NCBI GenBank assembly: GCA_000724175.1
Contig: JPGV01000015.1
Location: 132,523 to 196,522, forward strand
Length of the DNA stretch: 64,000 nt
Direction of reading: 5' to 3'
Source: [Candidatus Thermochlorobacteriaceae] bacterium GBChlB
Lineage (GTDB): Bacteria; Bacteroidota; Chlorobiia; Chlorobiales; Thermochlorobacteraceae
A model generated the notes under the pieces. The model worked only from the letters and a program-made list of their open reading frames with translations. It made no database searches and was not told where the DNA came from. The position numbers were made by a program, and so were the translations under genes. Every line of letters starts with the position of its first letter. Position 1 is the first letter of the stretch. Below are positions 1 through 64,000 of this stretch, one piece after another.

Positions 1-2
1 TC

Positions 3-404
3 TTTTTCCTGCTCGATTGGAGACAAGGCAACAGCGTTATCAATCTCTCGCGCTTCTTGCTGGATGGCACAGGGATTTCGCCCGATGTGGAAGCGGCGCG
101 CGAGCGCGTGCGACTTCGCGCCACGACAACTCGACCGTATGTCGAGGACGGAAGTTTTGTAAAGTTGCGCGAGTTGAGCCTAAACTACACCTTCAACCGC
201 GACTTTACGAAGAGCGTATTCGGAAACGCCGTGTCGTATCTGAAAATCGGCGTCTCGGGCAGAAACCTCTTAATGTTTACAAGATATTCCAGCTACGACC
301 CAGAAGTGAGCAACTTCGGTAGCTTAGCTACTGCGGGCTCGGTGGAAGTAACGCCGTTCCCATCGTCGCGCAGTTTCTTTTTCAACATCCAATTCGGATT
401 GTAA
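3..404 (+). CDS. SusC/RagA-family TonB-linked outer membrane protein, C-terminal end only
   Basis: The reading frame is open from the left edge of the window (frame of base 3), so only the last 133 residues are present and the start lies outside. The fragment is the end of an outer-membrane barrel: alternating strands, including 'LRELSLNYTF' and 'LKIGVSGRNLLMF', are typical of the last strands of SusC/RagA proteins, and the chain ends in an aromatic-rich strand closing on Phe-Gly-Leu. SusC proteins form TonB-powered import channels capped by a SusD lipoprotein, and a susD gene follows about 30 bases downstream, which supports the call. The substrate cannot be read from this fragment. Confidence 0.88.
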   Translation, partial: FFLLDWRQGNSVINLSRFLLDGTGISPDVEAARERVRLRATTTRPYVEDGSFVKLRELSLNYTFNRDFTKSVFGNAVSYLKIGVSGRNLLMFTRYSSYDPEVSNFGSLATAGSVEVTPFPSSRSFFFNIQFGL

Positions 405-433
405 AAAATTTGAGAGACAAGGAGACATCAGAC

Positions 434-1801
434 ATGCTTAAACAACAACAATTTCACTGGCTAAAACGACTGGCAACATGGGTAAGCATCGCTGCGATGG
501 CTGTATCGCAATACGGTTGCCCGAATCGAGACTTTCCCGACCCGAATGCGCCGAGTCCGGCAACGCTGACGCTGCAGAGTTTTGCAACCGGTTTGGAATC
601 GCAAATTCGCGCCATCGGCACTTACCTCATCGGCTCGGGGAGCGTGGGCAGAGAGATGATTCACTTTGGACAAGACGACCCGCGCTTTCGCAGCGAGTAT
701 GTTCAAGGGCAGCCCGACGCTGGCGGTGGTTTTGTGAGCGGCACGCCGAACCCACGCTATCGCGCAATTGCCCAAGCCCGCTTGTTGATAGACCAAGTCG
801 TCACACTGCCTGAATCGCAGGCGGCGCAAGCTGCCGCCGCGCGCGGATTCGCCAATACCATCATTGCCTACCAGCTGTTGATTATTCATAATTGGCAGTA
901 TGATAATGGATTGAAACTCGTCGCCTCAGCCGACCCGGGCGGCGCGCCGGTTGTGCCTCGACAACAAGCCTTGGCGGAAATCGCTCGGCAACTCGACGAT
1001 GCTAACGCGCAACTTTCACAAGCCGGAAACGTCGCGTTTCCGTTCAGGCTCTCGCCCGGCTTCAGAGGGTTTGACTCGGCGCAAACTTTTCGTCAGTTCA
1101 ATCGCGGACTGCGCGCTCGCGTTGCGGCGTATCAAGGCGACTACGCGACATGCTTGACAGCGTTGGGGCAATCGTTTATTTCAAACACGCCGACGGCGGC
1201 GAATATGCAGCGCGGTGTCTTTCACAGCTACGCCGATGCGCCCAACGACCAAACAAACCCACTCTTTCAGGTTGTTAGCGCGCCGCTTCCGAACCTTTGG
1301 GCACACCCATCTTTTTTCAGAGACAACACCGACACAACGACCGACACGCGCCTTGCTAAAATTTTCCGCCGCGAAGCAAGAACGGTTGAAGGGCTGACCG
1401 CCAGTGCAACACTCAACGTTGCCGCCACCAACAGTTCACCGTTGCCGATAATGCGCAATGAAGAACTCCTGCTCTTGCGCGCGGAAGCGAACATTTTGGG
1501 CGCAACCCAGAATCTTGCCAACGCGGAAGCCGATCTGAACATCGTCCGACAAGCCGCGGGCGTCGCGCCGTATCCCACTGGTAGCACGACCGCCGCCAAC
1601 GCGCTCGACCGGCTCATTTACGAGCGACGCTACTCGCTCTTTATGGAAGGACATCGTTGGGTGGATATGCGCCGCTATCCGACGCGCGCTGGCTCGCCAA
1701 ACCCGAACAACTTGCCCGGACGGCTCAACGAACTGCCGATTGACCGCCCGCAAGACCGCATCGTGGTCAGCTTCCCAATTCCGCTGCCAGAAATTCCGTA
1801 G
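434..1801 (+). CDS. SusD/RagB-family nutrient-binding outer membrane lipoprotein
   Basis: 455 residues. I chose the ATG at 434 because AAGGAG lies ten bases upstream (419-424); an in-frame TTG at 410 has no ribosome site. The N-terminus has a hydrophobic stretch ending in a lipobox-like 'SQYGC', so a lipidated surface protein is predicted. The C-terminal half has SusD hallmarks: 'IMRNEELLLLRAEANI' followed by 'LIYERRYSLFMEGHRWVDMRR', the helical segment conserved near the end of the family. SusD caps the SusC channel and presents substrate to it. It is co-transcribed with the partial susC upstream and ends just before a strong terminator. The ligand is unknown. Confidence 0.92.
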   Translation: MLKQQQFHWLKRLATWVSIAAMAVSQYGCPNRDFPDPNAPSPATLTLQSFATGLESQIRAIGTYLIGSGSVGREMIHFGQDDPRFRSEYVQGQPDAGGGFVSGTPNPRYRAIAQARLLIDQVVTLPESQAAQAAAARGFANTIIAYQLLIIHNWQYDNGLKLVASADPGGAPVVPRQQALAEIARQLDDANAQLSQAGNVAFPFRLSPGFRGFDSAQTFRQFNRGLRARVAAYQGDYATCLTALGQSFISNTPTAANMQRGVFHSYADAPNDQTNPLFQVVSAPLPNLWAHPSFFRDNTDTTTDTRLAKIFRREARTVEGLTASATLNVAATNSSPLPIMRNEELLLLRAEANILGATQNLANAEADLNIVRQAAGVAPYPTGSTTAANALDRLIYERRYSLFMEGHRWVDMRRYPTRAGSPNPNNLPGRLNELPIDRPQDRIVVSFPIPLPEIP

Positions 1802-1837
1802 CGCTAAGCCAAACGGCAGTGCTGCCAAAAACTCGAC

Positions 1838-1869
1838 AGGCGACTGTGTGAATACAGTCGCCTTTTTTA
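1838..1869 (+). terminator. Intrinsic terminator after susD
   Basis: A perfect 10-bp stem (AGGCGACTGT with ACAGTCGCCT, six-base loop) is followed by a T run. It closes the susC-susD unit. Confidence 0.88.
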
Positions 1870-1905
1870 TTTTCCACAAGTTCAAAACTTAATGTTCAAC
1901 ACACC

Positions 1906-3321
1906 ATGATACTGCGACGCATTGCTTTTTTACTGCTTGCATTCACAGCGCTTGCATCGGCGCAAGAAAAAAACAAAAATCCGCGCCTGAAAGACTCCTT
2001 CCGTCAAGAAAAGAACGGCTGGATTTATCTCTATCTTGAAGGCAAACCAAAAGAAATTGGGTTTCAGCACGGCTATCACCTCGCAGAGGAAATCGACGAT
2101 GCCATCAAAATGTTCAAGCTCTTCACCAAACAAAACACGGGCAAGGACTGGAAATTTTTCCGAGAGGCAGCCAAAAAAATGCTCTGGGTGAAAGTCGATT
2201 TGGAATACAAAGAAGAAATTCAAGGCATGGCAGAAGGCGTGCAGATTAAGAAAAAAAACTACGATTATGTCGACCTCACCATACTTAACGGGTGGATAGA
2301 ACTCTGCCAATACTATGTGCCGTATCTCGCCGAAAAAATGCAGCAAGGTGCTGGCGATAATAAAGCGCCCGGCAATTGTAGTGCGTTCATTGCCACAGGC
2401 AGCTACACCGCCGACGGCAAAATTGCAATGGGACATAATGCTTGGGTCGACTACATCGTCGGCGCACGCTGGAATATCATTCTCGACATTGTGCCTGCAA
2501 CGGGAAAAAGAATGTTCATGGACGCCTTCCCCGGCTTTATTCACAGCGGCGATGATTTCGTCATCAACAGCGCGGGGATTCTTTACACTGAAACGACCAT
2601 CACACAGTTCAAAGGATTTAATGAAACCGGCGTGCCTGAATTTGTCCGCGCCCGTAAAGCAGCACAGTATAGCGAAAGCATTGATGATTTTATTAAAATC
2701 ATGACAACCGAAAACAACGGCGGCTATGCCAATACATGGCTTGTCGGCGATTTAAATAAAAATGAAATTGCAAAACTGGAATTGGGACTGAAAAATTACA
2801 AAGTCTGGCGCACAACCGACGGGATGTATTACGGCTCGAATTTTCCGACGAATGAAAAACTTATTGCAGAAGAAACCACATTTAATACCAAAGATTCTAC
2901 CAATTCGCCAAACGCCCGCAAAGCGCGCTGGGAAAAATTAAGTGAACTCAATAGAGGCAAAATTGATATTGAGGTCGCCAAAAAAATGGAAACAGATGGC
3001 GTGGACGAGGTAACTCAATCACCAACGCCGAACCGATGTATGATTGCCGGCAGAGTAGATACCGACCCGAAAGGCTGTCCTGAATGGGGCTGGAGCGCGT
3101 ATTATCCGGGTGGCACAGTGCAAGGCAAGGTTACAACCGCAGAACTCGCCAAAGACTTAAAGTTCTGGGCAAAAGCGGGCGTGCTGGTGGGCGAGGACTT
3201 CATCGCCGCTGAATTTTTGAAACAGCATCCCGAATACAAATGGCAAGAGCCATTTTTGCGCGACATCAAAAAACACGATTGGACGCTCTTTGAAGCAAAG
3301 ATAAGTCCGTCCGTTAAATGA
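1906..3321 (+). CDS. C45-type autoproteolytic acyltransferase/hydrolase, secreted
   Basis: 471 residues with a signal peptide (hydrophobic residues 4-18, cleavage near Ala19-Gln20). The segment 'GNCSAFIATGSYTADGKI' places Cys158 where C45/phospholipase-B-like Ntn hydrolases expose their nucleophile after self-cleavage. Other family features are 'GHNAWVDY' and, later, 'GYANTWLVGDLNKNEIA'. Related enzymes hydrolyse or transfer amide-linked acyl groups, but the family is diverse and the substrate here is not predictable. The gene stands alone after the susD terminator and about 60 bases before recO. The length fits the phospholipase-B-like branch better than short penicillin acylases. Confidence 0.72.
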   Translation: MILRRIAFLLLAFTALASAQEKNKNPRLKDSFRQEKNGWIYLYLEGKPKEIGFQHGYHLAEEIDDAIKMFKLFTKQNTGKDWKFFREAAKKMLWVKVDLEYKEEIQGMAEGVQIKKKNYDYVDLTILNGWIELCQYYVPYLAEKMQQGAGDNKAPGNCSAFIATGSYTADGKIAMGHNAWVDYIVGARWNIILDIVPATGKRMFMDAFPGFIHSGDDFVINSAGILYTETTITQFKGFNETGVPEFVRARKAAQYSESIDDFIKIMTTENNGGYANTWLVGDLNKNEIAKLELGLKNYKVWRTTDGMYYGSNFPTNEKLIAEETTFNTKDSTNSPNARKARWEKLSELNRGKIDIEVAKKMETDGVDEVTQSPTPNRCMIAGRVDTDPKGCPEWGWSAYYPGGTVQGKVTTAELAKDLKFWAKAGVLVGEDFIAAEFLKQHPEYKWQEPFLRDIKKHDWTLFEAKISPSVK

Positions 3322-3384
3322 CACGCATTGAAGCGCGCTCTGGCACGACGGTCTAAGCGGCGTTGATATAACTGATAGCAACTG

Positions 3385-4167
3385 ATGATAAAAAAATGTG
3401 AGGCGATTGTGTTGCGCTCGATTGACTACCGCGACCAATCCAAGATACTAACACTGTATACCAAAGAGTTTGGGCGCATATCGGCGATAGCCAAAGGCTG
3501 TCGAAGTCCGCAAAGCAAGTATGCGTCCGCCTTCGAGGTCGGCTCGCATATCAATGCGGTGCTGTATAAAAAATCCACGCGCGAGGTGCAGAACATCTCC
3601 GATGCAAGCGTCAAGACCGCATTTCTTGGTATCACCGCGTCGCTCGAGAAACTCTCTGCGATGCACCAAATTGTCGAACTCATTAGGCTGGCAACCGAAG
3701 ACGAAGAAATGCAGCCGAAAATTTTTGCGTTGCTCGCCGAAACGCTCTGGCGTGTCGACCAATCCAAAAGAAACATCGGCAATTTTTTCTTTTACTTTCA
3801 AGTAAAGTTAGTAACGCTCTTGGGTTTCAAGCCGAGTTTTGAGGAATGTGTGTTGTCAGGAAAAAACATCTGGAAGGAACTCGAGAGCGCGGACGAAAAA
3901 CTGCTTGCGCTTTTGCCGGAACACGGCGGCATTGCGTTGCGGCGCGAGGCTGAATTGCGCGGACTGTCGGGACGGGCAATTTCAATTCAGGCGGTTCGAT
4001 TAATTCAGTTGCTGGCGTCATCAGCAATGGACGACTTAGAAAACCTGCGCCTACAAGACGGCGTCGCAGGAGAAATCGCTCAGATTCTTGATACCTACTT
4101 CCGATTCCACATTGAGGATTTGCCGCCGCTTCGAAGCCGTGAGGTCTTCAACCAACTGACGCAGTAG
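3385..4167 (+). CDS. recO: DNA repair protein RecO
   Basis: 260 residues, the usual RecO length. The N-terminal OB-fold is recognisable from 'EAIVLRSIDYRDQSKILTLY' and 'FGRISAIAKGCRSPQSKYA'. The middle and C-terminal parts are helical with the expected 'FFFYFQVKLVTLLGFKPSFEEC' region, where many RecO proteins carry a Cys cluster; only one Cys is seen there. RecO loads RecA onto SSB-coated single-stranded DNA with RecR (RecFOR pathway). The start at 3385 is the first ATG giving the complete OB-fold. No recF or recR is nearby, though recN is in the window. Confidence 0.9.
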   Translation: MIKKCEAIVLRSIDYRDQSKILTLYTKEFGRISAIAKGCRSPQSKYASAFEVGSHINAVLYKKSTREVQNISDASVKTAFLGITASLEKLSAMHQIVELIRLATEDEEMQPKIFALLAETLWRVDQSKRNIGNFFFYFQVKLVTLLGFKPSFEECVLSGKNIWKELESADEKLLALLPEHGGIALRREAELRGLSGRAISIQAVRLIQLLASSAMDDLENLRLQDGVAGEIAQILDTYFRFHIEDLPPLRSREVFNQLTQ

Positions 4168-4294
4168 CCGCACTGATAGCCAAGCGCTGTGATTTGTCGC
4201 CATCTTAAACTTTTAAGACAATCGCTGCGTAAATAGCGTTGCACGCTTCAAGCTAAGCCTTAAGCAATTCAAGAAAACTATCATCTTGTATGTT

Positions 4295-4320
4295 AAAGGA
4301 GAACTTAATCAAAGGAGAAC
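4295..4320 (+). promoter_or_regulatory. Tandem duplicated Shine-Dalgarno before degP
   Basis: The ten-base sequence AAAGGAGAAC occurs twice, at 4295-4304 and 4311-4320. Only the second is correctly spaced from the ATG at 4324. The upstream copy may be a standby site for ribosomes or simply a small duplication. Confidence 0.55.
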
Positions 4321-4323
4321 CCA

Positions 4324-5844
4324 ATGAATAACAAAACGCTTTTGACCGCCATCGGTCTGATTTTCATCGGTATCATCATCGGCATCGTTGGCATCACAGG
4401 GCTGCAAATGACCGACAATGTGTCAGCGCAGCAACCGCGCGAACTCGTTGCGCTCGGCAATTCAACCTATACGCCGAAGGAATCCATGCTGACCATGAAG
4501 GCTATCAATCAAGCCTTTATTGATGTGGCGTCCGTCGCCAAACCCGCTGTCGTCAGCATTGATGTGGAAACGACTGCCAAGCCGTTATTGAACAAACAAA
4601 ACACGCCTGACGGGGAAGACCCTAACGATATGTTTCACTTTTTCTTTCGTCAGCAGCCGCGTGGCAACGTGCCAATGCGCGGCTCTGGCTCTGGCGTCAT
4701 CATCTCGCCCGACGGCTATATCATTACCAACCATCATGTTGTGCGTGAGGGCGGTGCGGCGGCGAACATCAAGGTTATCTTAGAAGACCGACGAGAGTTC
4801 AAAGCGAAGTTCATCGGCAGCGACCCACTGACGGACATTGCCGTGGTAAAAATTGACGCGAAAGATTTGCCTGTGATGTCCTTTGGCGATTCGGACGGCG
4901 TGCAGGTCGGCGAATGGGTCATCGCTGTCGGAAACCCGTTCCAATTGGCATCGACCGTTACGGCGGGCATCGTCAGTGCTCTGAGCCGCAACATCGATAT
5001 CATCGGCGACAGCTACGGTGTCGAGAATTTCATTCAAACCGACGCCGCCGTCAATCCGGGCAATTCGGGTGGAGCGCTGGTCAATATCGAAGGCAAACTG
5101 ATTGGCATTAACACAGCCATTGCCACGCGTACGGGAAGCTATGCAGGATACAGTTTCGCTGTTCCAATTAACCTTGCGAAAGCCGTCGCCGAAGATTTGA
5201 TTAAGTATGGAAAAGTAACGCGCGGCTACATCGGTGTTCAGATTAAACGGCCTGATGCGACCGAAGCCAAAGCGTTAGGCTTAGCGCGTCCCGAAGGCGC
5301 ATGGGTTCAGTCGCTTGTGCCAGATGGCGCAGCCAAACAAGCCGGCATTGAGCCAAACGACGTTATTATTGCCGTCGATGGCAAAGCCGTGCGCGCGCCC
5401 AACGATTTACAAGCCTACGTCGCCCGCAAACATCCAAATGATAAAGTGGTAGTAAAAGTCCTGCGCGACGGTAAGGAAAAGGAAATCACGGTTACGCTCA
5501 AAGCCCGCGCCGAGAAACAAGATGTCGCTGAATCGAAAGAACCCGACGCAGAACCTGATATGCAGTTAGGACTCGAAGTGAAAGACCTGACTGACGCTGA
5601 TAAAAAGAAATATGACGTCGAATACGGCGTGCGTGTCTCCTCGATTGATATAGGAGGACAAGCGGCGGCGCGCGGCATCAATAAAGAAGATGTGATTATG
5701 GAGGTCAATCGTCAAAGAGTGAATTCTGTCAAGGAGTTCAAGTCGGCGATTTCGAGCATCAAAGCGGGTGAAGCGGCGTTGCTCCGTATTCGTAAGCGCG
5801 ACAAGTCCACGCAGTTCGTCGCCATTGAGGTCGCATCGAAGTAA
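4324..5844 (+). CDS. degP: DegP/HtrA-family periplasmic serine endoprotease with two PDZ domains
   Basis: 506 residues. A hydrophobic segment (about 8-27) acts as signal peptide or membrane anchor. The trypsin-like domain shows the full catalytic triad: His138 in 'TNHHVV', Asp171 in 'LTDIAVV' and Ser248 in 'NPGNSGGAL'. Two PDZ domains follow, roughly 300-395 and 420-500, each with a substrate-loop pattern ('RGYIGVQI', 'LGLEVKDL'). DegP-type proteases degrade or refold misfolded envelope proteins; with two PDZ domains this is the DegP/DegQ form rather than DegS. The start is fixed by an excellent ribosome site, and a terminator follows directly, so it is monocistronic. Confidence 0.95.
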   Translation: MNNKTLLTAIGLIFIGIIIGIVGITGLQMTDNVSAQQPRELVALGNSTYTPKESMLTMKAINQAFIDVASVAKPAVVSIDVETTAKPLLNKQNTPDGEDPNDMFHFFFRQQPRGNVPMRGSGSGVIISPDGYIITNHHVVREGGAAANIKVILEDRREFKAKFIGSDPLTDIAVVKIDAKDLPVMSFGDSDGVQVGEWVIAVGNPFQLASTVTAGIVSALSRNIDIIGDSYGVENFIQTDAAVNPGNSGGALVNIEGKLIGINTAIATRTGSYAGYSFAVPINLAKAVAEDLIKYGKVTRGYIGVQIKRPDATEAKALGLARPEGAWVQSLVPDGAAKQAGIEPNDVIIAVDGKAVRAPNDLQAYVARKHPNDKVVVKVLRDGKEKEITVTLKARAEKQDVAESKEPDAEPDMQLGLEVKDLTDADKKKYDVEYGVRVSSIDIGGQAAARGINKEDVIMEVNRQRVNSVKEFKSAISSIKAGEAALLRIRKRDKSTQFVAIEVASK

Positions 5845-5861
5845 ATAGTTTTGTTAGGTTC

Positions 5862-5889
5862 AAAGGGCGCGTCTCTGCGCCCTTTTCAT
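5862..5889 (+). terminator. Intrinsic terminator after degP
   Basis: AAAGGGCGC and GCGCCCTTT form a perfect 9-bp stem around a six-base loop, followed by T residues. It lies between degP and hemL. Confidence 0.85.
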
Positions 5890-5929
5890 TTCAACAGGTT
5901 TGCCAACGCATTTATCAGTAACATCAAAT

Positions 5930-7243
5930 ATGCTCACTCATCAACAGTCGGCGCAGTTGTTTGAACGCGCCAAACGCACAATTCCGGGCGGCGTCAATTC
6001 GCCTGTCCGCGCCTTCAAATCCGTCGGCGGCACGCCCGTATTTATGAAGCAAGGCGACGGCGCCTATCTCATCGACGCCGATGGCAATCGCTACATCGAC
6101 TACATCGGTTCATGGGGCCCGTTTATTTTGGGACACTCGCACCCGCGCGTTGTTGCCGCCATTGAAAAAACGCTAAAACATGTTGGCACGAGTTTCGGGG
6201 CGCCAACCGAACTGGAAATCGAACTTGCCGAATTGGTGTCATCGTTAATGCCGTCGATGCAAATGGTGCGCATGGTCAATAGCGGCACCGAGGCAACCAT
6301 GTCGGCGATTCGCGTCGCACGCGGCTTTACGGGACGCGAAAAAATCATCAAGTTCGAAGGCTGCTATCACGGACACGGCGACAGTTTTCTCATCAAGGCG
6401 GGAAGCGGCGCGCTTACGCTGGGCGTGCCGGATAGTCCGGGCGTAACCAAAGGCACGGCACAAGACACGCTCAACGCCGACTACAACGACATCGAGTCGG
6501 TCAAACGGCTTGTGCGTGAGTATCCAAATCAAATTGCCGCCATCATCATTGAACCCATTGGCGGAAATATGGGGGTCGTGCCTGCTCGAAAGGAATTTCT
6601 CGTCGAGCTGCGTGAGCTTTGCACAAAGGAGAACATTGTTCTCATTTTCGATGAAGTCATGACGGGCTTTCGCGTGGCATTGGGCGGCGCGCAATCCATT
6701 TACGGCGTTATGCCTGATCTCACAACGCTTGGCAAAATCATCGGCGGCGGCTTGCCGGTCGGTTGCTACGGCGGCAGACGCGACATCATGCAGCGCGTCG
6801 CGCCCGCAGGTGATATTTATCAGGCGGGAACGCTCTCTGGCAATCCGCTTGCCATGAGCGCCGGAATTGAAACGCTCCGACTGCTCGTCGAAGAAAATCC
6901 GTATCCCGACTTAGAAAAAAAAGCGGAGTTTCTCGAACAGGGATTTCGTGAGAATATGCGCGAGTTGGGTGTGAATTATTGCCTGAAAAAACAAGGCTCA
7001 ATGATGTGTCTCTTTTTTACAGAGCAAGATGTGGTGGATTTCAAGACGGCGACCAGTTCGAACACAAAACACTACGCGGCGTATTTTCATGCGATGCTGG
7101 AACGCGGCGTCTATCTTGCGCCTGCGCAATACGAGGCGATGTTTTTCTCCATTCGGCACGGCGAAAAGGAATTGGAACACACCATTCGCGCCAACCGAGA
7201 AGCGTTGGAACTGACACTCAAAAGAGAATTGCAGAAAGCGTAA
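5930..7243 (+). CDS. hemL: Glutamate-1-semialdehyde 2,1-aminomutase
   Basis: 437 residues, the standard size. It converts glutamate-1-semialdehyde to 5-aminolevulinate, the second step of the C5 route to haem and chlorophyll-type tetrapyrroles. The fold-type I PLP features are clear: '[15 protein letters not shown]', '[10 protein letters not shown]' with the PLP-ring Asp241, and Lys269 in '[14 protein letters not shown]', the Schiff-base lysine. The N-terminal '[14 protein letters not shown]' is diagnostic. The ATG at 5930 was preferred over an in-frame TTG at 5900 because the family starts just before the '[12 protein letters not shown]' segment. No other hem genes are adjacent. Confidence 0.97.
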
Positions 7244-7308
7244 AGACGGTCAATTAAAGACGCATTCGACTGTTCAATAAAGCACGGTGGCGCGGGAGAA
7301 ACCCATCG

Positions 7309-9018
7309 TCAGCGCGCCGCCGCGATAAGTTCCTGAGCTGATTTAAGCGAGGCGTCCGTAACTTCCGCGCCCGATAAGAGCCGCGCGACTTCGCGCTGAT
7401 GCTCTTCATGCGAGAGTTTCGCCACGACCGACATTGTGCGCTCTTTGCTGATTTCTTTTCTCACTTGAAAATGCACATCTGCCATGGCTGCAATTTGAGG
7501 CAAATGCGTGATGGCAATGATTTGATGATACCGCGCAAGGTCTTTCATACTGAACCCAACCGCTTGCGCGACTTTGCCGCTGACGCCTGTATCGATTTCA
7601 TCGAAGACCAAAATTGGCAGGCGGTCAGATTTCGCTAAAACGGTTTTCAGCGCAAGCATCACACGAGAGACTTCGCCGCCAGAGGCTGTTTTGACAAGCG
7701 GTTTCGGGTCTTCGCCCAAATTCGTCGTGATGAGAAATTCGACATAATCGTAGCCCGACGCGGTGGCGGCATAGCGCGTGCCGTCAATCAAAATATCGCC
7801 GTTTGTGTCGGGGTGATGCTTGATGGAGACCTCAAAGCGCGCGTTGGCGATGCCTAATTTTTTCAGTTCCTCTGGAATCGCTTTGCTCAAGCGCTTGGCT
7901 AAGTCTTTTCGTTTGGCGGAGAGCCGTTCAGCGATTTCAGAAAGCACCTCTTGCTGCGATTTAATTTGGCGTTCCCATTTGGTGATTTCCTCGACGAAAT
8001 TTTCAACGAGCATGATTTCTTCGGCAATCGTTTTTCGATAACGAATCACTTCCGAAAGGTGGTTGCCGCCCCCGCCGTATTTTTTGCGCAGCATTTGCAG
8101 CGCCATCAGCCGCTCGCGCACGTCCGCGAGCCGTTCTGGGTTGAACTCAATGCGCGAGTTGTAGCTCTGAGCAAACTTGGTGATTTCGTCGACCAGTGCT
8201 TGCGCCGAATATGCGTCGTTGGCGGAGTCGGCGAAACTCTTGTCGATGCGCGCCAAATCTTGCAAGATGTTTCTCACCTCGACCAGTCGGTTATGCACTG
8301 AGTCGTCCGACGAATAGAGAATATCATGAACGCGGTTCGTGGCGGAGTATAGTTTTTCCGAATTTTCTAAGATGGTGCGCTCGACTTGCAGGTCTTCTTC
8401 TTCGTTTTCTTCGGGCGCGATGGAGTCAATTTCCCGAATTTGATGTGCGTGCAGCTCTTTTTGTTCGCGCATCCGCTTCTCGCGTTGGCGCAGTTCGGTC
8501 AGGCGTTTTTGCGTGTTTTTCAGCGACTCAAGTTGGCGCTGGAACTCCTCGACCAAGCCGCCCAGCCCGCCGTATTCATCGAGCAAGCGAATGTGCGACT
8601 CGACGCGCAAGAGCGACTGATGGTCGTGTTGCCCGTGCAAGTCAATCGAAAGGTCGCCAACTTCTTTGAGCAGCGCGAGTGTGGCGGGCGAATCGTTGAT
8701 AAAGCAGCGCGATTGTCCTTTGGCGGAAATTTCACGCCGCAAAATCATTTCGCCGCGAACCTCGAAATCATGGTCTTTGAGCAATTGCTCAACGCGCTTG
8801 TTATTGACCGCCTCAATGATGGCTTCAATGACGGCTTTCTCCGAGCCTTTACGCACCGACTCTGCGCTGGAACGGTCGCCAAGCACGACGCCGAGCGCGC
8901 CAATGAGTATGGACTTCCCAGCGCCAGTTTCGCCAGTGATGATGTTCAAGCCGCTTCCAAACTCAATCGTGAGTTCATCGATAAGCGCGTAGTTTTTAAT
9001 GTAGAGGGTCTTAAGCAT
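7309..9018 (-). CDS. recN: DNA repair protein RecN
   Basis: 569 residues from the ATG at 9018, which begins 'MLKTLYIKNYALIDEL', the canonical RecN start; the upstream in-frame extension is not conserved in character. It is an SMC-like ABC ATPase acting in double-strand break repair. Walker A is 'GETGAGKS' near residue 33, the central third is a long coiled coil, and the C-terminal head carries the signature 'TASGGEVSRVMLALK' and Walker B 'LPILVFDEIDTGVSG'. It lies downstream of the M61 peptidase gene on the same strand, 108 bases away, so the two may be co-transcribed without an obvious functional link. Confidence 0.96.
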   Translation of the reverse strand: MLKTLYIKNYALIDELTIEFGSGLNIITGETGAGKSILIGALGVVLGDRSSAESVRKGSEKAVIEAIIEAVNNKRVEQLLKDHDFEVRGEMILRREISAKGQSRCFINDSPATLALLKEVGDLSIDLHGQHDHQSLLRVESHIRLLDEYGGLGGLVEEFQRQLESLKNTQKRLTELRQREKRMREQKELHAHQIREIDSIAPEENEEEDLQVERTILENSEKLYSATNRVHDILYSSDDSVHNRLVEVRNILQDLARIDKSFADSANDAYSAQALVDEITKFAQSYNSRIEFNPERLADVRERLMALQMLRKKYGGGGNHLSEVIRYRKTIAEEIMLVENFVEEITKWERQIKSQQEVLSEIAERLSAKRKDLAKRLSKAIPEELKKLGIANARFEVSIKHHPDTNGDILIDGTRYAATASGYDYVEFLITTNLGEDPKPLVKTASGGEVSRVMLALKTVLAKSDRLPILVFDEIDTGVSGKVAQAVGFSMKDLARYHQIIAITHLPQIAAMADVHFQVRKEISKERTMSVVAKLSHEEHQREVARLLSGAEVTDASLKSAQELIAAAR

Positions 9019-9126
9019 GAAGTATATGAGTGATGTGTTGGTTTCTTTGCTGCTAAGGCGCAGCACGCCGTCCCTCAGCGCTCTTGACGTTATGAAAAAG
9101 CGCGTCATGAACATCGCAGGAGCGCG

Positions 9127-10989
9127 TCAAATGTCGTCCCACTTTGCGTTGAGCCACGACTCGCACATTTTTTGCTGCGCCTCCGTTGCGTTGAGTTTTT
9201 TCGTTACGGAGTATCCATAAGCACCTGAAAGGCGAACTGTCGTTTCAGTGAGTTTTCCGCCACGCAAATAGGAAATCTTCACGCGCTCATCGGGCTTGAA
9301 GCGCTCTAACACTTTATTGAGCGATTCGTTCATCAAGGACAGTCCGTTCAGCGCAATGAGCATATCGCCTTTGTCAAAGCCCGCCAGCGCAGCAGGCGAT
9401 TCAGGCACAACCGCGCTGACGACGGGAAAATTATTTTCAACAGTGGTGCTGGCACCGAAAAACGGCGTGCGGGCGAGCGACTTTTTTACTGCCAACCCAA
9501 GCAACTCGAGCGATGTATCAAACGGCAGTTCGTCTGTGCCATACACGTATTTCTCGAAGAACGATTTAAACGAGCCGCCACCGATTTTCTCGACGAGTGA
9601 TTCGAAATCGGACGCCGTAAAGCCTTTATGTTGTTGAGCAAACTCGGTATTGAGCGCGCGCATGACATCATCGAGCGAGGCGTTGTTGTCCGTGCGTTTT
9701 CGAATCTCGATATCGAGCAGGAGCCCGACGAGTTCGCCTTTGCTGTAGAAACTTACTGTGCTGTTGGCGCGTCCCGTGCCGTATCCCGACAGCCACGCAT
9801 CAAACGACGAGAGCGCAAGCGGTTGAATTTTGCGACCGTAAGTGTTTTGCATCGCGGTGATGTTGTCGCCGAGTTCAGCAAGGTAGCGAGAGGGCGACCA
9901 CACTTTGCTGCGCACCAGCGAAAGGTCGCCGTAGTAGCTCGTAAAACCTTCGGACACATAAAGCATCGGCGTGTAGGCTTCGCGCGTGTAGTTATACGGC
10001 AAAAACTCTTTGGGAATGATGCGCTTAATGTTCCACACGTGGTAAAACTCGTGCGAGGTTACGCTTAAAAAACCGTCGTAGCGCATGTCCATCTCGGCTT
10101 CGCCGCCAATGACAATAGAGGTGGAATTTTTATGCTCGACGCCGTGCGAAAAGCGATACGGTGTGATGTGATACAAAAAGATGTATTCTTTGAATGGAAC
10201 TTCTTTGTAGAGGTCGAACTGCGTCTCGACGATTTTGGCAATGTCGCGCGTGATGTTTTTTTCGTTGAATTGAAATCCCTTCAAGGCACGCTCGCCGTTT
10301 TGAAACACCATGCGAATTTTCGCGCCGCGCACCACTGTTGAAAATTCAATCAGCGTTGGGCTGGCAACCGTCGGCGCGTCAATCAAGTCGTCGTAGGTTT
10401 CGGCGGTGAATCGGTTGGTTTTTCCAAGGCGCTCTAATTGCGTGGCGATTTTCCAATCGTCGGGACAAACGATGTCCAGACTGACGGGTTTGAAGCGCGT
10501 CTCATCGGTATAAACAAACAAGTTCGAGCCGTTGAAATACATTTCGTCTGCGCCGACATAGGAGTTGCCCGCATCGAGTTGCGCGCCTGCATAGTATTTG
10601 TAAATCGCCGTAATCTCTGCTTTCCCGTCGGTCTTGACGCGCCACGTCTGTTTATCGACTTTCATCGCGTAAAGCACGGCGGCGCCTGAAACCGCTTTGA
10701 ACTCCTGCACGTTGGCAGCGTAGTTTTGAATCTGATACCGTCCCGGACGCCATGCAGGAAGCGTGAAATCAATCTCGTCTTTTTTCTCGGCGTTCTGCAC
10801 GGTAACTGAAATTTGATAGGTGTGTAAATTCGGCGCAAGCGACTCGATTGTATACGCGGCGGCGAATTTTGGAAGGTCGGACGATGCGGTGCTACGACCA
10901 GCAGTTTTGCGACCTGTTTTGGAGTTGCCGAAAGACGGTGACGGCGCCAGAGCCATTATCAACAAAAGGATAAGCGTTAAAAAGCGCAT
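9127..10989 (-). CDS. M61-family metallopeptidase (glycyl aminopeptidase type) with PDZ domain
   Basis: 620 residues from the ATG at 10989; the first 20 residues form a signal peptide ('LTLILLLIMALAPS'). The N-terminal beta domain ('FTLPAWRPGRYQIQNYA') is the typical M61 substrate-binding region. The zinc site is 'SHEFYHVWNIKRI' (HExxH) with the third ligand in 'YVSEGFTSYYGDL'. A PDZ domain occupies about 510-600 ('PESPAALAGFDKGDMLIALNG'). M61 enzymes trim N-terminal Gly/Ala from peptides and are usually periplasmic or exported in this phylum. It precedes recN on the same strand. Confidence 0.93.
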   Translation of the reverse strand: MRFLTLILLLIMALAPSPSFGNSKTGRKTAGRSTASSDLPKFAAAYTIESLAPNLHTYQISVTVQNAEKKDEIDFTLPAWRPGRYQIQNYAANVQEFKAVSGAAVLYAMKVDKQTWRVKTDGKAEITAIYKYYAGAQLDAGNSYVGADEMYFNGSNLFVYTDETRFKPVSLDIVCPDDWKIATQLERLGKTNRFTAETYDDLIDAPTVASPTLIEFSTVVRGAKIRMVFQNGERALKGFQFNEKNITRDIAKIVETQFDLYKEVPFKEYIFLYHITPYRFSHGVEHKNSTSIVIGGEAEMDMRYDGFLSVTSHEFYHVWNIKRIIPKEFLPYNYTREAYTPMLYVSEGFTSYYGDLSLVRSKVWSPSRYLAELGDNITAMQNTYGRKIQPLALSSFDAWLSGYGTGRANSTVSFYSKGELVGLLLDIEIRKRTDNNASLDDVMRALNTEFAQQHKGFTASDFESLVEKIGGGSFKSFFEKYVYGTDELPFDTSLELLGLAVKKSLARTPFFGASTTVENNFPVVSAVVPESPAALAGFDKGDMLIALNGLSLMNESLNKVLERFKPDERVKISYLRGGKLTETTVRLSGAYGYSVTKKLNATEAQQKMCESWLNAKWDDI

Positions 10990-11268
10990 TACAACGCGTT
11001 GATGGTTGATGGTAAAATGGGAAACAAAGATAGCCCTTTTGCGACAAAGCAAAAAAAGCGACCGAGAACATTTTCATCGGCGCGTCTCTCAATTCAACTA
11101 AGAATCAGCGCGCCTGCTTTGACTTCGCGCAAGAAATTGCGTAACTTCGCGCCTCTTTTGAGCAATGTCTGTCTTTTCGAAGTAGACGAAAAAATACAAT
11201 GCTCGTTTTTACAAGTCGGGTTCAATCAATTCCAATAACTTCCAGATAAAAGAAAGGCTAGTAAGATT
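10990..11268 (+). other. Divergent intergenic region upstream of atpA
   Basis: This 279-base stretch separates the minus-strand M61 peptidase gene from atpA. A TACAAT hexamer at 11195-11200 could be a -10 element for the atp genes, with only a weak -35 match upstream. A purine-rich AGAAAGG lies about a dozen bases before the atpA ATG. No open frame or structured RNA was recognised. Confidence 0.35.
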
Positions 11269-12882
11269 ATGGCGGCAGCAGTCAGACCAGACGAAGTCTC
11301 GGCGATTCTTCGCAAACAGCTTTCGGGCTTCGAGTCCGAAGCGGACGTCTATGAAGTCGGCACCGTGTTGCAAGTCGGCGACGGTATCGCACGTATTTAC
11401 GGACTCTCGCAAGTAATGGCGGGCGAACTGGTCGAGTTTCCGAACAATGTCATGGGCATGGTGTTGAACCTTGAAGAAGACAATGTCGGCGCGGTGCTGT
11501 TCGGCGAATCGGAACTCATCCGCGAAGGCGATACGGTCAAGCGCACAAAAATTCTCGCGTCCGTTCCTGTCGGCGAAGCAATGCTGGGCCGAGTGGTCAA
11601 TCCACTTGGTCAGCCGATTGACGGCAAAGGTCCGATTGAAACCAGTATTCGTCTGCCGCTTGAGCGTCGTGCGCCGGGCGTCATTTTCCGCAGTCCTGTC
11701 AATGAGCCGCTTCAAACGGGCATCAAAGCCATTGACTCTATGATTCCGATTGGACGCGGTCAGCGCGAGCTTATCATCGGCGACCGGCAAACCGGAAAAA
11801 CCGCCGTTGCGATTGACACGATTATCAACCAAGCCAATATCAACCGCAGTCTGCCCGAAGAGCGCAAGCACGAAGCGATGCACTGTATTTATGTCGCTAT
11901 CGGACAAAAAGGCGCGACGGTTGCGCAAGTGGTGGCAACACTGGAGCGCTACGGAGCATTGGAATACACCGCGGTCATTTCAGCGACCGCGTCTGACCCA
12001 GCGCCAATGCAATTTATCGCGCCCTTCGCGGGCGCCGCGCTTGGCGAATATTTCCGCGACACTGGTCGGCACGCACTCGTCATTTACGACGACCTCTCCA
12101 AACAAGCGGTCGCATATCGACAAGTCTCGCTGCTGCTGCGCCGTCCGCCGGGACGCGAAGCCTATCCGGGCGATGTGTTTTACTTGCACTCGCGGCTCTT
12201 GGAACGCGCGGCGAAAATCGTGCGTGATGACGAGACCGCCAAAAAAATGAACGACCTGCCCGACGTGATAAAGCCAATGGTCAAAGGCGGCGGCTCGCTC
12301 ACAGCGCTGCCCATCATCGAAACCCAAGCGGGCGACGTGGCAGCGTATATCCCGACCAACGTGATTTCGATTACCGACGGACAGATATTTTTAGAATCGA
12401 ACCTCTTCAACTCTGGCGTGCGTCCCGCCATCAATGTTGGCATTTCGGTCTCGCGCGTCGGCGGCAACGCACAAATCAAGGCAATGAAAAAAGTGTCGGG
12501 AACGCTGCGTCTCGACCTTGCGCAGTATCGCTCGCTCGAAGCGTTTGCAAAGTTCGGCTCAGATCTTGACAAATCCACGCAGCAGCAGCTCACGCGCGGC
12601 TCGCGCTTGGTCGAGATTCTCAAGCAACCGCAGTATGCACCTGTGCCCGTGGCAGAACAAGTGGTGATGGTCTTCATCGGCACACAAGGCATCGTCGATG
12701 GACTGCCCTTGAATTTGATTCGCAAATTCGAAACAGAATTTTTGGATAAAGTCCGCGCCAGCCATGCCGACATTCTGAATGAAATTGTTACCAAAGGACA
12801 AATGAGCGACGACTCAGCGAAGGTGCTCAAAGAAGCGGCACAAAAGTTCGTCGAGGTCTTTAAGTCGAAATATCAAAAGTAA
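11269..12882 (+). CDS. atpA: F-type ATP synthase subunit alpha
   Basis: 537 residues, slightly longer than the usual 500-515. The P-loop is '[13 protein letters not shown]', and the alpha signature '[14 protein letters not shown]' lies in the C-terminal half. N-terminal '[13 protein letters not shown]' and '[15 protein letters not shown]' are also standard. Alpha is the non-catalytic nucleotide-binding subunit of the F1 hexamer, placed on the cytoplasmic face of the membrane. atpG follows after 18 bases, so the two form an operon. atpH is not found upstream and atpD does not follow, meaning the ATP synthase genes are split over several loci, a common arrangement in this part of the tree. Confidence 0.98.
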
Positions 12883-12900
12883 CTCAGAGAAAGCATTTCA

Positions 12901-13785
12901 ATGGCGACAATTCGTGAACTTCGCACGCGCATCAAAAGCGTGAAATCCACACAGCAGGTTACCAAAGCGATGAAAATGGTGGCGGCGGCAAAATTGCGTC
13001 GAGCGCAAGAGCGCGCGATTGCCGCCCGCCCGTATTCCTATAAGTTGAAAGAAATTCTCGCGTCCGTCGCACGCCGCATTGATGTCAGTGCGTATCCAGC
13101 GCTCTCAAGCCGCAAAGACCTCAAGCGCGTTCTCGTGGTCATCGTCTCGGCGGACAGAGGGCTGTGCGGCGCGTTTAATAGCAACATCATCAAACTCGGA
13201 CGCGAAACAATTGAAACCGAATACAGCGCATACAGCCAAGCAGGCAACGCAAAAGTGATGACCGTCGGCAGGCGCAGTTCCGACTTTTTTGCGAAGCTCA
13301 CATATCCAATCGTCGAGGCATTTCCAAACGTGTTTAATAAGTTAGACTTTTCATCGGCAAAGGCGATTGCCGAGAAAGCCGCCAGCCTTTATATGAGCGG
13401 TGAGGTCGATAAGGTCGTGTTCGTCTTTAATGAGTTTAAATCGGTGCTTGCGCCGACGCTGCGCGTCGAGACATTTCTGCCGATTACGCCGCCTGCCACG
13501 AAACCGACCGACGCCGCCGGCGATTATATTTTCGAACCAGCGCCCGACGAGATTATTAACCAACTCGTGCCGCTGTACTTGGCGAACCAAGTCTGGCGCA
13601 TCATGCTCGAGTCCAACGCCGCCGAACAAGCTGCCCGCATGACCGCAATGGAATCGGCGAGCGACAACGCCAAAGAAATTATCAGAACGCTGAGCATTTC
13701 ATACAACCGCGCCCGTCAAGCTGCCATTACCAAAGAAATTATTGAAATCGTCAGCGGTGCCAACGCACTTCAAACCGAAGAGTAA
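12901..13785 (+). CDS. atpG: F-type ATP synthase subunit gamma
   Basis: 294 residues. The start '[34 protein letters not shown]' region and the end '[20 protein letters not shown]' are the two long antiparallel helices of the rotor shaft, and '[12 protein letters not shown]' is the conserved loop of the Rossmann-like part. Gamma rotates inside the alpha3beta3 head and couples proton flow to catalysis. It is co-transcribed with atpA, and an intrinsic terminator lies about 130 bases downstream. Confidence 0.98.
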
Positions 13786-13914
13786 TAAAGAAAACAATGG
13801 CGACGCCCGAAGCACGGTATCGGCAGTTGTAAGATGTTGGTAAGAATTGAAAAAGAGACGCGTCGCGGGCTTTGAAGAGTTCGCAAAAACGCCTATCATA
13901 GCCGATAAGTTTAT

Positions 13915-13949
13915 GCCTCTTTTGAATACATCATAAGAGGCTTTTTTTA
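13915..13949 (+). terminator. Intrinsic terminator after atpA-atpG
   Basis: GCCTCTT and AAGAGGC form a 7-bp stem over a 13-base loop, followed by seven T residues. Confidence 0.72.
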
Positions 13950-13980
13950 TTGACACAAAATATTCAAATCTGTTCCCTAA

Positions 13981-15057
13981 ATGCGCTGGAGTGTAAAACA
14001 AGTTTGTTGCTGTGTGTTGCTGGTCTTGTCGGCAAATGCGGCAGCGCAAACAGGTGTTGGAAAATATGCAGGCGAGTTTCTCGCGTTGGGTGTCGGCGCA
14101 CGGGCGCTGGGCATGGGCGGCGTTGCTGCGGCGCTTGTCGGCGATGTAACGGCGGGCTATTGGAATCCAGCGGGATTAGCCAAAATCAATTATCCGCAAA
14201 TTGCAGCAATGCACGCGCAAAGTTTCGGCAACATCGTAAACTACAACTACGCTGCCGTCGCCGTCCCGTTTGATGAAAACAAATCGTTTGGACTTAGCGT
14301 CATCCGCTTGGGCGTCTCCGACATTCCTGACACGCGGGCGGCGTGGGACGACTCGCGTAACCGTCCGGTCGACAACGCCGAGAACTTCATCACGCGATTC
14401 GGCGCAGCAGATTGGGCGTTTCTGTTATCGGCAGCCGTTCAAACGCCGTATCGATTGACCTACGGCGCGAATGCGAAATTCATCTTGCGCAACATTGGCT
14501 CGTTTGCAAACGCATGGGGCGTCGGCATTGACATTGGTGGCATCTACGACATTGGAAGCGGATTCACTGTCGGCGCATCGCTTCAAGACATTACTACCAC
14601 GTTCATTTCTTGGAACACCGGACGAAACGAACTGATTGCGCCAACTGCCAAACTTGGCGCAGGCTACGGCGTCGATGTGCTCTACGGCAAATTGACGCTT
14701 GGCGTAGATACCGACATTCGCTTTGAAGGGCGACGCAGCACGGCAACGCTCGCGCTCGGCGGTATGAGTTTCAATTTTCGCGGCGGTGCGGAATACAGCT
14801 ACAAAAACATCGTCGCCATACGCGGCGGCTTCGACGACATTGGTCGGCTCACCTTAGGCGCGGGCTTACGGCTGTCCAAAATCAACATTGATTATAGCTT
14901 CGCGCGCTTTGACGCAGAAGACCAACTCGGCAACTCGCACCGCATTTCATTGCAGTTGGAACTCGACCAAGAGGCGTTCCGGCGCAAAGGTTACACGCCG
15001 CCCCCCGAAGAAACGCCGCCGCCTGAAAAAAGCGCCGAAGGAAATCAGGAAAATTAG
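13981..15057 (+). CDS. PorV/PorQ-family outer membrane barrel protein
   Basis: 358 residues with a signal peptide (residues 7-20, cleavage near 'ANAAAQ'). 'FLALGVGARALGMGGVAAAL' and 'AGYWNPAGLAKI' are the diagnostic start of the PorV/PorQ family (UPF0164), and the rest is a run of amphipathic strands. PorV works in the type IX secretion system, shuttling sorted proteins to the attachment complex, but many bacteria have several paralogues with unknown roles. The end is Pro/Glu-rich ('PPPEETPPPEKS'), which is unusual for a barrel terminus. It lies alone, flanked by terminators or opposing genes, so a T9SS role is only possible. Confidence 0.85.
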   Translation: MRWSVKQVCCCVLLVLSANAAAQTGVGKYAGEFLALGVGARALGMGGVAAALVGDVTAGYWNPAGLAKINYPQIAAMHAQSFGNIVNYNYAAVAVPFDENKSFGLSVIRLGVSDIPDTRAAWDDSRNRPVDNAENFITRFGAADWAFLLSAAVQTPYRLTYGANAKFILRNIGSFANAWGVGIDIGGIYDIGSGFTVGASLQDITTTFISWNTGRNELIAPTAKLGAGYGVDVLYGKLTLGVDTDIRFEGRRSTATLALGGMSFNFRGGAEYSYKNIVAIRGGFDDIGRLTLGAGLRLSKINIDYSFARFDAEDQLGNSHRISLQLELDQEAFRRKGYTPPPEETPPPEKSAEGNQEN

Positions 15058-15140
15058 ACCGAAAGCATTGAACATATCGCACATTCGCTCGGAAGGATAA
15101 CGATGCAAGTACGGCATTTTCATTTTCGCCGAGCCTTGCG

Positions 15141-15545
15141 CTACTGAGACTGCGCAACAAGTTCAAATTCATGTTTGCCGCCGACGCCGCATTTTTGGTA
15201 TGCTGCGTCCAGTGAGTCCGCCACGTCGCGTTGGTTCTTGACTTCACCCGCCGAAACCGACAAGAACATTTTGAAAAGGATTTTCTTAATGCCCTGAACA
15301 CCAACGATGTAACCCATCTCGAACTTCTCGACGTTGTCGCGGTCGAGCTTGGAAATCTCTCCGAGAAATTTATTGTCGGTTACAAACGCATTAACGAAAT
15401 CGGCAATCATGAGAAGTTTTCCCGTCTCTGGCGTCCATTGGCTTAAATAATTTCTGAACGTCAAAACATCGTTGGCGGTAACGCTCTGCGTGTATTCCGT
15501 GATAATCACGTTGGGTTTTTCTTTATGGCGATAAATTTTCAGCAT
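15141..15545 (-). CDS. Hypothetical protein, possibly STAS-like single domain
   Basis: 134 residues, no signal peptide or membrane segment. The alternating pattern ('VIITEYTQSVTANDVLTFRNYL', then 'GKLLMIADFVNAFV' and 'GYIVGVQGIKKILFKMFL') suggests a small alpha/beta fold like the STAS/SpoIIAA-like proteins, but I cannot assign it firmly. Its ATG lies only three bases after the stop of the first YoeB-type toxin gene, so it is translated from the same message as the toxin-antitoxin modules and cca. It is not a known part of YoeB systems. Confidence 0.6.
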   Translation of the reverse strand: MLKIYRHKEKPNVIITEYTQSVTANDVLTFRNYLSQWTPETGKLLMIADFVNAFVTDNKFLGEISKLDRDNVEKFEMGYIVGVQGIKKILFKMFLSVSAGEVKNQRDVADSLDAAYQKCGVGGKHEFELVAQSQ

Positions 15546-15548
15546 GGT

Positions 15549-15815
15549 TTATTTTGAATAGTGATAGCGACAAGCGGTAATGATGATGTCGTCGTCGGTA
15601 ACTTTGTAGACCAGCCGATGCTCATTGGTGATGCGACGCGACCAGTAGCCTTGCAATGCGCCTTTGAGCAGCTCGGGTTTTCCAATGCCCGAAAACGGAC
15701 TGCGCTGCGTATCTATGATGAGCATAACAAGCCTTTCAAAAATTTTCTTATCTGTAACCGCCCAGTGGTTGTAATCATCAAAGGCATTTGGCTTAAAGAT
15801 GACGTTTCTCGGCAT
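15549..15815 (-). CDS. yoeB: YoeB/Txe-type mRNA interferase toxin, copy 1
   Basis: 88 residues from the ATG at 15815. It aligns by eye along the whole length with YoeB: 'FDDYNHWAVTDKKIFERL', 'SPFSGIGKPE', 'GYWSRRITNEHRLVYKV' and the terminal 'ACRYHY'. The catalytic residues known for E. coli YoeB (Glu46, Arg65, His83) have matching residues in KPE, SRRI and RYHY. Such toxins cut mRNA in the ribosomal A site. It overlaps the end of its antitoxin gene by 23 bases. Compared with copy 2 it has Leu for Pro after KPE and Asn for Asp before EHRL, both next to active-site residues, and it uses TAA rather than TGA as stop. Confidence 0.93.
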   Translation of the reverse strand: MPRNVIFKPNAFDDYNHWAVTDKKIFERLVMLIIDTQRSPFSGIGKPELLKGALQGYWSRRITNEHRLVYKVTDDDIIITACRYHYSK

Positions 15816-16038
15816 GGATGTCGACGTAGATGTGTGTTGCGGGATTATCCGCGTCGGCAATCGATTGAAGCAAGCGCTCGCAATTGACCGGATTGGCAAG
15901 CAGATACTCGGTGGTGTCTTGCTCGGTCTGGTCGTGCAGGACAATGACCTCGACCGTTGCGCCCTCGGGCAAGGCGGTGGAGTGCAGCTCGATTTTGCCG
16001 TCTTTGCCAACAACCACTGTTTGTCTAATCGCTGTCAT
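15551..16038. repeat. Direct repeat unit A of toxin-antitoxin duplication
   Basis: 488 bases carrying a full antitoxin-toxin module. The twin unit starts exactly 528 bases later, with a 40-base spacer between them. I count six differences over 488 bases with no gaps, and all six are transitions. Confidence 0.96.
15793..16038 (-). CDS. Antitoxin of YoeB-type module, copy 1 (AbrB-like start, Phd/YefM-like end)
   Basis: 81 residues. The first 35 ('RQTVVVGKDGKIELHSTALPEG') read like a short AbrB/MazE-type swapped-hairpin DNA-binding segment. The end ('TTEYLLANPVNCERLLQSIADA') resembles the toxin-binding tail of YefM ('YLLxSPANxxRLLxSI'). It is therefore not a standard YefM. It lies directly upstream of and overlaps the toxin gene, the normal order for such modules, and would neutralise the toxin and repress the operon. 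Copy 1 has Cys and Asp where copy 2 has Arg and Asn. Confidence 0.86.
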   Translation of the reverse strand: MTAIRQTVVVGKDGKIELHSTALPEGATVEVIVLHDQTEQDTTEYLLANPVNCERLLQSIADADNPATHIYVDIHAEKRHL

Positions 16039-16076
16039 ATTGTTTCACTGAGTTGATTGTTCTATGCCGCTCGATG

Positions 16077-16343
16077 TCATTTTGAATAGTGATAGCGACA
16101 AGCGGTAATGATGATGTCGTCGTCGGTAACCTTGTAGACCAGCCGATGCTCGTCGGTGATGCGACGCGACCAGTAGCCTTGCAATGCGCCTTTGAGCGGC
16201 TCGGGTTTTCCAATGCCCGAAAACGGACTGCGCTGCGTATCTATGATGAGCATAACAAGCCTTTCAAAAATTTTCTTATCTGTAACCGCCCAGTGGTTGT
16301 AATCATCAAAGGCATTTGGCTTAAAGATGACGTTTCTCGGCAT
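16077..16343 (-). CDS. yoeB: YoeB/Txe-type mRNA interferase toxin, copy 2
   Basis: 88 residues, 86 of them identical to copy 1. It keeps 'GKPEPLKG' and 'RRITDEHRL', which match the E. coli YoeB sequence better than copy 1 does, so this copy looks closer to the ancestral state. All expected catalytic residues are present. The stop codon is TGA, formed at the repeat junction. It is the upstream member of the tandem pair, between antitoxin copy 2 and antitoxin copy 1. Confidence 0.93.
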   Translation of the reverse strand: MPRNVIFKPNAFDDYNHWAVTDKKIFERLVMLIIDTQRSPFSGIGKPEPLKGALQGYWSRRITDEHRLVYKVTDDDIIITACRYHYSK

Positions 16344-16566
16344 GGATGTCGACGTAGATGTGTGTTGCGGGATTATCCGCGTTGGCAATCGATTGAAGCA
16401 AGCGCTCGCGATTGACCGGATTGGCAAGCAGATACTCGGTGGTGTCTTGCTCGGTCTGGTCGTGCAGGACAATGACCTCGACCGTTGCGCCCTCGGGCAA
16501 GGCGGTGGAGTGCAGCTCGATTTTGCCGTCTTTGCCAACAACCACTGTTTGTCTAATCGCTGTCAT
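16079..16566. repeat. Direct repeat unit B of toxin-antitoxin duplication
   Basis: Second 488-base unit, about 98.8% identical to unit A. Its right border coincides with the antitoxin start codon and contains the stop codon of cca, so the last cca codons come from the repeat. Confidence 0.96.
16321..16566 (-). CDS. Antitoxin of YoeB-type module, copy 2
   Basis: 81 residues, 79 identical to copy 1. The ATG at 16566 is the first base of the repeated unit and lies inside the end of cca, overlapping it by 14 bases in another frame, so translation may be coupled to cca. A longer in-frame start at 16644 lies wholly within cca and is not shared by copy 1, so I rejected it. The 23-base overlap with the toxin gene is the same as in copy 1. 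Confidence 0.87.
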   Translation of the reverse strand: MTAIRQTVVVGKDGKIELHSTALPEGATVEVIVLHDQTEQDTTEYLLANPVNRERLLQSIANADNPATHIYVDIHAEKRHL

Positions 16567-18046
16567 GAGTAATGTCGCTTGATGTCGCTTGAGCCTCTGC
16601 TCGCCGCTGGGTTTGTGGCGGCAAAGGCTGTGATTGAAACTCATCGAAGGTTTTTTTCAGAAACTCGATGGCGGCATCGCGCTCGTGCGGAATAATGCCG
16701 TCGAGAATGGCGTTCTCCATTGCCTTTTTGAGCAGCCCAACGGTTTTGCCTTCGGGCAAGGCGAACATGTCCATAATTTCGTTACCATTGACGGGCGGAC
16801 GCCACTTTGCCCATTTGTCTTTTTCGGCGACGTCGGCGACTTTGGCTTCGACGACAGCAAAGTTGTGCAAGATGCGTTGAACGCGCTTGGGATTTTTGCT
16901 GGTAACGTCGGCGCGGCAGAGCGTCATCAGGTCGTCGAGGTCGTCGCCAGCCTCGAACATCAAGCGTCGGATTGCCGCGTCAGAAATCTCGTCGCGCGAA
17001 AGCGGAATCGGGCGTAAGTGCATGCGAACCATTTTTTGCACGTAGGGCAGCGGCTCCATTGGAAACTTCATGCGCTTAAACACTTTCGGTAGCATATTAG
17101 CGCCGAGCGCATCGTGTCCATGAAACGACCAGCCGTGTCCAGGCGTGAAGCGTTTGGTGCGCGGTTTGCCAATGTCGTGCAAGAGTGCCGACATTCGAAG
17201 CCAGAGTTTATCGCTCATCGCCGCACAGTTGTCGACAACTTTGAGCGTATGGTAAAATGTGTCTTTGTGTCCCATGCCGTCGACCTGCTCGACGCCTGCC
17301 ATGACGGGCAATTCGGGAAACACCTCGTCCAAAATTTTCGCGCGAAATAAAATATCCAGACCGATGGAAGGCTGCGGCGTTTGCATCAGTTTCAAGAGTT
17401 CATCGGTGATGCGTTCTTGCGAGACGATTTTAATACGCTTTGCCAGTTGCTGCATCGCGGGCAATAAGTTCGGCGCAAGCGTGAAGCCGAGCTTCGAGGC
17501 GAAGCGCGCCGCGCGCATCATTCGAAGCGGATCGTCGGAAAACGTGGCAATGGGGTCGAGCGGTGTGCGGAGCATGCGCTTCTCCATATCGGCTCTGCCG
17601 CCGAAAAGATCAACAAGGTCGCCAAATGTCTCTTTGTTGAGCGAGAGCGCCAGCGCGTTGACCGTGAAATCACGGCGCGATAAATCATCTTCCAATGTGC
17701 CAACATCGGTAATGGGTTTGCGCGAGTCGTGGTTGTAGCTTTCTTTGCGCGCGCCGACGAACTCCAATTTCAACTCACCGAGTGCTGCGTCGTTCAGCAT
17801 CAGTTGCGCTGTGCGAAAGCGCTCAAAGACCGCAAAGCCGTATCCGCCCAAACGTCTTTTTACCGCTTCGGCGAAAGCAATCGGTTCACCGACGACCATC
17901 ACGTCGATGTCTTTACACGGCTTGCCAAGCAAACGGTCGCGCACATAGCCGCCGACGGCGTAACATGGCAACTGCATATCATCGGCGATGCGCCCGATGT
18001 GTGAAAAAATCGATTCAGAAATCGTGATAACGTCTGTCTGAGTCAT
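16553..18046 (-). CDS. cca: CCA tRNA nucleotidyltransferase / poly(A) polymerase family with HD domain
   Basis: 497 residues from the ATG at 18046. The nucleotidyltransferase head is 'GGYVRDRLLGKPCKDIDVMVVG' in shorter pieces: GGYVRDRLLG then the metal-binding DIDVM. 'RRDFTVNALAL' and 'DPLRMMRAARFASKLGF' complete the head and neck. An HD domain around 270-330 has 'LLHDIGKP'. The enzyme adds or repairs the 3' CCA of tRNAs; the tRNA-Gly gene in this window encodes no CCA, consistent with the need for it. Its tail ('QTQRRAEAQATSSDITHDSD') is low-complexity and its last codons run into the duplicated toxin-antitoxin unit, suggesting that the insertion altered the natural C-terminus. Confidence 0.94.
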   Translation of the reverse strand: MTQTDVITISESIFSHIGRIADDMQLPCYAVGGYVRDRLLGKPCKDIDVMVVGEPIAFAEAVKRRLGGYGFAVFERFRTAQLMLNDAALGELKLEFVGARKESYNHDSRKPITDVGTLEDDLSRRDFTVNALALSLNKETFGDLVDLFGGRADMEKRMLRTPLDPIATFSDDPLRMMRAARFASKLGFTLAPNLLPAMQQLAKRIKIVSQERITDELLKLMQTPQPSIGLDILFRAKILDEVFPELPVMAGVEQVDGMGHKDTFYHTLKVVDNCAAMSDKLWLRMSALLHDIGKPRTKRFTPGHGWSFHGHDALGANMLPKVFKRMKFPMEPLPYVQKMVRMHLRPIPLSRDEISDAAIRRLMFEAGDDLDDLMTLCRADVTSKNPKRVQRILHNFAVVEAKVADVAEKDKWAKWRPPVNGNEIMDMFALPEGKTVGLLKKAMENAILDGIIPHERDAAIEFLKKTFDEFQSQPLPPQTQRRAEAQATSSDITHDSD

Positions 18047-18227
18047 AAAAAAATAAAAGATGCAATGTGGCAATATAACACTCCAAAGAGAACGCGCATG
18101 CAGCGAAAGAGGTTGCAAAGGAGCGGAAAAAATTGCCGGACGGAAATTTGAGCGTTTCGCTAAATTAGGCACGCAAAAACTGCTATTGTTCCGCAACGTT
18201 CCAACTAATACAGAACTGCTTTCAACG

Positions 18228-18551
18228 ATGCGAACCGTAACGCCGCTTGGTGAATTGGTCGAGACGCACGAGCTTTCTGCCGCCGAGATTCAATCGCGCT
18301 CGATGATTTTGCCAGAGCGTTTTCATAAGCTCTGCGCCGACCTTGACGCTTATCGCACCATCGATTTGCTTGAACTTGCCGCGCTGGCGTCTGCCATGGG
18401 CTTCCGAGGGTCGGGCGCGCTCGACGCCTCGCTTGCGTTGCTTGAAAAAAAAACGCTCGCACGTGAGGACGCGCGCAATAAACGCATTGGAAAATTTGTG
18501 CGCGGCGCGGACGACTCCACCAGCGCCGACTCTGTAACCGACGCGGCATAA
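18228..18551 (+). CDS. Small hypothetical protein
   Basis: 107 residues from the ATG at 18228. The sequence is helical and Ala/Leu-rich ('IDLLELAALASAMGFRGSGALDASLALLEK'), with no signal peptide, Cys motif or known domain. Codon use looks like that of neighbouring genes, which is the main reason to accept it. There is no convincing ribosome site, and the frame continues upstream to 18060 without an obvious better start. It converges with the glycosyltransferase gene, with stops four bases apart. It might be a spurious frame. Confidence 0.5.
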   Translation: MRTVTPLGELVETHELSAAEIQSRSMILPERFHKLCADLDAYRTIDLLELAALASAMGFRGSGALDASLALLEKKTLAREDARNKRIGKFVRGADDSTSADSVTDAA

Positions 18552-18555
18552 CATC

Positions 18556-20259
18556 CTATCGCCCGCCAACCCTTGTGGAATCATGCGACGGCACGACATC
18601 GCGCTTAAAAAAAACAAACCCTCCGTCAATGTGAATCAACTTCAAATTTGGTTTCTCTTCATACCACGCGCGGTCGGGAAGTTTAGCGACGAAATACGTG
18701 GGCTTATCAATTTCGCCCGAAAGCAGCCACGCTTCGTTGTTGGCGTTTGGGTTCGACGGCGGTTTCATACGGGCATAAAAATAGTGCGCGTAGCTTTTGT
18801 AGCCCGTGATGATGTAGCAGTCTTCGCCTTGGCGCTGCTCATAAAAATCAATCGGTGCGCCTTGTGTATAGCGCTCGACTTTTGGCGCGACAAAGAGCGT
18901 GAAGAAGTGGGTCGTCAGCGCCGTTGAAGCGAAGAGCATGCCGAATCCGACAGCAAAATTTTTTTTGAACAAAAACATCGAGGCCAAAAGTATCAAGATG
19001 AAATACAGCGCGCCGATAAGCCACTCAAAGCCCGACCACGCCACTGGGGTTTGCAAAACGGCTTTTGTAAGCTCGTCTGTAATCCATGGCAAAATGACGT
19101 CGACATGGTAAAGCGCTATCGGAAAGAGCATGACGAGCAAGGCGACAGTTGCGCCGAAAAGCGCGCAAAGAATGGTGGCAACAGGCGTCCAGTCTTTTTC
19201 GCCCGAAAGAACTTTATGAACGTCGTGCGCCGCAAGGAAAGTGAGCGGAAAGTAGCACAGGGAAGAGTAGTGCGCGATTTTCGTCGTCGAGATGGAAAAA
19301 ATCGTTAAAACGACGCCGAACAAAATGGTCATAAGTAGTTTAAAATCGGCTTGCGTCTCGGTCTGGCTCGAGCGTTTGCCAAACGCGCCAAGCGCAATGA
19401 ACGAGGCGGGAAAAACGCCGAAGAGCAACACGAAAAAGTGGTAATAAAATGGCTGCCCGTGTCCAGCAATCGGTTGACTAAACAAGCCGATTTGATACAA
19501 AATAAATTCGCGCAGAAACCAGAAGCCGTTTTTCGCTGTCTCGATTCCGAACCAGGCGCTCGAGACTGTCGCCGCCGAGAGCAGAAAAATCAAGGCATCG
19601 CGGACGGTCGCGATGAGGCGCTTGGTTTGGAAAAATTTAATGCCGACGTAAATCGCGCCGCACAGTCCTGAGACGAGCAAGGCGACCGGCCCTTTCGTTA
19701 AAATTCCCAAGCCGATGAACGCGCCCGCCGTAGCGACCCGCCACAGTCGAGACGACATATCGTCGTTAGGAAAGTTTAGGGCTAAAAACAAAAAATAGAC
19801 GCCGAGAAAAATGAACAGATTGAACACCGGGTCGATGATGCCCGTTTTGAAGTAGAAGTGCGGCAGAAACGAGCCGATGTAGGCGAGCGTCCAAGTAAAT
19901 CCGACCGTTTGGTTGTAAAGCCCAGTGCCGATGCGAAAAAGCAAAACGAGCGTCAAGATGCCGCAAAGCGCGTTGGGCAAACGGGCAGCAAATTCATTGA
20001 CGCCGAAGAGGTGCATGCAGAGCGCTTGGAGCCAAATGAAGAGCGGCGGTTTTTCCCAGAAGGGTTGAAAATTAACTTGCACTTGCGCATAGTTGCCAGT
20101 AACGAGCATTTCGCGGGCGGATTCAGCGAAGTTGATTTCGTCCCAATCGAACAGATGCACTGCGCCGAGAAACGGAATGAAAACCGCTGCGCCAAGCGCG
20201 GCGATAGCAAGGCTTGCTTGAAGCGACGGGTTGCGCGTTTGCGCAAGAAGTTGTATCAT
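18556..20259 (-). CDS. Glycosyltransferase family 39 / ArnT-like integral membrane protein
   Basis: 567 residues with about a dozen hydrophobic segments. The first loop carries 'HLFDWDEINFAESAREML' and 'FQPFWEKPPLFIWLQAL', the Asp-Glu and EKPPL motifs of the ArnT/PMT (GT39/GT83) superfamily, where the acidic pair is in the catalytic site. These proteins transfer a sugar from a polyprenyl-phosphate donor to lipid A, lipids or proteins on the periplasmic side. The acceptor cannot be read from sequence. It stands alone, with tRNA-Gly starting divergently 43 bases upstream. Confidence 0.87.
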   Translation of the reverse strand: MIQLLAQTRNPSLQASLAIAALGAAVFIPFLGAVHLFDWDEINFAESAREMLVTGNYAQVQVNFQPFWEKPPLFIWLQALCMHLFGVNEFAARLPNALCGILTLVLLFRIGTGLYNQTVGFTWTLAYIGSFLPHFYFKTGIIDPVFNLFIFLGVYFLFLALNFPNDDMSSRLWRVATAGAFIGLGILTKGPVALLVSGLCGAIYVGIKFFQTKRLIATVRDALIFLLSAATVSSAWFGIETAKNGFWFLREFILYQIGLFSQPIAGHGQPFYYHFFVLLFGVFPASFIALGAFGKRSSQTETQADFKLLMTILFGVVLTIFSISTTKIAHYSSLCYFPLTFLAAHDVHKVLSGEKDWTPVATILCALFGATVALLVMLFPIALYHVDVILPWITDELTKAVLQTPVAWSGFEWLIGALYFILILLASMFLFKKNFAVGFGMLFASTALTTHFFTLFVAPKVERYTQGAPIDFYEQRQGEDCYIITGYKSYAHYFYARMKPPSNPNANNEAWLLSGEIDKPTYFVAKLPDRAWYEEKPNLKLIHIDGGFVFFKRDVVPSHDSTRVGGR

Positions 20260-20302
20260 TCAGCGACTTGATTTGCGTGAATATACGGCGTGTAAGTCGA
20301 AT

Positions 20303-20375
20303 GCGGGCGTAGCTCAGTTGGTAGAGCGTGAGTTTCCCAAACTCAAGGTCGCGGGTTCGAGACCCGTCGCCCGCT
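20303..20375 (+). tRNA. tRNA-Gly (anticodon CCC)
   Basis: 73 nt. Acceptor stem GCGGGCG pairs with CGCCCGC; D arm GCTC/GAGC; anticodon stem TGAGT/ACTCA around loop TTCCCAA (anticodon CCC); T arm GCGGG/CCCGT with TTCGAGA loop. The 3' CCA is not encoded. Confidence 0.96.
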
Positions 20376-20467
20376 CAAACTTGCCGCAAAAGGACTTTTG
20401 AAAAAAAAGTTGCATCTTTATCAGACAAATCAAGCAAGACGTTCAAACAATCCTTAAAAAAAATCCC

Positions 20468-22726
20468 ATGCCGACGTTTTACGTGAATCCGCACGCCAAA
20501 GAATCGCGCGAGCAGCAATACAGCGACTTTCTTGACCTGAAAAAAGCAAAGAACATTGACGACGCGCGCAGGTTCCTGCCCGAGTTTTATCAGCCGCGAT
20601 TCAATGCGGCACGCAACGCGGCAGCAGCAGCGAAAGATGACGCCGAAAAGCGTGACGCCGAAGCCCTCATCGACGCCGTTGAAATCACATGCGGCGACCT
20701 CGATAAAAACACCTTCGCCTTCGCCGAGACGATGGGAAAAGACAATCCAATCGAAACAGAACGCGCCGTGATGGTCGATTGGCGGCTTGCCTTAATGGTC
20801 GACCAATCGCGTATCGAGCGGATTTTCCTCAAAGACATTCAAATTCAATTTCGGCTATCCGTTGCGGAAACGGAACTGGGCGTCAAAATCGAGCAGGGCT
20901 TGAAGCACTACAAAGACGGCGCACTCGACCACGACATTTACCAAAATGCGCTCAAGCGTATGGGCGAAGTGGTGTTGGCGAAGCCCGACAACTATGTGCT
21001 GCTCCACCGAATCGGCTTGATTTACTTATATGTGCCAGAATTTTTCAATGCTGCGAAAGCCGAAGACTACTTGCGTCGGGCGTTTGCAGCAGCAGAAAAT
21101 GAAGACGATGTGCTGGCATTGCCGCTTCTGCAAGTGCTCTACGGCGATACCCTAAAATTCGACAAAGCATTGAACATTGCTGTCGCCGATTCGTGCTTCC
21201 ACGCAAGCGTGGCGTGCTATGTGCAAGGAAAATTTCGAGAGTCGGCGGAGCTTGCGCTCAAAGCGGTTGAGTTATCGCCGCTTCACCACGAGGCGCAGTT
21301 CTTAGCCGCCAAGTCGCTTGCTGCATCGGGCGACGAATCGGAAGCCGTCAATCAACTTAAACCGCTTATCACGAAAGAACCGTTTTATGCGTTCAAAACT
21401 GCTGTGGATGCCGACCTTATCCCAAAGGCTTCTATCTTAAAATTGCTCAGTGAGTTGCGTGAGGATGCCGTAGAAAAGGCACAAAAGAAATTAAAGAAGT
21501 GCCGTGCTGATGTCTTGCCCGAAAGCGATGCGGTGATGGTCATTGCTGACCTTGACCGCCGTTTGGAAATGCGGCTGAGCTATCTGAATGCGCGCGGCGT
21601 GATGGACGAACTCATGCGTGAGCGGCAATGGAAAGTACTGCCCACGACATTCAAACTGCAAAAGACACTGTCGGGACATTCGCTGCGCATCAACTCGATG
21701 GCGTTCAGCCCAGACGGCGCAACGCTTGCCGCCGCCAGTTGGAAAACCACCATCACCGACACCAAGACCGGAGAGGAAGTGCAAACCTTCACGAGCGGTT
21801 CGGCGAGAACCTATGTATATGCGGTCGCCTTTAGTCCAAACGGAAAATTGTTGGCGACAGGCAGCAGCGACCGCACCGTGAAAATGTGGGACGTGGCAAC
21901 GGGCGCAGAACTCAGAACATTAACTGGACATACGCAAGCCGTCAACTCCGTCGCGTTTAGTCCCGACGGAAAATTGCTCGCCACTGGCAGCACCGATAAA
22001 ACCGTGCGAGTTTGGGATGTGGAAAAAGGTAAAGAGGTGAAACGGTTTGTCGGACATAAACACACGGTCAATATGGTTACCTTCAGCCCAGACGGTAAAT
22101 TGATTGCATCGGCAAGCACAGATAAAACCGTTAGGATTTGGGACGTGCAAAACAGGCGCAAACCCAAAACGCTGGCAGGACATACGCACAATGTAACAAG
22201 CCTTGCGTTCAGCCCCAACGGCGAAGTCTTGGTGAGCGGTAGCTGGGATAAAACTGCGCGGCTCTGGAACGTCGGGTCGGGCAAAGAACTGAATTTATTT
22301 GGCGGACATGAGAGCGGCGTCGAAGCCGTCTCGTTTAGCCGCGACGGAAAAACGCTGACCTCGACCTCCTATAACCGTATGAGCAAGCAGTGTCAAATTA
22401 AACTCTGGGATATGGGGACAGGCGCGGAAATCGATAAAACCGACGGAAAGTTTTACGCCGTTACATTTAGTCCCGATGGAAGCGGACTTGCCGTAGCGAC
22501 AGGCGAAAAAACGATTAAACTCTCTACATCGCCGCTGCTCTCCATTGAGTCGTTCATTGAGTTGGAACGCAAGTTCAAGGAGGGCGCAGAAGTACTTGAC
22601 CGACGCAGCGGAAAACAGCGCGTTGACCGACGTAAAGTCAATATCCCTGTTGCCACTGAGCGCCGCAAAGGACCGCGTCCGCAACGCCGCAAAGAGGGCA
22701 GCGTCGACGACGTCCCGTTTGCCTAA
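20468..22726 (+). CDS. TPR and seven-bladed WD40 repeat protein with basic tail
   Basis: 752 residues without signal peptide. Roughly residues 130-340 hold TPR-like helical pairs ('LKRMGEVVLAKPDNYVLLHR', 'AELALKAVELSPLHHEAQF'). From about 395 to 695 there are seven WD40 repeats, for example 'AFSPDGKLLATGSTDKTVRVWDV', enough for a closed propeller; the repeats differ in GH and WD conservation. The last 50 residues are strongly basic with recurring 'DRRxxxxRVDRRKVN' and RRK blocks, which could bind nucleic acid or membrane. It is probably a cytoplasmic scaffold. It follows tRNA-Gly by about 90 bases and ends at a strong terminator. No partner is identifiable from the neighbours. Confidence 0.85.
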   Translation: MPTFYVNPHAKESREQQYSDFLDLKKAKNIDDARRFLPEFYQPRFNAARNAAAAAKDDAEKRDAEALIDAVEITCGDLDKNTFAFAETMGKDNPIETERAVMVDWRLALMVDQSRIERIFLKDIQIQFRLSVAETELGVKIEQGLKHYKDGALDHDIYQNALKRMGEVVLAKPDNYVLLHRIGLIYLYVPEFFNAAKAEDYLRRAFAAAENEDDVLALPLLQVLYGDTLKFDKALNIAVADSCFHASVACYVQGKFRESAELALKAVELSPLHHEAQFLAAKSLAASGDESEAVNQLKPLITKEPFYAFKTAVDADLIPKASILKLLSELREDAVEKAQKKLKKCRADVLPESDAVMVIADLDRRLEMRLSYLNARGVMDELMRERQWKVLPTTFKLQKTLSGHSLRINSMAFSPDGATLAAASWKTTITDTKTGEEVQTFTSGSARTYVYAVAFSPNGKLLATGSSDRTVKMWDVATGAELRTLTGHTQAVNSVAFSPDGKLLATGSTDKTVRVWDVEKGKEVKRFVGHKHTVNMVTFSPDGKLIASASTDKTVRIWDVQNRRKPKTLAGHTHNVTSLAFSPNGEVLVSGSWDKTARLWNVGSGKELNLFGGHESGVEAVSFSRDGKTLTSTSYNRMSKQCQIKLWDMGTGAEIDKTDGKFYAVTFSPDGSGLAVATGEKTIKLSTSPLLSIESFIELERKFKEGAEVLDRRSGKQRVDRRKVNIPVATERRKGPRPQRRKEGSVDDVPFA

Positions 22727-22775
22727 ACAAACGCGGCAATTAGCACTACGAACACGACGAAAAATACACTTTGCT

Positions 22776-22807
22776 AAAAGACACGGACTCCCCGTGTCTT
22801 TTTTTTG
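22776..22807 (+). terminator. Intrinsic terminator after TPR/WD40 gene
   Basis: AAAAGACACGG and CCGTGTCTTTT form an 11-bp stem around a short loop, followed by an uninterrupted T run. Confidence 0.9.
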
Positions 22808-22844
22808 TCCTAACCCGAAGAATTGAAAGACTAAGGCGAACAGC

Positions 22845-23047
22845 CAACTTATACCAATATCATTTGAAACGGCATAGATTTTATTTGAGAACGACCATTG
22901 TTATTCCGGCGAAAGCCGGAATCCATTATCTTTAGGGGTGTTCACAGATGGATACCGCCCCCGTTTTTCAACGGGGCATGCTTTCGCGTCGGTATGACAC
23001 TCTTCTCTGAAAACCGGCACCTCTTGAAGTCATATTGGTATTAGTTG
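22845..23047. mobile_element. MITE-like element, about 203 bp
   Basis: The ends are inverted repeats: CAACTTATACCAATAT at 22845-22860 and, as reverse complement, CAACTAATACCAATAT at 23032-23047 (15 of 16 match). Similarity continues imperfectly for about ten more bases inward. There is no open frame. The interior holds two stable hairpins. A clear target-site duplication was not found, so the exact borders are uncertain. It lies in the 443-base gap between the WD40 gene terminator and a susC gene. Confidence 0.62.
22903..22922. repeat. REP-like hairpin with GAAA tetraloop inside the MITE-like element
   Basis: ATTCCGGC and GCCGGAAT form a perfect 8-bp stem around GAAA, a GNRA tetraloop. A second hairpin (CCCCGTT with AACGGGG, loop TTTC) lies at 22959-22976. 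Motifs of the type ATTCCGGCGAAAGCCGGAAT occur in dispersed palindromic repeats of several bacterial groups. Confidence 0.7.
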
Positions 23048-23169
23048 AAGATGTTGAAGATTTTTTAACAAAAGGGTTGCAATTTTTTAACACAGGTGTT
23101 AACTATGCGTAACCCACCTGTTTTTATCTGTTTTTTTTCAATACAACAAAACACAACCAAGGAGGCAAA

Positions 23170-26160
23170 ATGCACTCACATTTTCTAAGGTGCAGCATTC
23201 CCTACGTTTTAGGCTTGCTCGTCTGTGTTGCCGTAGGCGGAAAGGCTTTGGCACAAACCACGACGGGTGAAATCAGAGGCGTTGTTACCGATGCATCCAG
23301 CGGCGAGCCGCTCGTCGGCGCGCAGGTCAGTATCGCCGATTCTAAGCTCGGCACGACGACGAACATCAACGGCGAATATACGCTGCGTCGCCTTGCGCCG
23401 GGCGAATACACGCTCATTGCAAAATACGTTGGCTTCAAAAGCCTATCGCGTAAGGTAACCGTCGTAGCGGGCGAAAGCGTCAAACAAGATTTTGCCATCG
23501 CGCCAACAGCGGTAACGGCGGACGAATTGATTGTTACTGGGCAAGGCGTCGCAACTGAGAAGCGCAAAATGGTTACGGCGGTCGAAGCCATTAACAGCGA
23601 CAGGATTGCCAACTCCACTGCAAAATCTTTAGACCAACTCTTGCAAGGTAATGTGCCGGGGCTAACGGCATATTTACCGTCGGGCATGCCCGGCACTGGT
23701 GCGCGAATTCAGACACGCGGCATCAAAAGTGTATTGGGTGCGACCAATCCCGTCATTTATGTCGACGGCGTGCGTATGGACAACGGCGATAACTTTGCGC
23801 TGGCCAGTGGGCGCGGAGGACAGGTCAGTTCGGCGTTGGCGGACTTGCTCGTCGGCGACAACATCGAGCGCGTCGAGGTCATCAAGGGTGGCGCGGCGAC
23901 CACACTCTATGGCTCCGATGGCGCCAACGGCGTGATTCAGATTTTCACAAAAAAAGGCTCAGCGGGCGAAGCCAAGTGGAACGTAGGTCTCATAACTGGT
24001 GCAGATAACCCTGAAACCCGTTGGACATTTTCGGATTACGTCCGCAATAACTTTTATCAAACAGGTCTCTTTCAACAATACAAGGGCGGCGTTACTGGCG
24101 GCTCTGAAGCGCTGAGCTACAACCTCAACGGGCAAATCCGCGACAGCCGAGGCATTATGACCGGCGACCGATTGATTGACCGCGCATATAACGTGTCGGC
24201 GGGACTGCGCGCCATCGCCTCCGAAAAAGCTGATATTGAGGTGTCGGCTAACTTTACGCGCACGCAGTTCGGCAGTTGGTTTATTAACAACGCGGGCGGA
24301 AGTGCGCTCAATACCATCGAGACCGAAGCAGCGTTTGAAGAATCTGTGTTGCGCCAAAGGGGATTTGATGTCAGCACGCCGCAGCGCTTGGCAACGGTGC
24401 GCGACAGCCTGTATCGTCAATACTTGGTGTTGGAATCCAACGAGCAGGTAACGCGCCCGTATATCACGCTGAACTTTAACTATGCCCCGACGAAGTCCTT
24501 TAACAATAAGTTCATCGTGGGCGTCGATTACCGCAAGAACGAAGCGCGAGACTTCGTGCCGATTAACTCCGGTGAAGCCTTCAACGCCAATGGCGCTTTG
24601 ACACGCACCGACCGCGAGTTTACGCAGATTACGCTGCAATACACCGGAAGTCTGAAACTTCCCGACCTTGGCGTAATGTCGAACCAGCTCATCTTTGGAT
24701 TTCAAGGATTTAGACAAGAGACCAGAGAATTTTTTGGCTCAGGGTCGAATTTCGCATTGCCCGGCACAAGAGACTTCGACAATGCGTCGGTCATCACGGC
24801 TGGCGAATTTAACTTCCAGAACTTTACGGGCGGCTTTTACCTCAGCGACCAAATTGGCATCAGTGACCGCCTCTTTATCGATGCGGGCGTCAGACTCGAC
24901 GGCAGCACGGCATTTGGAAAAGATGTGAGTTACTTGGTGTATCCGAAAATCGGCGTGGCATACAACATCTCGGAAGAGGAATTTTACCCCGAAAGCCTGA
25001 GACCGATTATTTCATCGGTTAAGCTGCGCGCAGCTTACGGTGTCGCTGGTGAGTTTCCAACTCGGCTGGGGCAAACAGCGTTCTTGCGCGACCGCGCATA
25101 CGGCGCGCAGCCCTTTAATGCAGAATCGGGCATTACGTTTAACATTCCGGGCAATACAAACTTAACCGCAGCCGTTACTGGATCGCTGGATATTGGCACA
25201 GACATCTCGCTGTTTCAAGACCGCGTCTCGGTGGAGTTCAACTACTACTCTCAGGTTACCACAGGCTCGTTCTTTTCAGTACCGGAAGATCCCGCAAGTG
25301 GATTTGTAACACAGCAGCGCAACGTGGGTCGGCTGGATAACAACGGCATCGAACTCTCCATCTTGGCAAATGTGATTCAATCGCCTACCTTTGATTTGAG
25401 CTTACGCGGTTCGGTAACAACGCTCAGCAACAAAGTCGCTGACCTTGGCGGCTCATCGCCCTTCACAGTTGGCGGTTTTGCCTATGCGCCTACCCGCGTT
25501 GAATTGAATCAGCCAGTCGGCGCGATTCGCGTCAATGTGCCGAGACCAGACGCCGACGGTGTATGGAGGGGCGGATTTGACCAAGTTATCGCGGGAAATC
25601 CAACTCCGTCTACCTACGGCTCATTCGGTTTCGATATGACGCTGTTCAAAGATTTGACCATTTCGGCGATGGGGGAGTTTTCGTTGGGACATCAATTGCT
25701 GAACCAATGGAGAGCGCGTCGACAAGTGAATGTGGCGGGAACTGGCACACTTGTCAACGGCGTGCCGTCAGGGCGTCGCTATTCCGAGCCCGGCAATGGC
25801 GAGACAATCTACCTTGTCTATCAAGATATTGCCCGCGATATGATTCGAAATCCGATTACAAACAACCTGCTCTATGTCAGAGACCCTGCCTCAACAAGTT
25901 TGCTCACCAACGCAGATTGGGTGAAAATTCGCGAAATCACCGTGCGCTATCGTGTACCGCGCTCGCTATTCAGCAACCTGCTGGGCGGCATCACGCTTTC
26001 GGCGACCGTCAGAAATCCAATCGTGTTGTTCTCTCCAACTGAAATTGATTCCGAATCGCAATTTATTCGTGAAGGACGCGCCTTGAACGTCGGCGGCATC
26101 GCTGGCGGCACGGTCAGCGCCGCGCGTCAATTCCGTTTCGGCATCGATATCAACCTATAA
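23170..26160 (+). CDS. SusC/RagA-family TonB-linked outer membrane receptor
   Basis: 996 residues with a signal peptide (cleavage near 'GKALAQ'). A carboxypeptidase-regulatory-like domain follows ('GEIRGVVTDASSGEPLVGAQV', about 30-110), then the plug domain (about 120-240) with 'VIYVDGVRMDNG' and 'IERVEVIKGGAATTLYGSDG', then the 22-strand barrel. A strong AAGGAGG at 23159-23165 fixes the start. It forms a TonB-driven channel with the SusD protein encoded next. The leader upstream (23048-23169) is AT-rich and includes an ACAGGTG/CACCTGT inverted repeat with T run at 23092-23125 that may be an attenuator. The substrate is unknown; no glycan enzymes are adjacent. Confidence 0.95.
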   Translation: MHSHFLRCSIPYVLGLLVCVAVGGKALAQTTTGEIRGVVTDASSGEPLVGAQVSIADSKLGTTTNINGEYTLRRLAPGEYTLIAKYVGFKSLSRKVTVVAGESVKQDFAIAPTAVTADELIVTGQGVATEKRKMVTAVEAINSDRIANSTAKSLDQLLQGNVPGLTAYLPSGMPGTGARIQTRGIKSVLGATNPVIYVDGVRMDNGDNFALASGRGGQVSSALADLLVGDNIERVEVIKGGAATTLYGSDGANGVIQIFTKKGSAGEAKWNVGLITGADNPETRWTFSDYVRNNFYQTGLFQQYKGGVTGGSEALSYNLNGQIRDSRGIMTGDRLIDRAYNVSAGLRAIASEKADIEVSANFTRTQFGSWFINNAGGSALNTIETEAAFEESVLRQRGFDVSTPQRLATVRDSLYRQYLVLESNEQVTRPYITLNFNYAPTKSFNNKFIVGVDYRKNEARDFVPINSGEAFNANGALTRTDREFTQITLQYTGSLKLPDLGVMSNQLIFGFQGFRQETREFFGSGSNFALPGTRDFDNASVITAGEFNFQNFTGGFYLSDQIGISDRLFIDAGVRLDGSTAFGKDVSYLVYPKIGVAYNISEEEFYPESLRPIISSVKLRAAYGVAGEFPTRLGQTAFLRDRAYGAQPFNAESGITFNIPGNTNLTAAVTGSLDIGTDISLFQDRVSVEFNYYSQVTTGSFFSVPEDPASGFVTQQRNVGRLDNNGIELSILANVIQSPTFDLSLRGSVTTLSNKVADLGGSSPFTVGGFAYAPTRVELNQPVGAIRVNVPRPDADGVWRGGFDQVIAGNPTPSTYGSFGFDMTLFKDLTISAMGEFSLGHQLLNQWRARRQVNVAGTGTLVNGVPSGRRYSEPGNGETIYLVYQDIARDMIRNPITNNLLYVRDPASTSLLTNADWVKIREITVRYRVPRSLFSNLLGGITLSATVRNPIVLFSPTEIDSESQFIREGRALNVGGIAGGTVSAARQFRFGIDINL

Positions 26161-26166
26161 AATACT

Positions 26167-26210
26167 GACCATCGCCGCCAGGTGTGTTGAGAATGCAGAC
26201 GGCGATGGTC
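26167..26210 (+). promoter_or_regulatory. Intercistronic stem-loop between susC and susD
   Basis: GACCATCGCCG (26167-26177) and CGGCGATGGTC (26200-26210) form a perfect 11-bp stem over a 22-base loop, with no T run. It begins six bases after the susC stop and ends about 26 bases before the susD ribosome site. It may stabilise the susC message 3' end, be a processing site, or terminate some transcripts. Confidence 0.6.
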
Positions 26211-26252
26211 TTCACAGAAAATCATCAAAGAAACGTGAAGGAGAAAGTTGAA

Positions 26253-27761
26253 ATGCCAAGTAAATTTTTGAAAAACGTACTGCTTGGAACGCTGTGCGTT
26301 TTCACATTGCTATTAACAACGGTCTTGCAAGGGTGCCGAGGCTTACTCGACCCGACGCCCGTGCAGAACGACCAAGTTACCGACGACAACCTGCGCGCCA
26401 ACGCACAAGGCGGCGCACGACCGCTCTTAACCGGACTTCGATTAACATTTTCAAGAGCGACCGGCAGCTTGCTTACCGTAACGGAACTCGTTTCGGACAA
26501 CTACACCAACGTCACGTCGTTTGTCTCGCAACTCTTGGATACACCGCGCGACATCACCGGCACAGATTTGACATTAAGTCTCAACTCTGGCATCTATGTT
26601 CGAACGCAAGAGTTGCACGCCCTTGCTGATTTCGGGCTGCAAACCATTCTGCCCAACGACCCAACGACGACGAATTTGCAGCGTGCCGAGACTTGGTTCT
26701 ACAAAGGCTTCGCGCTGCTCTTGCTCTCAGAAAACTTTAGTCGATTCCCGATTGCAGATAAAGGGCAACCGATTTCAGCCGCTGCCGCGCGCGATACCGC
26801 GATTTCTGCGTTCAACACTGCCTTGGCGCTGGCCGGAACTAATCCACCAACCGACCCACTTTACGGCAACGTTCGAAGCAACTGCTTGCTTGCGCTTGCA
26901 AGAGCCTATCGCTTGCAGGGCAATAAAACGCTGGCGGCGCAGTTCGCCGAGCAAGCGCTGGCTTTCAATCCAAGCTATGTCTTTTTTGCGCGATACGACC
27001 CTCAAAATCTTAACTCTGAGATTTCTCAGCATGTGCGCATCAGAACAGACAATAATTTTCAGCCGCTGCCGCGTTTGGACTTTCTCGACCCGAAGTTGGT
27101 ATCGGTTCCGGGTTCAGACCCCATCTCGATGTTGAAAACCGAAGAAGCCCATCTTGTTCTCGCAGAAATTGCGCTCTCGAACAACGACCTTGCCACCGCA
27201 AAAACACGCATGGGACAAGCGGTTACTTTGGCACGAAGCAGACCAACTGTCCAATTTACCGACGTTGCGCCGAATGAAAACCGTCCAAGCTACCCGATTG
27301 GCGCGTCAGCAGCGGCAGCCAGCGTCAGGGTAAGAGCAAGCCCAACAGCGCCTGAAGATACTGGATTAATTCGCCGAAGAGGCGTTGGCTCGTCAGCATT
27401 TACTCTGCCAACTGTTTCTGGCACAAGCCGCACTGTTGCAGGCATTAATGCGTTGCCTAACGACCGTCGCGTGTTGGCACGAGAACTTTATCTGTTGCGC
27501 CAAGAAATCTTTTTCTTAGAGGGACGACGCATGAGCGACTTAGGAATCCGTTTGCCCGTTGTCGAGCGCCAAACGCAGGGAAACCCAAATATGCCGTTTG
27601 GGTCTGAGGGAACGCTTGTCTCTGTGCCGGAGTGGATTCCGACGGGAATTGCAGCAATGAACCAATTTACGATTGCTGGGTCGGTCATTACGATTCAGTT
27701 CGATATGAACCAAGTGATTGCGGACAATATCGCCAGAGTCTCGCCGTTCTCTGGTTGGTAA
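26253..27761 (+). CDS. SusD/RagB-family outer membrane lipoprotein
   Basis: 502 residues from the ATG at 26253, preceded by GAAGGAG. The N-terminal hydrophobic stretch ends in lipobox 'TVLQGC'. Typical SusD segments are the TPR-like helices ('ALARAYRLQGNKTLAAQFAEQAL'), 'KTEEAHLVLAEIAL' and, near the end, 'LARELYLLRQEIFFLEGRRM'. It is somewhat divergent, as in SusD-like partners of non-polysaccharide SusC systems. It is co-transcribed with the preceding susC and the DUF4397 gene that follows after 34 bases. Confidence 0.87.
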   Translation: MPSKFLKNVLLGTLCVFTLLLTTVLQGCRGLLDPTPVQNDQVTDDNLRANAQGGARPLLTGLRLTFSRATGSLLTVTELVSDNYTNVTSFVSQLLDTPRDITGTDLTLSLNSGIYVRTQELHALADFGLQTILPNDPTTTNLQRAETWFYKGFALLLLSENFSRFPIADKGQPISAAAARDTAISAFNTALALAGTNPPTDPLYGNVRSNCLLALARAYRLQGNKTLAAQFAEQALAFNPSYVFFARYDPQNLNSEISQHVRIRTDNNFQPLPRLDFLDPKLVSVPGSDPISMLKTEEAHLVLAEIALSNNDLATAKTRMGQAVTLARSRPTVQFTDVAPNENRPSYPIGASAAAASVRVRASPTAPEDTGLIRRRGVGSSAFTLPTVSGTSRTVAGINALPNDRRVLARELYLLRQEIFFLEGRRMSDLGIRLPVVERQTQGNPNMPFGSEGTLVSVPEWIPTGIAAMNQFTIAGSVITIQFDMNQVIADNIARVSPFSGW

Positions 27762-27795
27762 GCGCAGTCAAAACACTTAAAAAAAATTCTCAGCC

Positions 27796-28620
27796 ATGTT
27801 CAAACTTAGAACTTATTTATCGCTCTCGGGCTTTTTGACGCTTGCCTTTTTTGCCGCATCGTGCAAAAAAGACAACACGTTCTCGCCACCAGAGATTGCA
27901 AGCATTCGGTTTGTCCACGCCGCGCCAAATGCACCCAGCGTGAACATTTTACTTAACAATAACCGCTTTGGGGATTCTGTCTATGCGTTTCTAAGCTCGG
28001 CGGCACCAACGCCAACCTCGACGCCAATTACGCTGACGTTTCCGGGGGCGACAACGCACACACAAGGGTTTGTCAGCGCAGGCAGCAACCGCGTCCGAGT
28101 GTTTCCAGCCTCGCCGCGTGCCACGCCAAGAAGCGGAACCGCCGTGCTGGATGCGACGCTCGACTTAGGCAAAGATGCAATCCGAACCGTATTTGTGATA
28201 GGAAACAGCACGCTTGAAGCCTTAGTCGCCAACGATGACCGCATCACGACGATTCTCGATACGCTTGACGGCGCCAACGGCTTGCGCGCCGGACAAGGCG
28301 CCGTGCGCGTCGTTCACGCGTCGCTTTCGGCAACGCCGCTCAATGTGAATGTGATTGCACGTCCAACCGGTTCAACCGCCGCAGCAACGACGCTCTTTTC
28401 TGGCGTAACGCCACGCTCGGTAACAGATTACGCCACCGTTACCGCAGGCAATTACGACCTCTTCGTGCTTCGAGCCGGCGGCGCAAGCGATACGCTCGCC
28501 CGTGCGCTCAATACAGCCATCAACAGTCGTCGCGTCTTTACGGTGTATGCAAGGGGGACAATTGACAGCGCCAGCACCTCGCCCAGAGGATTCAATGTGT
28601 CAATTTTAACTGACCGCTGA
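27796..28620 (+). CDS. DUF4397-domain surface lipoprotein
   Basis: 274 residues; signal with lipobox 'FFAASC' at about residue 23. The first domain opens with 'SIRFVHAAPNAPSVNILLNNN', the hallmark of DUF4397, and 'AVRVVHASLSATPLNVNV' repeats that motif, so two half-domains of about 110 residues are present. The fold is predicted beta-rich. It is the third gene of the susC-susD unit, where accessory lipoproteins often help bind substrate at the cell surface. Its specific function is unknown. A palindromic terminator follows. Confidence 0.83.
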   Translation: MFKLRTYLSLSGFLTLAFFAASCKKDNTFSPPEIASIRFVHAAPNAPSVNILLNNNRFGDSVYAFLSSAAPTPTSTPITLTFPGATTHTQGFVSAGSNRVRVFPASPRATPRSGTAVLDATLDLGKDAIRTVFVIGNSTLEALVANDDRITTILDTLDGANGLRAGQGAVRVVHASLSATPLNVNVIARPTGSTAAATTLFSGVTPRSVTDYATVTAGNYDLFVLRAGGASDTLARALNTAINSRRVFTVYARGTIDSASTSPRGFNVSILTDR

Positions 28621-28639
28621 GAAACCCAAACGAAAACGA

Positions 28640-28667
28640 CAAAGCCCGCTTGTAAGAGCGGGCTTTG
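28640..28667. terminator. Bidirectional terminator between DUF4397 gene and kdsC-like gene
   Basis: CAAAGCCCGC and GCGGGCTTTG form a perfect 10-bp stem around an eight-base loop. T tracts are short on both strands. It separates two convergent operons. Confidence 0.75.
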
Positions 28668-28692
28668 TGATTCGAGGGCGCGACTTGCCGCG

Positions 28693-29241
28693 CTATGTGG
28701 AAACATACGGCCACTTGCCTTGCTCGGTCAAAACCAGTTCAATGACATCGCGCACGCAGCCCTTGCCGCCGTCGTAAGCCGAAATGTAAGCAACACGGTT
28801 GCGTAGATACTCGACGCCGTTGAGCGGGACACATGAAAATCCAACTTTTTCAAGCACAGGCAAATCGGAGACATCATCGCCGATGTAAAGGCAGTGTTTA
28901 TCCTCGACGCCGTAGAGAAACTTAATCTCTGCATAGGTTTCTGCCTTATTGCGAATGCCGAGATAGACATCGGTAACGCCAAGCTCAATCATTCGGCGCA
29001 GCGCAGCCTTTGAGGGTCGCTCTGAAATAACGGTGATGCGCAGCCCTTGACGCAAGGCTTCCTTAATCGCAAAGCCGTCGCGTGCGTTGAACGTGCGAAC
29101 CTCGTCGCCCGATTCAGTGTAGTTAAGTTGTCCATCGGTAAGCACGCCGTCGACGCTGAGGATGATGACGCGAATGTCTTTCAGAGCATCTTTATAGCGC
29201 TGCTCGCCGCTGCTGGTAACTGGTATTCCCATTAAATCCAT
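28693..29241 (-). CDS. KdsC-like HAD-family protein lacking the nucleophile Asp
   Basis: 182 residues from the ATG at 29241 (an alternative ATG is at 29232). The fold is the small cap-less HAD phosphatase of KdsC, which makes KDO from KDO-8-phosphate. Motif I should read D-x-D-G-V; here it is 'ILSVDGVLTDG', with Ser29 (codon 29155-29157) in place of the nucleophilic Asp and Asp31 kept. Motif II reads 'VISERPS' rather than 'xxTGRxS'. The motif III Lys ('RNKAET') and the motif IV acidic pair ('YIGDDVSDLPVL') are intact. It starts eight bases after kdsA on the same strand. It could be a pseudo-enzyme or regulator, or use a changed chemistry; a true KdsC would then be elsewhere. Confidence 0.85.
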   Translation of the reverse strand: MDLMGIPVTSSGEQRYKDALKDIRVIILSVDGVLTDGQLNYTESGDEVRTFNARDGFAIKEALRQGLRITVISERPSKAALRRMIELGVTDVYLGIRNKAETYAEIKFLYGVEDKHCLYIGDDVSDLPVLEKVGFSCVPLNGVEYLRNRVAYISAYDGGKGCVRDVIELVLTEQGKWPYVST

Positions 29242-29248
29242 TTCGCTC

Positions 29249-30091
29249 TTATGCAACCGTTGTTTTAAAGGTTTTTGAAAGTTCAAAAAGAGAGTGAAGT
29301 TCACGAACCATTGCCTCAAAGCGGTTGAGCGGAAACTGCGTTGCCGCATCGGACTTGGCTGCCGAGGGATTCGGGTGAACTTCCATAAAGACGCCGTCGA
29401 CCCCGACCGCGACCGCCGCGCGCGCAAGCGCAGGAATAAACTTGCGCTCGCCCGACGAGATGCCGTTGCCTGCGCTTGGCAGTTGAACACTGTGCGTGGC
29501 ATCGAAGATGACGGGAAACCCGGTCTCCGACATGGTTGGCAGCGCGCGATAATCGACCACTAAGTTATGATAGCCAAAACTTGTCCCGCGCTCGGTGAGC
29601 AGAAGTTTTCGATTGCCTGTTTCTAAAACTTTCTCGGCAGCCTTGCGCATGTCATCGGGCGCCATGAACTGCCCTTTCTTGATATTAACAACTTTTCCAG
29701 TCGCGCCTGCCGCCTGCAAGAGTTCCGTTTGGCGCGAGAGAAATGCCGGAATTTGAAGCACATCGACATACGCTGCCGCGCGCTCGGCTTCTTCGGGCAA
29801 ATGCACATCGGTCAGAACTGGCAGGTCGAGTGTGTCTTTGACCTCGCGCAGAATTTTTAACGCGGCCTCATCGCCGATACCGGTGAACGATTTGCTCGAG
29901 GTGCGGTTGGCTTTTCGGTAAGATGACTTAAAGACCAACGCGACATCGGCACGCTCTGCCGCCGCTTGGAGCCGCGAGGCGGTTTTGAGAATCATCTCGC
30001 GGCTCTCGACAACGCAAGGACCTGCAATGACCAGAAGCCGCTTGCGATTGCCAATGGAAATGTTGCCGATAGAAAATGTGTGTGCTCTCAC
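29249..30091 (-). CDS. kdsA: 3-deoxy-D-manno-octulosonate 8-phosphate synthase
   Basis: 280 residues. It condenses phosphoenolpyruvate with arabinose-5-phosphate to KDO-8-phosphate for the LPS inner core. Diagnostic stretches are '[15 protein letters not shown]', '[18 protein letters not shown]', '[13 protein letters not shown]', '[13 protein letters not shown]' and '[12 protein letters not shown]'. Cys26 in 'AGPCVVES' corresponds to the metal ligand of metal-dependent (Aquifex-type) enzymes; E. coli-type enzymes have Asn there, so this one should need a divalent metal. It sits between an alpha/beta hydrolase gene (54 bases upstream) and the KdsC-like gene. Confidence 0.96.
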
Positions 30092-30144
30092 GAGAAATGG
30101 ATTTCCCGAAAGTTACGAGAGATGAAGCAAACTTCAAGAGGCTA

Positions 30145-31173
30145 CTACTGGGCAAGTACGCTCATTGAGACGCCGTTAATCAACCGTATCAAGGTTGGAT
30201 AGGAGACCGCCGTGCGCTGCGTGGGCTGTCCGGGATCAATAAGGTCGTGTGATAGACTGTCCGATGCCGGAAAGCGGTAGGTTTGAACGGTTGCTGCGCC
30301 GCGCTGTCGCCACAGCTCGACGAGTCGGTCGCAGGTCTCGTTGTTGATTGCGGCATCGTTCTCATTGGTTACCATCACAATCGAGCCGGCGACGGGCGCA
30401 CGCGATTCAGCATACGATAAAACCGAAAGCGAGAGCCGCAAGACTTCGCCCATTGCGTGCGTCGAGAATCTTGGATAGACGAGCGCTGTGCCTTTAAGAT
30501 TCTCCTTCTCGTCTTCGCGCCACCAAATAAATTGGTTTGGAAGCGTGAGCAATAAACTTGCAGCGGGCTTGGCGAAATCGTCTCGAACCAGCTTCGAGCA
30601 GAGAATCGGTGCGATGACGACGGCACGATGCACGTCGCTCCGATGTGCCGCCGCCCATGCCGCCATCACGCCGCCCGCCGATAAGCCAGCGACGGTAATT
30701 TCTTCGCCCAATCCCCCCGCAATGTCGAGCGTCTCGTCGGTAAAGCGCGTGAGTTCTTCGGCGGTCAGGTTCTTTAAATCGTCGGTCATTTTGTCTTTAA
30801 GCCCGTGATGCGGCTGACGCGGAATCAAGACATTATAGCCCAAGTCATAGAACTGTTTTCCAAGTGCGCGAAATTGGTTTGGGCAGTTTGTAATGCCGTG
30901 ATGAAAGACAACCACGCGGCTGACGCGGCGTCCGTGCGTTAATAAAATCGTTTGGGCAAGCGAATCAATATCGGGCGTATCAAGCGCGCGAAGTGCGTCG
31001 AGTCGCCGCAACGCCCTGTCGTAACTGGTGTCGGCGGAGACGGCGGAGACAAGGTCGTGGTAGCGCATCGGCTTCAAAAAAAGCCACGCGGCGAAAAGCG
31101 CGACGAGAAAAACGAGTGCGATAAACGCTCTAAAAATAAGTCCAACCAACTTGACAAGTATCTGCATATTCAT
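30145..31173 (-). CDS. Membrane-anchored alpha/beta hydrolase
   Basis: 342 residues. Residues about 8-32 form a single N-terminal membrane anchor ('FRAFIALVFLVALFAAWLFL'). The hydrolase fold is marked by 'VFHHGITNCPNQF', the nucleophile elbow 'GLSAGGVMAAW', and a late 'SLSHDLIDPG' that supplies the probable catalytic His. It looks like a serine esterase or lipase of unknown substrate. It is the first gene of the unit with kdsA and the KdsC-like gene, which hints at an envelope lipid role, by context only. Confidence 0.78.
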   Translation of the reverse strand: MNMQILVKLVGLIFRAFIALVFLVALFAAWLFLKPMRYHDLVSAVSADTSYDRALRRLDALRALDTPDIDSLAQTILLTHGRRVSRVVVFHHGITNCPNQFRALGKQFYDLGYNVLIPRQPHHGLKDKMTDDLKNLTAEELTRFTDETLDIAGGLGEEITVAGLSAGGVMAAWAAAHRSDVHRAVVIAPILCSKLVRDDFAKPAASLLLTLPNQFIWWREDEKENLKGTALVYPRFSTHAMGEVLRLSLSVLSYAESRAPVAGSIVMVTNENDAAINNETCDRLVELWRQRGAATVQTYRFPASDSLSHDLIDPGQPTQRTAVSYPTLIRLINGVSMSVLAQ

Positions 31174-31201
31174 TAGCTTAAAGGACTATCAAAAAACATT
31201 A

Positions 31202-31215
31202 CCGCCGCGCGGCGG
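31202..31215. repeat. Perfect GC palindrome in a divergent promoter region
   Basis: CCGCCGCGCGGCGG is a perfect 14-base palindrome in the 72-base gap between the divergent hydrolase and TonB-receptor genes. It could be an operator; no second copy was noticed in the window. Confidence 0.45.
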
Positions 31216-31245
31216 CAGGTATAGAAACAAAACGACAAAACGACG

Positions 31246-33816
31246 ATGGGAACTCTGCTACGAAAGTCAGCGCTTGTCGTGCTGGCTCTGCACACACTGC
31301 TTCACGCATCAATGCTCTTTGCACAATCAACGGGGACGCTCGTCGGAAGCGTCAAAGACCGCGCAACAGGCGAAACACTCGTGGGCGCAACAATTTCGCT
31401 GCAAGGACTGCGCATCGGCGCAACGGCCAACGCCAAAGGCGACTACGAAATTAAAAACATTCCCGCTGGCTCTTACAAAGCAACCGCGCGGCTCGTCGGC
31501 TACGAAAGTGTTACGCTCGATGTAACCATTGCAGACGGGCAATCCACGCGGCTCGATTTCCAACTTAAAGAAGCGCCGAGAATTTTAGAAGAAGTCGTTG
31601 TAACCGCATCGAAGGGACGGAACGAAAAAAAATTAGACGCGCCAGTAACGATTGAGACCGTTAGCTCCGAAGCGTTGAAAATTACGGCAAGCCCGTCGCC
31701 GCTCGGTGCAGTGGCAAAATTGAAAGGCGTCGATTTTGTCGAGCGCGGCATCAACACCGTCGACATCACGTCGCGCGGGCTCAATACGCAGTTCAATACG
31801 CGCATGCTCACGCTTATCGATGGACGCTTGGCGACGCTGCCCGGACTCGGCTTGCCACAATTCGTGCTGGCGCCAAACCCAACAATTGACATGGCGAACA
31901 TTGAGGTCGTTGTCGGTCCAGCCGCCGCGCTCTACGGTCCTAACGCCCACGCTGGGGTTGTGAATATGATTACCAAAGACCCGTTCAACTACGCGGGCGC
32001 AGATGTCTCGCTGCGCGGCGGGACGCAGTCGCTTTACGATGTGAATCTGCGCTACGCTGATTACGCTGGGAACGTCGGCTGGAAAATTACGGGGCAAGTG
32101 ATGGACGCCAATCAGTTCGAGAGCGGCAACGTGTTTATTTTCGTCGCGCCAAATCTCGTCGGACAAAATCAAACCGTGCTGAATCCGCAAACGCCCAACG
32201 CGCTTCGCATCACACAATCCAATCTTGACAACTTCATAAGTCTCGGTAACGCATGGCGCGAGACAGAAGTGTCGAGAATGAAAGCGGGGTTGCGCAAAGT
32301 CGACGGCGCGCTGTTCTATCGCAGCGACGAGTTCAACGCCAAGTTCGCCGCAGGCTACTCGCAATCGACGGGATTTCTGGGCAGCAACTTCGGCATTTTG
32401 GAAGCCAACAACTACGCAATTCAATATCAAAACCTGCAACTGAACGGCGCGGTTGGAAAACTCGGCTACTTCCTTCAAGTAACGCGCACTGCCAACAACG
32501 CAGGCAATTCATTCCAACTGCACGACCGCGCCGAGTGGCTGTCCCGAGAAGCCACGCGCATTCGCTCAACGGGCGGCGCGACGCTCACACGCGAGCAAAT
32601 CATCAGCCGCATCAATACCGCCTTCGTCGATTCTGCCTCCGCCACGACCGACGACTCGCAACTCTATGACTCCGAACTTCAACTGCGCTACGACCTCGAA
32701 GGCTTTGAATTTGTTGGCGGCGCTCAATATCGACGTTACTTGCCAAAAGCAGGATTTTTGACCAATGGATTCTTCAGACCCGACAGCGACATCACAGCGA
32801 CCGAACTTGGCGCGTATCTGCAAATCGATAAACGCTTGCTCGATAACAAACTGCGCCTGACGGCAGCTGCGCGTGTCGATAACCACACTTATTACAACAC
32901 GCAGTTCAGCCCAAAGTTTAGCCTCGCTTACGAGGTCGTTCAGAATCACAATTTTCGCGTCGGCTTTAACCGCGCGTTCAAAGTGCCAGTCATTTTGGAA
33001 AACCACTTGTTTCTCTTCGGCGGGGCGGCGCGCGGCAATGTGCGCGGCTATGAAGTGCGCGATTCACCGACGCGCAACGCAGAAGGCAGGCCCACAGGAA
33101 ATATCGTTGCGCGATACGATGCGCTACGACCAGAACAGGTCAATACCTTTGAAATCGGCTACAAAGGCTTGTTTGAGCAGCGCTTGTTTGTCGATGTCGT
33201 GGCATATTACTCGCGCTACACGGATTTTTTGAGTCCCGCATTTCAAATCTCAAACGGCGTTTCAACATTCGCGTTTGATAGCAACGGTAACCTTTCGGGC
33301 TTCGACCCGCGCACAGGCGGCGTCGGCATTCCGGGACAACTGACGACCTATTTTAACTACGGCGCGGCAACGATTGCGGGCGCGGACATCGGACTGACTT
33401 ATTACTTTAACAACGACATCATGCTCGAAGTGAGCGCGTCGTTTATGCAACTCTCTGGCGGCGAAAATCCATTTGAAGCGCAAGGCGTCCCGCTTCTGTT
33501 GAACGCGCCAACCTCGAAATACAAAGCCACGCTGACTGTGAAAAATCAACTCCTGCAAGGCTCATTTGCCAGCCTTCACGGGCGATTTATTCCAAGTTAC
33601 ACCTTCCGTGCTGGTCGCTGGAACGGTGTCCTGAACGACCGCACCGTCGTAGACCTGACGCTCGGATACGAGTTCAAAGAGCTGGGCATCACGGTGCAGG
33701 GCAGTGTGAATAATCTGTTCGATAATCTAACGCCCGATGTGTTAGGCTCGCCAATTATGCGCCGATTTCTCTCGGCGTCGATAACGAAATCGTTTGGGAG
33801 TTTTATCAATCGCTGA
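31246..33816 (+). CDS. TonB-dependent outer membrane receptor with carboxypeptidase-like N-domain
   Basis: 856 residues with a signal peptide (cleavage near 'HASMLFAQ'). Order: carboxypeptidase-regulatory-like domain ('GTLVGSVKDRATGETLVGATI', about 28-105), plug domain (about 120-235; 'LEEVVVTASKGRNEKKLDAPV' and 'NIEVVVGPAAALYGPNAHAG'), then the barrel to the C-terminal Phe-Ile-Asn-Arg. The plug looks like siderophore/cobalamin-type receptors rather than SusC, and no susD follows. The barrel ends 'ITKSFGSFINR', slightly beyond the usual terminal Phe. The redoxin gene starts 55 bases downstream, so they may share a transcript. Ligand not predictable. Confidence 0.92.
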   Translation: MGTLLRKSALVVLALHTLLHASMLFAQSTGTLVGSVKDRATGETLVGATISLQGLRIGATANAKGDYEIKNIPAGSYKATARLVGYESVTLDVTIADGQSTRLDFQLKEAPRILEEVVVTASKGRNEKKLDAPVTIETVSSEALKITASPSPLGAVAKLKGVDFVERGINTVDITSRGLNTQFNTRMLTLIDGRLATLPGLGLPQFVLAPNPTIDMANIEVVVGPAAALYGPNAHAGVVNMITKDPFNYAGADVSLRGGTQSLYDVNLRYADYAGNVGWKITGQVMDANQFESGNVFIFVAPNLVGQNQTVLNPQTPNALRITQSNLDNFISLGNAWRETEVSRMKAGLRKVDGALFYRSDEFNAKFAAGYSQSTGFLGSNFGILEANNYAIQYQNLQLNGAVGKLGYFLQVTRTANNAGNSFQLHDRAEWLSREATRIRSTGGATLTREQIISRINTAFVDSASATTDDSQLYDSELQLRYDLEGFEFVGGAQYRRYLPKAGFLTNGFFRPDSDITATELGAYLQIDKRLLDNKLRLTAAARVDNHTYYNTQFSPKFSLAYEVVQNHNFRVGFNRAFKVPVILENHLFLFGGAARGNVRGYEVRDSPTRNAEGRPTGNIVARYDALRPEQVNTFEIGYKGLFEQRLFVDVVAYYSRYTDFLSPAFQISNGVSTFAFDSNGNLSGFDPRTGGVGIPGQLTTYFNYGAATIAGADIGLTYYFNNDIMLEVSASFMQLSGGENPFEAQGVPLLLNAPTSKYKATLTVKNQLLQGSFASLHGRFIPSYTFRAGRWNGVLNDRTVVDLTLGYEFKELGITVQGSVNNLFDNLTPDVLGSPIMRRFLSASITKSFGSFINR

Positions 33817-33871
33817 TGCAACGTATATTCGCGCTCCGCCGTATCTTTTAGTAACTAAAAAAAGTGAAATT

Positions 33872-34501
33872 ATGACACGCATATCAACACTGTTCATCGC
33901 TGCTCTTCTTCTGGTTGTTGCAACGGCTGCTTTTACAACGCCGACGCCATCGGTCGAGATTGGGAAAGTTGTGCCAAACTTCAAAGCCAAAGACATTGAC
34001 GGCAAAGAGCGTAGCCTCGATGAATTTAAAGGCCAAGTCGTCGTCTTGGAATGGTCTAACCCCGGCTGCCCGTTTGTCGTCGGACATTACAAAACCGGCA
34101 ACATGCAAAAGCTTCAAAAGAAAGCGATTGAGAGCGGTGCAGTTTGGCTGATTGTGAACTCAACCAACCCAAAGCATCAGGACTTTAAATCGGGCGCAGA
34201 CTTGAAAAAGCAATATGCCGAATGGAACTCGAGTTACACCGCGCACCTCATTGATGACAACGGCGCTGTCGGCAGACTCTTCGACGCGAAAACCACGCCG
34301 CACATGTTCATCATTGATAAAGATGGCAAGCTCGCCTACATGGGCGCGATTGACGACGATGCCAGCGCGAAAGGCGGCGCAAACGCAAAAGTAAACTATG
34401 TCGCGCAAGCGCTCGATGAACTTAACGCGGCCAAAGAAGTCTCGGTGAAAACCACGAAGCAATACGGCTGCTCGGTGAAGTATGCGTCCAACCCGCAATA
34501 A
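33872..34501 (+). CDS. Exported peroxiredoxin/AhpC-TSA-like thioredoxin-fold protein
   Basis: 209 residues from the ATG at 33872; residues 1-22 form a signal peptide. The thioredoxin fold is marked by 'VVVLEWSNPGCPFVVGHY', where a single Cys followed by Pro replaces the CxxC pair, as in peroxiredoxin-like redoxins. The end carries 'TKQYGCSVKY', a second Cys in a tail typical of this subgroup, which could act as resolving Cys. It would act in the periplasm in thiol or peroxide chemistry. The receptor gene is upstream and a terminator follows. Confidence 0.82.
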   Translation: MTRISTLFIAALLLVVATAAFTTPTPSVEIGKVVPNFKAKDIDGKERSLDEFKGQVVVLEWSNPGCPFVVGHYKTGNMQKLQKKAIESGAVWLIVNSTNPKHQDFKSGADLKKQYAEWNSSYTAHLIDDNGAVGRLFDAKTTPHMFIIDKDGKLAYMGAIDDDASAKGGANAKVNYVAQALDELNAAKEVSVKTTKQYGCSVKYASNPQ

Positions 34502-34527
34502 TCGGCTGCACGATAGAACGAACTATG

Positions 34528-34561
34528 AAGCCGCGATGACGAATCCTCATTGCGGCTTTTT
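34528..34561 (+). terminator. Intrinsic terminator after redoxin gene
   Basis: AAGCCGCGATGA and TCATTGCGGCTT form a near-perfect stem (one mismatch) with a seven-base loop and a T run. Confidence 0.82.
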
Positions 34562-34574
34562 GATTTAAAGCGGC

Positions 34575-35063
34575 ATGTCAATCGAAAAAAAACTCTCGCA
34601 CATCGATGCGTCGGGCAATGCGGCAATGGTGAATGTGTCGGAAAAGCCCGTAACGGCGCGGCTGGCGCGAGCAAGGGCAATTGTCGAACTCGGTGAAGAA
34701 ATTTTATCGAGCCTTCAAAACGGCGACGTGCAAACTAAAAAAGGCGCGGCGTTCCAAACGGCAATCATTGCAGGCGTTATGGCGGCAAAGAAAACCGGCG
34801 AATTGATTCCGCTTTGTCATCCGCTCGGCTTGGAAGATTGTCAAATCACCATTGCGCCGATTTCAACCAGCGAAATCGCCATTGACTGCACGGCGCGCCT
34901 GCACGGAAAAACCGGCGTTGAAATGGAAGCCCTGACCGGTGCAACGCTTGCCGCGCTCACAATTTATGATATGTGCAAAGCGCTCTCGCACCACATCGTC
35001 ATCAAAGAAATTAAATTGATAGAAAAGCGCGGCGGCAAGTCGGAGTTCACCACAGAAAAGTAA
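34575..35063 (+). CDS. moaC: Cyclic pyranopterin monophosphate synthase
   Basis: 162 residues. MoaC turns the MoaA product into cyclic pyranopterin monophosphate (precursor Z) in molybdenum cofactor synthesis. The signature is visible throughout: 'LSHIDASGNAAMVNVSEK', 'TAIIAGVMAAKKTGELIPLCHPL', 'GVEMEALTGATLAALTIYDMCKA'. The catalytic Asp in 'TIYDMCK' and the conserved Lys pair are present. It begins the moaC-mobA-hydrolase unit directly after the redoxin terminator. Confidence 0.97.
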   Translation: MSIEKKLSHIDASGNAAMVNVSEKPVTARLARARAIVELGEEILSSLQNGDVQTKKGAAFQTAIIAGVMAAKKTGELIPLCHPLGLEDCQITIAPISTSEIAIDCTARLHGKTGVEMEALTGATLAALTIYDMCKALSHHIVIKEIKLIEKRGGKSEFTTEK

Positions 35064-35091
35064 CTTCAATCTGAATTCGGTGAGAAAAAAT

Positions 35092-35682
35092 ATGATTCCG
35101 AAAGTGTATGGACTTGTGTTAGCGGGCGGCAAAAGTTCACGCATGGGACGCGATAAGGGCGCCATTGACTATCATGGCAAAAGCCAACGCGAGTATTGCT
35201 ACGAGTTGCTGTCAATGGTTTGCGATGCTGTCTTTATCTCGTGCCGAAAAGAACAGTCGGAAAACATTGAGCCGCAGTTGAACAAACTGTTCGACCGCGT
35301 GGAAAATTTAGGTCCGACGGGCGGCATCTTAACGGCGTTCGAGTATGAACCTGCCGCCGCATGGCTGGTCGTGGCGTGCGATTTGCCCTATCTCAATGAG
35401 CAAGCCCTTCGCGTGTTGCTCGACGCGCGCGATGCTGAAAAAGTAGCTACGGCATACAAAAATCCCGACGATAATGCTTTTCCTGAACCGCTCATTGCGA
35501 TTTGGGAACCAAAGAGTCGAGTGCTGCTCGAAACTGCCGTTGCCCAAGGAAAAAACTGCCCGCGTAAAGTGCTTATCAATGCCGACTGCAAACTCATTGC
35601 GCCGCCCACGCCCGATGTGATTGCGAACATCAACACGCCCGACGAGTATCAGCGCGTTGTCTCGACATGGTCAAAATCATGA
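35092..35682 (+). CDS. mobA: Molybdenum cofactor guanylyltransferase
   Basis: 196 residues from the ATG at 35092; a GTG at 35080 is possible, but GGTGAG lies between and would serve the ATG. The N-terminal nucleotide loop 'GLVLAGGKSSRMGRDKG' is diagnostic. MobA joins GMP to molybdopterin to make the MGD form used by DMSO-reductase-family enzymes, implying that such enzymes exist elsewhere in the genome. It follows moaC after 28 bases and overlaps the next gene by 16 bases, so translation is probably coupled. Confidence 0.93.
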   Translation: MIPKVYGLVLAGGKSSRMGRDKGAIDYHGKSQREYCYELLSMVCDAVFISCRKEQSENIEPQLNKLFDRVENLGPTGGILTAFEYEPAAAWLVVACDLPYLNEQALRVLLDARDAEKVATAYKNPDDNAFPEPLIAIWEPKSRVLLETAVAQGKNCPRKVLINADCKLIAPPTPDVIANINTPDEYQRVVSTWSKS

Positions 35683-37196
35683 TGAAAATCATCGTTACGG
35701 CGGTCGCGCTAACGGTCGCAACGCTCGCGGTGGCGCAATCGCTATTGCCGCCAAAATATGAGCTACGCGCGGTGTGGATTGCCACGGTCGATAACATCGA
35801 CTTCCCGTCGCGCAAAGCAATGCCCGCCGACTCGCAGCGCTTGGAATTTCAAGCAATTCTGGATGCGCATCAAAGAATCGGAATGAATGCCGTCGTGGTG
35901 CAAATCCGTCCTGCCGCCGATGCGTTCTACCAAAGCGACAAAGAGCCGTGGTCAGAATGGCTAACGGGAACACAAGGCAACCCGCCTGACCCCTATTACG
36001 ACCCGCTCGTATTTATGATTGACGAGGCGCACCGCCGCAATCTGGAATTTCACGCTTGGATAAATCCTTACCGCGCGGTCTTCGACGTCGATTCATCGAG
36101 CATCGCGCCCGACCACATCACGCGCCGAAAGCCCGAGTGGTTTTTTCAATACGGCAAGAAAAAATACTTCAATCCCGGACTGCCAGAGGTGCGGGATTAC
36201 ATCACCGACGTCATTGCCGACATTGCCAAACGCTACGACATCGACGCCGTGCATTTCGACGATTACTTCTATCCGTATCTCATCGCCAACCAACCGCTCA
36301 ACGCCGACAGCGCAACATTTCAAGCGCATTCAAATGGATTCCGCTCAATCGGTGATTGGCGACGACATAACATCGACTTGCTCATTCAAGCGGTGCAGAA
36401 AAAATTAGCGGAGCTAAAGCCTTATGTCAAATTCGGCATTAGCCCTTTTGCGGTATGGCGAAATCAAAGAGACGACAAAGACGGGTCGGCGACCGACGCG
36501 GGGCAGCCAACCTACGACTATCTCTACGCCGATGTGCGCAAGTGGCTGCGCGAGGGCTGGATTGACTATGTTGCGCCACAACTCTATTTCCCAATGTCGT
36601 TTGCGCGCGTGCGATACGATGTGATGCTCGACTGGTGGAGCAAAAATAGTTACGGGCGGCATCTATACATCGGGCAAGGCGCCTATCGGCTCGGGCGCGA
36701 CTCCGTCTGGAAAATTCCCTCCGAGATGCCGAACCAACTGCGGCTGAATCGCGCAAATAAAAAAACAAACGGCAGTATTTACTTCAGCTCAAAATCGCTT
36801 CTGAAAAATCCGCTGGGCATTTCGGATTCGTTGAAAAAAGACTTTTACAAGTTTCTGGCACTTGTGCCGCCAATGCGCTGGAAAGACCGTGTTCCGCCGA
36901 ACACGCCCGCCAACATTAGCGTTACAGCCGATAAAGAAAACGGAATAATTATTTCTTGGGATAAACCAAGCGCGGCGGCAGACGGTGATACAGCGACTTA
37001 CTTTGCTGTCTATCGATTCAAAGCAACTGAAAAAATTAGCATCAACGACGTGCGTAAAATGGTTGCAGTTCAACGCGGAACCACATGGCGCGACACAACA
37101 GCAGCAGGCGGAACATACAACTATGTTGTTACTGCCTTCGACCGTCTGCACAACGAAAGCCGCCCAACAAAAGCCGTCCGCGTTACAATTCAATAG
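35667..37196 (+). CDS. Secreted GHL10/DUF187-family glycoside hydrolase-like protein
   Basis: 509 residues. The signal peptide covers about 1-23 ('IIVTAVALTVATLAVAQ'). The TIM-barrel start 'ELRAVWIATVDNIDFPSR' and 'NAVVVQIRPAADAFYQS', 'FHAWINPYRAVF', 'DAVHFDDYFYPY' are typical of the YngK/DUF187 family, whose members act on peptidoglycan or other polysaccharides. Residues about 415-509 form a fibronectin-III-like domain ('PPNTPANISVTADKENG'). The start overlaps mobA by 16 bases; ATGs at 35679 and 35682 are alternatives. A cell-wall enzyme in a Mo cofactor operon is odd and is probably a neighbour by chance. Confidence 0.88.
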   Translation: MVKIMMKIIVTAVALTVATLAVAQSLLPPKYELRAVWIATVDNIDFPSRKAMPADSQRLEFQAILDAHQRIGMNAVVVQIRPAADAFYQSDKEPWSEWLTGTQGNPPDPYYDPLVFMIDEAHRRNLEFHAWINPYRAVFDVDSSSIAPDHITRRKPEWFFQYGKKKYFNPGLPEVRDYITDVIADIAKRYDIDAVHFDDYFYPYLIANQPLNADSATFQAHSNGFRSIGDWRRHNIDLLIQAVQKKLAELKPYVKFGISPFAVWRNQRDDKDGSATDAGQPTYDYLYADVRKWLREGWIDYVAPQLYFPMSFARVRYDVMLDWWSKNSYGRHLYIGQGAYRLGRDSVWKIPSEMPNQLRLNRANKKTNGSIYFSSKSLLKNPLGISDSLKKDFYKFLALVPPMRWKDRVPPNTPANISVTADKENGIIISWDKPSAAADGDTATYFAVYRFKATEKISINDVRKMVAVQRGTTWRDTTAAGGTYNYVVTAFDRLHNESRPTKAVRVTIQ

Positions 37197-37971
37197 GGCT
37201 AATGAAGACTTCATCACCTACACGGAGCGTTTTTCCAACCTCGCTCGCAGGCACAAGCGTATTGACGCTCAATTTGTAGAAGTGATTAAAGCGCGATGGC
37301 TCTGCCCACATCGGCAGTGTCGCCCTTCGTTTTTCAGAAAAGTGTTTTTGAAAACCGCTTATGGTGTCGCCCGTAAGCGCGTCGCGCGTCGGCACAACGC
37401 ACCGCTGACACGGATTGACGCCGTAGAGCCTCACGTCGCCGATGCGAAACGGCATCAGGTCATTCTCTAAGCCAAACAAACGGTCTTCCCAAAAGGCGTC
37501 ATCAACGCCGCCGATTTCCAGATTCGCCCGAAAGCGCAGGCGCATATCTTGTTCGCTAAGTCCATCGAACCATGTGGCTATTTCGGAGAGTGTGGCCGAA
37601 CTGGTAACTGTCGGGCCTGTCGCCGTAAGGTCATCGGGAAATCCTTGGACGGTATTCTGCGAGAGCTTTACGGCGATGCCGAAAAAATCAGAAAACCACG
37701 CTTCGAGTTTTGATTTGTCTGTATCGAGATGAAAATGAGCGCTGCCGCCGCTGTGTTGGAGCAGGGCAGTGCGTTCTGTGAGATTGAACTGTGAACGAAT
37801 GCGGTGAATGTCGGGAAAGCGTTTGGCATTGACGAACTTCCAGCTCGAATCCACAAGCGCGAATTCACGGTCATGCTCAAGCGTGCCGCCAGCCGTAACC
37901 GTTGCGCGCTCGACCGAGATGCCATCAAGCGATTTGATTGGGTAAATTAAAATGCGCGCTAAGAAAGGCAT
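37183..37971 (-). CDS. MOSC-domain protein (YcbX-like)
   Basis: 262 residues from the ATG at 37971. The beta-barrel N-domain is 'ILIYPIKSLDGISVERATVT', and the MOSC core has the conserved Cys in 'YGVNPCQRCVVPTRDALTG'. MOSC proteins bind the molybdenum cofactor by that Cys and reduce N-hydroxylated compounds (YcbX/YiiM, mARC). It fits its position as the last gene of the moaD-moaE-MOSC unit, 22 bases after moaE. Its 3' end overlaps the convergent GHL10 gene by 14 bases. Confidence 0.9.
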   Translation of the reverse strand: MPFLARILIYPIKSLDGISVERATVTAGGTLEHDREFALVDSSWKFVNAKRFPDIHRIRSQFNLTERTALLQHSGGSAHFHLDTDKSKLEAWFSDFFGIAVKLSQNTVQGFPDDLTATGPTVTSSATLSEIATWFDGLSEQDMRLRFRANLEIGGVDDAFWEDRLFGLENDLMPFRIGDVRLYGVNPCQRCVVPTRDALTGDTISGFQKHFSEKRRATLPMWAEPSRFNHFYKLSVNTLVPASEVGKTLRVGDEVFISPIEL

Positions 37972-37993
37972 CTCCCAAAAACACTTGAAAACA

Positions 37994-38434
37994 TTAGTGT
38001 TGGCAGGCGTCGAGCCATACTTCGCCGCCCTCAAAGACTTCCTTCTTCCAAATCGGCGCCGTTTTTTTCAGCGTATCGATACAGAACTTACAGGCTTCGA
38101 AGGCTTCGCGTCGATGCGGCGTAACGACGGCAATGGCAACGGCGATGTCGCCGATGTCGAGCTTGCCAACGCGATGCACCATTGCAATTTTTTTGGCAGG
38201 AAATTTTTGCATCGCCTCGCCAGCAATCTGTTGCATTTTTTTGATAGCCATGGTCTCGTAAGCCTCGTATTCCAACCAATGCACCGTCTTACCGTGATTA
38301 TGATTGCGAACAGTGCCGAGAAAGAGCGCAAGCCCGCCACACTCCGGCGCGCGCACTGCGTCTAAGACATCTTGCACGTTGATGGGCTTATCCAAAATTT
38401 TGAAATATGTGTCTTGCAATAGCTCCGTTTGCAT
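37994..38434 (-). CDS. moaE: Molybdopterin synthase catalytic subunit
   Basis: 146 residues. MoaE transfers sulfur from thiocarboxylated MoaD to precursor Z, giving molybdopterin. Landmarks are 'GGLALFLGTVRNHNHGKTV', 'LEYEAYETMAIKKMQQI', 'VHRVGKLDIGDIAVAI' and the active-site Lys stretch 'DTLKKTAPIWKKE'. It lies 27 bases downstream of moaD on the same strand. Confidence 0.96.
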   Translation of the reverse strand: MQTELLQDTYFKILDKPINVQDVLDAVRAPECGGLALFLGTVRNHNHGKTVHWLEYEAYETMAIKKMQQIAGEAMQKFPAKKIAMVHRVGKLDIGDIAVAIAVVTPHRREAFEACKFCIDTLKKTAPIWKKEVFEGGEVWLDACQH

Positions 38435-38461
38435 CGTTTGTGGATGTTGAGTTGAAAAAAA

Positions 38462-38704
38462 TTACCCGCCGCTCACGGGCGGTATGACGGCGACGTCGTC
38501 GGTTTCAGCAAGCGGTAAGTGCGGTTCAGCGTAGTCTTCGTTCACCGCTATCAGAAGCGACTTCAAAGTTTGAAACTGCGGGTAAGTTTCTTTAAGATAC
38601 CAAAGAAGCGATTCCGCTGTCGCACCATCGGGCAGCGTCAACACAAGGGCGTCGCTGCCGACAATCTCGCGCCCGACCGCGAAAAATTTGACTGTGATGT
38701 TCAT
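38462..38704 (-). CDS. moaD: Molybdopterin synthase sulfur-carrier subunit
   Basis: 80 residues from the ATG at 38704. Ubiquitin-like fold ending in 'VAVIPPVSGG'; the terminal Gly-Gly is adenylated and thiocarboxylated before sulfur is given to MoaE. The start 'NITVKFFAVGREIVG' is typical. It heads the moaD-moaE-MOSC unit and is divergent from moaA, with 119 bases between them. No MoeB-type activator is present in the window. Confidence 0.95.
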   Translation of the reverse strand: MNITVKFFAVGREIVGSDALVLTLPDGATAESLLWYLKETYPQFQTLKSLLIAVNEDYAEPHLPLAETDDVAVIPPVSGG

Positions 38705-38764
38705 GCTCAAAAAGTTTATCCAAAGCCAACACCCTGAAAAGTAAAAAGATTTACTGAAAACGAC

Positions 38765-38792
38765 TTGCGCAAAAAAAAAGTTGTGATATTTT
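38765..38792 (+). promoter_or_regulatory. moaA: Candidate promoter of moaA
   Basis: TTGCGC (38765-38770) and TATTTT (38787-38792), 16 bases apart, match a sigma-70-like pattern moderately, 32 bases before the moaA ATG. The upstream space is too short for a typical Moco riboswitch. Confidence 0.3.
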
Positions 38793-38823
38793 CTCGTTTC
38801 TATGACAACAAGATAAATTCGCT

Positions 38824-39873
38824 ATGGCAGACGTCGCCGAAGCAGTAAAACGAAACAACATACAGTCTCCTAAACCTAATGCGCCGCAACTCATTGACAA
38901 CCACGGGCGCGTGGTGAGCTATGTGCGCCTCTCTGTTACTGACCGATGCAACTTGCGCTGCGTCTACTGCATGCCGGAACAAATGAAATTTATGCCCCAA
39001 GAAGAGTTACTCTCGTTTGATGAACTCTTCCGCCTAATGAAAATTTTATCGTCGATGGGAATCTCAAAAGTGCGCATCACGGGCGGCGAACCCTTTATGC
39101 GCGACGGCTTAACGGATTTTCTTTGGCAGCTGAAAACCCTTGAAAACATTGAGGAAATTAACATCACGACCAACGGCGTTCTGACGAAAAAACACATTCC
39201 CGAATTGAAACGAATCGGCATCGCGTCGGTGAATTTAAGTTTGGATACGCTCGACCGAGAGCGCTTCAAGCATGTAACGCGCCGCGATGAACTTGTTGCC
39301 GTGATGGACACCTTTTACGCGCTCTTACGACACAACATCGCCGTTAAAATCAACGCAGTCGTTACGGACGGGTTCAATACCGATGATATTGTGCCGCTTG
39401 CCGACCTGACGAAATCTTATCCCGTCTCTGTGCGCTTCATTGAGGAAATGCCGTTCAACGGTGTCGGCGCCGACCGCCAAGTGCTGACATGGAATTACAA
39501 AAAAATTCTCTCCGCGCTCTTCGCCGCTTATCCAACAATGAAAAAACTCGACGACGAGCCGTTCTCGACCTCCATGAACTATACCATTGACGGGCATTAC
39601 GGCAGCGTTGGCGTCATTGCCGCATACTCGCGCACATTCTGCGGCACGTGCAATCGAATTCGGCTGACGCCAAAAGGAAAACTGCACACCTGTCTTTACA
39701 GCAACGAAGGGCTTGACCTCAAACACCTTCTGCGACAAGGCGCTACGGACGACGAGATTGAGCGCGACATTCGCCAAACGGTTTCATCGCGTTACAAAGA
39801 TGGCTTCGATGCCGAAGCCAATCGATTTGGTCATTTGCCTGTGTCCGAATCTATGTCTACCATCGGCGGATAA
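38824..39873 (+). CDS. moaA: GTP 3',8-cyclase (radical SAM)
   Basis: 349 residues. The radical SAM cluster is 'CNLRCVYC' (CxxxCxxC with the preceding 'SVTDR'), and the second cluster, which binds GTP, is 'FCGTCNRIRLTPKGKLHTC'. 'ITGGEPFMR' follows the first cluster. The C-terminus ends Gly-Gly ('STIGG'), needed for activity in known MoaA proteins. It starts precursor Z synthesis from GTP. The molybdate transporter gene starts two bases after its stop, so they are co-transcribed. Confidence 0.98.
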   Translation: MADVAEAVKRNNIQSPKPNAPQLIDNHGRVVSYVRLSVTDRCNLRCVYCMPEQMKFMPQEELLSFDELFRLMKILSSMGISKVRITGGEPFMRDGLTDFLWQLKTLENIEEINITTNGVLTKKHIPELKRIGIASVNLSLDTLDRERFKHVTRRDELVAVMDTFYALLRHNIAVKINAVVTDGFNTDDIVPLADLTKSYPVSVRFIEEMPFNGVGADRQVLTWNYKKILSALFAAYPTMKKLDDEPFSTSMNYTIDGHYGSVGVIAAYSRTFCGTCNRIRLTPKGKLHTCLYSNEGLDLKHLLRQGATDDEIERDIRQTVSSRYKDGFDAEANRFGHLPVSESMSTIGG

Positions 39874-39875
39874 AA

Positions 39876-41042
39876 ATGACCACCTCTGTTGAAGACGCTA
39901 AGCTGGTTCGCTCTAAATCGATTCGATTCAATCGCAATGAGTGGGGCGGCGCGTTTGGCGATATTGGCACGGATTTTCCCCTTCTGGTCGGAATGATTCT
40001 CGCTGCAAGGCTCGACGCGGCAAGTGTCTTGGTCGCCTTCGGTGCGATGCAAATCCTAACGGGCGTTGTCTACAAACTGCCAATGCCAGTGCAACCGCTC
40101 AAAGCCGTCGCCGTCATCGTCATCACGCAAAAACTCGGCGGTGAAATTCTCTTTGGAGGCGGCTTGGCGATTGGACTCTTGATGCTGCTGCTCACGCTCA
40201 CGGGCGCATTGGAATTTTTAGCAACGCGCATTCCGAAAGCAGTCGTGCGCGGATTGCAACTCGGACTTGGCGTGCAGCTCGGAATGCTTGCGCTCAAAGA
40301 TTATGTGCCGACAAACGGCATCGAGGGCTACGCGCTCGCAGCTGTGGCATTCGTTATTATCTTGTTCCTCATCGGCAAGCAAACCTATCCTGCGGCAGTG
40401 ATGGTTATCGCTGGCGGCGTTGTATTGACGCTGGTCTCCTCGCCTGAACCCATCAACCTGATTTTCAGCGTTAGCTTTCCAAAACTGCATGCGCCAACGC
40501 CGGAGAGCGTCTGGAACGGCTTGATTTTACTGGCATTGCCGCAGATTTCGCTCTCGCTTGGAAATTCAATTCTCGCCACGAAGCATGTCGCCAACGATTT
40601 ATTCCCAGAGAGAAACTTGACCGTGAGCAGCATTGGCATCACGTATTCGTTGATGAACTTAATTTCGCCGTTTGTGTCAGGTGCGCCAGTTTGTCATGGA
40701 GCGGGCGGCATGGCGGGACACGCAGCGTTTGGCGCGCGCACGGGCGGCTCGGTCATGCTCTACGGCGCGTTTTATCTTCTCTTGGGAATTTTCTTCGCGC
40801 AAAGCTTCGAGAGCGTCGTTAAATTTTTTCCACTTCCGATACTCGGTGTCATTTTGTTTTTCGAAGCAGTGTCGCTCATAAAACTCACGCGCGATGCAGC
40901 GGAGTCAACAATCAATTTCACAACGGCAATTTTTGTCGCGCTCTTGGCAATGAGTTTGCCTTACGGCTTTCTCGTCGGGCTTGTCGTCGGAACGGCAGCG
41001 TATGAACTGATGAAACGCGGCATGACGAAACTGGATTCGTAA
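39876..41042 (+). CDS. MOT1-type molybdate/sulfate transporter
   Basis: 388 residues with about ten membrane segments. 'GDIGTDFPLLVGMI' near the start and 'MPVQPLKAVAVIVI' are the two motifs of the MOT1 branch of the SulP superfamily (MFS_MOT1), lacking the STAS domain of ordinary sulfate permeases. A third conserved stretch is 'APVCHGAGGMAGHAAFGARTG' in pieces, with the HGAGG motif. Coupling to moaA makes molybdate the likely substrate. No modABC was seen. Confidence 0.92.
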   Translation: MTTSVEDAKLVRSKSIRFNRNEWGGAFGDIGTDFPLLVGMILAARLDAASVLVAFGAMQILTGVVYKLPMPVQPLKAVAVIVITQKLGGEILFGGGLAIGLLMLLLTLTGALEFLATRIPKAVVRGLQLGLGVQLGMLALKDYVPTNGIEGYALAAVAFVIILFLIGKQTYPAAVMVIAGGVVLTLVSSPEPINLIFSVSFPKLHAPTPESVWNGLILLALPQISLSLGNSILATKHVANDLFPERNLTVSSIGITYSLMNLISPFVSGAPVCHGAGGMAGHAAFGARTGGSVMLYGAFYLLLGIFFAQSFESVVKFFPLPILGVILFFEAVSLIKLTRDAAESTINFTTAIFVALLAMSLPYGFLVGLVVGTAAYELMKRGMTKLDS

Positions 41043-41097
41043 ATTTTTCCAAACGCAATTTTTTTGTTCAATCAAATTTCAAACATCAAATCCAACC

Positions 41098-41607
41098 ATG
41101 AAAGTGCGCGTTCTTGCCCTCCTGTTCCTAACGATTTTATTTGGGTGTAAAAAAGAAAAAACCGACGACATTGATTTAAGCGCAGGCAAGCGGGTGCTGG
41201 AGGAAAACGCCCGTATTGAAAAAAATATGCGCGACGGCTTGAAATTCTTGGAAGAAAATGCAAAAAAAGAAGGCGTGAAAACATTGCCGAGCGGATTGCA
41301 ATACAAAATCGAGAAATCAGGAACAGGTGATAGCGTCAAATTGAACAGCGTGGTAACCGTGCATTATCGCGGCGTCTTGATTAACGGCGACGAGTTCGAT
41401 AGTTCCTACAAACGCGGCGAACCCGCAACCTTCGGTGTTACCGAAGTCATTCCGGGCTGGACGGAAGCCTTGCTCAGAATGAAAGCTGGCGACAAGTGGA
41501 AAGTCTTTATCCCGCACCGATTGGCTTACGGAAATTTCAGCCCAAGCCCGAACATTCCAGCAGGCTCGACGCTCATCTTCGACATCGAGTTGCTCAATGT
41601 CAAGTAG
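41098..41607 (+). CDS. FKBP-type peptidyl-prolyl isomerase lipoprotein
   Basis: 169 residues. The signal ends in lipobox 'ILFGC', followed by a charged helix (about 25-60) and an FKBP domain: 'LPSGLQYKIEKSGTGDSV', 'VHYRGVLINGDEFDSSY', 'VIPGWTEALLRMKAGDKW', 'AYGNFSPSPNIPAGSTLIFD'. It resembles FkpA/Mip-like periplasmic folding factors with a short dimerisation helix. It follows the molybdate transporter by 55 bases but is functionally independent. Confidence 0.93.
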   Translation: MKVRVLALLFLTILFGCKKEKTDDIDLSAGKRVLEENARIEKNMRDGLKFLEENAKKEGVKTLPSGLQYKIEKSGTGDSVKLNSVVTVHYRGVLINGDEFDSSYKRGEPATFGVTEVIPGWTEALLRMKAGDKWKVFIPHRLAYGNFSPSPNIPAGSTLIFDIELLNVK

Positions 41608-42236
41608 CTAAGCCAAAAAAGTTGCACAAGTTTAGGGGATTTTTTAAAAAAAAGTCGCTCTTTTTAAGAACTTAGTTTTTAAAGATGTGCGGAAAATCAC
41701 AAGAGCGCCGTTTTTAATGGTTTCGTAACAATCCAGCGGTTAGTTTTGCAACCGTTTTTTAGGACATAGTTCTTTTACGATTTTCACGATGACTACTACT
41801 GATGTTCTTTTATCCTAACATTTACATTTAGTCTCGATTGTCTAAACCAAAAATTTTTCAGCAACAATTTTTTCTAACACAAACATGACACGCGTATCGA
41901 ACCACTATGACTAAAGCAGCCTTCCGCGCGATTTCGCACTTGGCGAGACGCGCATGGGGCTATGCTTCGACCACACACGCGCTCAGCGCGAAAGCATCAC
42001 ACATACCGCACGGTGTAGTTCAACCCAAAAAGGGAAACGGGATTACACATTCACATCAGAGTCCGACAACGCGACCGCTTCACGTCGGAGTTTCCTTGGC
42101 ATCAAAGGCGTTACAACGATACAGGCAATTTTTTTCAAGTCCGCTTGAAGCGTTGCACCGCGTCGTTGCGCCCGAGCCGAAACCCGTTTCTAACACAATC
42201 AAATTCACAAACAATCTTTTTGGAGGTAACCACACC
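41608..42236 (+). other. 629-base region without recognised gene before nuclease gene
   Basis: The first 270 bases are AT-rich with many T runs and hold no gene. From 41907 the composition becomes GC-richer, and a frame stays open in phase with the nuclease for 110 codons, but its product is low-quality (Arg/His/Ser-rich, no signal peptide) and the nuclease has its own ribosome site and lipoprotein signal at 42237. TCCGAC at 42062 and GTCGGA at 42084 could form a hairpin. It may be a long structured leader or a remnant of another gene. Confidence 0.4.
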
Positions 42237-44009
42237 ATGTCTAAATACATCACTCTTTTCGCATCTCTCGTTTTAGTCGTCGCGCTTTCCGCCTGCTCCG
42301 ACAACAACCTTGTCAATTCTGACCCAATGGCAGACAAGGCAAGAAACAAAAGAGCAACGGCGGTTTCCGACGATATGTCGCTCCAAGCAACGACCACCGA
42401 AGGCTTCGAGAGCGGCAGCAAAACCAGCTACGCGGCTGGCACAGTAACGCTCGGCACGGGTTCTTACACGCTGACCGAAGCGCTTATCGGCAACTCGACC
42501 AGCGACCGTAAGAACGGTGCGCAATCAGCCCGCATCCGTGAAACGGGTCGCGTAACTATGAACTTCAACCGCACTACTGGCGCAGGCACAGTTACGGTTC
42601 GCCACGCGGTTTTCGGCACGGACGGCGCGAGCAGCTTCGAACTCTGGATGTCGACCAACAGCGGTGCGTCTTGGACGCGCGTCGGCTCGGCGGTTACGGT
42701 GTCGTCGACCTCGCTCCAAACGGCGACATTTACGGTCAATGTCGGCGGCACAGTGCGCTTCGAGATTCGCAAGGTCTCGGGCGGCGCGAACCGCATCAAC
42801 ATTGATGACATTGTTATCACTGACGGCACAGGTAGCACAACGCCTCCACCTCCGACAGGTGGCAACGAAATCGAGCCGAACAACACCACCGCGCAAGCGC
42901 AAGCGGTTACTGCGCCCGCAACCATCGTGGGCTTCATCAGCAGCACCAGTGATGTCGACTACTTCCGCGTGAATGCAACCGCAGGTCAAACGATAACGCT
43001 CAACATGACGGTTCCGTCGTCGGTTGATTACGACCTCTATCTCTTGAACTCGTCTGGTGCATTGCTTCGTGGCTCTGAAAACGGCACAGGCGCAAGCGAG
43101 TCGATTAGCTTCGTGGCGACCTACACGGGAACGCATTTCGTTCAAGTGATGCGTTACAGCGGCAGCAGCACAACGGCGAGCTACTCGCTCAGCATCAATG
43201 TCTCTGGCAGCACCGGCGGCGGCACAACGCCTCCTCCGCCGACATCGTCCAACGAACACATGGTGATGGGGAATCCTGACGGCGCAATCGCCAGCACAAC
43301 CAGCCCGGCGAAATACCTGATGGAAAAACCGCAGTATGCCTTGTCCTACAACCGCGATAAGGGCATTCCGAACTGGGTGAGTTGGAGAGTCGATGCCTCG
43401 TGGATTGGCAGCGCACCGCGGCAGGACGACTTCCGTGCTGACAACACGCTTCCAGCAGGGTGGTATCAAGTCGGCGGCAGCAGCTATTCGGGCAGCGGCT
43501 TCGATAGAGGACATAACTGCCCTTCGGCAGACCGCACCAACTCGGTGGCAAACAACTCGGCAACATTCTTGATGACCAACATGATTCCGCAGGCGCCCGA
43601 TAACAACCAAGGTCCGTGGGCAAGCCTTGAAAACTACACGCGTACGTTGGTCAATCAAGGCAACGAGTGCTATGTCATCATGGGTCAATACGGCGTCGGC
43701 GGCACAGGGTCAAACGGCTCACGCACTAGCATTGACGGCGGCAGAGTTACCGTTCCTGCAAGAACTTGGAAAGTAATCGTGGTGCTTCCCGTCGGTTCAG
43801 GCGACGATGCAGCCCGCGTAACAACGGCAACCCGCGTCATTGCGGTCGATATGCCAAATACGCAAGGCATTCGCAGCCAAAGCTGGGGCAACTATCGCAC
43901 GACGGTCGATGCGATTGAACAAGCCGCAGGCGTGGATATTATGTCCAGAGTCTCGGCAAGCGTTCAAGCCGTCATTGAGTCGCGCGTCGATAACGGTCCG
44001 GTTCAATAA
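42237..44009 (+). CDS. Secreted DNA/RNA non-specific endonuclease with accessory domains, lipoprotein
   Basis: 590 residues from the ATG at 42237 (GGAGGT ten bases upstream). Signal with lipobox 'VALSAC'. Domains: a beta-sandwich of about 150 residues ('EGFESGSKTSY' to 'INIDDIVITDG'), a Pro-rich linker, a pre-peptidase C-terminal domain ('NEIEPNNTTAQAQAV', 'DVDYFRVNATAGQTITL'), a second Pro-rich linker, then a NucA/EndA-like betabetaalpha-metal nuclease with 'GSGFDRGHNCPSADRTN' (catalytic His) and 'TNMIPQAPDNNQGPWASLE' (metal-binding Asn). It would degrade extracellular nucleic acids at the surface for nutrition or biofilm turnover. A shorter paralogue follows. Confidence 0.9.
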   Translation: MSKYITLFASLVLVVALSACSDNNLVNSDPMADKARNKRATAVSDDMSLQATTTEGFESGSKTSYAAGTVTLGTGSYTLTEALIGNSTSDRKNGAQSARIRETGRVTMNFNRTTGAGTVTVRHAVFGTDGASSFELWMSTNSGASWTRVGSAVTVSSTSLQTATFTVNVGGTVRFEIRKVSGGANRINIDDIVITDGTGSTTPPPPTGGNEIEPNNTTAQAQAVTAPATIVGFISSTSDVDYFRVNATAGQTITLNMTVPSSVDYDLYLLNSSGALLRGSENGTGASESISFVATYTGTHFVQVMRYSGSSTTASYSLSINVSGSTGGGTTPPPPTSSNEHMVMGNPDGAIASTTSPAKYLMEKPQYALSYNRDKGIPNWVSWRVDASWIGSAPRQDDFRADNTLPAGWYQVGGSSYSGSGFDRGHNCPSADRTNSVANNSATFLMTNMIPQAPDNNQGPWASLENYTRTLVNQGNECYVIMGQYGVGGTGSNGSRTSIDGGRVTVPARTWKVIVVLPVGSGDDAARVTTATRVIAVDMPNTQGIRSQSWGNYRTTVDAIEQAAGVDIMSRVSASVQAVIESRVDNGPVQ

Positions 44010-44020
44010 TCTCTATCGGC

Positions 44021-44048
44021 AAGCCCGCGCAGCAATGTGCGGGCTTTG
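44021..44048 (+). terminator. Weak terminator between the two nuclease genes
   Basis: AAGCCCGC and GCGGGCTT form an 8-bp stem with a ten-base loop, but only three T residues follow. Confidence 0.55.
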
Positions 44049-44157
44049 CCTTGTCGTTACAGGTTGCTCAGGAATGTTCCGTTTGAAAGAGCAACATTTT
44101 TCTCGAGCAAGTTTTTACATCAAACAAACAATTATCAATCCTTGAAGGAGTAAAACA

Positions 44158-45072
44158 ATGCGTAACACTCTTCTTAAAATCTCCGCCCTCGTCGTAATGG
44201 CGGTATATTTCGCCGCGTGTTCTCAGCTTCCGAATGCGCCTGAAACTGAAACGCCAAGCAAACAAAAATCCATTGAAGTTCCAGTTGGCGCGCCCGATGC
44301 AGAACTTTTCTCGACAAGCGTTCATCTGACGATGGGCAATCCAAGCGGCGCGGTTACAAGCACGAGCAGCCCGTCGAATTACTTGATGGTGAAGTCTCAA
44401 TATGCGTTGGCGTATCAACGCGATTTAGGCATTCCGCGTTGGGTAAGCTGGCATCTTGACCGCTCATGGCTCGGCAGTGCGCCGCGTCAAGACGACTTCC
44501 GCGCCGACGGCACGCTTCCCTCGGGCTGGTATCGTGTCAGCAACACCAGCTACACTGGCAGCGGCTTCGACCGCGGGCATATGTGTCCGTCTGCCGACCG
44601 CACCAACTCGATTACGAACAATTCGGCGACGTTCCTGATGACGAATATGATTCCGCAAGCGCCCGACAACAACCAAGGTCCGTGGGCGAGACTTGAAGAC
44701 TACTGCCGCACATTGGTGAATCAAGGCAATGAACTCTACATCATTTGCGGTGCTTACGGTTCAGGCGGCACAGGGTCGGCAGGATATAAGACATCTATTG
44801 ACGGCGGCAGAGTGCGCGTTCCGTCAAGAACATGGAAAGTGATTGTGGTGTTGCCGAGCGGCACCAACGATGTGGCTCGCGTTACAACATCGACGCGTGT
44901 GATTGCGGTCAACATGCCGAACTCGCAGGGCATTCGCAGCGCAAATTGGGGCAGCTACCGCACCAGCGTTGATGCTATTGAGTCAGCGACGGGTCTGAAC
45001 CTGCTGTCGGCTGTGCCCTCGAGCATTCAAACAACAATTGAAGCCCGTGTAGACAACGGTCCGACTCAGTAA
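44158..45072 (+). CDS. Secreted DNA/RNA non-specific endonuclease lipoprotein, short paralogue
   Basis: 304 residues preceded by GAAGGAG. Lipobox 'YFAAC' near residue 22. After a short linker comes a nuclease domain very similar to the one at 42237-44009: 'GSGFDRGHMCPSADRTN', 'FLMTNMIPQAPDNNQGPWARLE', 'TSIDGGRVRVPSRTWKVIVV'. The beta-sandwich and PPC domain of the longer paralogue are missing. The tandem arrangement points to local duplication followed by domain gain or loss. Both keep the active site, so both should be active. Confidence 0.92.
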   Translation: MRNTLLKISALVVMAVYFAACSQLPNAPETETPSKQKSIEVPVGAPDAELFSTSVHLTMGNPSGAVTSTSSPSNYLMVKSQYALAYQRDLGIPRWVSWHLDRSWLGSAPRQDDFRADGTLPSGWYRVSNTSYTGSGFDRGHMCPSADRTNSITNNSATFLMTNMIPQAPDNNQGPWARLEDYCRTLVNQGNELYIICGAYGSGGTGSAGYKTSIDGGRVRVPSRTWKVIVVLPSGTNDVARVTTSTRVIAVNMPNSQGIRSANWGSYRTSVDAIESATGLNLLSAVPSSIQTTIEARVDNGPTQ

Positions 45073-45090
45073 GGATAAATCGACTCTCTA

Positions 45091-45117
45091 AAGCCTGCGC
45101 GCCGCGCAGGCTTTTTT
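45091..45117 (+). terminator. Intrinsic terminator after second nuclease gene
   Basis: AGCCTGCGC and GCGCAGGCT form a perfect 9-bp stem over a three-base loop, followed by six T residues. Confidence 0.9.
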
Positions 45118-45190
45118 GTTTCGAGTATGCGGAAGCGGTGCTGTGTTTAAATGCAGCGCCAAAGGTGATGTGTGTGGGTGAAAAGTAACG

Positions 45191-45278
45191 CGGAGAGAGA
45201 GGGATTCGAACCCTCGAGGGCTGTTACACCCTACCCGCTTTCCAGGCGAGCGCACTAGACCAACTATGCGACCTCTCC
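45191..45278 (-). tRNA. tRNA-Ser (anticodon GGA)
   Basis: 88 nt on the minus strand with a long variable arm typical of Ser. Acceptor GGAGAGG pairs with TCTCTCC, the anticodon loop is CTGGAAA (anticodon GGA), and the T loop has TTCGAAT. The discriminator is G, as expected for Ser, and CCA is not encoded. The remaining bases of the 45073-45424 gap hold nothing else recognised. Confidence 0.95.
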
Positions 45279-45424
45279 AATTTGGGAACAGATGCCACTG
45301 TTTTCCGAAAGGGCTACAAATATACAACCGATTCGTTTTATCTAACAACCCTCGCTGCGCGTTTGATGTCGTCGACCGCCGTTGAAGTTTCGTATCTTAC
45401 TTTCCATCAACAAAACACTCGATT

Positions 45425-46042
45425 ATGTTCACCGTTCTCAACAACGCCTTGCTTAAATGCGACCTATCCGTTCTGCGAAACAAACACACGCCAAAGCCGC
45501 TTTTTCGCCTTGCACTGGAACGGCTCTCGGAAGTAATGGCAATGGAAATTTGCAGCACGTTCACGCTCGATGCCTTTCCGATAGAAACGCCGCTCGAGCT
45601 TACCGAAGGCTATCGATTCAAAGAAAAGTTCTTGCTGGCGCCTGTGCTTCGCGCTGGTCTGGGACTTCAAGAAGGGTTCTTGAAATTCTTGCCTGAAGCC
45701 ACCGTCTCGCACATCGGCGTCTCGCGCGACCACATAACGCATCAGCCGCACTATTATTACTCCAACATTCCCGCTAACATCAACGAGTTGCACGCGATTG
45801 TGCTCGACCCAATGCTTGCCACTGGCGGCAGCGCATCGATGGCGGTAAAACTGCTCAAAGAAAAAGGTGCAACGAAACTTACACTCGTCTCTGTCGTCGC
45901 TGCGCCCGAAGGCGTTGCGGCGTTCAGCGCGGCACATCCAGACGTGAACATTTTCTCCGCTGCCCTCGACCGCGAACTTAACGAGAACAAATACATTCTG
46001 CCCGGACTTGGCGACGCGGGCGACCGACTCTTTGGAACATAA
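45425..46042 (+). CDS. upp: Uracil phosphoribosyltransferase
   Basis: 205 residues. It makes UMP from uracil and PRPP (pyrimidine salvage). The PRPP loop is 'IVLDPMLATGGSASMAV', and 'VLRAGLGLQEGFLKFLP' plus the C-terminal uracil-binding 'YILPGLGDAGDRLFGT' are characteristic. 'ISRDH'-like sequence ('GVSRDHITHQPHYYY') replaces the usual 'GLYRDEETLEP', a divergence shared with some Bacteroidota-type UPRTs. It is monocistronic. The 197 bases downstream show no gene. Confidence 0.95.
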   Translation: MFTVLNNALLKCDLSVLRNKHTPKPLFRLALERLSEVMAMEICSTFTLDAFPIETPLELTEGYRFKEKFLLAPVLRAGLGLQEGFLKFLPEATVSHIGVSRDHITHQPHYYYSNIPANINELHAIVLDPMLATGGSASMAVKLLKEKGATKLTLVSVVAAPEGVAAFSAAHPDVNIFSAALDRELNENKYILPGLGDAGDRLFGT

Positions 46043-46239
46043 GCCACGCTGCCTAAGCGGCGGATGACTGCGAAGAGGCTCGTCTTGACAAGGCTTTTCA
46101 GGCGGTCAGTTCAAATCAATCAACAGAGAACACCAGCGCTGTGCAAGAAAGTGAGGCGACGAATCCAATCCAATGGGACTCGAACAAATATCGGGCTGCA
46201 TCGGGAACGGTATCGAGAGCCAGACATGTATGTGCATCA

Positions 46240-47067
46240 TCAACGAAACATCAGTGTGCGCGATTTCAATGCGCCGACGCCGCGCACAATAAGTTTATCG
46301 GCATATACATCAACGACACCGTAAGCGTTGCTGTGCTGGGGTGCTTCGACCATCGCTTCAAACGAGACGAAGTGAACGCCGTGTTCATGTGCATCACCGC
46401 CTTTGTGAAAGTGTCCGTTTAGATATGCAACCACATGGTTGCTTGATGCAAGTCGCTGTGCAATTTCTTGATAGTTCCAAAGAATGCCGTGATTGTCGTC
46501 GGTCGTGTTCCAATGGGCGGGGAAGTGGCAAAAAATGATGACGCGCTCGTTTTGCTCTGCCGCTTCCGAAAGCTGCTTATCGAACCAAGCGAGCTGACGG
46601 TCGCTGATAGCGCCGCACCACTGGCGCATAGTGGGATTCTCGATGAGAAACTTTTCTGCGGCAAGTTTTTCCTCACCATCGCTCTCGAGGCTTACATCCA
46701 TGCCGTAAAGCGAGATGAACCGAAATCCCTTGTGAGCAAAGGTGTAGTAAGGCGCCGCCAATTTAAACGTCTCAAGCAACTTGGGAAGCGCAACGCTTAA
46801 ACAGTGATTGCCGATGACATGATAAACCGCGTGTCGAGACTCGGCGAGAATCGATGCCATCAGCGAAAATTCGTTATGGGTATTGTCCGCGTTGCCATGG
46901 ACGATGTCGCCGAGTTGAACAGAGAAAGCGAGGTCTTGCTGGTTCCAGTCGGCGACGGCGGCGCGGAGCTTATCGGGAACTTCGCGCAAGCGAAGGTGTC
47001 CGATGTCGTCATGGTCGGCGTATTGAATATCAGCGACGACGCCGAAAGAGAAAATTGGTTTGTTCAT
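46240..47067 (-). CDS. Metallophosphoesterase resembling Mn-dependent ADP-ribose/CDP-alcohol diphosphatase
   Basis: 275 residues, cytosolic. The calcineurin-like motifs are 'FGVVADIQYADHDD', 'VQLGDIVHGN', 'HVIGNHCL', 'IIFCHFPAHW' and 'AYLNGHFHKGGDA'. The first motif (ADIQYAD) and 'AFGVVDVY'-like end 'NAYGVVDVYADKLIVRG' match, by memory, the ADPRibase-Mn family known from vertebrates, plants and some bacteria, which cleaves ADP-ribose, cyclic ADP-ribose or CDP-glycerol. It starts 20 bases after the stop of the sensor kinase gene on the same strand, so the two are probably co-transcribed. Confidence 0.85.
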   Translation of the reverse strand: MNKPIFSFGVVADIQYADHDDIGHLRLREVPDKLRAAVADWNQQDLAFSVQLGDIVHGNADNTHNEFSLMASILAESRHAVYHVIGNHCLSVALPKLLETFKLAAPYYTFAHKGFRFISLYGMDVSLESDGEEKLAAEKFLIENPTMRQWCGAISDRQLAWFDKQLSEAAEQNERVIIFCHFPAHWNTTDDNHGILWNYQEIAQRLASSNHVVAYLNGHFHKGGDAHEHGVHFVSFEAMVEAPQHSNAYGVVDVYADKLIVRGVGALKSRTLMFR

Positions 47068-47087
47068 TGTTCCGCTTATGCAATTGC

Positions 47088-50000
47088 TTATACCAAATCG
47101 ACGGCGGGGAGTTCAAAAATAAATGTGCTGCCTTTGCCTTTGCCGGCGGACTCTGCCCAGACTTTGCCGCCGTGCAATTCAGCAATGCGCTTGACGATGG
47201 AAAGACCTAACCCGACGGACGCTTCGCCGCCTGTGGGTTGCGCCGACAGTTTTTGAAATTTTCGGAACATCAAAATTTTGTCTTCTTCACTCAGTCCCGG
47301 TCCTTCGTCTTTGATTTCAACGCGCCCGATGCCATTCGCTTGTCCGACCGACACCCAAATCGTTTTGCCATAAGGCGAAAATTTTACGGCGTTGGATAAT
47401 AGCTGCTTAACCAACTCGACCAAGCGGTCTTCATCGCCGAAAACAATGCAGTTGCTTTTAACATCGAGTTCGATTTTCTGCATTTTTTTCGAAGCGAGCT
47501 CCTGATGTTTCAGCACGGCAAGCTCGACCAAGCCTTTGAGTGAAATATCTCGTTTGTTGAGCGTCAGGCTTTCAACGCCGAGAATATTGGCATCGAGCAG
47601 TTTATCGACCGTGACGCTCATTCGGTTCGACAGGTCGCTGATGATGTTGAGGTATTGAACTTGAAGGTGAAGTGGGATTTCGCCGTTAAGCAACATGCCG
47701 GTAAAATCGTGGATGCTGGTAAGCGGCGTTTTAAGTTCGTTCGCGGCGACGCTCAAGAGTTCGGTCTTAAACTCGCTGGCTTCTTGGGCAATTTCGCGCT
47801 GCTGTTCCGTAAGTTCCTTTTCGCGTTGAAGGTCTTTTGTGCGGTCTTCCAGTGCCTTGGTACGCTCCTCAACGAGCCGCTCGAGTTCCTTTTGTTTCGA
47901 GGCAAGCTGCCGCACGCGCCACGAATACGCGCCGAAACTTGTCAGCGTTATCGTAACGCCGCACATCAAAAAGAACCATGTTGTCTCGTAGAAATGCGGC
48001 TCGACTCGGAATGTCAGCGACGCGCCTTGGTCGTTCCAAATGCCGTCGTTGTTGCAGGCAATCACGCGAAAAACATACTGCTTGGGCGCAAGGTTCGTGT
48101 ATGAATACTCGCGTTTGCTGCCGACGTCAATCCACTCTTTATCGAAGCCCTCGAGCCTGACTTTGAAGCGCGTTCTTTCAGGCGCTGTGTAGGAGAGCGC
48201 AGCGTAGCGAAATTCAAACCGCTGCACATCGGGCGGAAGCGAAAGCGACGCGGTTTGGGAGAGAACAAACGTGTTCTTTTCGGTTCTAAGCTGCTCGATT
48301 TTAATGGGCGGAATCAGCGCGTTGAAATTCAACCGCGACGGGTCAATGACGACGACGCCTTTATTCGTCGGAATCCACAGCCGCTTGTCGTGGGATTGAC
48401 ACGGAAACGCGGCGCCGACAACTTCTGCGGTCTTCATGCCGTCGGATTTGTTGAACAGGCGCGCCGTAATTTGAACGGGCTTGCCATTGGCAATGTCGTT
48501 CAATTGGCGCTGGTCGAGCGATGACACGCCGTTGTTGGCGCCTATCCAAAACCGTTCCTTGTCGTCGGGCAGAATAAAAAACACGGCGTCGCTTGGCATG
48601 CCGTTGGCGGTCGTGTAAGTTGTAAAGGTGTTATTTTTCAGACGATTCAATCCCGAATTGGTGCCAAACCAAAGTGTGGAGTCGTTGCCCTCGTGCAAAC
48701 AAAAAACCACATCAGACGCCAAGCCGTCTTTGGACGTAAAAACGCTCAGGCTGTCCTTGTGCATCTTAATCAGTCCTGTGCCGTCCATACCGAACCAAAG
48801 CGAGCCGTCGCGCGTCTCGGTGATGAACATCGTCGAGGCTTTCAGGCGTTTGTCAGAATGCGCTTGAAGCGTATCGTTGATAAGGCAATAGACGCCGCCC
48901 GCGCCGCCAACCCAAAGCATACCGGTTTTATCCTCGTGCAGGCAGCGGAGCCGGTCGCCGACGGCGGAGTTGGTCGGGTAACGAATAAACCGCCCATTTA
49001 CGAATTTGCACAGCCCCGAATACGTGGCGAACCAAAGCGACCCGTCTCGTCTGCGCAGTGCGGCGCGAATCATTTTATCGGGCAACCCGTCTTTGATGTT
49101 GTAGACCGTTGTCTTGCCGTTGCGAAGATGGGTCAACCCGTTGGACGTGCCAATCCAAAACGAGCCATCTCGGTCTTCATAAATCATGTAAACAATGTCG
49201 TCGGAAAGCCCTTCTTTGACGGTGTAGGTGAGGAACTTTCCGTTCTTAAATCGATTCAAGCCGCCGCGATAAGTGCCGAGCCATAGGTTGCCTTCGCGGT
49301 CGACGAGCAGAGACTGGGCTTGGTCATCGGTCAAGCCGTCGGCTTTCGAGAAAAAACTGAACTCTGGTTTGTCTGAGTTGCCGTTATGAACGCGGTAAAG
49401 CCCGCTGCCGAACGTGCCGACCCACAGGTTGTCATCATCGTCGGTGATGAGGCTGCGAATGCGTTTGCCGGCGAGCGGGCTGTCGTTAGACAGATGAGCA
49501 AAGACGCCGTTGCGATAAGAATAAACGCCATTGTCGCCTGTGCCAAACCAAATGGTGCCTTTGTTGTCTTCATAAATTGTCCATGTGGGCAAAAGCGGGA
49601 CGCCGTCGCTGGGCGTGTAAAATTGAAACTGCGTGTTTTGATAACTACATAACCCAACAGGTGTGCCGAGCCAGAGAACGCCGCGCGAGTCGAGCCAGAG
49701 CGCGTTAATGGTGTTGTGCAGACCAGTGCTGTCGGGAATCGCAAGAGTCGAAATAGTGCCGTTTGAAAATCGAGCCAAGCCGTTGCGCGTGCCAATCCAA
49801 ACGCCGCCTTGTTTATCGGGACAAAGGTCTAAAATCACGTTGTTGGGCAAGCCATCGTTGGTCGTGTAGGTTTTAAAGATGCCGTCTTTGTAGGCAGAGA
49901 CGCCGCCGCCGTTGCTGCCTATCCACAGCGTTGAATCTTCGGTTTCGCAGAGCGCCCAGATGCCGTTGTTTTTTAGCGCAGGCGTGTTGGTTTTATTGAA

Positions 50001-50246
50001 CACCGTAAATGAGATGCCGTCAAATCTCACCAGCCCATCAAATGTGCCAATCCAAATATATCCGTCCGAGGTTTGCAGGAGTTCAAGAATGGAGTTCGAG
50101 GGCAAGCCTTGTTCGCGTTGCCATGTGTCGTGAGCAAGTTGTGTGATGGATTTCTTGGGGTCGATGGCGTAAAGCGTATTCGGGAAAAATGGTTGGACGC
50201 CCAAAGTGCAAGTGCAAACTGCGAACACAAGGCGCATAAGGAACAT
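47088..50246 (-). CDS. Two-component regulator-propeller sensor, histidine kinase family with Asn at the phospho-acceptor site
   Basis: 1052 residues from the ATG at 50246 (50237 also possible). Signal peptide, then about a dozen reg_prop repeats forming two seven-bladed propellers ('SDGYIWIGTFDGLVRFDG' type), a Y_Y_Y domain (about 695-760, 'VRLEGFDKEWIDVGSKREY'), one membrane span ('FFLMCGVTITLTSFGAYSW'), a coiled coil and the kinase. The H-box reads 'LLSVAANELKTPLTSI': Asn836 (codon 47739-47741) replaces the His normally phosphorylated. The N box ('LLSNAVKFSP'), G1 ('DEGPGL') and G2 ('GVGLGLSIVK'-like 'VGLGLSIVK') are intact, so ATP binding should remain. No receiver or output domain follows. 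Confidence 0.9.
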   Translation of the reverse strand: MFLMRLVFAVCTCTLGVQPFFPNTLYAIDPKKSITQLAHDTWQREQGLPSNSILELLQTSDGYIWIGTFDGLVRFDGISFTVFNKTNTPALKNNGIWALCETEDSTLWIGSNGGGVSAYKDGIFKTYTTNDGLPNNVILDLCPDKQGGVWIGTRNGLARFSNGTISTLAIPDSTGLHNTINALWLDSRGVLWLGTPVGLCSYQNTQFQFYTPSDGVPLLPTWTIYEDNKGTIWFGTGDNGVYSYRNGVFAHLSNDSPLAGKRIRSLITDDDDNLWVGTFGSGLYRVHNGNSDKPEFSFFSKADGLTDDQAQSLLVDREGNLWLGTYRGGLNRFKNGKFLTYTVKEGLSDDIVYMIYEDRDGSFWIGTSNGLTHLRNGKTTVYNIKDGLPDKMIRAALRRRDGSLWFATYSGLCKFVNGRFIRYPTNSAVGDRLRCLHEDKTGMLWVGGAGGVYCLINDTLQAHSDKRLKASTMFITETRDGSLWFGMDGTGLIKMHKDSLSVFTSKDGLASDVVFCLHEGNDSTLWFGTNSGLNRLKNNTFTTYTTANGMPSDAVFFILPDDKERFWIGANNGVSSLDQRQLNDIANGKPVQITARLFNKSDGMKTAEVVGAAFPCQSHDKRLWIPTNKGVVVIDPSRLNFNALIPPIKIEQLRTEKNTFVLSQTASLSLPPDVQRFEFRYAALSYTAPERTRFKVRLEGFDKEWIDVGSKREYSYTNLAPKQYVFRVIACNNDGIWNDQGASLTFRVEPHFYETTWFFLMCGVTITLTSFGAYSWRVRQLASKQKELERLVEERTKALEDRTKDLQREKELTEQQREIAQEASEFKTELLSVAANELKTPLTSIHDFTGMLLNGEIPLHLQVQYLNIISDLSNRMSVTVDKLLDANILGVESLTLNKRDISLKGLVELAVLKHQELASKKMQKIELDVKSNCIVFGDEDRLVELVKQLLSNAVKFSPYGKTIWVSVGQANGIGRVEIKDEGPGLSEEDKILMFRKFQKLSAQPTGGEASVGLGLSIVKRIAELHGGKVWAESAGKGKGSTFIFELPAVDLV

Positions 50247-50378
50247 TTGGCGTGCGCTGGCCACAAACGTCAAGATTAAGTTTTCAAAATTAACTGCGAG
50301 AATAGACTGCCGCCAGCAATTTCGCGCGGCGATAAACGGCTGCAAATATAGGGCTTTTCGAGATATACCTTGTCAATT

Positions 50379-52178
50379 TTAGAAACTCGTTGTCAAGACA
50401 ACGCCTGATTTTGCAGGCAACTCAAGCGTGTGAACGCCGCCCAATGGCTTGAACGTTTGGCCTGAAAGTAAATCTTTGAACTCGCCGTCGCGTCGAAGCT
50501 CAACCGTTTGTTTTTCCGTCGAGTTGTTGAGCAGAACGACAGCCGTTTCATGCTCGAACTTGCGTTCATACCCAATGACGTCTTTTTGGTCGTCGCTCAG
50601 CAAAAATGTCAGCGTGCCTTTTCGAAGCGCAGCGCTGTGTTTGCGCAGTAAAATGAGCCGCTTGTGATACTCGAACAGGTCTTGGTCGAACTTGACGGCT
50701 TGACGAGCGACAGTGCCGCTTGATGTAAAGAGCGTTTCATCGTCATAAACAAGGTCGTTCCAAAGCATGGGCTTGCGGTCGTCGGGGTCGTCGGCGCCCC
50801 ACATGCCTGCTTCTGTTCCGTAGTAAAGCATCGGCGAGCCGATATACGTCATTTGAAAGAGCAGCATCAATTTTTGAATTTGCCGCTCTGCGGCATTCGG
50901 CTTGCGCGTGTTGTAGGTTGGGTTGTGGCGCGGCGAGGCGTCGCGGTCGTAGTCACGGTCGGGATTGACAATCATCGACGGCAAGCGGTCGGTGTCGTGG
51001 CTTTCAAACAAATTCATTAGCCCGTAATTCGCTGCGTCGGGATACGATGCCAAGTGTTCCGATAGGCGTTTTCGAAATTCCGTCGCCGAAATTTTTTTTG
51101 TCTTGTTGATGAAATACGACACGCTCGCAATCGCAACGGGATAGTTCATGACCGCATCGAACTCGTCACCTTGAAGCCACTCTTTGGCGTTCTTCCAAAT
51201 TTCGCCGCTAAGGTAGGCATTTGGATTGATGGCTTTGACAAGGCTGCGCCAGTCTTTCCAAAATGCGTGCGGCACTTCGTCGGCAACATCGAGCCGCCAG
51301 CCGTCGACCCCGTTGTCGGGATTTCCATCGGGCATCATCCAGCGTTTGGTGATGGCAAAAATGTGGTCTCGCACATCTTTAACAAGCCCGAACGTGGAAT
51401 CGCGCGAAAATTCCGGAAGTGACTTTGCGCCCCACCAGCCGTTATAATCAAACGTCGTTCCCGTCGCCGAATCGTTCCAACTTATTACCTGATACCAATG
51501 CTTGTAAGGAGAGTTCTGTTGGCGTTTCAATACATCTTGAAACGCCCAAAACCCGCGTCCCGTATGGTTAAAAACGCCATCAATGATGATGCGGATACCT
51601 TGCTTGTGCGCTTCGCGAATGAGTTTCAAAAATAAACGGTCCGCATTCGTCCAAACCCACGTGTCGGGATTGGCGGGATTTTCTTTGGCAATGAGCTTTA
51701 AATCTTCGGCGGGATTCGGGCCAAAATTAACATCGATGTGATGATACATCGTCGCGTCGTATTTGTGCAGCGATTTGGCTTCAAAGACTGGGTTAAAATA
51801 AATCACCTCGACGCCAAGGTCTTTCAGGTAGCCAAGTTTATCCAAAACGCCTTGCAGGTCGCCGCCGTATCGCCGGTTGAAGACATTATCGTAAAATTTC
51901 GATGAATTTTTTTTCTCGTCGGGTGTCAGCGCATACCAATCGCTTGTCCAACGGTGCGCTTTGCCAATAGGCTGAGATTTATCCGAAGAGGGGTCATTGT
52001 TGCGGTCGCCATTGCGAAAGCGTTCGGGAAAAATTTGATAGAACACAGCGCCCTTCGCCCACTCTGGCGCGAAAGCAATTGAACACGATGACGGTGCGTG
52101 CATATTGAGCAATCTCGGTTGTAAAAGAGCAATCAAGCCTACTGCGCTAACCCACACGGTGAACTTCAACTGCTTCAT
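50379..52178 (-). CDS. Secreted GH13 alpha-amylase-family enzyme (neopullulanase/cyclomaltodextrinase-like)
   Basis: 599 residues from the ATG at 52178; residues 5-20 are a signal peptide and a Cys at 32 could be lipidated. The four conserved GH13 regions are 'DGVFNHTG', 'GWRLDVADE' (nucleophile Asp297), 'LSGEIW' (acid Glu326) and 'ESHDTDRL' (Asp395). 'YQIFPERFRNGDRNNDP' near the start is typical of neopullulanase-type enzymes. A C-terminal beta domain follows (about 510-599). It would hydrolyse alpha-1,4 glucans outside the cytoplasm. It is single, divergent in function from the neighbouring kinase. Confidence 0.94.
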   Translation of the reverse strand: MKQLKFTVWVSAVGLIALLQPRLLNMHAPSSCSIAFAPEWAKGAVFYQIFPERFRNGDRNNDPSSDKSQPIGKAHRWTSDWYALTPDEKKNSSKFYDNVFNRRYGGDLQGVLDKLGYLKDLGVEVIYFNPVFEAKSLHKYDATMYHHIDVNFGPNPAEDLKLIAKENPANPDTWVWTNADRLFLKLIREAHKQGIRIIIDGVFNHTGRGFWAFQDVLKRQQNSPYKHWYQVISWNDSATGTTFDYNGWWGAKSLPEFSRDSTFGLVKDVRDHIFAITKRWMMPDGNPDNGVDGWRLDVADEVPHAFWKDWRSLVKAINPNAYLSGEIWKNAKEWLQGDEFDAVMNYPVAIASVSYFINKTKKISATEFRKRLSEHLASYPDAANYGLMNLFESHDTDRLPSMIVNPDRDYDRDASPRHNPTYNTRKPNAAERQIQKLMLLFQMTYIGSPMLYYGTEAGMWGADDPDDRKPMLWNDLVYDDETLFTSSGTVARQAVKFDQDLFEYHKRLILLRKHSAALRKGTLTFLLSDDQKDVIGYERKFEHETAVVLLNNSTEKQTVELRRDGEFKDLLSGQTFKPLGGVHTLELPAKSGVVLTTSF

Positions 52179-52334
52179 ACGTTTGTTTTGATACAAAGAT
52201 ACGATGTGATTGCTGAAAGCCGCTCAACGCAGCGTTGCTTTTTCCAAACCTATCGGGAGATTGCAGTTTTCGAGTTTCGCCCGCCATAGTTTGAGACGCC
52301 AAGTCCCATGTGTGAATCGGGCGTGTGGTTGCGC

Positions 52335-52864
52335 TTAGTGCGCATTGACCTTTGTTGGCTTAACAACGTAGGAGATGATAAAATCTTTGACGAAATCGAA
52401 CACAATGTAGAGACCAGCGATGCTGAGAACAAGGCAGACCGAGAAAACATATTTTTCGGCGCCGTCGGTATTGATAAGCCGTTCTGGAATTTTCATAATC
52501 GCTGTGCCGATTTCCATAAAGAAACCGGCAAGCAAAATACCCATGCCGTTGTGGTGGGAGATGTCGTTGATATAAAGTTGGAGCGAATCGGTTTCTTCTT
52601 TTTGGAACAGTGCCAGATTGCGCAGCGCCTCGCGGCTTTCAAGAAAAACGCCCGCTGCCACGAACACGCCGCCGAGCGCATCGACCAAGTCTTCCATCTC
52701 CTCGAGGTCGTGTCCTGTTGGAATTATACCCAATGCTTGCGAATAAGATAGCCTTGTTCCCAAGCAAGCGAAGTGCAGGTAGCGAGAATCACGATGCCCA
52801 GCAAAATCAAAATTTCGCGGGCGATAAGAAAGAGAAAAAACCGATTGAGCAGTTTGCCGAGCAT
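52335..52864 (-). pseudogene. Membrane protein gene split by an apparent one-base frameshift
   Basis: The minus-strand frame starting at the ATG at 52864 encodes 'MLGKLLNRFFLFLIAREILI' plus a membrane span and runs to 'GYLIRKHWV' before a stop at 52724-52726. A second frame continues 'GIIPTGHDLEEMEDLVDAL' with three further hydrophobic segments to the stop at 52335. The two join smoothly if one base is restored in the CCC run at 52729-52731, giving about 176 residues. Either this is a recent inactivating mutation or a sequence error. No family was recognised. It starts 20 bases after the DUF4921 gene on the same strand. Confidence 0.7.
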
Positions 52865-52884
52865 AGCAAATCGGGTTGTGCGCC

Positions 52885-54258
52885 TTAGCGCGCATAGTAT
52901 TTCAGCGTATTGACGCTGCATGGACACTCTTCGGCTATCGCAATGCCTTTGCCAATCAATCCCTCGTCGCGCACTTTGTAAAGGCGTGGCACCATTTTAT
53001 CGCGCAGTTCCAACGGAGTGATAGGATTAATGTAGATGCTGGTATTGCCCTCGAAGCCCGCTGGAATGTTGATGCGCCACTTAATCAAAATTTTCCAAGG
53101 CATGTTATAGACCGAATCAATCGGGGTATAATACCATTCTTCGTTGCACGAAATCGCGCCGCCCATAGCAACATGGCAGGCGTGAACAAGGTCGCTCATG
53201 CCGCGCACTTCTTCGGGCGTGTGGTCTTGCGGACGGGCATGTTTGGACTTCGAGTAAATCGCCAGAGTAGGAAAGCGATGCCCAATAGCGGAATAGGCAA
53301 TGGCATAATCGTTTTCGGCGAAAACCAGATTGTAATGAATCGCCAAGTTTGGACCGTATTCATTAAAGACATTCGGATTGCTGCGAAGCATCTGGATTTG
53401 GTTCTCAATGGAAATCGACCAGCTATCGAGTCCGACAAGTTGCTTGTGCAGATGGTCGAAGGATGCGCCAGCAGGTTTAAGCCAGTTTTGGAAAACGCTC
53501 ACATAGCGCACATAGCGGTTGTTGGCGTAGATGTCTTTGAGCGCGTCGATGGTGGCTTGAAAATAAGCATCATGTTCGGTGGGCGTCATTTCACCGGAAC
53601 TGAACAACTCGGAGTCGTATTTGGCGTTGCGCTTGAAGTGCCTGCCCGCAATGATGAGTTCGTGGCTGCCGCCGAAGAAGGCATCTGCCATGGAAAGTTT
53701 TTCGTCGAGCGACATAGCTTGAATCTCGGCGTAGGTGCGCCCCATCTTGGCGAGCTTATAGTCAATGACTTTCAAGACGTGCTTTAAGCCATCGGCGTCG
53801 GAAAGATACTTTTCGCGCCAATCGAGCTGCGCTTTGGTGAGCCGAAAGTTGTAGTTCTTGCGCCAGTAATCGAGCGTAACAATCTCAAAGAGGTTTGGCA
53901 CGCGGCGAAATTCCGCTTTCGTTTGGTCGTATTGAGAGGCAGGCAGGTAAGAAAGTTTCTGATAGGTGCCACCGTGACAAACAAGGCGAAATTTTTCAGG
54001 CGGCGTTTCAGTGTAGCGCGTTTCGCAAAAAGAGCAGGTATCTTCTTTTTCTTTTTCATCGAGCATCTCGGCCGTTACGGGCGCCTCGTGGTCGAGCGGT
54101 TTGCTGCCGCGCCCGGGCACCGACCAAACTTCCGTGCCGTTGAACGGATTGATTTGCTTGACCGTGCCGTCTGGCATCTGATGGTAATACACGTCGTAGC
54201 GTGTCAAGGGGACATTGCCGACGGTTTCTTCGTTAAAAGGTCTCTTCGTGCCTAACAT
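52885..54258 (-). CDS. DUF4921-family protein, HIT/GalT-like fold
   Basis: 457 residues from the ATG at 54258. N-terminal 'CSFCETRY' is a possible half zinc site. The C-terminal half holds 'FDHLHKQLVG', matching the HxHxH-type active-site region of the HIT superfamily (galactose-1-phosphate uridylyltransferase and relatives), with one His of the usual set replaced. The whole reads like DUF4921. A nucleotidyl-transfer or hydrolase role on sugar or other phosphates is plausible but unproven. The end 'AEECPCSVNTLKYYAR' has a CxC pair. It is upstream of the frameshifted membrane gene. Confidence 0.8.
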   Translation of the reverse strand: MLGTKRPFNEETVGNVPLTRYDVYYHQMPDGTVKQINPFNGTEVWSVPGRGSKPLDHEAPVTAEMLDEKEKEDTCSFCETRYTETPPEKFRLVCHGGTYQKLSYLPASQYDQTKAEFRRVPNLFEIVTLDYWRKNYNFRLTKAQLDWREKYLSDADGLKHVLKVIDYKLAKMGRTYAEIQAMSLDEKLSMADAFFGGSHELIIAGRHFKRNAKYDSELFSSGEMTPTEHDAYFQATIDALKDIYANNRYVRYVSVFQNWLKPAGASFDHLHKQLVGLDSWSISIENQIQMLRSNPNVFNEYGPNLAIHYNLVFAENDYAIAYSAIGHRFPTLAIYSKSKHARPQDHTPEEVRGMSDLVHACHVAMGGAISCNEEWYYTPIDSVYNMPWKILIKWRINIPAGFEGNTSIYINPITPLELRDKMVPRLYKVRDEGLIGKGIAIAEECPCSVNTLKYYAR

Positions 54259-54487
54259 TGACAAGCGGTTTAGTTGAAAATAAGACAACCACATACTACA
54301 ACTGCCCTCCGAGAACGATTTTACTTCCTAAACCTTAAAACTGTAAAACAGTAATGTGCTTTTGTAAAGATACTCAAACCGCAATCGCGCTACAAAGGGC
54401 AACCGAAAAAAAGAGGCGATGGTTGCGATGTAACAGGGCGGGACGGGAATGCGTTTCCGATAAACAATATTTTTTTCCAAGCGAGCC

Positions 54488-55570
54488 TTAGCGCAACGTG
54501 TCTGGCGCAGCGGCACCGAAGGCATAACACTGTTTCAACTTGTCGGCAATCATGTCTCTTTCCGCCAAGATTCGTTTGCCGATAAAAACAAGCACGCTGC
54601 TCGAGCGCGTCTCGCGGAACGGTTCATGGGCAAGTGTGTCGTAATCAAACGTGTATCTGCCCGAAGCAAAATTGAACACGGTCGGGTTTGGCATCTCGAC
54701 GAAATTGATAATGCCTTTGGCGCGATAATATCGACGCGGCAAATCGGCGAGGAATAGCTCAAACTTGCGCTGCGAAACCACATCAGAAATCTCAATGGCA
54801 AATGTTTGGATTTCATCGACGTCCAAGTGATAACTTTCTGCCGCCGTATGGTCGTGGTGATGATGATGTCCGTCGTGATGCGTCTGGCGTTGCGAAAGCC
54901 GCCGCTCAATGTCGTGGTCATATTTTTGTTTGAGGTCGGCGATGTGCTGATGGAGCGTCTCGCGCAGGTCTCGGTGCGACGAAGCTAAGAAAATCTCGGG
55001 CGGAAGGTTTCCATGAACCGTTTTGAAAATCGGCGCGCGCTCGTTCATCTGGCGTATGGCTTTTTCGGCAGCCTGAATATCCGCGTCGCTGCAGACATCG
55101 ATTTTATTGAGAACCACAAGGTCGCAGATGGTCAGTTGAATTTCGGCGACAAGATTGTCTGCCAAGTGTTCGCAGAGGCGTTCCGCATCGGCGACGGTCA
55201 TAATGGTGTCGAGTATCAAGCGTTGGTCGTTGGCAAGCATCATAAAAATCGAAATCGGGTTGGCGATGCCAGTGGTTTCGATGAGCAGAACGTCGGGCGT
55301 CAATGTTTCCAGAATGTCAGAGACGGCGTTGGAGAAGTCGCCTGAAATCGTGCAGCACATACAGCCAGCCGTCAGTTCGCTAATTTGCACATTGGCAGTT
55401 TTGAGTAAAATCGAGTCGACGGAAACCTCGCCAATCTCGTTTTCAATCAGGGCGACTTTCTTGCCCGAAAGGGCGGTGTCGAGCAGGCGCTTGATAAGCG
55501 TTGTTTTTCCGCTTCCCAAAAAGCCAGTGATGATGACAGTGGGAATGCGCATAGACGACGAGAATGGCAT
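54488..55570 (-). CDS. CobW/P47K-family GTPase (zinc or other metal chaperone type)
   Basis: 360 residues from 55570 (an ATG at 55552 is an alternative start). Walker A is 'GFLGSGKTTLIKRLL', the metal-binding motif is 'TAGCMCCTI' (CxCC), and a guanine motif 'VLNKIDV' is present. A His-rich loop ('HHDGHHHHHDHT', about 240) and a C-terminal CobW_C domain follow. Such GTPases deliver metals, often zinc, to client enzymes and many are Zur-regulated; here no good operator was found upstream. It is 3 kb from the MerC/receptor cluster. Confidence 0.92.
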   Translation of the reverse strand: MPFSSSMRIPTVIITGFLGSGKTTLIKRLLDTALSGKKVALIENEIGEVSVDSILLKTANVQISELTAGCMCCTISGDFSNAVSDILETLTPDVLLIETTGIANPISIFMMLANDQRLILDTIMTVADAERLCEHLADNLVAEIQLTICDLVVLNKIDVCSDADIQAAEKAIRQMNERAPIFKTVHGNLPPEIFLASSHRDLRETLHQHIADLKQKYDHDIERRLSQRQTHHDGHHHHHDHTAAESYHLDVDEIQTFAIEISDVVSQRKFELFLADLPRRYYRAKGIINFVEMPNPTVFNFASGRYTFDYDTLAHEPFRETRSSSVLVFIGKRILAERDMIADKLKQCYAFGAAAPDTLR

Positions 55571-55759
55571 AATGACTTATAATGATTAAATTGGCTAAAC
55601 AAAACAACAAGCAAACATCGTGAAACTTTGCATACAATAAAAACGCAATGTATATTTGCACCAGAATTTCCCGTCCCAAAAGCAAAAGCAAGTGAAATAA
55701 GTTCTGTATTAAAGTAATTGAACTTCAAAATCTCGCAACGCGATAAACCATAGAAAAAC

Positions 55760-56053
55760 ATGGCAGAGCAATCAGGAAACCACATCGGCATTGAAGATAA
55801 AATCGTTCATATCGTCAAGCAGATGCGAAACAAGTATCCGCTCGGCAAGTATGAGATGGCATTTCATTTAGACAATTACAAAGGCGAGGCGTTCTACGAC
55901 CGCGTGATTGAATCAATAGAAGACGTGGGCGGCTTCCGCATTCGCTTCACTGATAAAAGCACAATGGACGTGCCGATTAGTGCCATGAAAGATTGGGATA
56001 AGCCAAATTTCGTCGACAAATGGGGCGAAATTATTTATAAAACCAAACGATAA
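55760..56053 (+). CDS. Small conserved-looking hypothetical protein
   Basis: 97 residues, soluble, mixed charge ('EDKIVHIVKQMRNKYPLGKYEMAF', 'DRVIESIEDVGGFRIRF'). No known motif. It starts with a good ATG in the 190-base divergent gap from the CobW gene. Its codon use is like that of neighbours. Confidence 0.65.
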   Translation: MAEQSGNHIGIEDKIVHIVKQMRNKYPLGKYEMAFHLDNYKGEAFYDRVIESIEDVGGFRIRFTDKSTMDVPISAMKDWDKPNFVDKWGEIIYKTKR

Positions 56054-56199
56054 ATTTTACGACAGAGCCAGTGTTCTGACCGCTTCTGTCACATGAGCGC
56101 GGAAAAACTAACCGCAAGGCTGTTGGGACGCCAAACTAAAACCGCCTTTCGCAATTCCGTATCGCCCTACCTGTTATTCGCTTTAACCATTGAAACAAC

Positions 56200-56228
56200 A
56201 AAAGCCGCCTGTGTAGCAGACGGCTTTT
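56200..56228. terminator. Bidirectional terminator
   Basis: AAAAGCCG (56200-56207) and CGGCTTTT (56221-56228) pair, with CTG/CAG extending the stem inward across a mismatch. A/T runs on both ends allow function for the plus-strand small gene and the minus-strand lipoprotein gene. Confidence 0.78.
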
Positions 56229-56253
56229 CGTTTGATGCAGACCCGCACGGACG

Positions 56254-56847
56254 TTACGGCGTGACGTTGAGCGGAAACGAGGCGTCAATATCGATTTCGT
56301 TGCTGGGATTGACCGTCTTGCGCACCCCATCGTAGTGATACAAAACGACGCGCAAATTGCCGCTCACTGCTGGGCCTGCTGTTACCTCAACGCGATACTG
56401 CAAGCCGACCGGAAGTGGCGGCGTGTTGGTATCCAAGTCGGTAACGGTAATGTTTACGCGCCCTTGCGCGCCGCCGCTCACCGTATAGACAAACAAATGC
56501 TCGTTTGCCTCCTCGCGGATTTCCGTCGTCTTATTCTCGGCAGGAGTTTTAGATTCATCTAAGACTTCCACGGTGCCGTTGTATGTCGTCCCCGCGCGAA
56601 GGGCGAGCGGCGTAATGACGGGCGGGTTGCCACCTGCGCCATCAAGGTCGCGCCATTGCGCGGTTACAGGCGCACCGCCGCCCACAGGCGTGAGCGTCAG
56701 GCGCATCGTCGTGATGGACTCCTGCTCGTTTGTCTCAACCGGGTTATCGGTTCGGCGGCAACCGCCAACAAGGGACAAAAGTGCCAGCGCCAGCAAAATC
56801 GCTGCTGGATTTTTCTTGCGAATGAATTGCAGTTTTAAACTAAGCAT
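56254..56847 (-). CDS. Lipoprotein accompanying a metal-type TonB receptor
   Basis: 197 residues. Signal with lipobox 'LVGGC' near residue 29. The rest is beta-rich ('MRLTLTPVGGGAPVTAQWRD', 'LQYRVEVTAGPAV', 'LRVVLYHYDGVRKTV'), like the small lipoproteins often annotated as 'type 1 periplasmic binding fold' and encoded next to TonB receptors in Bacteroidota. It starts 47 bases after the receptor stop and is presumably part of the same operon. The His content is low (two), so direct metal binding is not obvious. Confidence 0.75.
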   Translation of the reverse strand: MLSLKLQFIRKKNPAAILLALALLSLVGGCRRTDNPVETNEQESITTMRLTLTPVGGGAPVTAQWRDLDGAGGNPPVITPLALRAGTTYNGTVEVLDESKTPAENKTTEIREEANEHLFVYTVSGGAQGRVNITVTDLDTNTPPLPVGLQYRVEVTAGPAVSGNLRVVLYHYDGVRKTVNPSNEIDIDASFPLNVTP

Positions 56848-56893
56848 AGTTATCTGATTTGATTGTTTGAGTTATTAAAAGAAAGAACAAAAG

Positions 56894-59320
56894 TCAATCG
56901 TCGGAATACGCGCCGAAGGCAAGTTGCAACCGCAGAATGATGTTGCGTCCTGCATCGTCGGCGAAAAAGCGAAAGCGGCTCAAGTAGTCTCGGAAGCGTT
57001 GGTCAAGCAAATTTTGCGCTGAAAGAATAAGTGTTGCCTGTTGCGCCAAGAGCGAAAACTCTGCGCCGATAGAAACGCCCAAAAGCCCATAGCCCGCCGG
57101 CGGGAGCGTAAGGTTTTGCACATAAAATTGGTAGGCTTCTGGGTCTGAAAGGGCAGGTGGCAATTGTGCGGGCAAAGTAAGCGTCGGGAATTGGTCTTGA
57201 CGGCGAACCTGAGTTGATGTGAGTTCAAGGTATGTTTTTTGAAGCCCAAACGCTTCGGGTAAATCGATGTGAACGCCGACAATGAGACGGTCGGACGGCA
57301 TATTGATAAGCGGCTCGCCGCGCCCGATGTTCCAGCCGCGCACCAAGGAGAGCGACATAAAAAAGCGCGTTTGGTTGAAAACCGTCCACTCGAAAAATCC
57401 ATCAATGCCGCGCAGAACGGCGTTGGCTTGTTGATACTCAAACGCAGGGAACGCGCCGCGTATAGTGATTTGCGGCTCGACAAGCGGAAAGAGGTAAATA
57501 AAATTTGAAATGGCGTTGTTGTAAATAGAGAACTCCAATCGAGTTTTTTCGCCGACATGCCGCAGCGTGGCGTCAATGTTGAAACTCCGCTCGACATTGA
57601 GTGCAGGATTTCCAGTTTCATACTGCGCCGTGCCATGATGCACGCCGTCGCTATAAAGTTCATTGATGCTCGGCGGTCGCCAAGCCGTCGCCACATTTGC
57701 ACCAATAGACCACTCTGGGGAGAACTGAAAAAGCGCTCCGACCGCGCCTGTAACGGTATGAAACAGTTGTCGGCTCTGAATCTCGCCGCGTTGAAGTTGC
57801 TGCGCGATGCGTGAACTGCCATAAGGCGTTGCGTTTTGAACGCGCACGTCGTAGCGCACGCCCGCGTTGAGCGTCCACTGCTCGCTCACCCATGCTTCGC
57901 GCCAAAAGACGCCGCCAGTGAGTGAGGTAAAGTTTGGAATGAGCGCACTGCGTCCAAGATTATTGTTCGATTGCGCGGTCGCCGCAAGACCAAGTGTGCC
58001 GATGAAGTTGCCGATTGGCGCGTGCGCAAAACGTGCTTCGGCGGTATGTGTAAAGAGCGTGAGGTCAAACGACGGAATCTCGCGGCGACTTCGGTCTGTG
58101 CCGAGCGGCACGTGCGCATCGAACTCTTGACGGATATTTTGCTGATAGCCGTAAGTGAGTTGCAGCGTGTGTTCATTGCCAAGCCCAAGACGCGCGCGCA
58201 GCGATATTAAATCGTGCGAAATGCGCTGTCGCGGAAAATCAATAGAAAAGGAAAAGGGGGCGGTGAAAAACGGCTCACGGCGTTGCATACTTGAGACCAA
58301 GTCGGTGAGGTTGCCGATGTGCGCGCTGCGCAGCACGCCAAGTTCCGTAGAGAAGCGGCTGTAATAGGCGCAAAGGTCGCCCCAGTCTTTGCGCAATGCA
58401 GTCGTTGCTGAAAAGTTGAGTTCAGAAAATCCCGTATTGTTCAAAAAGTATTGCGGCGTTGCGGCGTCACCGGCACGGCGATAGCTGCCTTGTAGGCGCC
58501 ACTTGAGTCCTTCGAGAGGTGCGACACCGCCCTCGAGTAAAACAGATGCTGCGCCTTGTGCATTGTTGCCAAACCCGTTGACGGTCAGTTCACCGCCGAC
58601 GGCGTTCTCGCGCGGAAGCGGTCGTGGTTCGATGCGAATGACGCCGCCGATAGCGTCCGAGCCATAGTCAACGCTGGCAGCGCCTTTTAAGACTTCAATC
58701 TTTGCGCTGGCAAACGGGTCAATTTCGGGCGCATGCTCTGCACCCCATTGTTGCCCTTCTTGACGCACGCCAGCGTTAAGAATCAACACGCGCTGACTGT
58801 GCAGCCCGCGAACAACTGGCTTGGAAATCGACGGGCCTGTTTGAAGCACGGTTACGCCGGGCAAGTCTCGTAGCGTCTCGCCAAGCGTTTGTCCGCGATG
58901 TTTATCCACGTCTGACTTGCTCATCGTCGATACGGATTGAGACGATTGCTGCAAGACCTCTCTCGTTTTATCACCAGTTACCGTAAGTTCGCGCTGTGTT
59001 GCACCCAGAGTTTGAAGTGAGAAATTTTGGACATGGTCAGCTTGTAGGTTGAGGGTGGCTGTCTGCGTTTTATAGCCGACATAACTGCAACGAAATTGAT
59101 AAACGCCTTGAGGCAGATTGTCGAGACGGTATGTTCCGTCGGTGCCAGTTGCCGTGCCGCGTCCCAACTCGACAACCATGATGGTGGCGCCAATCAGCAA
59201 CTCTCCTGTTGCCGCATCGGTTACTTTTCCCGACGCGCGGTAAAGAGGCTGTGCAGTCGCTGTTGCAGCAACTTGCCAAAAGAGCGCGAGGAAAAAATAT
59301 GGGACGATTGCTCTTTTCAT
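56894..59320 (-). CDS. TonB-dependent receptor, ZnuD-like (probable zinc uptake)
   Basis: 808 residues from the ATG at 59320; the first in-frame TTG at 59326 lies inside the operator. Signal peptide (cleavage near 'ATATAQ'), carboxypeptidase-like domain ('ASGKVTDAATGELLIGATI'), plug with 'LRDLPGVTVLQTGPSISKPV', 'RGLHSQRVLILNAGVRQEGQ' and 'WGAEHAPEIDPF', a pattern I associate with ZnuD-type receptors. Barrel to the C-terminal 'LQLAFGAYSDD'. A perfect Fur-family palindrome abuts its start codon. With the MerC gene upstream and the lipoprotein downstream it forms a metal-acquisition cluster. Zinc is inferred, not shown. Confidence 0.88.
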   Translation of the reverse strand: MKRAIVPYFFLALFWQVAATATAQPLYRASGKVTDAATGELLIGATIMVVELGRGTATGTDGTYRLDNLPQGVYQFRCSYVGYKTQTATLNLQADHVQNFSLQTLGATQRELTVTGDKTREVLQQSSQSVSTMSKSDVDKHRGQTLGETLRDLPGVTVLQTGPSISKPVVRGLHSQRVLILNAGVRQEGQQWGAEHAPEIDPFASAKIEVLKGAASVDYGSDAIGGVIRIEPRPLPRENAVGGELTVNGFGNNAQGAASVLLEGGVAPLEGLKWRLQGSYRRAGDAATPQYFLNNTGFSELNFSATTALRKDWGDLCAYYSRFSTELGVLRSAHIGNLTDLVSSMQRREPFFTAPFSFSIDFPRQRISHDLISLRARLGLGNEHTLQLTYGYQQNIRQEFDAHVPLGTDRSRREIPSFDLTLFTHTAEARFAHAPIGNFIGTLGLAATAQSNNNLGRSALIPNFTSLTGGVFWREAWVSEQWTLNAGVRYDVRVQNATPYGSSRIAQQLQRGEIQSRQLFHTVTGAVGALFQFSPEWSIGANVATAWRPPSINELYSDGVHHGTAQYETGNPALNVERSFNIDATLRHVGEKTRLEFSIYNNAISNFIYLFPLVEPQITIRGAFPAFEYQQANAVLRGIDGFFEWTVFNQTRFFMSLSLVRGWNIGRGEPLINMPSDRLIVGVHIDLPEAFGLQKTYLELTSTQVRRQDQFPTLTLPAQLPPALSDPEAYQFYVQNLTLPPAGYGLLGVSIGAEFSLLAQQATLILSAQNLLDQRFRDYLSRFRFFADDAGRNIILRLQLAFGAYSDD

Positions 59321-59337
59321 TCGCAAATCATTTGCGA
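59321..59337. promoter_or_regulatory. Fur/Zur-type operator abutting receptor start codon
   Basis: TCGCAAATCATTTGCGA is a perfect 17-base palindrome with a single central base (8-1-8, containing the 7-1-7 Fur-family layout). It ends at the base next to the ATG at 59320 on the minus strand, covering the ribosome-binding position. It shares the core GCAAATCATTTGC with the palindrome at 59875. Confidence 0.8.
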
Positions 59338-59395
59338 TTAAAAAATGTGCGCAAAAACTCTTGTCGTGTCTGCATCTGAATAAAAGGGACTCATC

Positions 59396-59797
59396 TTAGG
59401 CGTCTTTGGCGCAGCAGTCTTTTGTGCGTTGCATCAATCGCCAATTAACGATGTGTGAAAGCGCAACAAAGCTCGCGCCGACTGGCGTAACGATGGAGTC
59501 ATGTCCTTCGGCGAACAGATGCCCGACGGTAATCACCGCAAAGCCCAACAGCATAAGCGCGACAGCAGAGAGATTTTTGTGGTGATGCAAGTAGCCATGC
59601 GACAGCGACCAAGCGCCAACGACGACACCGACGCCAATCATAAAAAACTCGACGCCTTCGTGTATCAAAAATTCGGCGCCAGCAAGCGGCAGAACCGTCA
59701 ATAACAAGGGCATCGCTGCGCAGTGAATGGCGCAGAGCATTGAGGCGGAAAAACCAACCGCGTCCAAATTGAATGTGCCGAAAAGCGTGTGTTTCAT
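59396..59797 (-). CDS. MerC-domain membrane protein
   Basis: 133 residues with four hydrophobic segments. 'ASMLCAIHCAAMPLLLTVLPL' contains the Cys-x2-His-Cys metal-binding pair of MerC-family proteins, and the tail has Cys-Cys ('KDCCAKDA'). MerC relatives in this phylum are commonly found in zinc or metal regulons without mercury-resistance genes. Operator 59875-59891 lies about 78 bases upstream, and the receptor gene follows after 75 bases with its own operator. Confidence 0.88.
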   Translation of the reverse strand: MKHTLFGTFNLDAVGFSASMLCAIHCAAMPLLLTVLPLAGAEFLIHEGVEFFMIGVGVVVGAWSLSHGYLHHHKNLSAVALMLLGFAVITVGHLFAEGHDSIVTPVGASFVALSHIVNWRLMQRTKDCCAKDA

Positions 59798-59874
59798 AAC
59801 GCTGTAAGTTTGACGTCGTGTTTAAATGCTATGCTGCGTAATGATGTCCCATCATGACCATCGTTCGGTATAGT

Positions 59875-59891
59875 ATGCAAATCATTTGCAT
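59875..59891. promoter_or_regulatory. Fur/Zur-type operator upstream of MerC gene
   Basis: ATGCAAATCATTTGCAT is a perfect 17-base palindrome (8-1-8). Its core GCAAATCATTTGC is identical to the one before the receptor gene 0.55 kb away. No such 7-1-7 palindrome was noticed elsewhere in the window. Confidence 0.82.
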
Positions 59892-59908
59892 TTTCCAACG
59901 AGGCATAT

Positions 59909-59929
59909 AAAAGGCGCTTTGAAAGCGCC
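59909..59929 (-). terminator. Terminator of the small basic gene (minus strand)
   Basis: Read on the minus strand, GGCGCTTT and AAAGCGCC pair around one to several unpaired bases, followed by TTTTAT. It separates the upstream small gene from the MerC operon. Confidence 0.7.
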
Positions 59930-59940
59930 CAATAAAACTA

Positions 59941-60135
59941 TTAGCGGTTCGTCTTCATTTGTTGGTCAAGAAACTTGAACTCATCGGGCGTGCCGTTAGG
60001 AATCTTGACGAACTTTTCCGAGAACCGCCATTGACCGGTTTTGTCGGATTTGGTTGAGTAGACGAACTTAACAGATTTGAACGACAGTTCTACTTTCTTT
60101 TTCGTGGCGGCTGTCTTTGCCTCTTTCTTTGCCAT
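59941..60135 (-). CDS. Small basic protein, DUF4295-like
   Basis: 64 residues, Lys-rich start ('MAKKEAKTAATKKKVELSF') and 'KTGQWRFSEKFVKI', which recalls the short DUF4295 proteins ('TGxYxFKEEMV') of Bacteroidota. No ribosomal protein gene is adjacent, though DUF4295 genes often neighbour rpmG. Short and basic, possibly ribosome- or nucleic-acid-associated. It has its own terminator. Confidence 0.6.
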   Translation of the reverse strand: MAKKEAKTAATKKKVELSFKSVKFVYSTKSDKTGQWRFSEKFVKIPNGTPDEFKFLDQQMKTNR

Positions 60136-60213
60136 GGCTCGTGCCTGTTTATCGTTGAAAAGGCCGCAAATATAAGAAACCGCCTGCGAATTGCAAACAT
60201 ACTGGCGCCGCTT

Positions 60214-61674
60214 TCACTCGGCTTTAACCACTTGTGCCTTGCGAACTGTGCCGTTGTAAATAAATCCGCGTCGAACCACTTTAATAATCGTTCCCGAGTC
60301 CAACGGCGTTTTGAGAATCACGCCTGCTTTTTCATGTTTCTCAATATCGAACTTAGAGACTTTCTGCTTGATATCGATTTCCTTGATGTCCAAGAGTTGC
60401 ATCAGGTCTTTGAAATAATTTGTAACAACCTCGGGCGTGTTGAGCGCGGCGTCCGGCTCGGTTTGAAACAGCGAATCAATGCGGTCGATGTGCGGGACGA
60501 TGTGTTTTTGAATGAATGTCTTGAGTGGCAAGCCGTTGTCTAAATCGGGCAGGGCGGCGAAGAGTTCACTGAAGTAAATTTGAAGTCTGCCAAGCAGTTC
60601 AGGCTGTTCCGAAAACACGGTCGATTGTTGGAGCGTGTGCCAATGTTGCTGCGCGAGCGATTGAATTTGCTTGGCGACGTCATTGTGGAGCATGAGCGCG
60701 TTACCGGATTGAACGCCGAGCTTTTGTTCAAGGGCGGAGAGCCGCGCCAAAAGATACTCCGTCGTGCGCGAACTGCTGGCTTCGCTGCTGCTATCTTTCT
60801 CCGAGGCTTGCTGGTAAAACGGGCGGTTGATTTTAATGTCGAGATGCTTCAACCGAGACTCGAACTTGTTAAACTGTTCAACGCGCTTTCGCAACTCGGA
60901 AAAAATAATAAGCCCGAGAAATCCCGCCGCCAAAACGGCAAGCGCGGCGACGATGAGCGCGTAGGTTGCGCGCTCTTCTGTGTTATTGATGAGGGCGCGG
61001 ATTTCGGCGGTCAGTTCCTGTTTTTGCGGCTCTGACGGCAGCTCGATTTCAAAAGCCTTTTGAATGGTCTGGGATGTGAGCAGGTCTCGGGCGACAGAAC
61101 TTTTCAACACACGTTCGCGGTAATCCAATTGCGCGGTGTTTGTCTTCCACGAGCCAACGACCAAGTTATACAACGCCCCAGCTTCTAATGCGTTTGGCTC
61201 TTTGAGCAACATATAGTTCGCGTCGGCAGCGTCGGCATCGAAGGCAAGCACGCGGTCTTTGACGCCGTAGGTAGCGAGATTGACCTGTTTCAAGACGCGG
61301 CTGCCGTCGGTGATGATGTCAATCAGATCTCTGAATTGTAACGGTGTCGAGAGCTTCCGCCGGTCGTAGTCAGAAAAGAACGACGCGATGCGGTTAGAGA
61401 GCATCTGCGCGACCTCAACATCGTTGACGCCCGAGATTGGTCGTCCCAAATCAATGTAGGGAAACTTTGACTTCGGCGCGTAGCGCAACACGAATTGACC
61501 TGACGCCTGTTTGTTGTTGACAATGAAAAACGTGTAGCCTGCGTCGGGATTAACTGGATTCTGTCGTTTGTAGTAAAAACACACCGTCGCTTGCTCCGAT
61601 TGGGCGTAGAGCGGCGCGATGAGAAAAAGCGTGATGAAAAAAAACGCGAAAGACGCTGGTCGCATAATGGTCAA
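60214..61674 (-). CDS. Membrane protein with periplasmic N-domain and GrpE-like C-terminal wing
   Basis: 486 residues. Signal peptide (about 8-24), a periplasmic part of about 210 residues without recognised family, one membrane span (about 236-258, 'YALIVAALAVLAAGFLGLIIF'), then a cytoplasmic helical part with a coiled coil. The last 60 residues read like the beta-wing of the DnaK exchange factor GrpE: 'FDIEKHEKAGVI' resembles 'LDPNxHQAI', and 'VVRRGFIYNGTVRKAQVV' resembles 'MQKGYTLNGRTIRAAMV'. It could recruit or regulate a DnaK-type chaperone at the inner membrane. The DUF4032 gene lies 87 bases upstream on the same strand. Confidence 0.7.
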   Translation of the reverse strand: MTIMRPASFAFFFITLFLIAPLYAQSEQATVCFYYKRQNPVNPDAGYTFFIVNNKQASGQFVLRYAPKSKFPYIDLGRPISGVNDVEVAQMLSNRIASFFSDYDRRKLSTPLQFRDLIDIITDGSRVLKQVNLATYGVKDRVLAFDADAADANYMLLKEPNALEAGALYNLVVGSWKTNTAQLDYRERVLKSSVARDLLTSQTIQKAFEIELPSEPQKQELTAEIRALINNTEERATYALIVAALAVLAAGFLGLIIFSELRKRVEQFNKFESRLKHLDIKINRPFYQQASEKDSSSEASSSRTTEYLLARLSALEQKLGVQSGNALMLHNDVAKQIQSLAQQHWHTLQQSTVFSEQPELLGRLQIYFSELFAALPDLDNGLPLKTFIQKHIVPHIDRIDSLFQTEPDAALNTPEVVTNYFKDLMQLLDIKEIDIKQKVSKFDIEKHEKAGVILKTPLDSGTIIKVVRRGFIYNGTVRKAQVVKAE

Positions 61675-61761
61675 GTGTGCTGTTGAACTCTATGGTGTCT
61701 AACTTCTAAAATGTTGCTTTTGAAGGAAATGCTTCGGCGGCGAAGATAAGAAAAATCGACG

Positions 61762-62991
61762 TTACTCCCGACGACCCAGCGCAAGGTATTGACCCGACAG
61801 CGTAATGAGGTCTTGAAAGAGTTTCAGCAGCGCCGACGCGGCAGAGGTCTCGACGCCGAATCGCGCGCAGTAGTCGTTCATCGCGTAGCTCAAGCCAACA
61901 TCCTTCTTTTGCTTCTCGCTCAAAAAATACTTGTGCGCCATCATCTCGATATACAGTTCCAACTCGGTTTTATCGGGAAAGAGCCGTGCAATCTCATCTT
62001 TCGAGAAAGTATCTTGAAGCGGCAAAAAATACTTCACATACCAATCCTCAACGGCGTCGCTCATGGGGACTTCGCGCCGTGCGTTTTCGCTCAAATACCA
62101 TTTGTGTTCCTCGAGATGTTTTTGCAGCAGTTGCGCGTGTCGGGCGTTGCGAAATCGACCAAACAGTTTTTCCGAATCAATGCCGGTGGCAGCATCAAGA
62201 GCGCGATGCGCGTTCCAAATGTCGCAGAGCCAGACGTAGCGGTCGTAGATGTATTCAATATCGGCGTCGGTAATGGCGCGGTCGCGCGGCAGCCCGCGTC
62301 GTCGAAATTCTTCGTCAAGCCAAAGCATTGACTCAAAGAAAAATTCAATGTCGGCTTCTTTGGCGCGTTCCGAGAGCGTCGGGTGGATTTCCGTCGTCTC
62401 TGCATCGCTGAGGACGGCGACGAGCCGGCGCTGTTTGCCGAGCGTATGTTCTTCGCGCTGAAATTTAATTAGCACGTTCTCGAGCGAGGCGTCGCCCCAA
62501 TACACGCCGCGTGCATGGCACTTAGCAAAGAGGTCGGCGATGGCGTCGAAAATCTCGAGTTTCGCTTTGCGTTGAAATCCGAAGCTGAACAAAATCGATT
62601 CGGGCAAAACGGCTTCCTCTAAGCGCGTGATGAGAAATGCGGTGTCGTTTTTTTCATACATCACGCCGGCGGGCGTAGCAATTTCAATCGGCTCATCGGT
62701 GCGAACCACAATGCCAACGGGCTGCAAGGTCTTGATGCCGAGCGCGAGAAGTTTTTGATAGTTGCGCAACTCTTTTTGAGCGAGCGGCGGCGTGGTTTGC
62801 TTGATGGCGAACTGATGTTTGAGCGAGCGCACGAAGAGAACTTCATGGCGCGATTCGCCGCGCCGCATCGTGAGTGTTTCAACGCCGCATGCCGACCATT
62901 CTGCCAAATCGCGGTCAAACGGCAACGGCAAAACAGCGTCGGCAAACATTGCATCAAGCTCGAGGGCGGAAAGGGTCAAGTTGAGTTTCAT
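61762..62991 (-). CDS. DUF4032-family kinase-like protein
   Basis: 409 residues from the ATG at 62991. The protein-kinase-like core shows the Lys motif ('HQFAIKQT'), the catalytic loop 'GVYWGDASLENVLI' (Asp and Asn retained, HRD changed to WGD) and the metal Asp in 'LSDAETTEIH' (DFG replaced by DAE), all as in DUF4032 and lipopolysaccharide-kinase relatives. The C-terminal 180 residues are helical. It is probably an ATP-using phosphotransferase of unknown target. Next downstream is the membrane GrpE-like gene, upstream the DUF429 gene (90 bases). Confidence 0.83.
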   Translation of the reverse strand: MKLNLTLSALELDAMFADAVLPLPFDRDLAEWSACGVETLTMRRGESRHEVLFVRSLKHQFAIKQTTPPLAQKELRNYQKLLALGIKTLQPVGIVVRTDEPIEIATPAGVMYEKNDTAFLITRLEEAVLPESILFSFGFQRKAKLEIFDAIADLFAKCHARGVYWGDASLENVLIKFQREEHTLGKQRRLVAVLSDAETTEIHPTLSERAKEADIEFFFESMLWLDEEFRRRGLPRDRAITDADIEYIYDRYVWLCDIWNAHRALDAATGIDSEKLFGRFRNARHAQLLQKHLEEHKWYLSENARREVPMSDAVEDWYVKYFLPLQDTFSKDEIARLFPDKTELELYIEMMAHKYFLSEKQKKDVGLSYAMNDYCARFGVETSAASALLKLFQDLITLSGQYLALGRRE

Positions 62992-63081
62992 GTCAATTCG
63001 GTTGCAGGCTGCACAAACTCTGCACGAAGGCATAAGGCGGAAGGTTGCACCACAACAAAAATTTAAAGTGCAGGGAGCAGG

Positions 63082-63714
63082 TTATGACTGTGCAAATTTT
63101 CGCTGCGCATCGAGGACGGGAATGTAAATCAGTCCCTCTTGGGTGTCGCCGATGCCTTCGGTGAGGTTGCAGTGATGGAGCAGGGCGGTGTAAGCCGCGA
63201 TGATGGCGTCCAACTCGTCGTCGCTCAAAAGAATTTTAGATGTGCGCGGCATATTTTTGACGAAGCGCGAGAGTTTGGTTTGCAAGGCTTCGCGGGCGTC
63301 TTCGGCGGTTTTTTTGGAACCGTGCAGCACAAGACCCAAGCGAACTTTGGTGGCTTGCGGATAGACTTCAATGGCGTCGTATTTTGGTGAAAGTGCTTTT
63401 TTGATGGTCATAGCGCGAAAGGTCAACTGCGCCAGCATGGAGGTGGCAAAGGCAGGAATGCCCAAAACGGTCAAGTCGCGGTCACATTTGCGGCTGGCGT
63501 AAGTGCCGTAGCGCCCGCTTGGAATCGAGAGCGGCGCGTCAATTCCAACAAGCGACGGGCGATGATACTCAATGTAATTGCGGATGGCAATGTCAGGCTT
63601 GACGGTGTTGACGAAGATAAGCTCGCGTTTGTCGGAGAGAGCGGCAACGCCGGTCGCTTCATCAACGCGACCCGCTAAATCAACGCCGAAGAAGACCTTA
63701 GATTTTGTCGGCAT
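63082..63714 (-). CDS. DUF429-family predicted RNase H-fold nuclease
   Basis: 210 residues. The fold start 'KVFFGVDLAGRVDEATGVAAL' and 'SLVGIDAPLSIPSG' supply the conserved acidic residues of DUF429, with 'YDAIEVYPQATKVRLGL' and 'DDELDAIIAAYTAL' following. DUF429 is related to the RNase H superfamily; its biological role is unclear. Same strand as the DUF4032 and GrpE-like genes. Confidence 0.85.
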   Translation of the reverse strand: MPTKSKVFFGVDLAGRVDEATGVAALSDKRELIFVNTVKPDIAIRNYIEYHRPSLVGIDAPLSIPSGRYGTYASRKCDRDLTVLGIPAFATSMLAQLTFRAMTIKKALSPKYDAIEVYPQATKVRLGLVLHGSKKTAEDAREALQTKLSRFVKNMPRTSKILLSDDELDAIIAAYTALLHHCNLTEGIGDTQEGLIYIPVLDAQRKFAQS

Positions 63715-63840
63715 ACAACTAATTGCCTTTCTAATGTAAAATTGAGGCCTAATATACGCACGGTGCTGTGCATCGCAAAGACTTCACGTTAATGTTCTCG
63801 CAGAACGTTGTATCTTCAAGTGAAAAAACCAGCGCCGTAT

Positions 63841-64000
63841 ATGGTAACTCAATGTGTGTGTTTTCATAAAACATTTGCGGAACTGCAAGGCGTGATGCGC
63901 CATCATGAACTGACGACATTTGAAGAACTCAAGTGCCACGTGCGATTCGGCGAGAACTGCACACGCTGCGTGCCTTATGTCAAAAAAATGATTGAGACTG
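63841..64000 (+). CDS. BFD-like [2Fe-2S]-binding protein, 5' part only
   Basis: The frame from the ATG at 63841 is open to the right edge, giving 53 residues of a truncated gene. 'TQCVCFHKTFAEL' (CxC) and 'GENCTRCVPYVKKMI' (CxxC) are the four Cys of the bacterioferritin-associated-ferredoxin fold. Full proteins of this type have 60-80 residues. It may act in iron release or electron transfer. Its neighbours downstream are not visible. Confidence 0.85.
   Translation, partial: MVTQCVCFHKTFAELQGVMRHHELTTFEELKCHVRFGENCTRCVPYVKKMIET

Follow-up and report, generated by a model that had tools for sequence, protein, structure and literature searches.

An asparagine-type pseudo-histidine kinase candidate with a periplasmic propeller sensor, conserved between two genera of Thermochlorobacteraceae

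Pseudo-histidine kinases are already known as a kind and are rare; in a published survey, HisKA domains without the phospho-acceptor histidine amounted to 0.9% (722 of 76,471) (PMC12632262), and few natural examples have been characterised. DivL of Caulobacter crescentus is a weak ATP binder that docks DivK~P, has neither kinase nor phosphatase activity, and shows altered fitness when its tyrosine is changed to histidine (PMC4211667). In the chloroplast sensor kinase (CSK), Tyr, Gln or Glu stands in place of the histidine, the CA domain has changed in parallel, and ATP is still bound (PMC5054060). Here we describe a gene in a 64,000-nucleotide stretch (the window) of contig JPGV01000015.1 from Candidatus Thermochlorobacteriaceae bacterium GBChlB. 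We consider, with a probability of about 0.62, that its product belongs with DivL and CSK as a conserved pseudo-histidine kinase, which would sense a periplasmic signal and give a contact-based output without autophosphorylation.

Phospho-acceptor position and ATP-binding site

The domain layout of the protein is given in Table 1. Matches to the Pfam models for Reg_prop repeats, Y_Y_Y, HisKA (PF00512) and HATPase_c (PF02518) were all above the curated cut-offs, and the last two make up the architecture of a pseudo-histidine kinase in the sense of Collins and Childers. HATPase_c is the last domain of the protein, and the fused receiver and DNA-binding domain of a hybrid two-component system (HTCS) are absent. 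Residues are numbered from the TTG start codon; the alternative start is an ATG at 50246 (residue 34), which would give a protein of 1052 residues.

Table 1. Features of the gene and its product (positions in the window; residues numbered from TTG)
Feature	Position	Strand	Residues	Basis
Pseudo-histidine kinase gene (putative)	47088..50345	(-)	1085 aa from TTG	
Periplasmic two-component regulator propeller (Reg_prop repeats)	48216..50156	(-)	64-710	Pfam
Y_Y_Y domain	48003..48194	(-)	718-781	Pfam
Probable transmembrane segment WFFLMCGVTITLTSFGAYSW	47910..47978	(-)	~790-812	by eye from sequence
Coiled-coil signalling linker	47781..47909	(-)		orthologue and linker-spacing comparison
DHp (HisKA-like) domain	47571..47780	(-)	856-925	Pfam and orthologue alignment
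Asn in place of phospho-acceptor His, codon AAC	47739..47741	(-)	869 (836 from ATG)	sequence; HK853 and orthologue alignments
Thr at +4, HisKA phosphatase-motif position, retained in window clade	47727..47729	(-)	873	H-box alignment
CA (HATPase_c) domain	47091..47570	(-)	926-1085	Pfam and motif alignment
Gln in place of first Asn of N-box NxxxNA	47403..47405	(-)	981	motif alignment
Val in place of usual Thr/Ser preceding G2-box glycines	47214..47216	(-)	1044	motif alignment

The first-pass annotation had claimed that the phospho-acceptor histidine is replaced by asparagine at residue 836, and this was borne out: AAC is read there, and residue 836 counted from the ATG is residue 869 counted from the TTG. 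The H-box reads SVAANELKTPL, with Asn869 lying within SVAANELKTPLTSIHDF and inside the Pfam HisKA match (residues 860-918), and a phmmer alignment placed Asn869 opposite the phospho-accepting His of HK853 (ISHELRTPL; 2c2a, 3dge). No nearby histidine aligns to the H-box as a substitute. The orthologues carry Met or Ser in place of His878 (TSIHDF), and His893 is conserved, but sits in the turn joining the two DHp helices.

The same annotation had described the N, G1 and G2 boxes as intact, which holds for Asn985 of the N-box, the G1 DEGxG motif and the G2 glycines, all retained along with the F-box, but not for the first Asn of the N-box or the Thr/Ser preceding the G2 glycines, which are replaced by Gln981 and Val1044. 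The first N-box Asn was present in all 134 His-bearing relatives sampled, and the column is listed as near-invariant Asn in a separate, overlapping 30-row alignment. Among the seven His-less proteins described below, the same position is Gln in five and His in one, with Asn only in the protein that has Gly in its H-box; the N-box change thus accompanies loss of the histidine in 6/7 His-less proteins versus 0/134 His kinases. Val at the G2-box position is found in the propeller-type His-less proteins. A residue required for kinase activity is therefore absent from both the H-box (His to Asn) and the N-box (Asn to Gln). The second N-box Asn typically holds the metal (PMC10017428). With the glycine positions of the G1, F and G2 boxes retained, nucleotide binding likely remains.

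An AlphaFold2 model of the linker-DHp-CA part, made from a 30-row alignment, had a mean pLDDT of 90 and shows both DHp helices as well as a formed CA fold. Its top matches among solved structures include HK853 and DivL (4q20), the latter with a TM score of 0.63-0.67 by query.

Conservation and phylogeny of the His-less modules

A search of 40 related genomes together with the own genome found the window-type gene in five genomes only: the own genome, three genomes of the sister genus g2 with close orthologues (G001, 57% identity; G006, 55%, from an assembly with 13% contamination; G004, 60%), and G003, whose homologue has the same architecture but is more distant (40%). The question of whether orthologues also carry Asn was answered in the affirmative, the H-box being AANEL[KR]TPL in all three g2 proteins; that of the G003 homologue is AAGDLRDPL, with Gly. 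Asn is encoded by AAC in the window and in G004 but by AAT in G001 and G006, and synonymous divergence between the window gene and its orthologues is near or at saturation, which argues that the residue was maintained despite the codon change. Because 134 of the 143 modules sampled have His while the sister-genus orthologues all share Asn, the occurrence exceeds chance.

Identity to the G001 protein is 84% in the DHp domain, the best-conserved part, 73% in CA, 65% in Y_Y_Y and 49% in the propeller. As a control for the general conservation of kinase cores, active paralogues were compared across the same genomes; DHp-CA identity between genomes was 77, 71, 82 and 87% for pseudokinase pairs, versus 61-74% for five His-kinase pairs. 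Judged from these identities, the pseudokinase core is at least as constrained as those of working kinases. The gene occurs in several species with DHp-CA as its best-conserved part, as expected of a gene held by selection, and the earlier view of a full-length sensor kinase that is not decaying is supported by the shared Asn and the constraint on DHp and CA across species. The G004 orthologue (L128:7946-11210) is broken across three reading frames with its H-box unchanged, and the breaks are either real gene damage or MAG/assembly errors.

The spacing from the end of Y_Y_Y to the H-box is 83 residues in the g2 proteins, 90 in the window protein and 97 in the G003 homologue, exact single-heptad steps, and the linker phase matches that of active paralogues of the order (spacings 83, 104 and 118). 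The whole-heptad differences, together with the shared phase, suggest that signal transmission through the coiled coil is retained.

The 143 homologous DHp-CA modules are a sample, short of a full census. The nine rows other than the 134 with His comprise seven His-less proteins of this family of genomes, one distant Bacteroides protein and one gap row. One of the seven is a second His-less protein of the own genome, with the H-box ALNELKNPL and a different, membrane-type N-terminus; it is truncated where contig C12 ends (L133/L131), and 15 related genomes gave no match to it at E 1e-50. It lies in a gene run (L131:8394-12685) in which a PAS kinase that has the usual His (AHEVRNPL) is followed by an NtrC-type regulator and, a few bases further on, by this Asn-type pseudokinase. 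Another, in G003 (L138:984-2156), is an Asn-type His-less DHp-CA core (AANDLSDPL) fused to a receiver. The usual Asp, Thr and Lys positions of this receiver are present as read from the sequence, so that it is apparently intact, and the protein would be a response regulator with a pseudokinase core as its output. The Bacteroides protein (L122:10433-11155, from a MAG) is a distant propeller-type kinase with Asn in its H-box (NISNEFRTPL) and a normal N-box. Pattern searching also gave a match in G038, a pattern match only, and one on G001:C17 that lies outside any kinase reading frame and was set aside as chance.

In a tree of 37 modules, the first six His-less modules formed one supported group (97/91), which persisted when the H-box columns were masked (94/89). 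When the seventh was included in a tree of 62 modules, again with the H-box columns masked, the five propeller-type proteins grouped together with a support of 93/83, slightly below the star threshold, and all seven His-less modules fell within a supported 15-row set that also contained eight His kinases. Constraining all seven to a single origin gave a p-AU of 0.14, and such an origin is neither shown nor rejected by these trees. There was thus at least one old loss of the histidine, in the propeller type, with the losses in the other two proteins possibly separate.

Proposed contact-based signalling and its alternatives

A mechanism without phosphotransfer could operate as follows. The sequence shows a periplasmic propeller/Y_Y_Y sensor connected by what is probably a single membrane pass, followed by a heptad-phased coil, to DHp and CA. 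As the phospho-acceptor His is missing along with an invariant Asn of the N-box, autophosphorylation would be impossible. Ligand binding to the propeller would put the DHp/CA dimer into another conformation, and the output would be a contact, either with a docked response regulator of another kinase or with a paired catalytic kinase, as in DivL; bound nucleotide could act as a conformational ligand. This reading is supported by the presence of Asn in four window-type proteins across two genera (the window protein and the three of g2), with Gly in the fifth genome, by the accompanying N-box change, and by the G003 receiver-core fusion and the run of His kinase, NtrC-type regulator and pseudokinase in the own genome. 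Weighing against it are the lack of conserved neighbour genes, the frame-broken G004 copy and the restriction of the window-type gene to five genomes. Among the options that the first-pass annotation had offered, a non-phosphorylating regulator is the best fit; a phosphatase is possible in the window clade but fits the whole lineage poorly.

A dedicated response-regulator phosphatase, in which DHp strips the phosphate from a partner and Thr873, perhaps with the Asn869 amide, positions the attacking water, is in our judgement rather unlikely. The HisKA phosphatase motif (E/D at +1, T/N at +4) is present in the window clade as E870 and T873, both positions being retained in 4/4 window-type proteins, and DHp is the best-conserved domain. 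HisKA phosphatase activity can do without the conserved His, although this residue contributes to it (PMC12632262), and DrBphP provides a precedent for a kinase-inactive, light-controlled phosphatase (PMC8292422). However, the H260A substitution in HK853 lowers phosphatase activity (PMC5727384), and the survey cited above argues against phosphatase activity as the general role of pseudo-kinases (PMC12632262). The +1 acid is retained in 7/7 His-less proteins, but the +4 residue, Thr in the window clade and Asn in the C12 protein, is Asp in both G003 proteins, a residue found at +4 in 0/134 His kinases. From these alignments, a phosphatase role would be open for the window clade, with its +4 Thr, and unlikely for the wider group. 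In CheX and CheZ, amide residues position the attacking water. By analogy, the change from His to Asn might have made the kinase a signal-controlled dedicated phosphatase, the Asn amide and the +4 Thr placing the water and the N-box change from Asn to Gln having removed the ATP-side kinase reaction; we hold this proposal to be quite improbable.

It is similarly doubtful that the protein serves as a heterodimer subunit, pairing with a catalytic paralogue that it either inhibits or phosphorylates on the partner His in trans through its own CA domain. Catalytic H-boxes of the same type number at least 16 in the genome, some of them in proteins that share the propeller sensor and linker phase of the window protein, and the latter retains the metal-binding N-box Asn and the glycine boxes; however, the Gln at the N-box Asn and the G2-box Val make trans-phosphorylation less likely, and the one own-genome propeller paralogue measured has a linker of 118 as opposed to 90 in the window protein.

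Two further explanations have very little in their favour: decay or sequencing error in a kinase whose histidine was lost recently, for which the frame-broken G004 copy could be cited, is opposed by the identical Asn in three other species and by a core that is under the strongest constraint in the protein, is at least equal to active paralogues and exceeds most of their pairs in identity, and autophosphorylation on another residue, although most CA motifs are retained, is opposed by the absence of any His aligned to the H-box, the variability of His878 in orthologues and the substitution of the invariant N-box Asn.

Genomic surroundings and comparison with known systems

An alpha-amylase-family gene (50379-52196, (-)) lies 33 bases upstream of the pseudokinase gene on the same strand, and the two are possibly co-transcribed; their adjacency is not conserved in the sister genus. 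Downstream on the same strand is a gene for a 275-residue protein without a Pfam match that is phosphoesterase-like by reading. Gene order around the pseudokinase differs between the window and g2. Gene neighbourhood failed to point to a partner, with no neighbours conserved between the genera and no receiver domain within the window. The window protein is an orphan, and any partner must be encoded elsewhere because no response regulator is nearby; 67 receiver domains above cut-off are encoded in the own genome. Elsewhere in the window, two adjacent genes (41907-44006 and 44158-45069, (+)) encode DNA/RNA non-specific endonucleases (PF01223). Each has a lipoprotein-like signal sequence, and the first, which also contains a PPC domain, probably starts at an internal ATG (MSKYITL...). 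The gene at 54491-55570 (-) encodes a CobW-family GTPase that carries a histidine-rich loop and is probably a metal chaperone.

Neither an Asn-type HisKA pseudokinase nor the present lineage was found described in the literature searched, most subscription journals being outside its scope. Judged by the comparisons made here, what appears new is a conserved, propeller-bearing lineage, the N-box change that goes with its H-box loss, and the existence of His-less relatives whose input domains are of other kinds. The lineage offers a case for comparison from a family that has been little studied, and the input side of its membrane sensor is intact. H-box loss and the N-box change co-occur in relatives with three different input domains, which makes it testable whether lost autophosphorylation leaves a response-regulator-binding module or a phosphatase. 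The case also carries a warning, since Pfam and NCBIfam rate such proteins as ordinary histidine kinases.

The solved protein nearest to the DHp-CA core in both sequence and structure is HK853 of Thermotoga maritima (2c2a, 3dge), an enzyme active as both kinase and phosphatase; its His260 and its canonical N-box Asn are both lacking in the window protein. The sensor architecture is common to Reg_prop/Y_Y_Y histidine kinases, among them those of the Bacteroides HTCS type, and, as far as examined, the best homologues from the public genome collection belong here too; however, the sampled Reg_prop/Y_Y_Y kinases have the H-box His, except for the distant Bacteroides protein noted above, and the window protein has no fused receiver or AraC domain. 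DrBphP likewise is a HisKA protein acting without kinase activity, but it keeps its His and is a light sensor (PMC8292422). CSK resembles the window protein in having a replaced His with parallel CA-domain changes; in contrast, it is a plant and algal redox sensor without a membrane propeller, and its replacement residues are different. DivL shares the HisKA-type DHp-CA fold and a conserved replacement of the phospho-acceptor, and is functional. The window protein is not a DivL orthologue, however: DivL has Tyr550 in the H-box and PAS sensors, whereas the window protein has Asn and a periplasmic propeller.
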